Source of the DNA: Aptenodytes patagonicus
Lineage: Eukaryota; Chordata; Aves; Sphenisciformes; Spheniscidae
Reading direction: 5' to 3'
DNA: 64,000 bases
Assembly: GCF_965638725.1 (NCBI RefSeq)
Contig: NC_134961.1
Span: 2,790,001-2,854,000 of the forward strand
Below are positions 1 through 64,000 of this stretch, piece after piece (positions within the stretch are counted from its first letter, which is position 1; each line of letters opens with the position of its first letter). The position numbers were made by a program, and so were the translations under genes. The notes beneath the pieces are model-generated. The model saw nothing but the letters and a program-made list of their open reading frames with translations. It did no database searches and had not been told where the DNA came from.

Positions 1-245
1 TAACCACTTCTGAATGGACTTCACCCAATATGCATTTAATTAGGGTTTAATAAAGCAACAGCATGTTCTTAAAGGCCAATTAGAAACATATTCACTGAGG
101 TTTAGAAGCTATGTAATAGATGCCTGTAGGAACCAGATACGTGCTGATTACATAGCTATTAATCCTCAATAAAGGGTCTAATAATCATTTTGTGCTTCAG
201 GAGCAGGCAGCTGCTTTATTAAATCTTAATGAAACGCATACTTCG
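1..245. promoter_or_regulatory. AT-rich candidate conserved noncoding element
   Basis: This AT-rich block sits at the edge of a long GC-rich stretch. It is dense in homeodomain-type core motifs: several TTAAT/ATTAA cores, TTTAATTAGG near 35-45, AATTAG near 78 and AATAAT near 180. It has no credible open reading frame. Such islands in GC-rich avian DNA are often conserved enhancers, but that is inference. It could equally be an old AT-rich repeat or untranslated sequence of a gene to the left. Confidence 0.3.
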
Positions 246-3200
246 GAGCTTTCCTTCAAAGCCAGCCCGCATTAGGAAGATGGGCTTAGAAGTGGCAGTC
301 TGCTGAGAGAAAAGACCTCCTCCTCGTCACCACCTCTGGCATCGCTGTGGCAGGTTTGAGGCCAACTCTGTCGCCGGAGCAGCCAGGATGGCAGCGCTTG
401 ATTCCTGCTCCGACAGGAGTGAGAGATCTCTGGGTCCGGGAGCACCCCGAGACGTTTCACCCTGCGCTGAACACTTGCTTACACGGGGAAACGTCTCCAT
501 GAGCCAGAGCATCCATCCGATTCAGGGCTCCATGTCCGGAGCATCCCTGCGCAGCTTACACCAGCACTCTGGGCAGGAGGGGACCAAAGCCCTGGGCTTA
601 GCGGGGTGGTGTCACATGCCATGAGGAGCAGCTCGGCCACTTCTCCAGGAATTTACCTCCTGCCTGGATTCACAGCTGCCTGAAAAGGAGCCAGACTGAA
701 GCGAGGTCCCTCCCACCATCACCTAAAGAGGAGCTGGTCTGATCCGGGATATGGGCCAGCCAGGTGGTGGCTTCTTGCCACATAACCTGTAGGATCAGAC
801 GTTGGTCTAAAACCTGCCAAGCCATTACCAAGTCCCTGTGGACACACACGGACAAGCTGTGCCCACGCCTTTCCACCACAACTCCATTGGAAAGCCAGCA
901 AAATGGCACGGCGGGCTTAAAAACTGACAGATTGCAAAAACTTTTAATAAACATCCATCCATTTCTTCACCTTCTGGTTTCCCAGCCCTCTGACTCATGG
1001 GTTTGGGGTTTCCACAGTGGCTGGAAACTTCAGCAACTGCAGTTGCGATGCAGCCGCACTTCACCCCCACGGTGCCCTGGAGATGAAGGTGTGCCTGATC
1101 CTCACCCCAAAACAGCCAGGAGCAGAGACCGCCCCAACACAGTAGCCGGTTGTCAGCTAAGAGTTGCCAGCCCATCTTCCTCCGCCGCCCCGGAGGACGA
1201 AGGCACAGCAAGCCAGAGCCAGTGCAACGGGGCCAGAGCCAGCAGGCAGCACTCGGGGACAGATCCAAGCCCCACAGCCGTAAGTGGCACCGTCTGGCAA
1301 CGCGAGGCTCTGCACAGCACTGCTCACCAGTTCAGACTGGGGCTGGAAGGTGCAGGTCCCAGTGGGGACCCATCTCGGGCCAAGCCTGGCTGCTAATTAG
1401 CAGCCCTTGTTAAGCCTGCAAGACTTCAGCAGTGCTGGGAATGGCAGCCTGCCGCCTGCCCTGGAGATGCCAGGGCACAGACCTCACCCCAGCCGCACCA
1501 CTCCGGTGTGGGTCCAAGCCCGGGTGGTAGGTGCCCGGTGCTGAATTTCGCAGGGGATCAGCCAAAAGCCAGGACAAGCCATGGGGAAGAGTGGCAGGAA
1601 CCATGGGCACGAGCAGCCCAGGGGCGAGAGGTGATAGAGAGCAGTGAGGGTGGGCCATGGGGTGGCCCCCGCAGAGCTGAGCTTCAGCATTCTCCTGTGC
1701 TCCCCTGGCAGCAGGAACAGGTAAAGCAGGGAAAACACCCGGGATACTCACTTGACATCCCAAATACGCTGCCCTTTTGAAAGCTCTCTGCGGTGTGACA
1801 CTCCAATTAGCCCAATTAAGCAGAGCTCTGCCCTGCAGGGCCAGCTGCTCGCTGGCTCCAATGCCAGGTAGGGGGTCTGGCTCACCCCAGCAGGGCAAAG
1901 CGCCCCCGAGTCCTCCTCCCGGCCCTGGGGCTCTGCTGCCAGGGGAGCAGCTTGGAGGGGCAGTGCCCCACCTGCCCACAGCTGTGGGACCGAGGAAGGC
2001 ACCCCCAAGGACCAACCGGCTCCACCACGGGGCTGCCTCCACCAGCATCCTGCCCCAGAGCATCACTCGCTCCCCCCACCCTGGCTTGTGCACAGCACCC
2101 TCCACTTCAGGGCACCGGCATCCCCACCTCACCCAGACCCCATGCCACCATCCCAGCCCCATGTGGGCATCACTCACAGTGCCCAGCTGCAATGAGAGCA
2201 GGCGTCCCACGAGGACCAGCACCCAAGCATCCTTCATTTTATCACCTGGGTCAGGCATGCACACCCTCGCAGGTGCCTGAACCACCAGGATCCACGTTCC
2301 CCAAAACAGCGAGACCATCCCCTCCCATGCCAACAGCTTCCCTGGCCAAGTCTCCAAAAAAGGAGTCACAATGGGCCGTAAGCGAGGTGCCGGGGGGTGC
2401 CCACGGGCAGCTCCGAGCCGGGGAGCAGCTGGTTCGCATTAGGTGCTGTCGGGCTTCGCCTTGCCGCAGATGGACAAAATCGCAACATCTCCTGTGTTAT
2501 TAATTAATGTGTTTTCACAGAAAATGGAAACTTCTTTCCAACCTCACAGAGGAGTTAATCTGCTGCACAAATTGGCCCTACCAACAGCCTGAGTGGGGGC
2601 AGGAGCCTATGACAGCCAGTCCCAGGGGAAATAAAGGGACAAGGCATTTCATTACTATTGTTTCTCCCAGCGAAGAAAAGCTGGACCTGGCCAGGGTGCA
2701 GATCGCTCCCACCTGCCCATCTGTCCCTCTGCGTGCCCTCCTGGCTTGGCATCCCGCTGCCTCGTGGGGATAGAGAGCCTCAGCGGTGGTTCCTGGTGAG
2801 ACACCACGTGTGAGATGAAGAGCTGGGAGCTTCCCTCTTCTTCTCACCAGTAAAACACCGACTTAACCACAGACACCCACTTTTAAGCATCCTCTCTGCA
2901 TCAGGGAACCAGGCCGGAGAAAGATACTCTATGTGACCGTCACGGACTCTGGTTACCTCTATTAGGAGCCTCCGAGTGGTCCTTCCCATCCAACCACAGT
3001 CAGCTGGACTCCACGCTGCTCTGCTTGTGAGCTCAGAGCAGAGACCTCTTGGCTGGGCAGAGGTGCCCACGGCTGGCACAGCCTCTCCCACTTTTGGGAC
3101 ATCCCGCTCTTTTTGTTCAGCCAAGCCTCGTTTGCCCACAGCGTTGCTGGTCAGCAGTTTTCTGGTGGAAAACACAGCTTCTGCAAAAGTAATGTTTTCC

Positions 3201-6200
3201 CCGCAAGACAGTTCTGGTTTTCTCCCAAAGGCCAAGCCTCAGGCTTGTTTAGCCGAACCAGAACGGTTTGAGGTCAGCTTGACATGAAACCTCCCATGAC
3301 GCATCACAGGTTGCTGTCGTGCACCCCAAGTCCCACCACAAGAGCCCAGGCCCCTGTGAAGCTTAGTCCAGGGAGAAGAGCAGGGGCTGGAGATGCCCCG
3401 CCAGCTCGGGAGGGCATGGGCTGGCATGTGGGAGCTGAGAATGAAGTTTGCTGAATTGAGCGTTTCTGCCCTCGTTTGTTTTTTTTCTTTTTGGAACTTT
3501 CCATCCCACAGAAGATTTTAACAAGTTGATTTTTCCACCCTCTTGAGGACAAAAACAAATTCTGAAATATCACCATTTCCACAAGGGCAAAACTCCTGAT
3601 TTTCAGCCACTTTCTCCCAAGACCTTACCCCAGCAGCACTGCCAGGAGGCCCCAGTCACCCACGCAGAAGACACCCACATATGTATATATATGTCTGGTT
3701 TGCAGCCCCTTCCCCAAGAGAGCTCTTGGGGTGTTCGATAAGGCACGAGCCCACAGCATCCCATCAGGGCCCTCATGTGGTCCCCTCTCCCAGCTTGGCC
3801 ACAGCATCGGAGCCGAACAATGGTGCCATCCCCACCAGCTTTTGCTGAGCCACGGAGGAGGGGGACCTGTGGGAATCACAAGGTGCACAAGGTAGGGCAA
3901 GAAGGACAACCATGCACATTTGGGGCATCCTGAAGATCGTGACATCAGAAAAGATATGGAGGCAACAGGGCTATATTTAATGACGATGCTCAAGGGAAGG
4001 ATATTTTCTTACACAGAAGAGCCACTAAAAGACCTGCCTGGAAGTCAAGCTTGAGCTGGGGCCCCAGTAGAGGGTCCAAGATGTCTTCAGCAAGGATGCT
4101 CTTATACAGGGTCTGCCTTGCCCAGTTTCCCCCCCGTGCCCCATCTTCTAGTTGGTTGGGTCCTACATTCAGGAAGGAGGGTGCCAAGAAAAGGCAAGGA
4201 AAAGATTAATTTTAGTGGGAGCTCAAAGGGATGCATTTAGAGACGCCCCACAAGGTTACACCAAAAGGCCCATCTGACTGGGGTTGCGTGTCCAGCACTG
4301 ACTGATTGTGGATGTTTAGAAGAACTCAAGAGGGACCTTCCCAGGAGCAGCCAGCTACTTTGGGACATCCAAATCACTGTCTTCAACAGTCACCAACACA
4401 CTAACATTTCCCTGACGCCTTTTTGAATCAAACATGGTCAATTGGTGGCATAAAACAAGCCTGTCTGTTGGCTAGCTCTGAACAAAAACTGCAGCTAAGG
4501 CATTGCAGATCATCACAAGCCGGTCCCCATCCCGTGGGGGCTGCTTGCACAGACGAGAAGGGTTTGTCATATGACAATTAGCTGCAAGGAATCCCCCAAA
4601 CCCTCCGAAGCTGCTGCTTGCTGCCTCTGGCCCTTGCAATAAACTTACTGCCGCTCTCCATTTCAGATGGCCAGCTGTTCCTTATTTCTAGACCTGTTTC
4701 CTTTCTACTAATTAATCAGCTCCAAATGTCTCTCTGCGTGGCCTGCCTGAACATGAGGCCAGAAACACAATGTCAGGACACACTCGCCCAGACCCCCTTG
4801 TGCCGCAGGTGAGGGGCTGGTAGTGCTGGCAGCAGGGCTGGGATGACCCTGCGTGGCCACTCCCGTGGCCACCACGTTGGTCCACGTAGCCAGACCCTGC
4901 ATGGCTCCAGGTCCAGGGCACAGGCAGCGCTGCCTGTTCAGCAGGGGACGGTGGATGGAGCATATTGACGCTGCTCAGCCTGTTGTGCTGGCTCCCGACT
5001 CCAGCATCCCGCAGAAGGAGGCAAGCATTGGCCCCATCATCATGTGTGACTGCAACTCACCTCCAGGCAAAGCTGGGGCTGAAGTCTTGGGGGGGAAAAA
5101 TGGGTTCACAAGACAAAAGAAAAGCAAAGGGTGGATGAAGCATTCTGCAGAGCGGGCCACACCGAGGTCAGCTTACCTTACCCACAGCTGACATATCCTG
5201 AGCAGAGCTGCCTGCGCACGGTGGCAGCTGTGGAGAAACACGAACAGGGACTCGTGTCCAGGGCACCAGAGCCAGTGGCTGTCCCAGCCCCGAGCGGAGG
5301 AGCTGGGACTGGAGGCACCACCAACACGCCCGGGCTCTGCTGCTTCAGCTCGTGGTCAGACTCCCTTCCCCTTGGAAAAGGTGGAAGGAACCAAATTTTT
5401 TCTTTTATTATCTTGGATCTGGCTTGCAGAGAGAAGGTGCTCCAAGGCCGCCTGTGCCAGGACATCCACAAAGTTTCCCAGCAGAAGAATGAAGCAAAAC
5501 AAGGGGAAGCTCTTTGATCTTTATGGGCCTGACGCTTTGAGCCAAGGAAGCAGTGAGCATGAAGCTGCACTTCCCATCCAGGTTTGCGATCGTTCCTCCT
5601 GGCTATGGCCTCAGAGAGCAGCACTGAGCCTCCTCCCACTGCCAGCGGGGCCCCTGTGCAGCAGGGCTGACCACAGACGGGTGCTGGGGACAGAGCTCTG
5701 ACCTCAACTCTGCCGCTCGCCTCAGTGCTTTGTTTTCATGAGACAGAAGGGACATCTCCTGGTAAGCATCTTCCAGGTCTCGGGGTGGAAAGCATATTTA
5801 AGTTCGAGGTTCCCCCATGCATACAGTGCAGCTGTAACAGCACAGGCTGCTTCACCACCGTGAAGCTCTGCAGATGGAGGATGCCAGCTGAACAACAGGC
5901 TTTTTGCCATTTAGTCCCTTCTGAACCAGGAGGGTCACTTGGGAAATTCGAATTAAAGTCTGGATTTTGAAGATTTCGTAGTACCAAGGAGGACTTTGGT
6001 GCTGTGTTCGTCCAACTCTACTTCAAAACCCCATCTCCGCCAATGATTGGTAGTGGCTAACCTCCAGAAAGGAAAAGGTGGCAATATCCAGCCTGATGGC
6101 CTGTTCCAGAGGTGGTGAGTCCTTGGTACAAGGCTGTAAAACGTAACGTGCCTTGGGTTTCTGCAAGTGAAAGGACCATAGGGAGGCAGGACTGTCACCA

Positions 6201-9200
6201 TGGTAGAAATTCGGGTCCTTCTTTAGGGTCTCAGATTCCCTGTTGCAGCTGTCTCAAGTCTGCAGCACTGGCCTGGAAATTGGGTGGTAAATAGACTTGA
6301 GTGGGACTTCCAGCACACTCTGCCTCCAGGCATGCTGGGGATATGAGGGGTCTTCCTGGAAGAGTAGAGTCAGCAGCAAGCCAGGGCCAAAATAACATCC
6401 AGAGCAACACAGGCGGGCCTGAGTTGGTTGGGTTGGCCAAGTCATGAGAGCCAGGTCTTGGTTTTTTTGGGACAGTGGTGATTACCACCCCACCTCATGA
6501 CTGAAGCCACAAGATTGTAGTCCCCTGAGCAAAATGTACCTTCTTATTCAGCTCCCAGACGGTTTTCCTTGCACTGCTGAAGGAAGAGGAAACATATGGA
6601 GTATTCAAATACCACTGTGAAGATCCCGTCCATCGCTTGTGCCACCGCATGGGTTAGATCGCCCAAAGCAAGCAAGGGCTCCAGTCCAGCAAGCCAGCAG
6701 CTCTTCATGCAGTAGACATGTCCAAAGAGCCTGAACCTTGGCAGATCATACAACACGGGGGCTGCAAGCCCCGGAGCCTCCCTAGAAACCACCCCATGTG
6801 GAGCGCAGGGCTCTGCCAAATGGAGAGGACTCGGCAGCTGCAGCACCAGGGCAAACAGTTCACTGGAGCCGTCCAACAGAGCCTCTGGCTTCTCCTTCTG
6901 CCCATGGCATAGCCCTGCTGAGATCCGCCTCACCGGCAGCGGGCTGCACCCACCAGCATCAGACCTTCCAGCCTGGAGCGTGCCCTGACCACGTGCCCCG
7001 TGCCACCCCGCACCGTGGCCCCACTGCCAGCTTTGCTCCAGCACTGGCTTGCAGGTAGGGTTTCAAGACCTCCTCCTGCAGACGGATTTGTTTGTGCAAG
7101 CCGAGTTGCTCAACAGGATATTAGCTGCCTGGGTGGCAGACACCCAGCACACAAACCTCCGCCTAAGGATTGATGCGCTGCGGGCATGGGGCTGGCAGCA
7201 CGTAGCTGCCAGTCCCACTCCCCCGGGGCTGTGCAAACCCTCCACCAGCCCCCCAACCCTTCTTGGCACGTGAAGGGCACTCATCTTCCCCAGGACATGA
7301 AAGGACCAATTCAAAGTTGTACTGAATGTGTTCCCACATTGCTGCCCAGGGAAAGGGCCAAAACGCCTGTGCAGCTGAGGCCCTCAGACTCGTTGCACCA
7401 GTGGCAGCTGCAGAGCAGCCTGTGAGGTGGATGCAGGAGGCAGGCAGAGTGTGGCCAGCAGTGGAGCTCCGAAATCCCAGCTCTTCCCAGCCCTTCCCAG
7501 CACATTGGAGGGAATGTGGGAGCCCCGGCCGGAGGTGAGGGGCGGCTGATGAACGAGGTGATAACACCTCAGCAGATGGCTCCAAAGGCTGTGCCGCACT
7601 TGGGGGGCGTAGACAAAACACAGAGGTGAAGCCCAGATGTTTAACTTCAGCATCTGGATGTGATTCCTAAACAGAGACGCTCACATCTGACCATTCTGCC
7701 TGAAAATAAATGGTTTGTTTGACCTTCCCCATAGCCCGCCCCGATATTTTCTGGGTCTCTCCTAAACACACGGCAGCTGCTCCCTCCTTGCCGGGACCAG
7801 CCGCGTGTCAGACGAGCGCTGCAGGCATTGGTGCGGGCACGGTGGCAGCTGTGGGTGCCTGGGACACGACATCAGAGGATGCGGGGCAGGGCACAGCTCA
7901 GAGCCCAGAGGGAAGAAAGCCCAGCAGGGTGGAAAACATCCTTCGGCATTGCACCCGCCCTGTTTTGAGCTCCCGCTCAGCACATTTTAGAGCAGGACCA
8001 AATCCGGGTGCCCACCCTGCCCAAGAGCCTGGCTCATAGCCTCCACCTGCCAGGTGTCTGCTCCTGCCCAAAAATCCTGTGGGAATCGGGGGTGATGGGA
8101 CTATGGAGAGGGACTGATCTGCAGCCTTGTCCTACCTTCAGCCCACGCAAATCCCCACCTGAGACCCACCAGAGCAGCCTGGGTGTCTGAGCTCACCCAG
8201 GCACCCTGGGACCCGGCAGAACCCGGGTCTCATTTCACAGCAGTAGCATCCCATCACCAGCAGCAGGGACTGGCAGCAGGTGGTTTCTAAGCCAAGAAGG
8301 GACAAACCTGCTCGACGCCTTGGGAGCACTGGAAGAGTCTGCTCGGGGAGCCAGGTCCCCAGGACATGTTGAAGCCAGGCAGTCCCTTTCAGAGAAGACA
8401 GCTGATCTTTGATCAGAGACACCACACACCAGAGAATCCACCACACTCCTAGTAAGTGGAAATTGTAGGCGTTGGGTGGTGTTGAAGCTGACAATGAAGA
8501 CAGTGATTAGTGATGATGGGCAGGATCAATTAAGGCTAATCCGCCTAATGGACAAGTCTAAGGGTAGTGTGTGACTGATGGTGACAAGCGATGGGAGCTG
8601 GAGGAGGCCACAGTGACCACAGAGATGTAAGACAATGCTGGTGGCAGACAGAGCAAACAAGTGGTGACACAGTAATCTGTTACTCGGGTTATTTGTAATC
8701 CTGCCGACACATCTGGCACCGAGCGTGCCACAGTCCTGCACTTCTGAAGGATCAAAACAGTCAGCACTGACGGCGAGACCTCTCCATGGCTTCCCGTGAG
8801 CCACGTGGGATGCAAAGGAGTGGTGGCACAGTCTGGTGTGGCACATCAACAGCTGCTATCTCAGTCCACTCCAGCCCGGCTCCGCCAGCGCCCTCCGACT
8901 CAGCAAGTGGAGGGGAGAGCTGGCAGAGCCGTGTGGGAGACATCGGACCCTGCCAGCGCCACGGGACAAGGAGCCTGAGGCCCTGCTGAGGCCCGGCAAC
9001 TGGCTGCCCGCCACCAGCCACCCGCCCTGGCACAGCCCCTGCGCCAGCTGGTCCCTTGCGGCAGGAGCAGCCCCATGCCAGCAGTACACAGCTGCACGAG
9101 CTGCTGGCTGGGGTAGCTGGCCAAGAGCAATGAGCCAGTGCAGCCAGGGTGCCGGGGCGGCCAGCCCGCAGGGCTATGGGTGCACTGGGTGCTCCATGGC

Positions 9201-12022
9201 CACTCGTAGCCCAGCCCGGCCCCGGGCACGCTGCTGGCATCCCTGTCCCCTCCTGCACTGCCTTGAAGCATCAGGCACTGGCAGGAAGGAGGGACAGGGA
9301 TGCCCCAGGCAGCAGAAACACTGGTGCGTCCCAGCACCGGGTCAGGCAGTGCATGAAAGCCAGGCTGGCCCTTGGGGACCAGGGCAATACTTCACACAGG
9401 TGAAAAGAAAAGGGCAAAACATGTCAGCTCACCACGATAAAAGCAGTCACACAAAGCAGGCACCGTTCACAGAGCAATATGTTAACTGTCATCGAGCCTG
9501 GCAGCATGACAAGGGCCAACACCTCATGCCCATCAGATTTATTCTCTGCCCGAGGTTAAAGCAGGGCTCTGGTCCAACGAAGCCGGTGCAGATCAGCCAA
9601 AAGCCACCCAAGTATGACCACAGAGTTACTAGCACTGGTAGGGTGCAAGCAAGCTCCAGGACTGCTGCTAAAGGCTGAAGCTCTGCAACCCAAGAACTGC
9701 TCACCAAGTCTGCCAGTTTGGGGTTAGGAAGGCTGGTTTTGAGGCATCTCCCCAGGATGGGTCCCCTCCCACTGGGAGCAGGACGAGAGCTCTGCTCGCA
9801 CCAAGACACACTCTCCAGCACCCAGCACCTTTACTCGGGGTCCTCCCCAGCCACGGTGGTACCCAAATTCCTCTCTAGCAGGGCTGCCCTGCCTGCACTG
9901 CAGCAGACCGCGGTGCAGCTGCATCCACCAGACACTGTCCTCGGTGTTTGCTTCTCCAAGACGATCCGGGAGACACGGCTGACAGAGGTGGGAGTACTCT
10001 GATGTTCCCATGAGGACGTGGCTGCAGCCCAAGTCCTAAGAGCTCACAGGCAGCATGGTAGCAGCCGGGGACTTGGAAAGGAGGCCAGCGGTGGTGGTGC
10101 AAGCCCAGAGCTGACCTGGCAGCCCATGCCACGGTCCTGGCAGGAAGCGCCATTGAAGGATGAGGGCACCAGTGGCACCTGCAGCCTCCATAGCACGCTG
10201 TCCAGAGGAGCCCGAGGTCCCCTAGACCCACATCTCCGCAGGCTCAGGATGCTCTCCACCAATGAAGCTGGGGACGGGCAGCGTGGCGCAGCAGCACAGC
10301 GCTGCTCCCAACCGGAGCAGGCATTTTCAGAGGGACAGGCCCCAGCACGAGGGTACGGCGGGGCGCTCCCTGCTCTCACCCCCCGCACACTGATCTTATC
10401 ACCAGCCTCGAGACTCAGATGCATTTTTGTCTCGATTTTGAATTTGGTCTGGTTTTAATTTGGGGGGATGATGCCATATCTAGCGCCACAGCCCTTGATT
10501 AGCACGCACACCGGCACACACGCACACACAACATTGCCAGACTCAATCACACATGTTTCTCAAGACCTCTTGGAAATCTTTGGATTCAGACCAACTTTTC
10601 TTTTCTTACATGCGTTTGTTGTAGTCCGATATTTATAGTTTACTTAAAATAAATGGCTCCTTATGTTTCCCGCTTCCTGCTCCTGAGGGGAGGGTCTCGT
10701 GGGGTTGCTGTCTGTCTTCTTCTTTCTTTCCTCAACCTTTTGTTATTTTTTTCCTCTTCCATAAACATTTTTTGAGCAGATCCTACATTTGCCAGACGCT
10801 GCTGAGCCTCGTCCCAGGTTCTTTCAGTGGTTCTGGTGAGTGAGACACTGGTTCAGATTGAAGCAGACAACATGGTGCACCAGCGGGGCAGCTGTGCCAC
10901 GGGCTTCACGGAGCAAAATCCTGGAGGAGGAGGAGGATGAAGATGAGGAGGAGGAGGCAGGGTGGTCTCCGGGACATGGGAGCCAAGCACGGATCCAGGC
11001 TATGATGCAGGCTCGCTCGCTTGCAGCACTGGGATGTGAGGATACAGCACCCAGACTCGTGGCTGCGGCAGGGGAGGGAAGGGGTGGCAAGAGTCCCCAT
11101 GCCCACTCTCGCTTGCCCCGCTTGGGTTATGAGCATGGGGCTCCCACATGCAACCCCCCACTCCAGGAGGGACCCTCTCCCCAGACCAGGGTGCGGTGCC
11201 AGGTGGTGGAGCCTCATGCTCCCACCCAGGCCAGCTCCAAGCAGGCTGCTCCCACGCTGCTCCAGTCAAGGTCTGAGTCTCTCCAAGGACAGAGATTCCT
11301 AGCCCTCTCCAGGCCTCTATTCCAGTATTTGAGCACCCTCACGGTGGCCTCATGATTGTCCTGGCATTTACAGGGAATTTCCCTTGTTCTAGCTCCTGCT
11401 GCTGCCTCTCACTGTCTCTCTGTGCAGCTTCGAGAAGTCCCGTCTGCATCTTCCCTGCACCCTCCCATTTGGTCTTGGACCAAATGTGCCCTACAGCAAA
11501 GGGAGCACGAGTCCTCGACGGAGGATGGAAACCTCCTGGGGACCTCAGCCGCTTGGCAAGGGCAGGTCTGGCAGAGCCAGAGAGGGGGACCCAGGAGACC
11601 CCCTGGGTGAGGAGCAATCGCAAGACAGCTCCCTGTTGCCTTGCAGCATCTCAGGGCACAAGATGCAGGGAGGTCGCTAGAGCATCCCTGCAGACAGCGG
11701 GAGGACGGAGGGATTAAACCAATGTTTGCATGGCCTTTCCCACCCAGCAGCCTCTTGGCAGCTCTCTCCATCGCTGGGGCCAATGAGCCCCATTTGTTTT
11801 GGAAGAGCCGTTTGTTTTCTAACCCTCTGCTGTGAAGGGAACATTTTCATTGCAAAAATTATTCTCCCTTCTTGTTTCAGGCCCTGGGGCTCCATTTGGC
11901 CCTGTCTCCCCAGGGGTAGCCCACCTGCACAAGCTCACACCCAGCCCATCTTGTAGTATGTGAGTAGGATCCCATACTCTCCGTTTACATACTGGCCTGC
12001 ACACTGTATGTCCAGACACATG
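246..12022. other. GC-rich noncoding region, no gene found
   Basis: Many open frames of 60-320 codons occur here on both strands. They overlap one another in several frames, are rich in Pro, Gly, Ala, Ser, Trp and Cys as expected of GC-rich noncoding DNA, and show no family I recognise. I see no convincing acceptor-exon-donor series. AT-rich islands at about 4560-4740, 8450-8580 and 10440-10680 interrupt the GC-rich background and may be regulatory. In mammals the gene 5' of TBC1D24 is a netrin (NTN3), but I could not identify netrin laminin-EGF or NTR exons here. Confidence 0.5.
10922..10957. repeat. (GAG)n-type purine microsatellite
   Basis: This is an imperfect GAG/GAT trinucleotide repeat on the + strand, nearly all purine apart from a few T. 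Open frames across it encode Glu/Asp or, on the other strand, Ser runs, which are artefacts of the repeat. Confidence 0.75.
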
Positions 12023-12136
12023 TGTGCAGGCTCAAACACTGCCACCCACACACACGCGTGCAGGCTCACAAGCGTGCAAGCTCACACACTGCACCTTGCA
12101 CACATTTGTGCAAGCTCACACACTGCACCTTTGCAG
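12023..12136. repeat. GTGCAAGCTCACACAC minisatellite
   Basis: There are four diverged head-to-tail copies of a core that begins GTGCAGGCTCA or GTGCAAGCTCA and continues CACACTGCACC. Unit length is irregular, about 16-40 bp, with CA-rich spacers. The last two copies are nearly identical over more than 20 bases. This is a short local tandem array, not a CRISPR array, because the spacers are themselves repetitive. Confidence 0.7.
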
Positions 12137-12498
12137 GCAGCTACCATCGCCCCGGGACGACAGCCTGGGGACCCTTCTCCCCTGCTCCGAAGCACCACCT
12201 TGGTGCATGGAGGAGCCCGGGCAAGCTGGAGGAGAGCTGGTCACACACCAGTCCCCCTCTCAGCCTGCTAGGTGGCCCAAGTATGATGCCAGGCAGGACT
12301 GACTCTACAGTGGCTTTATGGGTGGCCAGCACTGCTCCGACCGCAGGCAGGGCTGTGCGGACAGCAGGGCTGAGCAACCTCGGGGAGAGGCTGAAGCCTC
12401 TCTCCACCCCAGAGGGTGCACGGCACCCACCACCCTCGCCCAAGCAGCAGCAACCCACTGCCTCCCCAGCTCCTGGGAAACACCCTGAGGAAAAACCA

Positions 12499-12930
12499 GA
12501 ATCATAGAATCATAGAATCATAGAATCATAGAATGGTTTGGGTTGGAAGGGCCCTTTCAAGGTCATCTAGTCCAACTCCCCTGCAATGAGCAGGGACATC
12601 TTCAACTAGATCACGTCGCTCAGAGCCCCGTCCAACCTGACCTTGAACACTTCCAGGGATGGGGCATCTACCACCCCTCTGGGCAACCTGTGCCAGTGTT
12701 TCACCACCCTCATCGTAAAGAATTATTCCTTATATCTAGTCTGAATCTCCCCTCTTTTAGTTTAAAACCATTACCCCTTGTCCTATCGCTATGGGCCCTA
12801 CTACAAAGTCTGTCCCCATCTTTCTTATAAGCCCCCTTTAAGTAGTGAAAGGCTGCGATAAGGTCTCCTCAGAGCCTTCTCTTCTCCAGGCTGAACAACC
12901 CAAACTCAGCCCCACAGGCACGCCGTCCCA
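12499..12930 (-). mobile_element. CR1 LINE, 5'-truncated 3' end
   Basis: The left edge carries four copies of the octamer AATCATAG. This is the reverse complement of the ATTCTATG-type 3'-terminal repeat of avian CR1. It is followed by the standard CR1 3' region read antisense: the GGTTTGGGTTGGAAGG segment, then TCATCTAGTCCAACTCC, CTTGAACACTTCCAGGGATG and the TTCTTCTCCAGGCTGAACAA-like segment near 12880-12900. The element is therefore on the minus strand, about 430 bp long and truncated at its 5' end, as most CR1 copies are. Only 3'-terminal sequence is present, so it cannot move by itself. It is relatively well preserved, suggesting a younger insertion than the other CR1 pieces here. Confidence 0.95.
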
Positions 12931-13002
12931 TCAGGAAGCGTTCCCAGCTGACGGCACCACACAGCCTGCGCTGTTTCCATACGGTACTTTGACCTCAGTT
13001 GC

Positions 13003-13220
13003 TTTTTTCCTTTTCTTTTGTCTTTCTTTTCTCTCTTTTCTTTCCTTTCCTTCTTTTCTTTTCTCTTTTTCTTTTTTTCTTTTTTTAATTATTTTTTTCC
13101 TTTTCTTTTTCTTGCTTTTTTCCTTTTCTTTTTTCTTTTTTTTATTTTTCCTTTTTTCTTTTCCTTTTTCCTTTTCTTTTTTCTCTCCTTTTTCTTTCCT
13201 TTCTCTCCCTCCTCTCTGCT
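13003..13220. repeat. Polypyrimidine (CTTTT)n tract
   Basis: About 220 bases are almost entirely C and T on the + strand, made of shifting CTTTT, CCTTTT and TTTCTT units with only a few interrupting A or G. The complementary strand would encode Lys/Glu-rich peptides, which I regard as artefacts. Long mirror-like polypurine/polypyrimidine tracts can form triplex (H-DNA). The tract starts about 70 bp from the 5'-truncated end of the CR1 copy. Confidence 0.9.
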
Positions 13221-15009
13221 CCAGCTGCACACAATCCATGCAAAGAGCATTTGACTTTCACACACCCGTTAATCATTTGCCAGCTCGGCTTGCAAGCGGG
13301 GCCGCAGCACATGAGCGCAGCAGCACCATAAGGCTGGGGTGGGGGTTAGGACTGGGGGGGGGACAGCAACCCAAGCCTGAGCCCCTGGTGCCTCACAGTA
13401 CTGGAGGCGGTGGGGTGGGGGTCCCATTGCTGGGAAACACTGGCGGATGCCCCTGCTGTAATGAGCAAAAACCCTCCGCAAAAATGCTCCTGCAGATAGC
13501 ATTACAATGGGCTGAATTAAACCGCCTCCTCAAAATGCTCTCCGCTGGGAGCGGGGCCACCAGCAGCCACTGCCTTGGCAGTGCTGCCTAACTAGCACCC
13601 AGCAGGCAGCTCTGCCCACCCTGCCTCTGCTCAGGGCCGGCTCCCCACCCCGGCACGGCCCCGGCTCACTGCTGAAAATCTTCAAATCTCTACGGATAAA
13701 ATGTCCTCAGAGAAAAGATTAACCTGGGCGAGGGGTGGCCTCAGCTCCGGCACTAGAAGATAAATTGGGCTCTCGGGTGCGAAGTGACACAAGGCTGAGG
13801 GTCCTCCCTGCCCAGCTTATACTAGAGCAGGCAGGAGGCCCTGGGGATGGACAGCCATCAAAGCGTGCAAGAGGAGCAACTTCAGACAGCAAACTCCAAC
13901 CAAGAGAGGAGCACAGCAAGGGCCAAGCAATATTTTCTAGAGTGTTTCTGGTCAGAGGTCCTGGGGTTCACAATGGAGGAGGGCAGCATGGCACCCGGAT
14001 GGCTGTGGAGAGCAAATCCCAAGCCCCACGGCAAACCAGCTCCAGCAGCTGCAGGATTTACACCCAGGAGCTCAAACAAGCATTCAAGTCCCTTTCTCCT
14101 GGTCTTCATCGAGCCCCTGGTCTTTGCCCAGCCCCAACCCTGCTCCCATTAGCACACCCAGCCTCGGCAGGGGGCCCTGGGGTGGGATGATGCCATCATC
14201 CCACAGCAAGAAACAGGACCCAGAGAGCCAAAAGGCCCTGAGCCCCCCAGGCTGCTCGCAGCAGGCTGAAGACCACATCTCCCAGGTGTGAGCACGAACT
14301 CCTTGGCCATCCTCCATGCCCCTGGAGGCCTCGCACAGCCTGGAGTCAGCGAGGGGCTTTGCTCCCCCCAGGAAACCAAGACCCAGCACAGGACAGGATC
14401 TGGGAGTCTCACGGGAGTGGAGAGCGGGGCCACAGGAGCCAGCTCACAAATGAACTCCCCAGAACCCCGAGCCACCATGCAGTGGGAGGGTCCCATGGGG
14501 GCACCAAGGCTGGCCATGCTCTCCCGTGACATGCTGACAGCTCTCCAGCCGCTGGGAGAGCAGTTGATGTCAACTGGAGCAAAGCAACACCCCACAGAGC
14601 TGCGGGGTCAACATAATCTCTGGCTTTCCCGGGCAGCCTCGCAGAGACACCGCTGAGAGTGGCCACAGTCACCCTTGCATCCTGGGAGGTGTCCCCCACC
14701 TGTGGACCATGGCACCCCCACTGCAGCCCCAGGGATGGGCACGACGCTGCCTGCTCCCCTGGGACTCCGACCCTCCCTGACTTCGACAGCTCCCAGCTCT
14801 TTTTCTCCTGGCACAAGGAGTCTTCAGAAACGGTCCAGGGCATCCAGTTTGGAGGGGAGCTACAGCCAAGCGCCTCGGGCAGGCCACGAGGATGCTGAAG
14901 CATTTCGGAGCGCAGGGGCAGGCCAGCAGGACCTGGCAGGCGATGAGACGGGAGGACAATACAACAGCCCGTTTGTGCTCCCGGCTCCCGGCCCCCCTGG
15001 CCCTGCCCC

Positions 15010-15080
15010 ATGCCATAGTAAGGCCGGTATTCATGAATTAATTGATGTAATTAAAGTGTGGCATGACTTTGCCATGGCCT
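15010..15080. promoter_or_regulatory. Candidate homeodomain-site cluster
   Basis: A short AT-rich island inside GC-rich DNA contains TCATGAATTAATTGATG followed by TAATTAAAG. This puts several TAAT/ATTA cores within 40 bases. A regulatory role is inferred from this motif density only. It is too short to judge further without an alignment. Confidence 0.25.
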
Positions 15081-17904
15081 CTGAAGGCGGTGGCAGCGGG
15101 CCAGGGTCTGCGGGTGGAGGAGGAGCCCCTCGCGTGCTATTCTCCCTATAGAAAAAGGGCAGATCTTGGGCAGATCCAAGGCATGAAATTGGTATAAAGA
15201 GATTGTCAGGGAAGCGTAACAGTGCCGGTATTGCCGCCATCAGCAGCTGCAGGGTGATAATTCATCCTGGCAAGTTGCTGCATCCCATCCCACTGCAGCA
15301 GCACCTCTGGCAGGAGGTGCCAGACCTGACACCGAGCAGTGTCTGGGGATGTGCCAACCCAGCTGGGCTCCATGGTTCCTCTGCTCCGGTTCTGCACCAC
15401 GGCTCCTGAGCATAGACAGGGCTTGGACATGGGGCTGGGGGCTGCACTGGCAGGTTGGGGTCCCCTCGCATCACCCTGGAGCACGCACTACAGGACAGGA
15501 ATGTCTCCAGCCTTTCCCCTTCCCCTGCCCCAGCTCTCAGAGGCGGCGCATGCAAGCAGTGACAGCAGCAATATCCTGACACTGAGAGCACACAGGGTGA
15601 GCGAACAGAGCCTGGCCCTCATTTCTGACCGCTTGCCCGGGTGGGAATAATTTTCCCGCTGGGGTTCCTGTGTCAGAGGGCTGCTGAGCCTGGGGCTAAC
15701 CGCAGCACGCCAGCTGGAGCCCTCCCAGCTCACTGCCGGCCTGGCAAAGCTGTAAGCAAACCCCCTGGTGCTTTCAGCAGCCAGGGGAGAATGGAGCAGC
15801 ACAGCCTGGGTGGAGCAGGATCCCACGAGGGGCTCTGTGGCGAGCTGGTGACAGGGGACGCCTTGTTGTTAATGAGGTGCAGAAGAGGATGCAGACATCC
15901 GCCCCCTCGCCTCCCCAAGGGCACGGGCTCCGCAGCTGCCCCAGCAGCTTTCCCCGAGTGTTGGAGCAGCGGCAGGCCGACCCCGGTGCTCCTCCACATC
16001 TCCCTATCCAAGCACCGAGCATGTCCATGCCCGCCGGAGGAGATGCGGGGTGCAGGTTGGGGTGCTGGGCCACAGGCAACCAGTCTGACCCTGCTAGCAC
16101 CGGGGTCTGGTTACTGCAGGATGGAGGAGTCCATCGCCATCCCTACAGCACAGTGACAGCATCAGGCCCGACCCCTGTCCCCTGCCAGGACCCCCACAGC
16201 TCCTGGCACTGCTCCTCCATCTGCCCTTCTCGGCACGGCCCAGGTAACAGCCCGACCTCCTGGCCAGGAGGAAGGACAAACCAGGAAGCTGGAAGACGAA
16301 CGGCTCTGGTGTAAGCATCTCCCCAGGGTCTCCATCCCAGCACCACCGCACCTCCCGTGGCCTCAGGCAGTGGGCTGCACTTTGGTTTCCCCTGGGAAAG
16401 GGAGAAATGAGCCATGTGCTGACTTACTTCAGACAGCCATAGAGGGGTGATGGTTGTCCCCGTGCCAGAGTGGCATCTCCAGCCAGGCAATCCATCCCAT
16501 GTGGGCCCTGGGATGGCAGAGCATGATCACGGAGCAGGCAGGGCATCCACACGGCTGCAGCCGCTGGGCTCACTGGGCTGGGGACGAACTGGGAGGGCAG
16601 CACCTCCAGGGACCCTCCCAGCCCCTCATCCGGAGCAGCAGGAGCCACTGGGTTCCCACCACCGCTCCACCAGTGTGGAGCAGGAGGGAGAGCAGACGTG
16701 AGATCAAGCTCCGGAACAGCCACTGGAAACCCAAACAGAGCAATCCAGCTGCGCCACAGAGAGCTGGGGCTCTCCCCATCCCTCCTTTCCAAACCCAGGG
16801 GCCACTTCTCCTGTGAGCCACCGCCAAAGGCATGCACCGGCTCCTCTGCCTGCAGAAACCACAGCTCCCACGCCTTGCGCGCTCCATCCTCTCGCGGTCG
16901 CTCGCCAGACACTGCGGCTTGGCCTGTGCCCCGCAGACTCGGTGCAAGTGCGCCTGTGGCCCAGGGTAAACAAACAGCCTTTCCTCCAGGGCTGTTGCCT
17001 CTTGCCACAGCAGCCGCCTTCAGCTGGCCCGGCTGTGCCGGCAACACGGTTGAGAGGTTTAGCAAGGTCCACCCCTGTGGTCGCTGTGGGCTCGGCTGCC
17101 GGCGCTGCCTGCCACCACGGCTGGCGGAAAGCAGGACTGAAACAACAAACAAACAAGAAACATGCACGGCTTGGCTAGGCCTGCACATTGGAAACAGAGA
17201 TAAGCTGCTCCGAAAGCCGAATCCCAGCGAGGCAGTGGAGCGGGGAGGAGAGGGCGGCGGAGCTGCCACGTGCTGGCCAGGGAGCAGACAGCCCTGGCAG
17301 ATGCCAACTCCCACCTCTGGGTGCTGGGGAGGGTAAGCACCCCGAGGTGCGAGCAGGACTGCCCAGCCACACTGCAGCTGCTAGCTCTGCCGTACAGCAC
17401 CCAGCTCCAGCCGTAGGATGGAGGGAGATCAGGCTGGGCGGGAGAGCACAGTCCTGTCCCCTTGCACTGCAGCCAGCCCTGCCAGAGGCCACGTGGCCGA
17501 GTGCACGTGGTGACGGTGGTGAAACGAAGGGCAGTAAATCATTAAGCTGCTGTGGCTGTGCTGTTAAGACCCCGTGCTGGAAGCCCCCAGGCACCTCAAC
17601 CTGCCTGCAACTACACGAGGGCTGAAGTCAGGGTCTCCACACCTGGCTCACTGCCCTGAGGGTGAGGCAAACAGATGGTCTTTGCCCACAGAGCAAGGAC
17701 CCTTGTGCTCTGCCCTGGCAGGAGCAGCAGCCTCGCTCCTTGGGCTCATTATATTTTTCTAAACAACCAGTCTTGCAAGTGCAGTTTGGAGCAGAGCGTC
17801 TGCTGTGAAACTGGGACTGGGTTATTTCCGCAGCCCTGATTCTTTGGAAACTGCTGAAGCAGGCGAGAGAATAGTTCACGGTCCCCTCGAACGCACCCGA
17901 CCTC

Positions 17905-18025
17905 CCTGGAGGAGCTGGCTGACTTAGTGGTTTGAGCAGGAGAAGACTTGTGCTTTATTCCCAGCTCTGCCACTGACTCACTGGGTGGCTTTGAGTGAAT
18001 CACTTCCCTCCGCGTGTGTTTTCAG
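17905..18025 (+). mobile_element. MIR-like SINE remnant
   Basis: The series 'TTAGTGGTT...GAG', 'TTTATTCCCAGCTCTGCCACTGACT' and 'TGGCTTTGAGTGAATCACTTCCCT' follows the core of the ancient MIR tRNA-derived SINE in order and spacing. The copy is old and diverged. The 3' CTCAGTTT segment is degraded and the right boundary is uncertain. Confidence 0.65.
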
Positions 18026-19769
18026 CTGGGAAGTGCCAGCTGGGGCAGCTGCTGCTCCCCAGGCACCAAGCGGACATACCTGGCTGTCTGCAGGATGGGC
18101 AGCAAAGGCAAAACGTGGTGGAGAAGGGCAGCGCTCGGCTCCATCAGGACCAGCCTCTTCCCTGAGGACCAGGTCATCCCCATTAACAGGCACAAGGTGA
18201 AGCAGGCTGACACCCCGAGCTGTACCCAGCCCGCCTGAAGGCTGCAGGCAGAGCGGGGACAACACCGCCTCTGCCACCAAGGTGGTTTTCTTCCTCCCTC
18301 CCCTGTGCCCCCTCCACCATCCCCACATCCTTGGAGCCTGTCTTTGCCTCGGACAGCCTCACATGCTCCATCAGTCCAGGGCAGATGGGGCTCCCATACC
18401 CTCTCCCCAGTGCCATGTGCCTGGTCGGAAAGATCCAGGTCAGACCCAGCAGTGGTATCCCCAGGATTTCAGACGCTTTGGGAAAAAGAGGCTTGTTGCT
18501 ACAAATAAAACTTTAAATGTTTTGGACCATCATGATGACTCAGTGCTGTTAATGCTGTGCAAGCTCTACATCTTCTGGGCTTGCACTAGTACAGATGCAC
18601 ACCAGTCGGGGGGCTGCACCCACAGGCCTGCGAGGTGTTGCTCTCGTGTCCATTGTGGCACTGGGCTGGGCAATTGCAGCCATCAGGCATTTGGGGTAGG
18701 GATCACCAGGTCCTGGAAGAGCTTCCAGAAGAGTTACAAGGAGATGAAGTGAAGGTAAGAAATGCAGAAACTGGTGGGGAACATGGACCGGTGTCCCACG
18801 CCAGACATCCGCGGGAGGTCGGGAGGTGGAGTAGGCAGCATTGTGGTTGTTTGGAGAATAACAAGGGTCAGTCCGAGAACGTGAATCCCCCGATGATATT
18901 GGCCCACGGTTTCCTTCCACATGGCATTACCCAGGGACATGAGGTTCTCTGCATTTAACCAAAGAGAAAATTGTGGCAGTGAGAGGCAAGTCAGCTACAG
19001 AGGTCAGCAACGGTGTGAACTCGGAGAGCAAGCTCGGGGCACCCTGCCCAGCACCTCCACCACGCACAGCCTTCCCACAAGGGCACCGTTCCCCTCTGCA
19101 GGGCATGTGGGTGCCCCGGGCGTGCAGCCAGGAGCCTTTCCCTCCACGGCACAGGATGAACAGCCACAGAGACAGAGAGAGGAAAAATACATGCATCAGA
19201 ACACAGACATCTTCCACAGCTAATGCAGCTCCTGGGGTCCCAGGGGAGAAACAGAGACAGGAAGGGATTTGCCAAAGGGAACACGCAGTGGTCCCCAGCA
19301 GCCAGCTTTGTCCCCGGGGCTGCGGAGGTTTGAGATCAGCTCTCCTCTGCCACAGACCGTGGTGTGGCCCTGGGCACATCAGTCCCAGTGCCCATGAGGG
19401 CACTCCCCAGGGAGCCCCCAGGAATGCTTCCGCAGACCGTGGCAGCTGAGCTCTCTGCCGGCGAGTCTGCGGGCAGCTCCCGGCACAGCCGGGTCACAGC
19501 AGAGCCAGGTGAAGGCATGAGGGCTCCTCCTGGGGCTCCACGGGCCTCCCCTGCCACCTTCAGCAGATCCACTCCTGAAGCCTCATCACTTTGTTCCCCT
19601 CCACTGCCCAACTGGCTCCAGGCAAGGCAGGGCTGCATGTGTTTTGGGCAGGCAGCACTGCCTGCCTGCCTGCAGCCGGCCCCAGACAGGGGAAGAGCAC
19701 CCTCTGCCGCTGCTCCGGCAGGCGCTGCTGCAAATCCAGCACCCAGCTCCCAGCCTGGAAAATGAAAAT

Positions 19770-20035
19770 TCAAGGCCCCAGCTTGTCACCGGTTTAATAG
19801 GCACAGCAAAAGGAAGTTTATAAATCCGGTTTGCTCCTCTAAATGGATTTGCATTTGGCATCTCTTTCAACAAGGGCAATGAAAACAGACTTTGATATCA
19901 TATGCTATCATTTTACTAATAAAAACAGACCACAGTTGCCAAATACATCTGAGCACCTCAAAAGTGCTCTTTGAATTAAAGAGACATTGCCAAATTTAAA
20001 GTGCATGTTCTTAGTTTAGAAACTAGACTGCATCA
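19770..20035. promoter_or_regulatory. AT-rich candidate conserved noncoding element
   Basis: About 265 bases of AT-rich sequence lie between GC-rich flanks and have no open frame of note. It contains CTAAATGGATTTGCAT, with an octamer-like ATTTGCAT. It also contains GATATCATATGCTATC and ACCACAGTT (a Runx-type core), together with several TTTAAA/TTAAAG motifs. The sharp compositional contrast and motif richness suggest a conserved regulatory element, which is inference. An old, unrecognised repeat is the alternative. Confidence 0.35.
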
Positions 20036-23000
20036 ATTACACACGAGTATACCAGCAGAGATGAAGGATGCAGACTGAGTACACCCGGTATGCTCCTACA
20101 CACATCTATATGTGCACACAGCTGCTTGCATATATACGTTTGGCCTCTGCTTTGCTTCTTCAGCGGTAGCATCCCTGGGCGCAGAGCAGACGTCCCGGGC
20201 CCGCTCCCTCGCGCACACCTGCCTGGGAGAGCCAGGCTCCCACAGGAACCGGGAAAGCAGCTCTGCAGGAAGCCGCAGCAGCGCGGCAGGCTCCCGGCAG
20301 CCAACACGGGCTGCAGCTGGCTGTGCACGGAGCAGCGTGCCTCACCAGGAGCCAGCGCCTTGCTGCCGCTCTCCCACGGCTGTGCGGCCTTCTGGGCTGC
20401 TCCCACCTGCAGAAAAACCTGGTGGGTGAGATCAGCTCGGGGATCGGCCTGCCACTGAGGTGAGTTCACAGCACAGAGCTGAGGGCCCTCGAGTTTCAAT
20501 CAGAGGGGACCTGCACTCGGGTGGGAGCCAGCAGCTTTCCAGCCCTGTAGCATCTCCTCCAGCGTGGCTGCCTGCAGCAAGACACAAGTGAACGAGAGCA
20601 GCCCCCAGGCTGCTCTAGCCTGCACCAGCTGCCTGGTCCAGGGTTCAGCATGCCCGCAGGGTGGTTGATCAGAGTATGGGGGCCCTGCTTTTAGGGGAGA
20701 ATGGGGGACCAGCAGCTGGGATGGTTACAAAGCCTGTCCCTGCAGATTTCTGTCTCTGAGTCACTGGCTGATGCTGGCTAACAATACAGGGAGTTATCAA
20801 AAAAGCAGTTGTCGAAAGGGATAAGTCTGATTGTTCTTGTCCCTGTCTGTCTAAACCTGTCTGCATACCTTCACGCCATGTTGACACAGTCCCCAAGGCT
20901 TGGAAAGGCTCCCACTTCCCAAAAGTCAGCAGTTCAGAGAGCTGCTTTGAAGAGTCCCAGCCTCTACTTAGCATGCAGGAGGATGCAAGGGGACCAGCCA
21001 TCACTCCTGCTGGCCATGTCCCTTCGGGAGACGGGACATCTGTGCCGGCTCCCCTCTGGAGATGCCCAACTCTCTCCATCCTAGGGCTCCCAATCTCAGC
21101 TCCTCAGGAAAGGGCCTAAAATTGGGAGAGGTGAATCACCCCCTTCCTCATCCCTAGGGCAAAGCTCCTCAGGAATTTCTGTCATTGTCATTTTCCTAAA
21201 GGAAAATCCACTTGTGCCCAGCCGTGCTTCTCAGCTCTGTGACCTTTAAGACTGACTGTCTGCTGGGAAAGCAGGAAACAAACAGATTTGTTTGGTTCAG
21301 TTTGATCCGACGGGAAATATTTTTGGTTGTGGTCCTGATCCAAAGTGTTTCATCTCAGATCAGTTCCACATTAATCCGTAATTCCCTGGCAGGCTGTGCT
21401 GCCAGCAGCACTGTAGCTGGGATGCTGCTCCCTCCTGGGGCCCCGCTCCTGCACCAGAGTGGATCTCTGTGGCTGCTCTGACCAGCCCCGGCCAGGTGTG
21501 CTGTGAGGGTTGCAGGCAGCTCGGCAGGAGCGTTTTTCAGAGGTTGCAGGTCCCTGACTGTGAGTGCAGGTCTGTGACAGCCTCCCTCAGTGCCGTCCCC
21601 AAGCAGTTCAGTGCCCACATCTGCACGCTGGCTGAGAACTTGGCCTATAAAGCATCAGACAGGCCTTTGCAGCTCAGCGGGAGGCTCCTCTGAAGCAGCT
21701 CCTCACTGTCTTCTCTGCAACTTTTATTCGCTTCTCTCTGCCCTAGGACTGTCCCATTTCTTTCCAGCACTTGCCCCATCATCAGCGATTCTTGTCTTCT
21801 TGACACTGTACCCCTGCCCTGCTCATAATGCCGTGTGTAAGCACGGTGGGAACCCAAGCCCTGCGTGAACAGACAAAAAAACCTTTGCTGACTCTTGCTG
21901 CTGAGCTGGTCTCATCAGTGTAAGTCAGTTAATGTTTCAGGACACAGAGACGTGGGGGCAGAGGCCAGTGCTGTGGGTAGCAAAGTGAGGGCATCATGTC
22001 AGGGACGGCGGCAAACAGGGGCTGCAGACAACCAGTGGCTGTGTGTGCTTGTCCCATGCCGGCTCCCCCGGGCAAGCCTGGCTCCAGGCAGACGCACTCC
22101 CAGTGCAGGAGGTGTTGATGGAGCCGCGGGCCTGTGTGGAGGCCTGCTCACAGGCGGTTGTGTCTGAGACAGAGGAGGGTTGCTGCAACCAGGGGAGTGG
22201 CCACATGCAGGCAGAGAGCTCAGCCAGGAAGGCAGGGTCAGGTCCTGACATAGCATGAACTTGGGGTGCCACATGGCACAACTGTACTGTCCCTCTGCTT
22301 CAGCCCTGGTTGTCCTCAGCCCCAAGCAGAAAGGATTTGCAGAGCATAAGGATACCATCCTTCCCTTTGGCAGGATGCGCCTGCAGGTGTGTGTATGCAG
22401 AGAGCTGGTCTGCAGCAGGGTCAGCTCCAAGGGTGTCTCTGCCAGACATGCACGCAGCTCACTGTGCTCTGCCCTGAAATCGCAAGGGAGGACTCAAGCA
22501 TCACTCACCTCATCTTGCCACTTGCTGCAGAAGTTTGTCCAGACACCAAAACATCCCAGCCAGCCTCAGTGGCTTTATCTGGAGAGTAGGAAAGAGCATC
22601 TCAGTGAAACTCTGTCCCATTAGTTACAATCTCTCTTCTACCTCTTACAGAGCAACTGCAGGTGATGTAGGAGCCAGCTAGTGCACGTCCTCAGATGGGA
22701 GGGAACAAAAGGCATGCTGAAGCTGAGGACAAGTCAAGACGGTGGCCTTGGGTGGAGCCACTGAAGAGCAAGGGTCCTGATGAGCACCATGAACCTCTGT
22801 GGTCCAGCACAGCCTAGAGCCCACAGCCGGGGCAGTGCTTTCAGAGGGAGGACATGTTTCCTCCAGCAGTACCTGCGAGTTACCTCAGCATCTCTGTTTC
22901 CCGCTGTCCTGCAAAATGGTTTTACAAATGGATAGTTCTCGGCCATGGGAGGCTAGTGTACACACGGCCTCCAAGAAAGAGATTCAGGTTGGTGCTGCAG

Positions 23001-23425
23001 AAAAATCTTACAGCATCTGGGTGTTTCAGCCTGCCCAGCTGAGATAACAGGCACATACTATCATCCCAAGCAGGCCAAGGCTCCCAGGAGCAGCATTACA
23101 AAGGCAAACGTTTGGCTGCTCGAGATTGTGCTCCATGGCCCCTAGGCACATCTTTGCTGTCTTGTTTGTTTCTAAAGCACTCCTGGTCTCTGAGCCAGTT
23201 CCTGCACAAGGGCACAAGACACACTGCTACACACTCAAACAGTTTATCACTTGAGTACCCAGTTCCCTGAGCTCACTTCCTGGTAAAAGACTCACTTCAC
23301 TTCTCCTCCTTGACTCTCAAGACTGCCAGCCACACCAGGGGAGCATCACCTCACAGATATAGATCCCATGTGCCATCCCACCTCTGTACGGGCACATCCT
23401 CCCCTGCGAGGGGCAATTCTTACTT

Positions 23426-23507
23426 CACAGAATCACAGAATGGTTGAGGCTGGAAGGGACCTCTGGAGGTCACCTTGTCCAACCCCCTCAGGGTGGGCAC
23501 TTGGGAC
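23426..23507 (-). mobile_element. CR1 LINE 3'-end fragment
   Basis: The sequence CACAGAATCACAGAATGG, then GGCTGGAAGGGACCTCTGGA and TCACCTTGTCCAACCCCC, is the CR1 3' end read antisense. It belongs to a subfamily different from the copy at 12.5 kb, since the terminal octamer here is AATCACAG. Only about 80 bp remain. Confidence 0.9.
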
Positions 23508-26500
23508 GAGGGGCATCCACACGGAAAAGCACATGGCTCTAGGGCAAGGCTATTCTGACATGTCCACAGGCAACCACCACAAGACTCTGCTGACATGCTC
23601 ACAAGCGACCGCATTACTGCTGCTTAACACATTACTGCCAGCTGCCATCCATGACCATGTGGGTGCTGCAAGCAGCAGCAAATGCATGGCGAGCTGCAGC
23701 CGTGAGTTGACTCCAGAAACAGCTGCATGACCGCAGCGCATGGAGCTGCTGTGCAGGGACTTGTGCCAGGAACTGCACAAGGAACCAGACAGCTCACAGA
23801 CAGCGTCAGCGTAGCAGGAGCCATCTCCATCCCTGGCAGCATATCTGGTCTCTTGGCACCACAACACCAGGGAGGCTAGAGGATGTGAAGGATGGGGCAG
23901 AAGGGCAATGGATGGGTACAGAGGGTGGGAGAGGAACTGGGAAAAGGAGACAGGCAGTGTGACCAGCCACAACAGAAAACAAGGAGCCAGAAAGAGTATT
24001 CTTGGTAATCTAAAAATAAGGTCTTTCAGTTCTTCATCTTTGCCACCTCCGAGGGTTTCAGTGCTGAGGACTGAGAAGTATGAAATAGTCCAGAGAGACA
24101 GTAACTGTGCCTAAACTGCAGGACCCAGGAACACCTTTCAGCACCAGTATTTGGTGGGAATCAAGTCACACCACAGCTCCACAGCAGAATAACAACAACA
24201 GTCATCCCTCCCACTCTTGATGCCTAAGTAAGTAGGTCAAGGCAGCAGGAGCTGAGCAATCAGCATGCTGTCCTGGACTCACATACAGCCCTAAACAGCG
24301 ATACACGCTGTGTTTAGCAAGACCTCAAGGTGCTGGGCAGACATTTGCAGAGCATCAGGAACATGGAGATGATGTGCTGAGGAGCTGTGCCAACTCACCT
24401 CCTTCAGGCTCAGTGGAGGTCACAGCCTGCCCAGTTGCTCATGGTTTCTTCATTCTGGCTCCCTTTTAAAATTTTTGCAGTTCTTTGTCTAGAAACACCT
24501 TTGCTGCTTTCAGCAGTTGTTGTTCTTCCTAACTCAACTGTAACTTGCTTTGTTTTGTTCTGTTTATCTTTCCAAGGACACTTTGCCTGGTTTTTCTTAT
24601 CTCCCCTGTTCTTCTTAAAGAGCCTTGAATCACACCAGAGCAGCTACTCTGCTCACTGTTTTTGTGGTTCATAATATGTTGCTTGTGCTAACCATCACTC
24701 CCACCAGTTACCGACTGTTTGACCTGCCCTCTCCCTCGCTGAGTTTTGTGGGAAGGAAAGCTGGACACACAGCCTGGAAGGGAACTGTGACATGCTCTAA
24801 TCCTGCAGATTAGGCATAATTTATTGATGTAGGGTGAAGAACCAAAGCATAGTACTGTGCTGCAGGGGTAGGCTGGCCTCCAACTTCTACTTTACTGCCA
24901 CAAACAAAAATCCTAGGTAGCCAGGAAAGCCAAGCAGACCAAAAACTACTTGGGTCACCTCTCCCAGCATCTTCATCCTCCTGCTGGTTGGAGTCCAGTG
25001 GGAAGGACCTGTCTTGAGCAAGCCCACTCCACCAGGGCCAAGCATACCTCAGGCCGCTCTGCTCTGCTGTGACTCGCTTTGAAAGACTCCAGCACCTGGG
25101 AAAATGGCCTCACTTCTGTGTCCCCATTGTGTTCAGTGGGGCTTACTCCCTGTTGGCAGAAGCCCAAGACCAAAATCAAGTGTTTCTTAACCCAGTTTTC
25201 TCCCCTGGCTACCTGTGCATGCCTTAGCAAAGTTCTTTGAAACCCCAGCGCAGCAGGATCTGCAGTTTCAGGCCAGCTGCTGCAGATCAGCATCTGTCAG
25301 CTGGTTCCAATGGCACAGAACTAGTTTACACTAACAAAAGATCCCATCCAGGAACTGGGAAGCATTGTTCTCATTACCTCTGCAATGCTTTTGGTTGCAA
25401 GCTATCCCATAGGGAATGGTGGAGCTGGCTGTTTCAGCCTGGTTTCCAGTAGAAACAAAACTTAAGCAATCACACCATTTGTGTTTGTTCATCCATCCCC
25501 AACAGCTCAGGAACCCATTGGCAAGTTTCACCCAAATCTGACAGAGGGGTCATGAAGCTAACGGTCTGACTCGATTTGTGACATGAGGTCCCTCTCTCCT
25601 ACTAATTGTATGGAAGGAACCCACACAGAAAGCTGCTGTGAGAGCTCAACTTCTATCAGACACCAAAAAACAGTACACAGAGCTTCCCCAAATGCCCTCC
25701 TAATGCAGAAGCTTTAAGCAGGACTCACACTTTCCAGGACACCAGAGGATCTACCAGACAAGACAGAGCCCTGGGAGAGGAGGTTTCCTTGAGCTGGCTG
25801 CTCAGACTTGCTGCCTCTGGTTTTGCACTGAGGCTGCCACCACCATAAAACAGAGAGGTTAACACTGAGAAACAGAATGACCAAGAATGACACTACCTGA
25901 TGGAAAGAAGCAGCCCCCTGCCTTGGGAGACCAGCACCCAAAAATGCCAGGCAGCACCAACCACGCCCAGGCCTCAGAACAGCAGGAAGGGCCATGATTT
26001 TCTCACCCTTCCAGGCTGGTTTTAAAGATAATAGTGTCTTTTCTCCAGGCTTCACCAAACACTCGGAACAAAATCCAGGGGAAACAATTGATGCCAGTGA
26101 CTGGTGTGCCCACTACAGTGCTTGAGCTGTTCATAGGAAGAAGCACAAAAATAATAAAAGTTCACTGTTTATCTAACACCGGCCAAGGGCAAAGTCAACA
26201 AACAGCCTTGGTATCTCTCAGGAGACACAAAGCTCTCAGCCCCAGCCTGCCCTAAACGGACACAGGATGCATTGACTTTGGCAGCGCTGACTGCTGCATG
26301 CTGTCATGTCAATAAACATCCCCATACAGATATCTGAAGGATGTGAATGGTCGTGGGACGTGGAGAGGAACAGTGTTTGCTATAAAGAGACAAGGGAGAG
26401 AGAAAAATCAGTCTTATAAATAATAACACTTCACTCTATGATATGCCTATGAATAAGGAAAAGTAGGAGCGCTGGTAGGGGAGGCTGTCCCAGATACTGC

Positions 26501-27114
26501 CTGGAAGACATGGTATTGCTTATACTGCTGTGCAGCTGTGTACAGCTAAGGAGGTGGTGGTGCTGATGATGTGCTCCCACCATCCTTCCTGCTGCTTTCC
26601 TGCATGCTTCCAGAAACACCTTTACCTTGCCACACAGTGTGGACCTCTCTGGTTACTCCTCTCCCAGAACACGGTCCCCATGTGCCAGTTTGCATGGAGA
26701 GGGATGCAGCTCTGTGCCAGGCTGTGGCTGGAGAGCTAAGCTGGGGCAGGGTTCCTCCAAGCCCATACCTCATCTCAGATCCAGCCCCTTTCCTACCTCA
26801 CGGCCCATACACAAGTCATCAGCAAAACTACATTAGGCTGATACAGTAGCTTACACATGGCTCCTGGCGATGCTGTTACTGTGGGAAACCCACAAGCACG
26901 AAACTATGTCTCACAGTGCAAATTTCACTCACTGAGATGTGACTAGTCTAACACAATCCCTTCAGCTGCTTACTTTGAGAAGGGAAGCTTGTTTCCAACA
27001 TCTTCAGAGAAAGAGGGCTGCCTGAAATGGAACCAAGAAGCAAACGAGCAGCCCAGGCAGCAGAGAAAAAAGCCAGGCCATCAGCCCTGAAATGCACACC
27101 ACAGCATAAAACAG
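23508..27114. other. Noncoding region, no gene found
   Basis: The composition is moderate and no open frame resembles a known family. Short AT-rich segments, for example around 24480-24680 and 26380-26460, show no clear signal. I see no RNA gene. Confidence 0.45.
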
Positions 27115-27262
27115 ACGACAGCTTGTGAAGGTCCCTCTGAATAGCAGCTGTGCCCTCCAGTGTACCAACTGTTTGCCCCCAATCTGGTATCATCCACAAG
27201 CTCGCTGAAAGTGCACCCTAAGCCATTAAGAAAGACACTAAACATTATTGGTCCCAGTGCCA
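27115..27262 (-). pseudogene. CR1 reverse-transcriptase fragment (degenerate)
   Basis: Read on the minus strand, one frame gives LGPIMFSVFLNGL and then CTFSELVDDTRLG. This corresponds to the CR1 ORF2 reverse-transcriptase segment around the catalytic [YF]xDD box. A different frame continues with TLEGTAAIQRDLHKL, the conserved stretch just downstream. The two halves lie in different frames, so at least one indel has occurred, and the catalytic box reads LVDD instead of the usual FADD. This is a dead remnant of the retroelement coding region. It lacks both flanks and is unrelated to the 3'-end copies elsewhere in the window. Confidence 0.85.
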
Positions 27263-29734
27263 AAAAAGCACTGACTATCTCTGCCTTTTCCATGTCCTTT
27301 GTTTCTAGGTCCTCTGCCCCAGTAAGCAGCGAGCCCACACTTTTCTTAGCTTTCATTTTGCTGCTGGCATACTTGAAAGAGGCTCTTCTCGGTGTCTTTC
27401 ACATCTGCTGGCTCCAGCACTGCTGAGCTTTGGCTTTCCTCACTCCATTCCTGAAAGCTCAGGCAATGTCTCAATGTCCACTTCAGGTAGCCTGGCCCTG
27501 CTTCCGCTGCCTGTTCAGGAGTCCCTTCTTGGGCTCCTCCCCGAAGCACCGTTCTTACATCAAGGAAGCTGGTCCCTGTCCAAGATGCTGCTATTTCAGT
27601 GGATCCAGGATGAAAAGGAAGGCAAAGTTGCAGCCCAGTCTATCCAGGGGGAATCAAGGGTGAAATTCCACCCTTCCCACAACATCTAAGCTGCACATAC
27701 AGTACAGAACCATTTTAAGAGCAACAATGCCCCCTGCCTGTCCCCATCCCAGCACTCTCTTCCCATTCCTTTGAATTTTCTGGCTGCAACTCAGTTGATC
27801 TAGATCTGTCCCCTCTCTCATACCACAGCTAGGACATGCAACTCCACGTTTAGGGGCAATGGGGCTTTCAGGACTGGATTCTGTTTGTGTAGCGTAAGGG
27901 TGGCTTCACTGAAGTCTCTGCTGTTCAGCTGGAACCAGGGCTTGGACATGGACAAGTCAGGTCACATTCAGAGGCCCACATCCTCAGGAGCATCCAGAAA
28001 CTCAGCTCATTCTGTTTTCAGTTTCATAATCCATACTGGTAACTTCATCTTGCCTTTCCTTTCAACTCCTTCACCTTTTCCAAACTCCCACTGTGCCAGA
28101 GAGAGAATATTGCCCAGATCTTCCCACTGACCTCACTAGGGTGCTCCGCATCTTCTTGCTCTCTAAGGGTAGCACCTTGTCTTGACTCACTGCTTTCTCC
28201 AAGTGGAGAGAACAAGCAAAGATGGAGGAGAGGCAAGTCATGGTGCCAAAGGAGGCCTGCTGGGCTGGAAAGGGACAGGCGTTTGTGGAGTGAGGTGATA
28301 TCCTCTGAGCCATGACCTGGATCCCCACGGGGAGCTGGTTGCCTGAGTACCCTTGGCTGTGAAGAGGACTAGGAGAGCCTGTCCCTGGAGGAGATCGTTG
28401 TGACTCCACAGAGCAAGGCAGAAGAGCTGCCAAAACTACCCTCTGGAGAGAGGAGGGGCTGGGGTAGGATCACAGACATCCCTGACATAGAGGAAACCGG
28501 GTACTGGGAACCTGGAACAAGGGACTGAGAAGCACAGCAAGGGAAGAGTTTGGGGCAATGAGTCACAGACTGAACGCAAACACAAGAACAGGCTATCACG
28601 CGGTAACCAGTTACTGCGTGTCAGCATTACAGTCCATGTGCATTCGCTTAGTCCGTGCAAATAAGGTCATTTCAGCCAGCTTAGTGCAGTTCTGTCACGT
28701 TGGCTAACTTGAATTGACTTGCATGTGCCATGGATTAAGGGTGTGCACACAGATGCCCCTCACCATCAGCTGATGTACAGCAGCATATTCCTCTGTGATA
28801 ACTTGTCCAATCTGTCCACGCCTCCAGCTTCATAAAAGCTTCATCAGTGGGACAGGGAAGCCTCAAGAAAAAGCACCTGGGGTATGGTAAGGTAGCTAAG
28901 GAGGTCACACAAACGAGGTTGCCAGTGGGGTTATGTTCAAGCACAAAGAGGACCCATCCCATGCCATTTCTGCCTTCCATCTTGGGCGTGCCTTCTCCAG
29001 GACCACAGCCTCCCATGTTCCTCTCCTAGGCTGGAGCCTACTAGGCTTGGAGATGGCTGCTTGACAGAACTGCCTCGTTAGGAAGTTTCGCAACAAGCTC
29101 CCTGTGACTGTACTAAGCGGCCTGCATCATCTGTTTTGACTTTGCTGGATTTGTCTGTGTTCAATATATTTCTCGCAAGGGTCCCAGTTCAGCCCTCATT
29201 GACGTCAATGGGAGTCGGTCCATTCCCTTCAGTGAGAGCGAGAGCTGTCCCTTGGTGCTTGTATCTCGGCTGTTTCATTTCAATGCCCAGCTCCGCACAC
29301 CCTCCTACCTTTCCCATCCCTTCGACATGGCTGGCAGCTCTAGCCTGTCCCTTCTGGCCGACTAGCAGATCCTGTCCCGAACTCGCTCCTTGTTCCCTGA
29401 CACTGTACCGCTCTCATTTGTTGTTCACCACATATCTCGATTTTCTGAGCACCTTCAGCATCATATTCCCTCAGCTTGACCCTCAGCAATGTTTCCATTT
29501 CTTAAACATAGACAAAGCAAGTTTTGTTGGTTGGCCTCTCCACCTGGGTGATATCCTCCTCCTACAGCATAGTCATCTACCTTGACAGCAAGGAAGGCTT
29601 CCACTTCAGTTAGTTTTATTTTTGCATTAGCTCCTCAACGACCAGTTCCCATCCTAAATTAGATCTCTGTGTGGGTGATTATCAAAGAGGAAGGCTGGAC
29701 AGTCACAGGAGTCTGAGAATCTGGTTTCAACACC

Positions 29735-29870
29735 ACGCTCTTTTAAGGATTCCCACTGAGATTTCAGATAAGCCATTTAAATTCTTTGCTCCCTTCTGTA
29801 AAACCGGGAATCATGGTCCCCTCTCTCCAGTGTTTTTTGATGGTGAGATGTCCTCACAGTACTTTTGACA
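29735..29870 (+). mobile_element. Possible MIR-like SINE remnant
   Basis: The segment 'AGATTTCAGATAAGCCATTTAAATTCTTTGCTCCCTTCTGTAAAACCGGGAATCATGG' runs parallel to the MIR 3' core (…GTCACTTAACCTCTCTG…CATCTGTAAAATGGGAATAAT). The match is degenerate and the ends are unclear. Confidence 0.35.
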
Positions 29871-32800
29871 CCACTACTAAATCTCATGTGAGAACTTTAC
29901 ATCCCCAAGCCTTTCTGAGTTAGCACCATCACTGCTTCTAAAACACTTCAAAAATGGACAAAGATGCAAAATATCAGCTGATCACCCACTAGATAAACCT
30001 TTCATCACATCCATGGACTGCCAGAGAAGAGGCAGGACAACACACGCCACGCATGCATTGTTTTAAGCCTTTTCCTAGAGCACTCATTCCAACGATGCTG
30101 GGGAGAAGATCCTGCACCAGACAGCTCCATGGTGTGACTCAGTACAGCCTTGCTTATGTTCGCACGTTCATCCTGGAGCCAAACTGTCTGTCTGATTTAC
30201 GTTATCCTAAGGAAGATCTTGAGTTAATGGCACTAAAGTTCTTCAGAGAAAACCCATCTCATGAAAGAAGGAAAAAGACAAGGAAAGAGGGAACAACGGG
30301 AACTCTTCTCCTTCCACGTCCCAGCTGGGCTTGGCTGGAGCTGGCTCCAGTTATGCTGGTGGACCCCAGTGCTGCGTGCACTTCTGAGGCTGCCACAATA
30401 TCTCTCAGTGCCAGAGACGCACTTTCAGGCAAAGCAGGAAGCAGATGGGCTAAACGCTGCACCCCCACCTCCTTGGGGCAGGCACAATTTGAGAGAAGGG
30501 GATCATTTTTATCAATAACAGATATTCTGCTGGAAGGGGGTAGGCTTCCTGTGAGCTTCGGCAGCAAGGAGGGAATGGCAAAGCACTCAAACAGCAGTCA
30601 GCCACAGTTCCAGGGGAACGCTTTCAAGATAAGGTCTGTCCCACTGATACGCGGTCACAGAGAACTCAGCCTCAGGAGCAACTCTATATCCCACCGGATT
30701 TAGAGATGAGAAGGAGGAGACACAATGCTTCAAAGCTGATGGTGTCCAGGGTACCCCTGCACATCATCTCCCTGAAGATCTGCTGAGGCCCATTAACTCT
30801 GCCGCAGGGAAAGCCACTCTGACTAAAGCGCTCACACGAAGCTCCCATCTCGCAGGCAAGTCATGGGGAATGAACTGTCAAAGCCAAGGCCAGCCAGCAT
30901 CGCAATCCCTCAGCGCTTCACCTGCACAGCACTGGTACCAGAGATGGGCAGGGGATGGGGACATGCAGTGACACTGCTGTCAGACTAAGGAGGAACTAGG
31001 GATGTCAGGAAGGGGAAGGAGGAGGGATGGAAAAGGTGAACATGGGCTGCCAGAGCCTTGCTCAGGTGGGACCTGGGCAGAAATGGCAGCAAATCCACTA
31101 TTTACGAGGAGTAAAGTGTTACAGAGCACAGCTGGGCCTGGACTACCTTCACCGACACCACGGCCTGCCAAGCTCCTAATAAAACCCAATACAGGTTGAC
31201 TTGGGTTCTCATGGTGCTCCAGAGCAGCAGCTTCCCCCTCCCCACCTGGGGCCCACATGCGCTGTGAAGCAAGCACTTCCCCAGCATCTCACCACATCCA
31301 GGGCCTCCAGGGCTTCCCCACCCACCTCCACAGACAAGCAGAGTAGCCCAGGAGCAGGTCCATGCCCTCACTGCTTAACATGCCCTCCGCAGCCCCACCT
31401 CACCACACATGCCTCCCCGCTCCAAGCGGGTATGGAGTACGCCCACGGTCTGTTGTTGTTGGTTTTGGCTCAGCAGTAGCAGGCTGCTTCCAGCAAGAGT
31501 GGTATGAATAATTGCCCAATTAACTGGAGGAACTTCCAGATGTGTGTTTGCTTTCATACCCATCCAGCCCCCCTCAATCCCACGTGCCTAATGCCGCGGA
31601 GAGCGGAGGGGGTGGGAGAGCCAAGGCTCTGCTAGCTCACGCAGCAGCATGGGCAGGGCTAGCCCGCTGCCTGGCTCAGCTCCCCTTTCCATCCCCACCT
31701 CCCTCCCGCTCTTTAAATGGGGAAATGGTCTTTTTTTAATGACCCCGGGGAGAAGGAAATTTGCCCTGACTGCCAGAGCTTGGTTACGCATGCCAAAAGC
31801 CGAGCAAGCAGAGAAGAAAACTGATCCCATGTTATGATTTTTATCAGGTGCACATACAGTGAACCCTCTTAAGACAGGTATTTTTTGCCATTTCCCCCCC
31901 TTTTTCTCATTGAATAATCTCACACTCAGCAGAGGTTTTATCATCAGCCAAACTGTTTTCACCCTGCGGGACACACTGAAGCATTTCAAGATTGTGGGTC
32001 TTCTCTGTTATCAGTGGGATCCAGCCCTAGCACTGCCACCCATCCACTTCACACTGTCTGAGAAAGGGGGGCTCTTTCTAGGATCCGGGTGGAGATTTGA
32101 CCTGGGCACGGGGTGTCTGGAACTCGGTCAACAGAACAAGGCCAAAAGGTGGCTCAGACCCCACAGACAACATGAGCTTCCCACGATCCCTCGCTCACAC
32201 AAAAAGTGCAAGGGGAGGCTTTCACCTCCTCTGATTATAGCACCCAGTTCGGCACCTGAATATCTAAGCTCCAGTGAGGAGAAACAGAAGCAGCTCCAGA
32301 GTGACCTGCTCCATCCAATAGTGCTTAAGACAAATGAGCCGATTCACTCATGGGAGGCTTCAGTCTCTCCCCACTGCACAGCACAGATGGAGCTTAAAGG
32401 ACAAAATTACACCAGATGGCAAACTTCTAGACAGCTACTGTTTGGGGAAATGAATGCCATCCAAAACACGCGCTCTGCCCAACCACAGCATGAGTGAAGC
32501 AACTCCAGCTCAAGGCATTCTCCCAGACCAAAACCTCAGCCTTGGGACCCTTTGGACAGGATGTCCAGAAATAACAGCAGCTAGGGGTGATGACTCTGTT
32601 TGGAAGTGGCATTTAGCTTGGCATTGTGGGCATCACACGAATCCTTGTGTCATCCAGCTCCCAAGGTTTTATCTTGCAAACCTTCAGACAGCAACTAGCA
32701 GAGAGCACCTGGGACGTAACGCATCGACACAACCATAGCCAGAACATCTCCTTTAGCACCAGCACATGGATGCACATATGGCACTGTTGAAGCAGAAGGC

Positions 32801-33899
32801 TCATAAGACCTGCTTTTCACCCAGCAGCTGGCAAAGACTGAACCTGCAGAAAGAGGACAAACTGCCATGTGATCCTTCCCCATGGCGTACAGAGAGCCTG
32901 GCTCATTGCAGGCCAAGCAAATGCTCTCTCTAAGCAAGCAACTTCAGGGAAAGTGTGCTCCTGAAGCTGGCAAAATGGTTTGGACAATGCTCTGCTTCCC
33001 CATCCTTTGAATCGGGACAACTGGACACAGCAGACAGCCAAGATCCAAATACCTTTAAAAGATGAACAATGATGTTTTCCTGAGAGAAGCTCAACAGCCA
33101 ACATTAACTTTTCAGTAATCAGCAAATAGCCCAGTGTCAAAACTAATTTTCCATGACGAATTTCCATACCACACATCGCAAGACGGGGGTATAAAGTCTC
33201 ATTTCTCACAAGTCTCTCTTCAATCACTGGAAAAGTCACTGCTGCTGGGAATGACTTTCCCTTGCCCCCTAGATTGCTATTCAAATCCAGCCCACCTACG
33301 GCAATGACGATTCATTTGTCCCCTTCTCTGCACAGCACATTTCCAGGTCAATTACAGACGTGGCGAACTAAATGATCGGGTTGTTTGCTTCAGACAGAGC
33401 ATGAACCTGGTTGCTAGAGAGCAGGTGACCTGCCGGAATGCCTTCCTTTAGGAGGAGTTATTCACGGCTCCTGTGCTTGATCTGCTGCACATGGGGCAGC
33501 TTGAGCAGGCTGGCATTTGTTCTTCCACAAAAGGAAGGCATTGGAGCCTGGGGAGGAAGGACGAGGTGCCAGATGTATGAGGAAGGCAGGGTCTGAGATC
33601 CTGGCCTGAGAGGTGAGACTGTACAGGACCAGAAGCAGTAAAGACGGGGAATTCGATAAATGCCCAAAGGGAGACAAAACTGTGTGTTTCCTAAGGACAA
33701 CAAGGCCTTACATCTGTCCTGGGCACTGGTGTCTCAACCCGGTCTGACATCCATGGGGCAGGGGTGCTGAGCCTGCCCTCCCACAGTGTTGCTGTCAGAA
33801 GGCAGAGGAAGCTTTCGGGCTGTTCAGTATTTTGCAAGGGTGGAACAACTGCCTTCCCCTCTGCAGCTGTCGCCCTCCCCACCACCCCGCAGGGCTCTA

Positions 33900-34150
33900 A
33901 GTGGGCCATAAATGTTTTCAGCATGGCACTTTACCAAGCATACGCCATAAATTACAGTCCCGTGCCGATAATAAGTCAGGTAATAGCACCACTTTTTTGT
34001 CCTGCCAACTGCACAAAAGGTGGCAGAGGGGAGGGAGGAAGGCGGGGGGAGACGCCTATTAGCACCAGGCTGGATTTTACACGCGATGGAAAGTGTTTGT
34101 TCAGCTGAAAGTGAGAACGGTCCTTAACCCAAGAGCACACGCTAATGAAA
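33900..34150. promoter_or_regulatory. Candidate conserved noncoding element
   Basis: This block contains two GCCATAAA motifs (33905 and 33945 regions; Hox/Cdx-type ATAAA cores), GATAATAAGTCAGGTAATAG, and a second part with TATTAGCACC and GCTAATGAAAAC. It has no coding potential. The repeated homeodomain-type cores and its contrast with the flanks suggest a conserved enhancer, as inference only. Confidence 0.35.
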
Positions 34151-37100
34151 ACAGAGTGTGCAGAGGGGGTGAGGGGCACCGGCACAGAGTGGCAATTCAT
34201 GCTCCGGTGCAGGTGCGATGGCTGCAAGGACCAGGCCTGGGTCAGAGCGCCCACTGAGCGTGCTTTTGCTCTGGCTCCATTTCACACCTTTTGGAAACAC
34301 TAATTGCAGGCTCTGCTTTGCCCTAAGGGAGAACACAGACACGTCTGAGAGCACCCAGTGCCATGGATTTTGGTGCAAAGCCCACTTGACAGGCTGAGCT
34401 AGGGACCTGCCCTGGCCATTTGGCTGGGACAGCAAGGAACCCACTCCAGCTAGAGGCCCTCTGGGCACCACACCCTCTTCTCATCCTTCACCCAGGTGGG
34501 TTCAGCCAATTCTCAGGTCTCCAGAAAGCAAAGCCATGGGATCGCAGCCTGGTTTTGCACATGCTTGTCCAGCCACCTCTGCTGTGAACTCTGCAGGCCC
34601 CTCACTGCTCCCACTCCATCACGCGATGTGGTAAATGCACCCAAGACCCAGAGCCAGCTGCCCAGGCAGAGGCACAACGCTATGAGGGACATCACTGCCC
34701 GAAAAACCAGATCCTGCTTTGCTTGGTGAAAGCCAGTAAGTCCCCTGAAAAGAGAGAGTGCTGTGTTTGGGCTGGTGCAGAGGAGTATAGGGGGAAGGAA
34801 GGGACCAAGACAACGTAAAAGACAGCGCAGGGCATAAATCAAGCAACATTTAGTTATCCATCCATGCCTGTAGCATGTGACTCACCAACAGTCCCTGGAG
34901 CTTATGCAATACACCTGCACTTGAGAATAAACCAAACTCCTTCAAAATCACCCTCTCGGGAAAAGCCCTGGGAAAATAAGCCATTCTCTAAGACCCTGCA
35001 GGTCATCAGGCAGGCACTCCATGGGTGGAGGCAAACTGCCACATGCAAGATCCCTCTGCAACGAACTCTCTTCCAGCAGATAGTCAGGAGCTGGCAAGAG
35101 TGCCCCAAAGGTGCCCAACAGCCAGAGGGATCTCTGTGGACCTGACACTACCGGGTATCTAATGCAACAGCAGTACCTGCAGCCAAAGCCGGATGCTAAC
35201 AGGCATACCTGATGCAATACGCTGAGACCGTACTACACATGTCACCACACAGCTATGTCTGGGTCCCCTCATGGAGGAGGGGGATTAAAGTCATCCAGAA
35301 GGGAGGCTGCCAATTCTCTCCTAACAAATCCCCTGTTCACGCCAAGAGGATCACCCAGTACCGAAAGCTATCCCTTCCCATGGCGTTCATGGTACAACAA
35401 GATGACCGCCTGCCCCTAGAAAGCAGGAGGTACCATAGCTGGTGAGAGGGAAGGGACAAAGAAACGGGGAAAGCTGGCTGCAACCCATCCAACCAAACAG
35501 AAAATGTAGCATCCGCAGAGCACTTCTTGGAGCCACAGAGAAACACATGGCCGCCTTCGCAACATTGCCCCTTTTAGTGTCATTAAAGCACCCACCAGCA
35601 TTCTCCCAGTTTTGGCACCTTTGGCTTTAGCCTCACCCTCACTGCCAGGAGGAACATCAGCACCTCATCCAGAGGGGGGGAACCAGGTCTGGCTGCTGCA
35701 GGTGGAAGAGAAGATGATCCACACCACTGGGCAAACCTCCCATTAAGATGCTGGCACGTGATATGAAAAGGCTTTGCTTAATTATCCCATGGTAATTCCC
35801 AGTTTTACCCACAGGAGGTCACACTTTGCCAGGCTTATCAGCTTTCCACGCAAGCAGCCCTGCACAAACAGCATTGCTGTGGGACCAGCAAAGCCACATT
35901 TTTACTAGCCCAGTTCAGGGTTTGGCCTAAGCCCCTTCTGCGCATCCTGGCATTCTCTGCTGATGCTCCAGCTGCTCTCCTGTCCACCATACAAGTGCTA
36001 GCCTCCTCTCCAAGGCTGTTGGACACCCATATGGACAGCTTTCCTGTGTGATGGCCCATTCCACCCACTCAGCCATTCCCCACTTTCTTTTCTTTTCTTG
36101 CTTTCATGTCCCTTCCCAATCCAACCTTCCAGTCCCTCCATTGCCCCTGCCAAAAAGACTCCATTACATCCAGTGCCTAGACCATAACTCTAGCCTGGTT
36201 TCATAAGAAAAAGAGAGATATAACTGCATGTACTGGAGAAATTTGTGTTCCAATACACTTCAGGAAAATGAATGCTCAGGTGCAATAGCATCCCCGCACA
36301 AAGAAATAGTTCAGTATGAGCTCACCCGTTACTAGTCTTCGGAGAATAGAGAGGGAAGCCACCCTCAAGACACAAACCCATAGGAAAACAGGCTTCACTG
36401 AACAGTGCACTTCTGGAACTACTTATTTCACGCCACATGAAAGTTCTCAAAACTCAGGGAAGTTGTTGATTGGCAGCCCTATAAACTAATATTCTTCATT
36501 TATCCCTAGAAAGCCCTTGCAGGCTCATTGCCCTCAGTGCCCAGGGTCACTGGATCTTGCTCTTTATTTGAGCCGCTGCAGGGTTTCGTACTTAGAGCCT
36601 TAGCATTCCTTGGCTTCTGTAAAGCTGCCAGCAATGAACACCCTCCTCCAGGAAGAAAAGTAGATGCATTCAATCATGTTTTCCATCAGCCGTCAACCAC
36701 CTAGTCAAGCATAGTTTTCACCCTCTCTCATATAGTCACAGACAGTCCAACAGCCTGAGTACAGGCTAATGAGGATTATTCATATGGCCACGCAGTCTCC
36801 AAGGTTTTAAGACAGCACACAGCATCCACTCTGTCCACATCATCTGCCATTTTTTCAACCTCTACTAGTCCATGGAGTGCCGTCTCCTTTTATCCTGCAT
36901 CACATCCCGGATATCCCGCATTGACCTTATCCCTGTGCAGGGCTCTGCCTCCTTGAACACCATCCCTTATGGCACCTGGATTACTGGAATGGTAAAACCA
37001 TCAGGCAATGTAGAGACTTTGATGACATAAGTGTCACCGTTATACTCCTAAAATATCTCTTGAGAGTGTACCGCTGAGCATTCAATTACTTCCACTTTCT

Positions 37101-37221
37101 GAACACTGAGAACAATTCTTTGGCTAAAGGGTATGTTCAGTTCAAATCATGGTTCACACTTCAGCAGAGAAATTCCTGAAGTCCAATCCATCTCCCTGTG
37201 CCTGGTCTCGCTTTTCTAATG

Positions 37222-37396
37222 CCTGTCAATTCCCAGCTTTGTTCGCACCATGTGAACACCTTCTCTCTGCCTCAGTTTCCCTGGAGAAACACGGGAATAC
37301 CAGCACTGCTTTACCTCAGAGGGGCACCGTGAGCCCAAACATACAGACTACACAGGACCCACATACTACAGTGAAAGGGTGCTATAAATACTGAAG
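37222..37396 (+). mobile_element. MIR-like SINE
   Basis: In order: TCAATTCCCAGCTTTG, CATGTGAACACC, the hallmark TGCCTCAGTTTCCC, GGGAATACCAGCACTG, CCTCAGAGGGGCACCGTGAG and GTGCTATAAATACTG. This follows the MIR consensus over nearly its whole core and 3' part. It is an old copy with no coding content. Confidence 0.85.
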
Positions 37397-38569
37397 ACAG
37401 ATGGAAGCTTTTCATCTTCCTACAAAATCTTATCAAATACTGCCCACACTTATCTGTGTTCCCACACCTCTCCATCTACTTTCATCCTCTTCTAAACCTG
37501 CTTTCCTTGCTAGCTCAACTTCACTTGGCATAGGGAACATAATCCTTTCCATGTGTGCAAGTGCCCTCTAGGACCCTACAGAACCGAACAGAAGTGAATG
37601 TAAAATAATGCATTATATTTCCAACTTACATTTGGATAACAAATCATTTCTCAGCACAGCTTCTGGAAATGGCTCTATCACGTGCTTCTGCGACACGAGT
37701 TCTTTGCTCTCCACAGCAGTATCAGCCAGTCACAAGGAACCCCTGAAGGAAGCACATATTAACAGGTCTGCTTAGTGCTTTCAACCAGTTACGAGCTTAG
37801 CCATTCTTTGAAAGCGGTGGGACTGCCCTGCCTTCTGAAGCACTAGCCACTGTCAGAGGCAGGGTACCCAGCACTGCCTGTCACCGCGGTGCCCGAGACC
37901 CTACTAGCCATTTGTCCCTGGCACCATGGCTGCTGTGTCTATCTTGCTTCTGATCACTGCCCAGTAGCTTTAAGATAAGTATGAAAAATCCTCTTAAGAC
38001 CCCGTTTAAAATCCAGCTGCAATGGCTACAACTCCTCTTTGTGTTTTATGTTTCATTATCATATCTTGTACTTTCCTTGTGGTCTTTTGTGGTTTCTTTT
38101 AGATTGTAAACCTTCTGGGTAAGGGATTTGTTATCTGTTTGGCAAGAGCCTGCATTACCAAGCTGTGTACATTTACAACACCATGTAAAAGATTAGTACT
38201 TTATTGGTCACTTAAGCATTCCTAGTTAATAATCTTTAATGTGGCAGTTATTTATCCAGTCGTAAACAGAACACTGCTGCCAAGTCAAGTCAAATAAACA
38301 CTATGGAAGTCCTTCATCTTTAAAATGAACCCATTTCTGTCCCGGCCATTTCAGGTTTCGCAAAAAAACAGTCACTTTGTTACTGAGCACAAAACTGTTC
38401 AGATCTTAAAGGGTTCTTAAAGCAACAATTGTATCCAATATTTGCGCTGAGCTTTTCACCTGAAGCCTCTGCGAGGCTGGTGAACAGTGCAGTCTCCAGT
38501 GCAGAAACACAAGCCCAAGGCCTCCTCACCCAACGCTGCCGCGCCCAACAGCCCTGCCTGCCTGCAGCG
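37397..38569. other. Upstream flank of the CpG island, no gene found
   Basis: About 1.2 kb of AT-rich DNA precedes the minisatellite. It contains GATTGTAAACCTTCTGGGTAAGGG (38103-38126), a phrase seen in ancient amniote repeats. The TTTATTGGTCACTTAAG/TTAATAATCTTTAATG block at 38195-38245 may be a regulatory island. Neither is certain. Confidence 0.4.
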
Positions 38570-39345
38570 CCAGCACCGCCCCTCAGCACCACCCCTCACA
38601 GCCCCCCAGCGCCCCTCACAGCCCCCCCATCGCCCCTCACAGCCCCTCACAGCCCCCCAGCGCCCCTCACAGCCCCTCAGCGCCCCTCACAGCCCCCCAG
38701 CGCCCCTCACAGCCCCTCACCACCACCCCTCACAGCCCCCCATCACCCCTCACAGCCCCTGTCACCCCTCACAGCCCCCCAGCGCCCCTCACAGCCCCCC
38801 CATCGCCCCTCACAGCCCCTCACAGCCCCCCAGCGCCCCTCACAGCCCCTCACAGCCCCCCAGCGCCCCTCACAGCCCCTCACCACCACCCCTCACAGCC
38901 CCCCATCACCCCTCACAGCCCCCCCATCGCCCCTCACAGCCCCTGTCACCCCTCACAGCCCCCCGCGCCCCTCACAGCCCCCCAGCGCCCCTCACAGCCC
39001 CCCATCACAGCCCCCCCATCGCCCCTCACAGCCCCCCATCACCCCTCACAGCCCCCCCATCGCCCCTCACAGCCCCCATCGCCCCTCACAGCCCCCCAGC
39101 GCCCCTCACAGCCCCTCACCACCACCCCTCACAGCCCCCCATCACCCCTCACAGCCCCTCACAGCCCCCATTGCCCCTCACAGCCCCTCACAGCCCCCCA
39201 TCACAGCCCCCCATCGCCCCTCACAGTCCCCCCATCGCCCCTTACAGCCACTCACAGCCCCCCATCACCCCTCACCGCCACCCCTCACAGCCCCCCATCG
39301 CCCCTCAGAGCCCGTCAGCTCCCCCCACAGCCCCCCCGCTCGACG
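38570..39345. repeat. C-rich minisatellite, about 34 units
   Basis: This is a tandem array built on CCCCTCACAGCCCCCC followed by a variable AGCG, ATCG or ATCA. The core CCCTCACAG occurs about 34 times by eye. Units are about 20-23 bp, with shorter (11 bp) and longer forms mixed in. There is higher-order structure: a composite stretch beginning CGCCCCTCACAGCCCCTCACC recurs at about 38701, 38864 and 39100. The plus strand is strongly C-rich, so the minus strand carries runs of 4-7 G. It ends directly in the CpG island of the TBC1D24 promoter. The long Ser/Pro-rich open frames across it are repeat artefacts. Confidence 0.95.
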
Positions 39346-39439
39346 CCCGCCGCGCCGCCTGCCCGCACGGCTCCCCCCGCCCCGGCCCCTCTCCCCGCCG
39401 CGGCGCGGCCCGCTCGGCCTCAACGCCGGAGACGCCGCG

Positions 39440-39445
39440 CACGTG
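39440..39445. promoter_or_regulatory. E-box CACGTG
   Basis: This is a perfect palindromic CACGTG with GCG-rich flanks, a typical USF/MYC/MAX-class site, about 140 bp upstream of the putative exon 1 donor. Confidence 0.5.
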
Positions 39446-39498
39446 CCCGCGCCGCCCGACGGAACGCATGCGCGCGCCCGTCCCGCCGCCGCGCCCTT

Positions 39499-39510
39499 TG
39501 CGCATGCGCG
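39499..39510. promoter_or_regulatory. NRF1 site
   Basis: TGCGCATGCGCG matches the NRF1 consensus YGCGCAYGCGCR at every position. A weaker copy, ACGCATGCGCGC, lies 35 bp upstream at 39464-39475. Paired NRF1 sites close to the start of transcription are common in CpG-island promoters of mitochondrial and neuronal genes. Confidence 0.65.
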
Positions 39511-39581
39511 CGGCGGCCCCTCGCTTGCCCGGTCCCGCCGGAGGCGGCCTGACCCGCGCGGCGGCGCTGAGGGCGGCGGCG
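39511..39581 (+). other. TBC1D24: Putative noncoding exon 1 of TBC1D24 (5' end unknown)
   Basis: The 3' boundary is set by GGCGGCG/GTAAGGGCGG, a strong donor inside the CpG island. The 5' end cannot be read from sequence and is placed arbitrarily just after the NRF1 site. No ATG occurs in the shown part, consistent with 5' UTR. The distance to the acceptor of the first coding exon (53053) would make intron 1 about 13.5 kb. Confidence 0.5.
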
Positions 39582-42500
39582 GTAAGGGCGGCCGGGATGC
39601 GGCGGGCGCGCCTCCGCCGGCACCGGGAGCCGGCTGGGGGGGTGGAATCCGGTGCCGGGCGGCGGGACCTCGGCGGAGGCCTTCCCGGCGAGCGGCCGGG
39701 CGGGACCGGGAGGGGGCCCGCCCCGAGCCCGGCCTTCGGCGGGCGCCCTTCGCGGGCGCCGCTCTGGGACTCGCTCCCGGTGCCGGGCCGTGGGTCGCTG
39801 GCCGTGCCCGTGCGAGGCCGGCGTGGCTGGAGAGGAGCTGCCGGGGGAGGGTCGGGACGCGGCCCCGGGCCGCTGTTTCCCTGGGCTCTGGTGCCCGCGG
39901 CGTTACCGGTGGCACCTCCGGGAGCTGTCGGTGTCCGAAGGAGCTGGCGCTGTCCCCTCCTCCCTGCTGCGGGCCGCCCTTGGGAGGCTTCGGATTTAGC
40001 CTTTTAGTCTGTTCCAGTGCGTGGAGACTCTCGAAGGCGTTTAAATGGCTGGTGGGCGCCTCTTGGCGTGCGTGCGCAAGTCAACGCTCGCTGCTGCTAC
40101 GCTTGCTTTTTCTGCAAAATATGTCGAGACCTGGGAATGAGGCAAAGACGGATCCCTGATTACTGGTAACGCTCACCCAAATACTCACAGTTTACACTTA
40201 CTCTGCCAGCTGGTCCCAACTAAAGGGGCAGTTTATATTCGCGTGAAGAGCTCTCTAAACCCAAAGCTTGTGTTCTGCAGCATCTTCCTTGAATATTTTA
40301 AAATTTCTATCGCGAAAGTAAAATTTTGTAATGAGTTTATTTTCACGTTGGTCTTTACCTAGGAACTGCTCTCTGAAACATATATATGCATATACAGCAC
40401 GTCCTTAAGTGGACGATTGCTGTTGGGATACTGGGGCTGCCAGAATGTTACCCAACTGAACGCCGGATTTAGGGTGCCCACTAGAACTTGCCAAAATTTT
40501 CTTCGTCCTTTCTGGGCCTGTGAACGGGAGAGCGGGTAGCCGAGTGGATGCAGTATGCTTAGTTGACTCCAGCCCCAGGCGTTGTCCGAGGGCAGCAGGA
40601 GGGATGGTATCTTGCAGGTGCTGTGTAGCTGTGATAAGAGGGAAGTGGGTGGTCCTGTGTCGAACTGTATTATCTTAAACCCCTGCACGTTTATGTCCAA
40701 TTCCTACAGGAAGCTGGAGCATCTGAAAGCTTTTCTGGCTTACAGGAAATCCCAGTAGGATTGTCAGAGCATCCAGGAATACCCGGAGCACAGAAATGAC
40801 ATGGGTCACATCTAGGGCTCTGTATTACCAGAAAAGGGAATTCCCTGTTGTTAGAATTTCCTTCTTTGTGCAATCGCTAACAGTTAGACTGTGTTGCAAA
40901 AGACCTCTCTAAGATAGTTACTTTGCAGGAACAGCACTGATAACTCGAATCCAAGGACTCCAGCAACATTTTATGTTAGCTCTTTGTTGCTTCCAAGCAA
41001 TACATGATACTTATGTCCTTTGTAATTTGCAAAATGGCTGAGGATAGTATTGCACAGTAATTAGCTACTGGGAATCTTTGTACTGAATGTCTTTTCTGTC
41101 ATTAATATTTGAAAGTTTGCAGCTGTTCCTGCAAGCTAGAATTTGAACGCAAGGGAAAGCAGCTTTCTGCTTCTCTTTTTTGCTGTTAATAATTAAATGC
41201 TGCCAAGTAAATGTTTCTAACAGGCTATCTGTGGGACCCGTCACATATTTAAGTGCCTCTGCTCTTCCCAGCTCTCTCCTTTTATTGCGACCTTTGTTTT
41301 CTCCCCTTGGTTGTCTTTGCTTCTTCATTCTGTTAATTTGAAATCTTGAAAGAGCCTCCTTCCCCTGATTAGCCTTGTCATTTGGACTGTAAAGAAAACT
41401 GAAAAAGAAAGCAATTCCTGCACTAAAATTACCCTGTCCATAAATTTAAGGCAAGCAAGCAAAGCAAACCAGTCCACACTGCACATGTCTCTCACCATCT
41501 CCGACACCAAGGTTATTGCAATCTGATAATACTACTCTGGCATTTGTTTAGATCATAAGTGCCTTTGCTTCAGTGCTGAAGCCGGATAGAGTTAGTGACA
41601 AGCAAATTATTGGCAACAGACCATGAATTTAGTCCTTGCTATTCTTCTAGCCCTTTAGAATATACCCTGCTCTGCCTGTTAGGTTGGAGAGGCCATTAAA
41701 ACTGCTTGTGTTAGGCTGTATGGATGCATGCTCAGAAGCAGATAGATGTATGTTAACACTCAAAATAGATAAACTGTATTAATGGTATGAAAGAAAAATA
41801 GCTGTTTATATTCCATCTATACATCGCCTTGAATTGTGACTGAGAGCTAAAGAACTAAAATTTCTTTTAAATGTCTGCTCGTTTGGGGATGCCTTTATTG
41901 TCGGGTTTGATTGCAATATTCTGACACGTTTGCATGGTGTGTGACTTGAGGGGGGTGCGCGCAGTGGAGTTTGTCTAAGTAATGCTAGTCTTTAGCCATT
42001 TACTCCTTTTGTACTTGACCAGGCAGTCACGCGACCTTTCTGATATAAAAATAGACAGACCTAATTGCACTATATTAATGATTGACTTGCTTGGAGTCCA
42101 TGTGTATTGGTGGGAGTACATGCTGGAGATGTCCAGCTGTGGAATCAACTGTTTTAAATTCTCTAAGATTAATATATAAAAGTGCCTGTATCTGTGGTGT
42201 TCGCACTCTTAGGCTTTACTGTATCTCATTTGTTCTCCTCTTGCTTAAACTTCTGAAGTTACAGGGCAATTACCTGAGCTTTCAGACATGTTGCGAAAGA
42301 CCATGTGTTGTTGATTCCCACTGTCTCAGGAAAGAGAAGAAATCTCGTGTCTGTATTAGTGCCTGTGTCTGTATTAATGAGCATGCTTAATTGTGCTTGG
42401 AGTATATGCAGCTACATTATGTTAGCAAATAGGTGTAACTTTGGTGTAGCTACACCAACACTGGATTATTTTGTTACGTTTTTCAGGGGGAAACAACTTG

Positions 42501-42888
42501 AGGGAGAAATAACTCGTACACAAAGTTGTTGTAATGTCTATTTTGCAGGAAACTAGAACTGGATTATTTCAAAATCTGCTAAGCTGAATATCATTCGTTT
42601 GAAAAGAAAAATAATGCTCATCAGATTAGTTCAAACTTTTCTACCTAATAGGACAAGGGCCTGGTATATCAACCCTCAGCAGGTCAGCTGATCTAAACCC
42701 ATACTCCATTGCATATCTTCAGAATACAGTTACTTTTGTTTCAGAACTGGGGATGTAAATACTGTAAGCTGCAGAGCTGGTATTCTAAAATCCCCTACCT
42801 GTGCAGCAAGTTCCTGTTAGTCGTAGGAAGAGAGACGCTCTCCAAAGATTGCCTATGTAATGCAGAATTTTGTACTTCCTGTAGAAAA

Positions 42889-42902
42889 GGGGGGGGGGGG
42901 GG
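42889..42902. repeat. G14 homopolymer followed by ACGGACGGACAC
   Basis: Fourteen consecutive G on the + strand run into an (ACGG)-type repeat. It is a likely site of length variation and of assembly error. Confidence 0.9.
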
Positions 42903-43183
42903 ACGGACGGACACACAGCAGTCAGCTACAATGAGAATATTAGCTAAAAGTATTTATGACAAAGATGTCACGAGTAGTAATCCTGCTTGTGGTTTTAGAG
43001 ACTAAAATGAGTTGTTTATGCTGTAAGCACTTTAATAATGTGGTTAATTAGCTGCTCTTCCCTGTTGTGAGGATATTTGTCCCCATGTTCTCTATACTGC
43101 AATTGCAAGTATGAAGGTTGGAAGCCATGCAGAAGTACAGGCAGATACCTTTTTTTTTTTTCTTTTTAAAGGTATGGAGGCCA

Positions 43184-43240
43184 ATGGTGCACCTGATGCA
43201 TTGGTGCACCATCCTGGTGCATGGATGTTGCCCAATGCAT
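43184..43240. repeat. Nested palindromes
   Basis: ATGGTGCACC (43184-43193) and GGTGCACCAT (43203-43212) are perfect 10-bp inverted arms around a 9-base loop. The loop region also starts ATGCATTGG (43196-43204), which pairs with CCAATGCAT (43232-43240), so two alternative hairpins compete. A short direct repeat, GGTGCA, also recurs at 43216. Confidence 0.85.
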
Positions 43241-43269
43241 TGTTTAAAAAAACAGTCTAATTTTTTATT

Positions 43270-43286
43270 CCCCCCCCCCCCCCCCC
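43270..43286. repeat. C17 homopolymer
   Basis: Seventeen consecutive C follow a T-rich stretch and run into an AG dinucleotide, so the tract would serve as the pyrimidine tract of a splice acceptor ending at 43288. It is the complement of the G14 run about 370 bp upstream. Confidence 0.9.
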
Positions 43287-43288
43287 AG

Positions 43289-43342
43289 GCCCAGCAGAAG
43301 GGAGTAAGTCATAAGAAGATCTATACAAGGACAAGTTGGAAG
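43289..43342 (+). other. Candidate alternative 5'-UTR exon
   Basis: The acceptor is TTTTTTATTC followed by the C run and AG. The donor is GGAAG/GTAAGG, close to consensus. The 54-nt interval has no ATG. Its position in intron 1 would make it an alternative untranslated exon of TBC1D24. The evidence is splice-site strength only, so it may be an unused pair of sites. Confidence 0.25.
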
Positions 43343-46300
43343 GTAAGGATTAATAAAAGCACTTCAGTCTGGGGAGTGGAGGACTGTTGGGGTTCTTCGT
43401 TTTGTTTGGGTTTTTTTTGGTAATATCTTCACTGTATACAAAAAATGTTTGCCTTATAATCTGGTTCCATGCAGAGACAAGATTCCTGCTCCTGCTTTAT
43501 GTTTCAATGTTCCTGTAAGCCCTCTCCTCCAGTTGAGAGACTTTGAATCCATTGCCCAGTGCAGTGACACTTGACAGAGGAGTAGGCGTGTCAGGTGTGT
43601 TAAGTCCCTTTAGGTTTACTCAGAACAAGCACATGGCTAAAGAACACCATCAACAGCAAAGCCTCTTCTTATATATCCTGTGCTCTGGCCCCTTAACTAT
43701 CTTTAACGGCCTTCTAACAGGGCTAGTCTTCCCAAAGTTTTTCCCCTCTAGTAAGACTAGAGATTAGCAATATACACTAATAGTAAGATTATAAACTCAG
43801 CAGCCGATCTGTTGTTATAAATGCCCTTTATTTTAAAATCATAATCAAAATAATGCAGAACTAGTTTGGGATTCTACATTGATTAGTTTTTCATTATGAA
43901 ATGCTGTTTCTGTACTTTTGCTGCTGCAGAGGTGGTGTTTGTTGCTACTCTTTGATTTTTAATAGCGCATAACTTTGGAAAGACTACAGAAATAAGTATC
44001 AAAATTAAGTGATATATTGTTCAAGTTCCCTGAAATGCAACTGCTGGCATTCTGCCTGAGATTAGGTCCTCCTTTAATTGTAAAGTGTATTTGGAACTGG
44101 CTCGATGTTGGTGTCTGAACTCTCTCTTGTGTGTAGGATAATCTGCCCTTTGGTTCAGGAGATGAGTAATCCATTATCAAGGATACCAGATTATTGAAGC
44201 TTTTCTTCTGAGCAATCCTGGGGGAAGGGGGAAAACCTGTACGGTTTTGCAGAGCTGGAAGAAAATAAATTCTGTATAAAATGACAGCTTTAACTTTGTA
44301 AATTTTATATGCTCATCTTACTGTAAATCAGCTTTTGTTTTCCACAAGAAAACTTCTACACCCTTAGCACTTAGTGCAGAGAATAATGAAATAGTCTGAG
44401 ATTGTAAGATTTTCCTACCCCATTTTTAGCTGCTGGCTGAAATTATGGGAGCACAAAACTTACCCTGGAATGAACAAGATCTAGTGATAACTGCTGGTGT
44501 GAATAGAGTGTCCCTCCCCATTCGCTTACTACAGAGGCAAGGAGTGCACGCAGCAATTTACATAGGCTCACTACGAGAGTAAGGACTTGTGTGCTCAATT
44601 AGACCAGAGTTACTGGTTCATCCGCCCATTATCTATTTAGGTATACCTTAAGATCTCCAGCACTGCCAGGTTAAGGCTTTGTATATTCATAAATTGCACT
44701 GGGAGGTCTTGAATCAATATAAACATGTCCTATCAGTTAATTTAACAGAAGAATTAAATTGGCGTAAGTATCCACACTGATACTTGTACTGCTTTGATTA
44801 AATTGTCTTTCTGTTTTGTTTTAAAGGTGATGTGGGGAAATGGAGCGTTGGCCTATTTCCTTAACAGACTTTAAATGGCACAGTTCATATTTTGAAACTT
44901 TTGCAAGAGAGAATGTACAACATTCATCTGTGTGGACATGTTTTTGATAAATGTGAATACTGTGAAGAATCTGAATATGATCATTAGTTTTAAAAAAGTT
45001 ATGTATATTTGTCTATATGTTGTATATATACAATATGTATATGTACATGCAAGTATATATGCAATCTGTTTTGTGTGCATATGTATATATATTTGAATGA
45101 CAAGTATATTTGTATTGACAAGGTACGGGCTGAGACTGTGATGAGCTAGTTCTGCTTGTACATCACTTGAACAACAAAGGCTTCCCTGTAGTCTGCATAT
45201 AAGGCTCCGGATTCTACCTGGCCCAGCCTAGCAGGCGTATTGTTAAATCCTACACAGAAAAGGCTACTGTTTTATGGAACAGAAGGATAAAACAAAAAAA
45301 AACCAGTTACAGTATGGTATAGATCATGACTTGGAGAGTGCTGAGGTTGTCTGTGGGAAAGTGTATGGGTCTCTGTAAAAAGGTGTGCTCATCTCCATAA
45401 AGCAGCTTGCGTTCTCTTTCTCAGTGTGATACTAACTGTGGCAGTCGGAGGCCAGGGGCCTCCTTTAGCTGGGAGGCTTGTTATGTTGTAGTCAGTCTGC
45501 ATTAGTTTTGGGACCTGCAGTGGTTGCAGTTTGGGATGCTAAGTGTTCAGGCAGTTTAGCGGTTGCAGAGGTGCGCTGTCACGTAAAGACCGGCCCAGAG
45601 TAGAAACCAAACGCTTCATAGAGAAAACTCCTGGATGTGCTGTTGTGATATTTGGTCACAAAAACTATTGAAAAGGTGTAATCACATACTGTTGAAACTG
45701 GTCGGACAGTGGGAGGAACAGGTCTAGGAGGTATGTGCTCTTTAACCTCTGAGTGGTTTTCTCATACTAATAAACCCATAAACATTGCCACTGTCTGTGA
45801 AATGCTTCTTGGCAAACGTCTCTCTTAGATACCAGAAAAGGTCACACCTAAGATTGTGTCTTCTACTTGTAAAAACCTACGTGTGTTTCCATTCATGCTG
45901 TCAGCTGCTGTTCTGGACCTAAAGAAACTCTAAACACATAAGAAATAAAACATGGTTACATCTACTCCTGTAGAGAAGGTTTAGATAGGAGGAAAAGAAA
46001 TAAATCTGTTCAACATAAACAAATGCAGACATTATGTCTAAGAGGAGAACGTTTCAAAGCACGTATGTTTAAAGATGTTTTTCTGCCAGTAAATGTTTGT
46101 AGTGGAGAGAGATCTAGAGGTGATAGGCATCAAACTGACAGAGAGCATTCAATGCAAGAGAGCAGGAAAATGGATTGTTTTATTGCATATGGTGCTGTCG
46201 GAGCTTTCCACTGGCAGTTACACTGCATCTTTAGTTGTACATAGTAGACTGTACTTCCAAATGGAGAAAGATACTGAGGTGTTTAGGGAAAGGGAAAAAA

Positions 46301-49300
46301 AAAAAAAAGATTGGAGACTGAAGATTGCATGTTCAGTGTAAAATTTTTATCAGAGACAGTTTGCTGTTGAAGGAAGACCTGTTTCTAGTTACTTCAGTTT
46401 TTGAAACAAAGGGAAGAAGAATAATTAGCACAGTGTGAGGGATTTTTTCATTCTTACAATTTGGAAGAAACCAGAAGGAAAAAACAGTCAATTTAGCAGG
46501 AAAATTGTGTTGATTTTTCTGCGCTGCTTTGACAGATTTTTTTTTTTAATTGATTTTTTTAAATACATCATGTAAAATAGTTTTGCTGCTTAAATGCAGT
46601 TTTCTTCTGGTTTTGGGGGGAAAAAAGATAGGAATTATCCTCTCTTTAATTTTACTAGTTGTTCCTTGGGTTTTTTTAATGACATGGGCAGGACAGAAAG
46701 CTCCTGATCTATGTCTTTGATAACATTTACCATCCGGTATCCTCTTACAATGCTCTGTTCTTTAGCCTTTTTCATCCTTTGTGGAACCATTAACCATTTC
46801 TTTTCTCTTCCGTTTTTTCAACAAGAGTGTTTTGGGGTTTTTTCCAGACTTCTATCTTGTTTGGTTTTTGTGTGTTTATTTTGTACCTCTGTGGAATCTT
46901 AATGATCAGTACAGCTCACAGGATCAACAGTGGTTGAGTATTAGAAGTGCTTGTGTCATCCCAGGGCAGGGCATGGGAGGGAGAGGGTGCTGCTTTCTAT
47001 TGAAGTGCTTGCAGATATAAGGCATACACATTCTCCTAAATATAAGCTACTGTCATTTAAGTGGCCAGCAGTGAAGAGCTCATTGTGTGTCTGAACTTTT
47101 GACTGTAATAAAGTACACGATAGATTAATCACAGATAATTTAAAGACCCTGTTTAAGAAGACAATAGTACTTTCCTAAGAATGAAAGCATGGGATTCTAG
47201 GACAAACCATGTGTAACTGTACTTCGTATGCAATATCCCAAGAGAAATCATCTAGATGCCTAAAATGAATTGCCCTATAGTGTACTCTTCTATCAGGCCT
47301 TTATCAGTTACTCAGGAAAGTGAGAGGTTTCTAGACTCTGTCCCAAAGGAATATCAAAAAACAGCAGGGAGCAGCTAACTAATCCCCTGTTGTTATTGGT
47401 AAACTCCTATTAGAACATTATCCAGAATTGTATTCCTGGAGCCCAGCTGGTGCTGTACACAGTGCCCGGGGCAAATCGTAAAGAGATCAAACTGCATTTA
47501 ACCTTGTTAAAGCAATCCATCGAACTCTCTGTGCTCTGCCGAAAAGGATCATCACTCCAGAATGCATCAATGTGGTCCAAATTGCTGTCCTACACAAGAT
47601 GAGCTGGTTGTGTTCAGCTTGTTCTAGTGCTAAATGGAGTGCTTAATTTTGGCTCTGATGCATACGTTGTCCTCAGTGATGTGTGGCATAGGGAGTAATG
47701 TAAACTTCCTATGGAAGCTGTAAACATGACAAAACATGCTTCTGATCAGGAGGTGTTTGGGGGAAGGGGGGACGGCACTGTGGTGTCCAGTCTTGTTTCC
47801 AGATCCATGTAGCAGAGATGTCAGGGTATGCTGCTGTAAGTCTGGGCTTGGGGAAAACTGCAGGATGCACTGAAGTACTCGGGGAGGAGAGAGTAACTGT
47901 CTGCTAGTTGTCTTTTATTCTGCAGTTATTACTGTCCTGCTGTGTTGCTTTGTTCTTCTGTCAGATTCTTTGGTGTATGAAGCAAACATCTCAGACGTGA
48001 TTGAGTATTCCTCAAGGATGGGAAATCATCTACTCAGAGTTTTGGGTTTAATTTTCTCTTACTGGGATGAAGACTAATAGCTAGCAGTCTTGAGGAAGCA
48101 GTTCTCATTATCTGTTCATGTGCCTTCTGCACGCATTAGTTTAACGAGGTTATGAAAGAGAGTAGACTTGGGTCTTTTCCCTGGCTACATCACTGCTCAA
48201 CAGTATAAACAGCAAACGATATGCTGCAGGTCTGGGAGTCTAGCATTAGTCTTGATTTGTAGAGCAGTAAAAGAAAATATTTGCTTTCTGTTAGCACGTT
48301 ATAAAAATGCATGCCAAAATTTTGGTTGTCGGTATCTAGCTGTGTCTGTACAGTACATAGCAAATAACTGAATCAAAGGTGTTTAACTGTCCATGGTTAA
48401 GATGAAAAATGTTATTTTCCAAGTTTGGGTTTCTTGTTATAAAGCAGCTACACTAGATTTGAGTGAAGTGTCTTAATAAGTGTCTTAATCTGTAGTCAAA
48501 CTTTCAGAACACAAAGTTGCAAGTATACCTAAATGGAATAGGGGACAAGGTTTTCCTGATTAATTATAATTTGTTTTTTTAGGCAACTTTCCTGTGTTTG
48601 TTAAAAGCAATATCAAATCACATAATCTCAGGTTTTAACCAAAGCTGAAATTTATTTTTAAAAAGTTTAGAATGTAAATATTTCACTACTGTGGAGTACT
48701 GCATGTACTCTGGATTTGAAAGAAATAATTGTCCTCTGGGTTAGTTGTACTTCAGATATTTCAGTTTGCTAATTCCTGCATTTTGGAAAGCAAAAAAAAT
48801 TATTAAAGTTGGCCCTAGCCGTGTTATCTTTAGTAAAATTGTAGCCCTATATTCCCCTTAATGAAGGTACGTCATAATTCAAATCTTCTGTTTTCCTGCT
48901 GATGTACTTTTAGACACTTTCATAGAATTTTTCTTCACAGGCTTGACTGTCACACTTGGCTTCACTGCTGTATATTTTATACAAATTCAGCGCAATTTTC
49001 AGCTGTCTTCTGAAAATAGCCCAAATTACAATGGGAAGATCTAAGGGAATGGAATGGAAAATGTGGCTAGACTAGCAAGCTAAATATTTCCTAAAAATTT
49101 AGTCACTGACTTGAAATCATGCTAGTTCCAGTTACCATGGTCATTGCTTGGTTTTGAATTGTAACGATTACTTGCTTGCTTCATAGTTTAAACTTAACCT
49201 TGAAAAATCTTTTGCCTGTTCTGCAGCCATTTTTGGCATATCTTCAATGTGCATTTTTCTACCTCTCACTTGTGTGGTTTTTGGGTTTGTTTTTTTTTCT

Positions 49301-50364
49301 ATTGCACTTAACTGAAGAGCTCCAGTATAGACCAATAGATCTAACAATCTCAAAATTGTGTGGCAGTTACTAAGAAAAAAGCTTTTTCTCCTGGTTCCGT
49401 TCTTCTGTGTTAATTCCTACTATTTTGTAAAAGTCAGTCTGATCAGAAAGAATAATGGCTGCTTCCCCTTAAATAAGGTATACGTAACTTTCAAGCCTTG
49501 TCGTTGTTATGAGTAATGTAATTTTTTTGCTAATTTTTACAATCCCTTTATAGTTCTATTCTGACAGGTACTTGAAGGCATTTCAGTTCTGTGCAGTTCA
49601 GGTGCTGATCCATCCTGTTGTCCCCATGTCCAGGTAGAGGACACTTAGCATCGTGTTATGGTAACTTCTCTAAAGTTACTTTAGCAAGAGGGAAAGCGGT
49701 TTGTTGCAATACGGAGATATAAGTGGGTGTCTCTGCCTGCCTTTAACCATATCTTTATACAAACATTACATTCTGAAATGTTTTTTCTCTTCTGCCTGTG
49801 TCTTACCCCTTCTTTATATGTGAAAGCTAGGTAGTTTAGGTGAAGATGGGACTTGGACACAGATATGCACTACTCCTTAACTGACACCCCAGCCTTTGGT
49901 CCCTCCGAATATAACAGTTTGTACTGCCTGCTTGCTCCCTTGCAGTAGGAGAGATGGGTAGGGTACAGCCCCAACTAGCTTTGGGGCTTTGCCACTGAAT
50001 GCGAGACAGCTTTTGTCTCTTCTTCCCACCAGCTCAAAGTTAAACGTTGCTCTTTACATGGTTGCCGGAAGAGAGAGAACTTGCCCGGAGGGAGGGATGG
50101 AGGAAGATTCGGAAGGAGTGGGAGGAGGAGATGAAGGCTGGCTGGAATTTTCCTAAGATTTCTTGGGCTCTTCTCCTTTGGCAAGTAAATACTCCCCATT
50201 CGAGGCGTGCAGGCTTACAGTAGCTGTTGGCACAGTGTCAGGAGCTATGCACCATTACACTGAAGCACACTAATTCTGTTGGTTTTGCAAGCACAGTTGA
50301 GAGCTGGTCATGCTCTGGCAACCTTGACAATGGCCATTTGCTTTGCTGTCATTTTTTCTTGCAG

Positions 50365-50433
50365 CATCTAGAGCCTTGAAAAGCATAAGCAGCCAGACCT
50401 ACTTGCAGACCCAGCAGATTTATCCCAGCCAAA
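50365..50433 (+). other. Weak candidate alternative exon
   Basis: The acceptor is GTCATTTTTTCTTGCAG and the donor is AGCCAAA/GTATGT. The 69-nt interval is open in one frame and AT-moderate. Nothing else supports transcription. Confidence 0.15.
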
Positions 50434-50706
50434 GTATGTATAAGACTATAAGCTCAAATCAAAAGTTCTGGCAGTCTGACTTCCATCCTCTAGCCACGGA
50501 CTTCAGTGAGCTTGCTGAGGAGCGCATACTCATCAAATTCATTAGTTTCTGGAATCGGCAGTAACTTCCGGAGGGAAAAATGACTGTTTGATGCAACCTC
50601 TAAATACGCCCATGCCTCTGAATGATAGAAAATAAGACAGGAAAGAGTAAGGAGGAGGGAGAAGAAAGTTTACAGGAAGAAGGACAGCTGAGATGTAACT
50701 CTCAGT

Positions 50707-50786
50707 AGTTGTCTCATATAGAGACACCTTGTCTCATAGACAACTCATATAGAGTTGTCTCAGTAGACAACTCTCAGAAGTTGTCT
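50707..50786. repeat. Cluster of alternating inverted repeats (AGTTGTCT/AGACAACT)
   Basis: The 8-mer AGTTGTCT or its complement AGACAACT occurs at 50707-50714 (+), 50738-50745 (-), 50753-50760 (+), 50765-50772 (-) and 50779-50786 (+). Neighbouring copies pair: 9-bp arms around a 5-base ATATA loop (50738-50760), and 10-bp arms around a 4-base loop (50751-50774). This alternation is typical of template-switch or hairpin-primed replication errors. Confidence 0.85.
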
Positions 50787-53052
50787 CATATGATGGACAT
50801 TTTACTTAACCCTCCCTAATATAAATATAAGCAGCTCCCAAGGGATGATGGCAGAAGGAGGAAGCTGTTGCATAGTGGAGACTCCAGCAAGCACAAGATA
50901 GTAATAGTTTCTATACTGAAGTGACAATGAACAGAATGGTTCATCTCTCCGTGCTTTGGTCACTGCTAACTAGGATTAAATTTCTCTTCTCCACAAGGAT
51001 CTTATTCTAAGATTTGAATTAAAGATAATGAGTTTCCCTATGATTCCCAGGTGGAGAATGACAGAAAAATGTTAACTTCCACGGAGCTGACATTGACTCT
51101 GCGGTGGACTGGTATCCTACCGTTACTGTCTTTGCATATCCTGAAGACACGCTCTCAGCTCATACTGAGAGGCATCATTTCCGAACATTGTAAGATATCT
51201 CGCTTTCAGAACTGAAGTCGGGGCAATGTGTTGTCTCCTTTAATTACAGTCTGCAAATTAGTTTCAAATGTGGAAGAATACAACAAAAAGAAACGGTGAG
51301 CATTTCTGTATTGCTCTTACATTGTACAAAGATGACTCAAAAAGAATCTTATTTTTATTAAAAAAAAAAAGTAAATATTTGGTAGAGAAGAGCCATTCAA
51401 AAGCCTTCTCTGAAAGGCTCCTGTGTGTTGCTGCCAACCTTTTAAAAGAGGAGTTAAATTTTGGAGTTTCAGTATGTGATTCCAAAATACCCAGATTAAT
51501 ATTTAGTCAGAGTCTAAAACTGTCTGAATTAAAAGTATGGCTGTCCGAGCTAATGCTAATTTTATGTTTACGAACTTCTGTCTACTTGAGGCAAAATGTT
51601 TGTTTTACTTTCCTGTAGTGAAGTAGGGAGGATGAGTTGTCTGTCTTAATGGTGTATCTACCTTATGAGTGTCAAATCATTTTAATGCACCTGTTGTACG
51701 AAAGACCATGCTGATAAATGTCAAGTTCCATGCATTCTCCAGTCTGACACAGGAACGACTAAGGGTTCTTTGGAAGCATTTCGGTAACTGTTTTTGTTGA
51801 TTTAACCTTGCTGCATAATGTCTTAATTGTACAAAACAGTTTTATAGGCCTGTTGCGTTTTATAGGGATTATCTGCCTTTGCAGAGTGTGCAGCATCAAC
51901 GGCCATGTGCTTCCTAGCTTTAATCTGGCACTGAGGACACGCCGGCAGAGATGTTCTAGCACTGGGCAAACCTGTTGCCTGCTGTTATTAGTGCATTTTA
52001 CTGTATCTCCCCTTCTACTTTTGCACTGTCTTAATTAAAGCTGATTCAGGTATGGCCATTAGTGGTTGCAGTCATGCTGTCTGCTGGGACACAGGTGTAC
52101 TTTAAAGCTGGAGCCAACTGGTAGATCATGTAAATATGTGGTTTGAGGAACTAGAGGCCAGAACCCAATCTTTCAGCTCCTGATGCTATTGCAGTGGTGT
52201 GTGTTTTTAAAATCTTCTAATGTTGGTGATAGCAGGCCCTCTAGAGGGTGATTTGATCATAGAAGCGTGTGCAAGGTCAGGACCAGAAGTCCAGTGCAGT
52301 ACTCGAGAGAATTAAGAAGCAATTTCATGAAGCTGTTTTCGGCTGACGTGAGCCTGTACTGCAATCAGAAGGGGTGGTTCTGTCTTGCACTCATCTTTGT
52401 TCTGGGACTAAAGTTGATCTGGCTGACCATACAGCTGCGCATCTTGCTTACCCAATGGGAAAGAAAAATTGTACCAGATTAACAAGCTAATCTCAGTGAC
52501 TGTGTGGCCACACGAGTGCTAGTACCAGCACGAAGAAATGACTAAGAACACATGGCTGTGGCTAGCGGGAGGTTAGCATCTCTTGTCACTGGCCACGCAG
52601 TCTTAGAACAGTGTGAGCTGCTCATGAGACTGCATCCTTGTAGTATAAATAACAGTTACATCCCCAGAGAATTAGGAAGAGAGATTGCAAATTGAACAGA
52701 CTTTGCAATGGATATTTTTGAAATGGGAGGCTTCTGTTCTTGTAAGTGAGAAGTTAACATAAAGGTCCATGCCTCAGCTTGGACCTTCAGTTAGGGAAAT
52801 TAACTTCCTGTGGAGATGTCCTCAGAATCAACCTCTTGGCTGGCCATTGATAAATTACTTCAGTATGAGTTATTGACAGAATAGAAGTAAGGTTTGGCTT
52901 AAAAATAAAAAGACACGTACCTTTAACTTTCTTTGCTTTAGAAAATGGTTTTGGCATTGCAGGAACAAGTTGAATGTACGTGTGTGTTCCTAAAGAAAAC
53001 GGGGAGACTACCTGTTGCTCAAGCCTCTATTTTTTTACTTTTCCTTTTGCAG

Positions 53053-53127
53053 GAAAAGCTGCAAGTCATTTAATGACCAGATAAGTCTCCATTCTCATGA
53101 TTTATCTGATATGCTTCTCCTGGAGCC
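53053..53127 (+). promoter_or_regulatory. TBC1D24: TBC1D24 5' UTR with three upstream AUGs
   Basis: This is the untranslated part of the first coding exon, after the acceptor CCTTTTGCAG. It holds three upstream start codons. The first is 53073-53084, a 3-residue ORF. The second is 53097-53135, 12 residues, whose stop overlaps the main ATG. The third is 53111-53203, 30 residues, which runs well into the coding region in another frame. An in-frame TGA at 53107-53109 closes the main frame and supports 53128 as the start. Such an arrangement normally lowers translation from the main AUG. Confidence 0.75.
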
Positions 53128-54086
53128 ATGGATGAATACAACCGCTTTGTGGATTGGGACAAAATGGATGTTACTGTCCAGAGCCAGGATGCGAAGGAGC
53201 TAACCTGCACGGAGTTCCAGGAGCTCAAGCAGCTGGCCCGGCAAGGCTACTGGGCCAAGAACCACTCTCTGAGAGCCAAAGTGTACCACAGACTAATTAG
53301 CAATATCCCGTGCCGCACAGTGACCCCAGATGCAAATGTGTACCGGGACATTATTGTGAAGATTGTTGGAAAACGTAACAGTAGCTCCCTTCCATTACCA
53401 GAGTTTGTGGATAACAGCCTGGTCCCCACATACTGCTTGAATGCAGAAGGCATCGGGGCAGTCAGGAAGATTATATTGTGCATTGCGAATCAGTTCCCAG
53501 ACATATCATTTTGCCCAGCACTGCCTTCTGTGATAGCTTTGCTCCTCCACTACAGCAGAGATGAGGCAGAGTGCTTTGAACAGGTTTGTCGCATCCTTGC
53601 TTGCAATGACCCATCTAAGCGGCTCATTGATCAGACGTTCTTAGCTTTTGAGTCCTCCTGCATGACCTTTGGTGACCTGGTTAACAAGTACTGTCAGGCG
53701 GCACATAAGCTGATGGTGGCAGTGTCCGAGGATGTGTTGGAGGTATACTCTGACTGGCAACGGTGGCTCTTTGGAGAACTGCCTATGGTGTACATTGCTC
53801 GGGTCTTTGATGTGTTTCTGGTGGAGGGCTACAAAGTTCTCTATCGCGTTGCGCTGGCTCTTCTGAAATTTTTTCACAAAGTCAGAGCTGGGCAGCCCAT
53901 GGAGTCTGACAGCATACAGCAGGACATTCGAGCTTTTGTGAGAGACATTGCCAAGTCGGTGTCTCCAGAGAGGCTTTTGGAAAAAGCCTTTGCTATCCGC
54001 CTCTTCTCGCGGAAGGAGATCCAGCTTCTGCAGATGGCCAATGAGAAGGCTTTGCAGCAGAAGGGCATCACGGTCAAACAGAAAAG
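53128..54086 (+). CDS. TBC1D24: TBC1D24 first coding exon: complete TBC domain
   Basis: This exon encodes residues 1-319 plus two bases of codon 320. The ATG has a good Kozak context (GCCATGG) and follows an in-frame stop. The protein is very close to vertebrate TBC1D24: for example [51 protein letters not shown] and [11 protein letters not shown] are shared. The TBC domain spans about residues 45-260. The basic residues K34, R38, K236 and R240 correspond to human K36, R40, K238 and R242, which form the phosphoinositide-binding pocket of TBC1D24 and fly Skywalker. As in that family, the usual TBC catalytic IxxDxxR and YxQ motifs are not evident. The family acts with ARF6 and Rab GTPases in synaptic-vesicle, endosomal and neurite membrane traffic. 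The exon ends AAAAG/GTAGGG and is intact. Confidence 0.97.
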
Positions 54087-56366
54087 GTAGGGCTCTCACT
54101 ACAGGTAGCCTGAGTGATCTCGTGAGTTTTCCCAGCGTGATGAGCAGTCAGTCAGCCCTGAGTGGCTACTGGTGGGGAAGAAGAGCTCTGCTGGTACATG
54201 CTGGTATCTCTGCTGATTTTTTTTCTCTGCAGAAAAAGTCAGCAGCCCCAAAATTAAGTATTGCTGGGATTGTAACAAGAAGCATAACTGAATGTTATGA
54301 TACAAGAGAAACAAAGCAGTTTCTCATAGCTTACTCAGTGATGAATTTATAATTACTTTTTACAGGTACATATTAATTGCAAGTATTGTATCTCAACAAT
54401 GTCTTTCACAAGCTGTTTTTGAACTAAAAGGCATTTTAGCAAAGCTGGAAAAAACACTGATAAATTACTTGGAAGAAAGTACCCAAACAAATGTAAAAAT
54501 TAATTCTTAAATATGAGATTATTTGTATAAAATGTCAATTTCATGCTGCCCAGTACTGTGAATTCAGCAGTTTCTTTAGTGTAAGTAGGCAAACACTGTC
54601 CCAGCTGGGAACCTTTTGCTTAACTCGGGAGTTATTTTAACAGAGCAAGGAAGAAATAAGTCTTAATTACAGGTTACTTATAAAATTAGTTTGACTACAA
54701 GCCTCCTGAAAGTCAAGAGTATAGTAATCATAGGTAGGAGTTGACCTATTTTGTGCCAGGTCCATGTACTATTAGAAATAATGATTTTAAAAGAACTATG
54801 GAAGAGAAGAGTGAGGATACTGATCCAAATGATGATTGCGTAATCACAGTTTCTTTTCAGAAATGAGGGGAGGAAAAGCCAGCTGTAAAACTAGTAAGTG
54901 AAATCCTGCTCCAATGTGATAGCAAAAGCCACAATAATAAAAAGCTTAGCTGAAAGACCCCTCCATGTATATAGGAAAGACAAAATTAGCATCTTGCCAA
55001 GTGCAAATGTATGTGCAGGTAAATACTGGTGGTGTAGACATGTTCTGTTTCTCCTAAGGCCTTCTGTGACTGCAGAAAACTTCTGCCAACCACTTTTGAA
55101 ATCTAAGTTTAAGTGTTGAACAGTTTTGTCAGCTGTCCTGACCTCTGAAGGGAGGATGACTTCTAGAAGTCTACTGGGGTCAGTAAGTGTGATATCTAGA
55201 ACTTGGTATTCTAGAGGGACAGTCTTACATTTTCTCAAAATATTTAAAAAATCAAAAGGTACCAGCCACCAATGTATTGGGATCTTGCAGCCAATTGTGT
55301 TGCTGAGTTAGTCACAGTAGTTGCAAACAGATATCATTCCATGGTATTGAAAAATATACTTAAGCAGATTTCAGCCTATAAAATAAAGTAAATGTTAGCT
55401 GAACATCATTCATGTGCCCAAATGCATGTAAAGTTCCCTTCAGTCTTTTCCAACCGTTTATTTTTAGACTCACTTAGAAAATTTGGTTTACAACTAGCTT
55501 GTGCTTTATCTTGCTCATATCTTGGAAGAGACCGCTCTGTCAGTCTCAGATATTTCAAGGCCTTCAGCCACTGGAATGTCACGTTGGGTAGAGTTCAGAC
55601 CATCGTATCTGGAACTCGCAACCAGAAGTATTAGCTCTTCCAGTGTGTAGCTTTTCTTCCTGTACTGAAGTTCAGAAGAGTTGTAATATCCTTTCTGAGT
55701 ATATTCTTCAGCAACAGAATGAGAGCTTAAAAAAAAAAAATAAAAAAACCAACCGCAAAAAACCCAGAAGCTCCTGCTGTGTTAAATGTTGTAGAGGTGT
55801 TCTTGCTCAGAACAACAGTGATGCCTGCAAAGCAAAATACAGTAAATTCGTACCCAAACAATGCCAGTAGTTATTGCCTTACTGGGCAGAGTTACTAGTG
55901 AAAAACTTTTATCCTCTCTCGGCTACTTTTCTAAACCTGCTGAAACTTCTCAGTGTCCCCTGGCACCACGGTACTGCTGTGAACTTGGCTCAGTGTAGGC
56001 AGATGTGGGTGCTGGAGAAGTGAGCTTTTCTCCAGTGCCCGACAGGATGTGAGTGAGTTCTTTTGTCCAGATGTGTATGGCCTGTGCAAGGAGATGATGA
56101 ATTTTTTTCCAATCGGATAACTACAAGCAGGTAGCAAAAAAGGGGAAAAAAAACAGAAATAGGAAATATTTTAACCTGTCTGTTTGTTTGTTTTTTCTCA
56201 TGCTTGGTGATTTGAATCAAACCTTACTTTGTTTCTCTCCAGGCTCCTTTCATTCACTTTGTCGTGGATGTAGGAAATCACTGATCTTTTCTATCTTTTT
56301 TTGTCTTTCTCCTTATACATTTTCCTTCTGTCAATTCCATACCCACTGCACCCCTCCTGTTTGCAG
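54087..56366 (+). other. TBC1D24: TBC1D24 intron before the microexon
   Basis: This is a 2.3 kb AT-rich intron with donor GTAGGG. Its 3' end carries a long pyrimidine-rich stretch (56280-56366) ending CTCCTGTTTGCAG, which includes a TGC within the acceptor. It also has an A-rich stretch at 55730-55765. No gene is seen in it. Confidence 0.85.
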
Positions 56367-56384
56367 TGTTGCACCTCCCAAAAG
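56367..56384 (+). CDS. TBC1D24: TBC1D24 18-nt microexon
   Basis: The 18 bases TGTTGCACCTCCCAAAAG lie between TTTGCAG and GTAGGT. The phase is exactly that required by the flanking exons: it completes codon 320 as Ser, adds V-A-P-P-K, and leaves AG for an Arg codon. Skipping it joins the flanking exons in frame with a single Arg. Human TBC1D24 has an 18-nt exon at the same position coding for S-V-S-L-S-K and used mainly in neurons. Here the first two residues and the last are the same and the middle three differ. The position between the TBC and TLDc domains means it would tune the linker. Transcript evidence is needed for certainty, but length, phase, sites and position agree. Confidence 0.82.
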
Positions 56385-57512
56385 GTAGGTTAAAACACTT
56401 GAATCTTTGCACTTTGCTTGTTTCTTCTGTCTATGGCCGGTTATTTTTTCAGAGGCTGTCATTATTGCTAATGCTGGGGCAGGAGAAGCAGGGCAGCAAT
56501 TAGAGCATCCGATTGCTGCGTAACATCTCCTGAATACACTCTTGCAAAGTTAGTTCAAAGCACCTGCAAAGTTGTAAGGTAAGGGATCATGGGCCCAGCT
56601 AGTCAACATAGCGCTTCCATACAGCGATACAAGCCTGTGTTTTCCAGAATGGAAAAGTGTAATGTTAATGGTGGGACAGAAGTCCTTTCTACACTGGAAG
56701 AAAAAGTGTTGTTTTTTAAAAACATCTCAAGTAACGTGTCTTCAGAACTGTTAGGTACTGTCCCACATCCAAACCTGATATATGCTGTTGCAATACATGT
56801 GAGACATACTCAACTTTTTTTTCTTCTTTGCAAGCTTTCCGCAGTTAATTGGAAAGATGTTGGACTGAATCCAACTTGGCACACTCTTAAAAGTGACTTG
56901 TCTCTATTCATACTAGATTAAATTTATTTTTAAGTAGATAGGGGGTTTTTAGAGGCAAGAAGACAGACTATTTTCCTGTGTCAAGGAGGTCAGAGTTACT
57001 CAGCCATATAGCATTAATGGTTAATGAAGTCATTCATCAAGTCTTTGCCTGAAAAGCAAATCTTAAAGAACAAAACCCAGTGGATTGTGATACCTGATAA
57101 GCAGAGAACTTGGAAAGGAGAAAGATTGCCCTGCGAGTATTAAGTACCACAGATGTATGGGTTTAAATTAATGCCTTTGAGGATCTTCTGGCCTTGTTGC
57201 AGGTGCCCTGAGTTAACTTTAGTGAGTGATGCAGACTAACATTTGTACTAATTTATAAAACCAAAATTGGAATTAATTTCCTCATGTTTTCATGTTTGAA
57301 AGAATACCTCAAGAGACTTGTCAAAGCATGTTTCATATCATATCCTGTGTGTTGAGGATTTTACCTCTAATAAATCAGCAGGCTGTTAATTCCAGCCAAG
57401 CAAATCTTCAAAGTCCGTGTATTATTTTACTGTAGTTACAATGTTCTGAAAGCAGCAGAAAGCCTTGATTTCTGCTAGGAAGCACATAATATTGGGTTTG
57501 TAGGGACTTAGG

Positions 57513-57611
57513 TAGATGCGGGGTGTCTGTTGACACTGATCTCAACACAGGATTAGGCTTCAGGCTTATATACCACATATGGCTTATCTTGCCATTTATG
57601 ACTGAGAAACA
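57513..57611 (+). repeat. Unidentified repeat, copy 1
   Basis: This is about 95 bp sharing GACACTG-x2-CTCAACACAGGAT-x-AGG, CAG-x-CTTA and ATTTATGACTG-x-GAAA with the segment at 58097-58190 in the same order. It is either an old local duplication or two copies of an interspersed repeat I do not recognise. Confidence 0.6.
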
Positions 57612-58096
57612 ACATACCACTTCTACCACGCATTTATGCCCTAACTGAAATTATAAGGGATTTTAAAGATAATGCAGACCCTGTAAGATTTGACCCAAAG
57701 CAAAGTAGAGCAGGCAGATGTAATTCAGTGAGTCATACCTTGGAGTGTGGTATTTGTTGTCTTGGAATACATACAGAGCATATATGCTGTGACAGCTGCT
57801 ACCACGTCATCAACGTTGGCTTTATCTTCAGGAACTTTGAGGTCTCTGAAGCACATTGTATTAATGATATAGCTGTAAAAACAACAGTCCTATGAAAATA
57901 GCAAATAAGCTGCCTTATTAAACATTTAAATTGTGCTAAGTTGTCATGCTGATCCCAATAAGCCAACATGAAGAATTGAGGAATACAGGTTAGATACTTG
58001 TAATTCTAGCTGCAATTTTCTGAGCCACACGCCCCACCCCCCCAAAAAAAAAAAAACACTTGTATTTTTGTTAAGCAGCACAGAGTTTGGTTTAAT

Positions 58097-58190
58097 ATAG
58101 GTGCAGGCTGTGTATCGACACTGGCCTCAACACAGGATCAGGTCTCAGTCTTAAGCACCTGCAGCTGTGATTTATGACTGGGAAAGAGCA
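58097..58190 (+). repeat. Unidentified repeat, copy 2
   Basis: This is the same repeat as at 57513-57611, in direct orientation and diverged in the middle, where one copy has TATATACCACATATGGC and the other AAGCACCTGCAGCTG. Confidence 0.6.
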
Positions 58191-58914
58191 GGTCATTTTA
58201 TTTGAAATCCTTCAGTCAAGCTACGGTCTAGGTTTTACTAAAACTGAATGGTGACATTAAATATACAATGATTCGCCATGATATTCAAGGGGCAGGAACG
58301 GCATGCCTGGAATAGTTTTAAATGGCCAACACAATGGTAAATGCTTTCTAGTAAATCAGAAAGATCTGTTTGTAAAGATGATATTCTACCTACATGGAAA
58401 AGTTGTAGGAAGACACAGGGTACTGAAAGTGATGTGTTACTATGAATACTGCTGAACATGGGCTTCGAGTGGGGTCTGGGTAGGAAAGTCCTTAAATCAG
58501 CAGTTCATAGTAGCCAGGAGAAGGAACAGGGGCAAAAGAAAAGGTACACTGAGGTTGAGAGCCTTTTAGGAACAAGTACTTTAGTTGCCCAAACAGATCA
58601 CATAAGTGTGAAAAATGTACAGACCAAGCATATAAATAATTATGAGGCTTGCTTGTTTTGAGGTTTAGTAAGTTTAAAACTGTTTTGATGTTTGCTACAA
58701 AATCTTAGGCTATTTATCATCATTACTTTTCCTCCAGAAATTCACTGTAATAAACTAGTTGACTGCCCTGAATATTTTTTAGTTCCTTGAATGGGAGAAA
58801 AATCTAGTTTCTGATGAACTGAAACCAGGGCTTTGTTTCTCAGCTCTGTTCCATAGTGCCACCAGTCTTTAGCTGCAGACTGGACAGGACCCGGAGGGCT
58901 GAGACCTAAAGTAA

Positions 58915-59015
58915 GATTCTGAAGAAGTGGGTTCAAGTCTTGGCTCATACTTCGCTTCAGCTGATCTCTCCTGGGCCTCAGCTTGCTGTGTTTAAAAGCA
59001 CAAATAATGTCCTAA
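58915..59015 (+). mobile_element. MIR-like SINE remnant
   Basis: GTGGGTTCAAGTCTTGGCTC, then TGATCTCTCCTGGGCCTCAGCTT and CACAAATAATG, follow the order of the MIR core and 3' region. It is an old, diverged copy. Confidence 0.5.
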
Positions 59016-59707
59016 TCAGTGATACTGTAAGTTTTAAAACCCATTAATAGTTGCAGCTTCCTTAAATAGGTGTCCGTATAAGTTCCTTGCTAATTAAATA
59101 GTGATTTGGTTCGTTTTGCTAGAGGAAGCAGTAATTTTATTATTATTTTTTTAAGTGACCTAAGGAGTCACTTCATTAGAAATGCTGACATTAAGGCAGC
59201 TACAGTTAATTTCAGGAAACATTTCCCAATGTCTCCAAGCAAGCACCACTCTAAAGTACAGTGCAAATGCTGCTGATTTCTTAGTACTACAAGCAAGAAA
59301 AATAATAAAAAACTTATAGCTTGTGTGTTTCAGGGAGTGAGCTAAGCTATTCGGATACATGCAGATATGCAGTATTGAGGTCCTCTTTATGTTCCATGAA
59401 ACTAAGAGGAAAGAAATGTGTAATTGTAAAAAAACAACAAAAAAAACCCAAAACAAAACATCAGAAATTGGCAAATACTTGAAGCTGAACCCTTGCATGC
59501 AGAGCAAACTGCCTAAAGCTTCATTTAACTAACGGCTACCCAGTAATTTAGTATCTTGTAAGTTCCCATGTCACTTCCACCATGTACTTGTCTGTCACCC
59601 TTGCATTTTAAGTCTTTAACATTGGCCACGGATGCAATAACACTTGTTTAATCCCCAGGCTCTGAGTTTGTGTGCTTATTTAGTCTGAGAAATGAAGGCT
59701 GGTTAAG

Positions 59708-59738
59708 ATGATGATGATTATTATTATTATTATTATTA
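59708..59738. repeat. (ATG)n(ATT)n microsatellite
   Basis: Four GAT units are followed by about six ATT units. Confidence 0.9.
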
Positions 59739-60505
59739 CCTTCAAGTGTTTAAAAGCCATGAATCAATTCTTATAATTGTATCAGACCCCTCTGGAGGGT
59801 ATGGGGGTTTGCTTTCCGGTGTGAGTGTCTAGCATTCCTTCATGTTTTCAGGCTCCGTCTGTAACCATGAACCTAGGAACTTCTTTGGTTCTTAATGAAG
59901 TGGAAGTCATTGGTAATAACATGTTTCCAGGAGGTGGAACTTTCCAAAAGCTTCAAATATTTGCCTTGGATTAAAATTGCTTAGCCTGGTAATACTGATT
60001 CCTCTAAGATTTCTGAGGGGTTTAGGAATTCTCTAATTCCATGGTACAGGCAGGACCTCAGAGGGGGGAAAAAGTACTACCTCTTCCTTTCAGATCCTGG
60101 CTGTTTCTTTAGGTATTCTGTTCTCTATGCTTAAATACTAGTGCCAGTGAGACTGTCTCAAACAGCAAATATAATTTGATCTATTTAAGGTCATGGTCAT
60201 CTTAGCTGGCTCACCGTTATGTCCTATATATATAAAGGTGCAGGCCACAGCTGCCATACAGAGGAATTGCTCCAGGTATTTCAGTAAGTCCAGATCACTA
60301 CCTCTTGAGGATTATGTTAAACTGCAGTAGTTTATTATCTTCACTAAGTCATGGCCTTCTAATCCCATGGCTGGAGCTCTGAACAATAGCATATCTACTA
60401 GGGTCTTTTAGTGTTCAGCTGTCTTTGCATGTTACTGTCCAGTAATCTGAAACTTGTTTTGTTGTTAAATTATTGTTTCTCAATGTTTTGTATTGTATTT
60501 CTCAG

Positions 60506-60664
60506 GCAGAATGTGCACTTAGCGGTTCATGCTGAGAACTTCAAGTCTGAAATTGTCAGTGTGAAAGAGATGCGAGATATCTGGTCATGGATTCCAGAGC
60601 GATTTGCACTTTGCCAGCCCCTCTTGCTTTTCACCACCTTGGAACATGGCTGTAGTCTGAGCAG
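60506..60664 (+). CDS. TBC1D24: TBC1D24 coding exon, start of TLDc domain
   Basis: The first base completes the Arg codon (326 with the microexon) and 52 full codons follow, plus AG of codon 379. The translation, [16 protein letters not shown] then [20 protein letters not shown], matches vertebrate TBC1D24 almost residue for residue and begins the TLDc domain (TBC, LysM, domain catalytic). In this family that domain is tied to V-ATPase binding and protection from oxidative stress. Acceptor CTCAG/G and donor AG/GTAAGG are both strong. The exon is intact. Confidence 0.96.
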
Positions 60665-61632
60665 GTAAGGAAAACCTTCCCTGCTCTTCTCTACTGTAGG
60701 GCAAAAAGAACAACTGGTGAACTGTTCACTGGATTGACAAAAAGGCCATGCCTAGTCAGAACTTGATCTGAAGAATATTATTCGGAATGGGATGTAAATG
60801 TGACAAATTCCTATTGGCTACAGCATTTGACCAGGATACTTCATACGCCAGAACATGGCAAGCCATTTTAAACTGTCCAACACCAACTGGAAAAGTCAAA
60901 CTTGCATCAGTTCACAGAATATGCTGGTCTGAGACTGGTTCCTTCCTTGCTGGGTATGAATGGTTTAACTCAGTGGCTGCTCTGCAGGCTCTTTTGATAG
61001 ATAACCACATTCAAACTGATCCAACGAATAAGGGAACTGGAAGCTAGAGATTCCTCTACCTATGAATCTGATTGTTCTTATTTTTAAAGTGGGATAAATT
61101 AGCTATGAGTTCTCCTTGCACTTGACACAAAGACTGTAATCCTATAGCTCCTCATAATGACTTCAACATCTGCACTTGAGGTACTGAGGTGGAGAGTGGT
61201 CTGCTGTCTCAGCCCCATGTGCCTATGAGGAAAAGCAAGCAAAGAGAATGCATCATAATTACTTTCTATGAAAACCGAAAGCTCTTCGGACACAGCCATC
61301 AGTCCTCAGGACACAACTTCCTTTAGGTTGTCTTAATTCAAAATGCTGTAAAATGCCACTGTTGTGATAGGTAGTCCTCTAGTTATTCTGCAGAGGCATG
61401 AACAACTGTACAGAGAACCGAGTAGAGAAGAAATGCTTGGTAATATTTGTTTACACTCAACTCTGTTATTTACAATGGACTATAGAAGGCATTTGCAGGA
61501 ATATGCTTAGTGTCCAGATGTCTTTTTTGCCATGCCGTCAGTTGGAGGAGGAGGTTGTGCCTGATGTTAAGGAGGAAAAGAACTGCAGTTGGTGGCAGTT
61601 GAGTGCTCATTTTTGTGTACTCTGCACTTCAG
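60665..61632 (+). other. TBC1D24: TBC1D24 intron
   Basis: This is a roughly 970-bp intron with donor GTAAGG and acceptor TACTCTGCACTTCAG. It contains an 86-codon open frame (60787-61047) with no recognised domain or splice context, which I do not count as a gene. Confidence 0.9.
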
Positions 61633-61696
61633 GTTCTATTCTCACAGCGAGGGACACGAACCAACTCTTCTCCTCATCAAGACCACAGCAAAAGAG
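61633..61696 (+). CDS. TBC1D24: TBC1D24 coding exon (TLDc)
   Basis: This is a 64-nt exon: one base completes Arg 379 and 21 codons follow (380-400), reading FYSHSEGHEPTLLLIKTTAKE minus its last residues in the human protein only at a few positions. GHEPTLLLIKTT is a conserved TLDc strand. The acceptor is CTTCAG and the donor AAAGAG/GTGAGT. The exon ends in phase 0. Confidence 0.95.
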
Positions 61697-61803
61697 GTGA
61701 GTGAGGTGAAAGGCAACTGATTAAATTAGCTGTGAGGCAGTTACATAATGCTGTATTGCAACACACAACTGTTTATAACAGTTTATATTTTTTATATAAA
61801 CAG

Positions 61804-61825
61804 TATATATATATATATATATATA
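61804..61825. repeat. (TA)11 microsatellite
   Basis: Pure TA dinucleotides are embedded in a region of ACTGTTTATA/TATAAACAGT inverted repeats (about 61767-61804). The region is likely to be length-variable. Confidence 0.9.
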
Positions 61826-62190
61826 ACAGTTTATATATTTATATATTTTGTTTATAACAAAATGAAGAAGCAAGGGACCTGAAATTGCCTGGGGGTTTGG
61901 TTGGGGTTTTTTAAGCAATGCATGCTTTAAGTGGTTCCATTTGTTGATTATGGGACTATGCATTCTTGGGTAGATCTTGTAAACTATGTCTTGGTCAGCT
62001 ATTCTTTCTCTTGTAAGTAACGTGGGATGATGTACTGGAGTAACTCATTGAGCTCTCGGACAAATGCTCTTAATTGCAGAATCAGAGGGAGAGGCTGGGG
62101 AATTGTTAAGAAACTCATGATTCATAGAAAGTATTTTCACTTTCTCCAGGATATGAGGAGAGAAAGTAGCAGAATTTAAATGGTATGAAT

Positions 62191-62504
62191 AATATTGGAC
62201 TACATAGTGTGGAAAAAAAAGCTTTAGCTTCATCTCATTCTTGTTTGAAAAAAAAATAAAACAAGAAAGCTCTGAGAACCTGAGGAGGAGTGCACACAGG
62301 TGCCTTATCTAATGGGTGTTGGTTCTCTGCTCTGCTGTGTATGACAATATTGGACAACATAATGTGAAAACAGAAACACCAGCTTCATCTCATGCTTGCT
62401 TAAAAAAAAAAGCATAAAACAAGAAAGCTTCCCAGAACCTCCGAAGGAGGGCACACAGGCGGTTCCTGTAATGAGCGTTGGTTGTCTGCGCCACTGTGCA
62501 TGAC
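62191..62504. repeat. Tandem duplication, two units of about 157 bp
   Basis: Unit A is 62191-62345 and unit B 62346-62504. Both begin AATATTGGAC-x-ACATA-x-TGTG. Both contain AGCTTCATCTCAT, an A-run, ATAAAACAAGAAAGCT, AGAACCT, GCACACAGG and GTTGGTT, and both end TGCATGAC or TGTATGAC. They are directly adjacent, with mostly substitutions and small indels. Confidence 0.9.
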
Positions 62505-63695
62505 TTCTAGATATTCTGTGTATAACATTATTATTGCAGCCTGTGGGCTTACATTTCTGCTTATGTTCCTGTTCCTGCAGGATGACTGTCCATGAAACAA
62601 GCACATTTCTACTTATTTGCGTCTACCTAATGCTAAAGCTCCAGGCTGTTTCATAGTTCTGTGTATGGTTTCTGGCCATCCCAGGCCTGCATTGACAAAC
62701 CAACGGCTTACAGAATGTCCGTGGTATCTAAAGGGAAGAGGGAAAATATTTATTTATTATTTTGCTTCTCGTACTGGTGCATGTCAAAAGTAGCTTTGTA
62801 AGTGATGCTGGTTTTTATAGTATGGTTTGTTTCTTACCCCTCCAAAAAAAAAAAAGGTACTCCAAACAAAAAAGCTGGAGAAAAGTATGGGGTTTTTTGT
62901 TTGGTGGTTGTGGGCTTTGTTTTTTTGCAAAGGATTGCATTCATGCTTTATTCATATGTCTATAGCTACATTTTAGAAAGAAGAAAACTTGCCTTCTGAT
63001 TTTCTGGCTCTCATGTACTTCTGGCATATCAGATCAAACGGAGTTCTGGGCCATCTTTTTGTTTATGCACACAATTTATCTATATAAAAAACTGCTCTTC
63101 AGTCATTTTGTCCTAGGAGCTCTGCTTGTAATGCTGGTGGAGGCTAAACAGCAAATGTACCTTAGAACAATTCTGTTTAACCATAGTTTCTGGAAAAAAA
63201 AAATGCAGGATTGCTTTCATCCCATTCTTAGAGCTTCATTGTTTAGTCTGTGTCCACTTGGCAGTGATGCTTATTGTTGGTAGCGAGAAATTCTTCTAGT
63301 GCAAACAAAAGACTCCACAGAAAAGCTCAGCCCTCTAAGGCTGTGTTTTTCTTTATTGGAAACTAGTGAACCCCATGCCATTTGAATAGGCTGCTTTAAA
63401 TATCTGAGCTAGTTCAGCATTGGCTTAGCTAAGCTGATTTTAACCCACAGTTTGAAATGGAGAAAGCCACCAAGGCTACTGTTTATGACAAGAACGTGTT
63501 CAGGCAGAACTGCTCATACTGTAAATTGTGACAATACTGTTACTTTGGATGCTAAAATGAGCAAGTGGAAGCCAGGCTTTACAAGTTTGGAGTGATTTGT
63601 GTTTTGGTACCTGGGGTTATGTTGGAACATTTCTGCTTTAAGGCCTCAGAGATGTGAAATAACTTATGAAACTCTTAGGATTTAAGGGTATGCAC

Positions 63696-63759
63696 CAGTG
63701 GATTAAAGCAGTTTAAATCTGTCTTTAGATATAAGTACTTGTGCTGCCTTAATCCACTG
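63696..63759. repeat. Hairpin-forming inverted repeat
   Basis: CAGTGGATTAAAGCAG (63696-63711) and CTGCCTTAATCCACTG (63744-63759) are 16-bp arms with one mismatch. The 32-base loop has a short inner ATCT/AGAT stem. It could be a tiny DNA-transposon remnant, with its CAGTGG ends, or a small hairpin RNA. Neither is proven. Confidence 0.7.
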
Positions 63760-63886
63760 ATACAGAGATTTTGAAAATCAAACTAAAATAAAATCTTCAG
63801 TTCTGGACTCTGAAGCGTTGGTATCAATTGGTTTAATACACTTTCTTCTTCAATGGAAAGCCTCCTGACAGTGCTGTTTGTTCTAG

Positions 63887-63982
63887 GTCTGTGGTGCTTA
63901 TCTGTCAACTGACTGGAGCGAGCGCAGGCGAGGAGGGAACAAGCTGAGTTTCTTTGGAACTGGGGAGTGCTTTGTATTTAGG
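63887..63982 (+). CDS. TBC1D24: TBC1D24 coding exon (TLDc), last in window
   Basis: Thirty-two codons (401-432) with [13 protein letters not shown], then [17 protein letters not shown], are the central TLDc signature (GAYLSxDWxER and FFGTGExFVF). Compared with human, one position after SER is RR instead of NK-type and the rest is conserved. Acceptor TTCTAG, donor TTTAGG/GTGAGT. The gene continues beyond the window: about 125 C-terminal residues of TLDc expected from the mammalian protein, the stop codon and the 3' UTR are missing. This is an edge effect, not a truncation of the gene. Confidence 0.95.
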
Positions 63983-64000
63983 GTGAGTAAAATTTTATTG

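What the first reader, a model, noticed from the sequence alone, without database searches (positions are those of the whole stretch)
56367..56384. An 18-nt TBC1D24 microexon with a changed middle
The microexon keeps the length, phase and flanking sites of the human neuronal microexon but codes for S-V-A-P-P-K where human has S-V-S-L-S-K. Two prolines would stiffen the TBC-TLDc linker and remove two serines that could be phosphorylated. ORF-based annotation would miss it entirely.
Basis: partly seen in the sequence, partly recalled or inferred. Interest (0 to 1): 0.72.

Follow-up and report, generated by a model that had tools for sequence, protein, structure and literature searches.

The report
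Bird TBC1D24 neuronal microexon, partly diverged
This is very probably the bird version of a tiny, already known brain exon of the epilepsy gene TBC1D24, with up to three of its six amino acids different from the human ones; it is an ordinary orthologue whose changed middle still needs other species and RNA data to interpret.

Summary
TBC1D24 exon 2 ends at 54086, an 18-nt exon lies at 56367-56384, and the next exon starts at 60506. Inclusion reads KQK-SVAPPK-RQN; skipping reads KQK-RQN. It scores best of 23 open 18-nt candidates in the intron; 4 of 300 shuffled introns hold one as good, and 0 of 1054 candidates in 400 kb of strand-bases elsewhere in the genome is. Its acceptor has a 91-nt AG-free zone, a pyrimidine tract and UGC motifs, the layout published for SRRM4-type microexons; one eMIC-domain match was found in the genome. 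Papers describe human exon 3 (residues 322-327), skipped in non-neural tissue. So it is the orthologue of a known microexon. A second TBC+TLDc gene lacks it. Peptide similarity alone is at chance level (167 of 300 shuffles). Stiffening and lost phosphorylation are untested. No RNA or other-bird data could be reached.

The parts
53128..54086 (+). TBC1D24 coding part of exon 2 (start codon to donor; 319 codons plus AG), RabGAP-TBC domain
   Evidence: Open frame; Pfam PF00566 E 4.9e-25; donor AAAAG|GTAGGG
54087..56366 (+). intron upstream of the microexon
   Evidence: GT...AG boundaries
56274..56364 (+). 91-nt AG-free zone with pyrimidine-rich tract before the microexon acceptor; branch-point-like CTGAT (A at 56284) and CTTAT (A at 56315)
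   Evidence: (of 471 AGs examined in the intron only this one has a zone this long, and only this one this pyrimidine content)
56347..56349 (+). UGC motif, starting 20 nt before the exon
56362..56364 (+). UGC motif directly before the acceptor AG
56367..56384 (+). 18-nt microexon, inserts S-V-A-P-P-K
56385..60505 (+). intron downstream of the microexon; donor AAAAG|GTAGGT
60506..60664 (+). next coding exon (R)[12 protein letters not shown]..., start of the TLDc half
61633..61696 (+). coding exon FYSHSEGHEPTLLLIKTTAKE
   Evidence: TLDc PF07534 on the spliced C-terminal half E 2.2e-33
63887..63982 (+). coding exon [13 protein letters not shown]... (last two coding exons lie beyond the window, C13:2854422-2854656 and 2856174-2856327)

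Best explanation
It is the bird orthologue of TBC1D24 exon 3, a neural in-frame microexon. Shown here: an intact TBC-TLDc gene whose TBC exon and first TLDc exon can be joined in frame either directly (KQK-RQN) or through 18 nt (KQK-SVAPPK-RQN), with splice signals arranged as published for SRRM4 (eMIC)-dependent microexons, and an eMIC-encoding exon elsewhere in the genome. Inferred: outside neurons PTBP1 on the long pyrimidine tract keeps the exon out; in neurons SRRM4 acts through the UGC motif before the acceptor and brings it in, adding six residues to the linker between the TBC and TLDc domains. Inferred too: the linker tolerates the substitutions, so S-V-A-P-P-K in place of S-V-S-L-S-K is probably drift with retained length, phase and Lys/Arg end, rather than a new function.
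For: Exact junctions and phase, best of 23 18-nt candidates; 4/300, 0/300 and 0/300 shuffles; 0 of 1054 candidates elsewhere and 0 of 28110 AGs with all three acceptor features; 561/555-aa spliced protein with TLDc; eMIC domain PF15230 E 3.1e-14 at C15; mouse next-exon start 16 of 18 bases the same as here (section read); human/mouse exon 3 facts from passages of PMC7689082, PMC3895324 and PMC7598720; cis-code and PTBP1 repression from passages of PMC8797185, PMC5247714, PMC12626420 and PMC4317164.
Against: No transcript evidence at all. The acceptor is only 15th of 481 AGs by the simple matrix. A 27-nt candidate at 56243-56269 has a slightly higher summed score (10.6) through a stronger acceptor, though with a poor donor (-0.1). 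No RBFOX motif GCATG lies within 900 nt downstream. Peptide similarity to human alone is at chance level. In a published set of 95 microexons conserved between mouse and zebrafish the peptides are highly conserved (PMC12626420 passages; a set chosen for being conserved), so a half-changed one is somewhat unexpected. No positive-control microexon could be run.
Confidence: 0.9

Rival explanations
1. The true neural exon in this intron is a different short exon, for instance the 27-nt stretch 56243-56269 (strong acceptor TTTCTCTCCAG), and the 18-nt match is fortuitous or a decaying relic.
For: Its summed score is slightly higher (10.6 against 9.9) and its acceptor is much stronger (10.7 against 4.0).
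Against: Its donor is poor (-0.1, GAT|GTAGGA); the length does not fit human exon 3 (six residues, PMC7689082); the 18-nt candidate alone, of the 471 AGs examined, has the 91-nt AG-free zone, ending in UGC-AG.
Confidence: 0.05
2. The substitutions are adaptive (compatible with the exon being the orthologue): a lineage change that removes regulation by phosphorylation at two serines and adds a Pro-Pro element (rigidity or a binding motif) in the neuronal TBC-TLDc linker.
For: Ser at human/mouse position 324 is Ala here; microexon peptides conserved from mouse to zebrafish are highly conserved (PMC12626420).
Against: No other bird or reptile could be compared; the first serine with its basic neighbours is kept; the residue after RQ also differs (Asn here, Phe in mouse by the oligo, Ser in the paralogue), which suggests a tolerant linker; phosphorylation of these serines was not looked up beyond one paper.
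Confidence: 0.1
3. The microexon is present but has lost neural regulation in this lineage (constitutive or never included).
For: No transcript data; the first exon base is T and the acceptor is moderate.
Against: Preserved splice sites, open phase, UGC and AG-free zone; an eMIC-encoding exon is present.
Confidence: 0.08

Closest known systems
Human/mouse TBC1D24 exon 3 (residues 322-327; present in the 559-residue human form, absent from the 553-residue form)
   Same: Same gene, same intron, same split codon (human donor c.965+1, exon in codon 322), six in-frame residues
   Different: Ala where human/mouse have Ser324 (supported); Pro-Pro where human has Leu-Ser (recalled peptide); tissue pattern in this species unknown
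SRRM4 (eMIC)-dependent neuronal microexons
   Same: 18 nt, in frame, UGC directly before the acceptor, long pyrimidine tract and long AG-free zone (layout from passages of PMC8797185, PMC5247714)
   Different: SRRM4 dependence untested; only one UCUC in the tract; no nearby downstream RBFOX motif
Second TBC+TLDc gene of the same genome (C16:about 11.789-11.798 Mb, minus strand)
   Same: Homologous exon boundary between ...VQS(R) and (R)QSFHLAVD; TBC and TLDc matches
   Different: Its intron is 294 bp; the only 18-nt AG/GT pair in it carries a stop, so there is no open 18-nt candidate (candidates of other lengths exist)

Membership tests
TBC1D24 exon 3 (neural microexon) | Lies in a gene coding for a TBC domain followed by a TLDc domain | tested here: met
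   PF00566 E 4.9e-25 and PF07534 E 2.2e-33 on the two halves; spliced 561 aa
TBC1D24 exon 3 (neural microexon) | Six in-frame residues inserted at the codon split by the exon 2 donor | tested here: met
   AG|T...AAAAG|G, 18 nt; human residues 322-327 and c.965+1 from PMC7689082 and PMC7598720
TBC1D24 exon 3 (neural microexon) | Peptide like the mammalian one | tested here: inconclusive
   3 of 6 residues against the recalled human SVSLSK; 167 of 300 shuffles also give 3 or more
TBC1D24 exon 3 (neural microexon) | Skipped in non-neural tissue | not testable with these tools
   No RNA data for this species
SRRM4 (eMIC)-dependent microexon | UGC close to the acceptor | tested here: met
   UGC at -5 and -20; UGC at -5 in 811 of 28110 AGs elsewhere
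SRRM4 (eMIC)-dependent microexon | Long AG exclusion zone and long pyrimidine tract | tested here: met
   91 nt, 78% pyrimidine over 88 nt; unique among 471 AGs of the intron; 45 of 28110 AGs elsewhere have a zone this long, 0 have zone, UGC at -5 and tract together. UCUC enrichment not seen: one UCUC
SRRM4 (eMIC)-dependent microexon | The genome encodes the eMIC domain | tested here: met
   One PF15230 match among 15 candidates scored, C15:13339706-13339852, E 3.1e-14; a frame there reads RKRPIPYYRPSPSSSS...
SRRM4 (eMIC)-dependent microexon | Inclusion depends on SRRM3/4 in neurons | not testable with these tools
   Needs RNA-seq or a minigene

The most novel reading that the evidence does not exclude
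A lineage-specific recoding of a neuronal microexon: its splicing control is kept while the six-residue peptide it adds to the TBC1D24 linker has lost two phosphorylatable serines and gained a Pro-Pro element, so that the neuronal form of an epilepsy protein is regulated differently in (some) birds than in mammals.
Probability: 0.1. Interest if true: 0.45.

Novelty: new member of a known kind. Interest (0 to 1): 0.22.

Why it matters
The mammalian microexon matters medically: a frameshift inside it (Ser324Thrfs*3) was found in five people of one family with myoclonic epilepsy, progressive cerebral atrophy and early death (passages of PMC3895324); homozygous mice have severe seizures, and mice carrying it with a second truncating allele die at about P20 (passages of PMC7598720). 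A natural variant of the peptide would be a ready-made test of which of its six residues matter, but by itself the finding is an ordinary orthologue.

Tried and rejected
Chance hit: rejected on splice score plus acceptor layout, not on peptide similarity, which is at chance level. Duplicate-gene origin of the microexon: the C16 paralogue has no open 18-nt candidate. A solved vertebrate TBC1D24 structure that would show the linker: none among the 6 matches to the TBC exon and the 10 matches to the C-terminal half at E up to 0.001; best were fly Skywalker 5hjn and 6r82. Papers: 'TBC1D24'+'microexon' gave 0; TBC1D24+SRRM4 gave 3, off the subject by their listing; TBC1D24+chicken gave 41, 20 listed, and a wide search on birds gave 54,709, 8 listed: nothing on this exon by title and abstract start. 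The recalled human peptide: 431 papers held at least one of the terms, 10 listed, none of those 10 with the peptide; papers with more terms rank first, so none holds both TBC1D24 and the peptide. None of the ten paper searches asked for the letters SVAPPK, so whether this peptide is in print is open. Passages of PMC8608904, PMC6360273, PMC8062039 and PMC7015432 gave nothing on the microexon's function. Tona 2019 (mouse Ser324Thrfs*3) is not held; Guven and Tolun 2013 was seen only as cited. A positive control (KDM1A neural microexon in the same genome) was attempted but the genome search did not complete.

Full report
What is there. TBC1D24 runs on the + strand. Its long coding exon starts at ATG 53128 and ends at 54086 inside a codon (AG|); it holds the RabGAP-TBC domain. 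The next clear coding exon starts at 60506 (G|CAG...). Between them, at 56367-56384, is TGTTGCACCTCCCAAAAG, preceded by ...CTCCTGTTTGCAG and followed by GTAGGT. Inclusion reads [28 protein letters not shown], skipping reads [22 protein letters not shown]. With the remaining exons, two of them beyond the window, the spliced protein is 561 or 555 aa and has a TLDc domain.

More than chance? With approximate, recalled splice matrices, the 18-nt exon is the best of 23 open 18-nt candidates in the intron and second of 333 open in-frame candidates of 3-51 nt. Of 300 dinucleotide shuffles of the intron, 4 contain an 18-nt candidate scoring as high; 0 contain one that also shares three residues with the recalled human peptide; 0 contain one with as long an AG-free zone. 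In the other loci then held (230,999 strand-bases, some overlapping; the three loci covering this gene, L002, L016 and L018, were left out and this intron was blanked on the + strand only) no candidate reached the score, while 15 shared three or more residues. In 20 of 20 further 10-kb stretches of the genome, 0 of 1054 open 18-nt candidates reached the score. The peptide match alone, S-V-x-x-x-K, is not significant: 167 of 300 shuffles reach three identities. The evidence is thus the combination of place, phase, length and splice signals.

Splicing layout. The acceptor is preceded by 91 nt without AG (56274-56364), 78% pyrimidine over 88 nt, with UGC at 56362-56364 directly before the AG and a second at 56347-56349. 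Of 471 AGs examined in the intron this is the only one with so long a zone and the only one with so high a pyrimidine content, whereas a UGC within 25 nt is common (151 of 471). Elsewhere in the genome 45 of 28110 AGs have such a zone, 811 have UGC at that place, and 0 have zone, UGC and tract together. Passages of PMC8797185 name long AG exclusion zones, UGC near the acceptor and long UCUC-containing pyrimidine tracts as the code of eMIC-dependent exons, also seen in mammalian targets, and say that many neural microexons are repressed by PTBP1; passages of PMC5247714 show SRRM4 acting through a UGC just upstream of an exon. One eMIC-type domain (PF15230, E 3.1e-14) was found in the genome, on C15; that it belongs to SRRM4 rather than SRRM3 is inference. 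Against: only one UCUC in the tract, no GCATG within 900 nt downstream, and the acceptor ranks 15th of 481 by the matrix. No known microexon could be run as a positive control (and its repeats did not complete).

Known counterpart. [quoted passage not shown] Passages of PMC3895324 say that exon 3 is spliced out in isoform 2, predominantly non-neural, and place Ser324Thrfs*3 in exon 3. Passages of PMC7598720 speak of 'micro exon 3', give the donor as c.965+1 (its G conserved from human to lamprey), and report severe seizures in homozygous Ser324Thrfs*3 mice; its methods section prints a mouse oligo whose next exon starts GCAGTTTGTGCACTTAGC, 16 of 18 bases as here.

The changed middle. Against that, this genome has Ala at the Ser324 position (supported) and Pro-Pro where Leu-Ser is recalled. 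The first Ser, after K-Q-K, is kept, as are Val and the terminal Lys before Arg. A nearby linker residue varies too: the one after RQ is Asn here, Phe in mouse (from the oligo) and Ser in the second TBC+TLDc gene of this genome. That gene, on C16, keeps the same exon boundary but has a 294-bp intron with no open 18-nt candidate, so of the two genes only TBC1D24 shows the microexon. PMC12626420 reports that the peptides of 95 microexons conserved between mouse and zebrafish are highly conserved (passages), which makes the divergence mildly unusual. Whether it is this species', birds' or older could not be tested: I had no other vertebrate genome. Stiffening and loss of phosphorylation are plausible but untested.

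Rival within the intron. A 27-nt stretch, 56243-56269, has a stronger acceptor and a slightly higher summed score, but a poor donor and the wrong length. I hold the 18-nt exon at 0.9 as the true orthologue of exon 3.

Verdict. Real, correctly located, and an ordinary orthologue of a known neural microexon with a partly changed peptide. Interest 0.22.

Noticed in passing
G000:C16:11789001-11798500 minus strand (L017): A second gene with a TBC exon and TLDc exons, laid out like TBC1D24 but without an open 18-nt microexon; probably a TBC1D24-like paralogue (its presence in mammals was not checked).
   Followed up: partly
window 56230-56270: A strong acceptor (TTTCTCTCCAG) 124 nt upstream of the microexon acceptor, with a weak in-frame donor 27 nt on; could be a decoy acceptor or a second short exon.
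   Followed up: partly
window 38587-39336: A 750-bp C-rich tandem array (units of 10, 20 and 30 bp) that stays open in all three + frames for hundreds of codons; ORF callers would report false proline-rich proteins.
   Followed up: no
window 62183-62504: A tandem pair of 159-bp units, 77% alike, in a TBC1D24 intron.
   Followed up: no
window 60426-60431: TGCATG (RBFOX-type motif, recalled) about 75 nt upstream of the exon after the microexon; no GCATG just downstream of the microexon.
   Followed up: no
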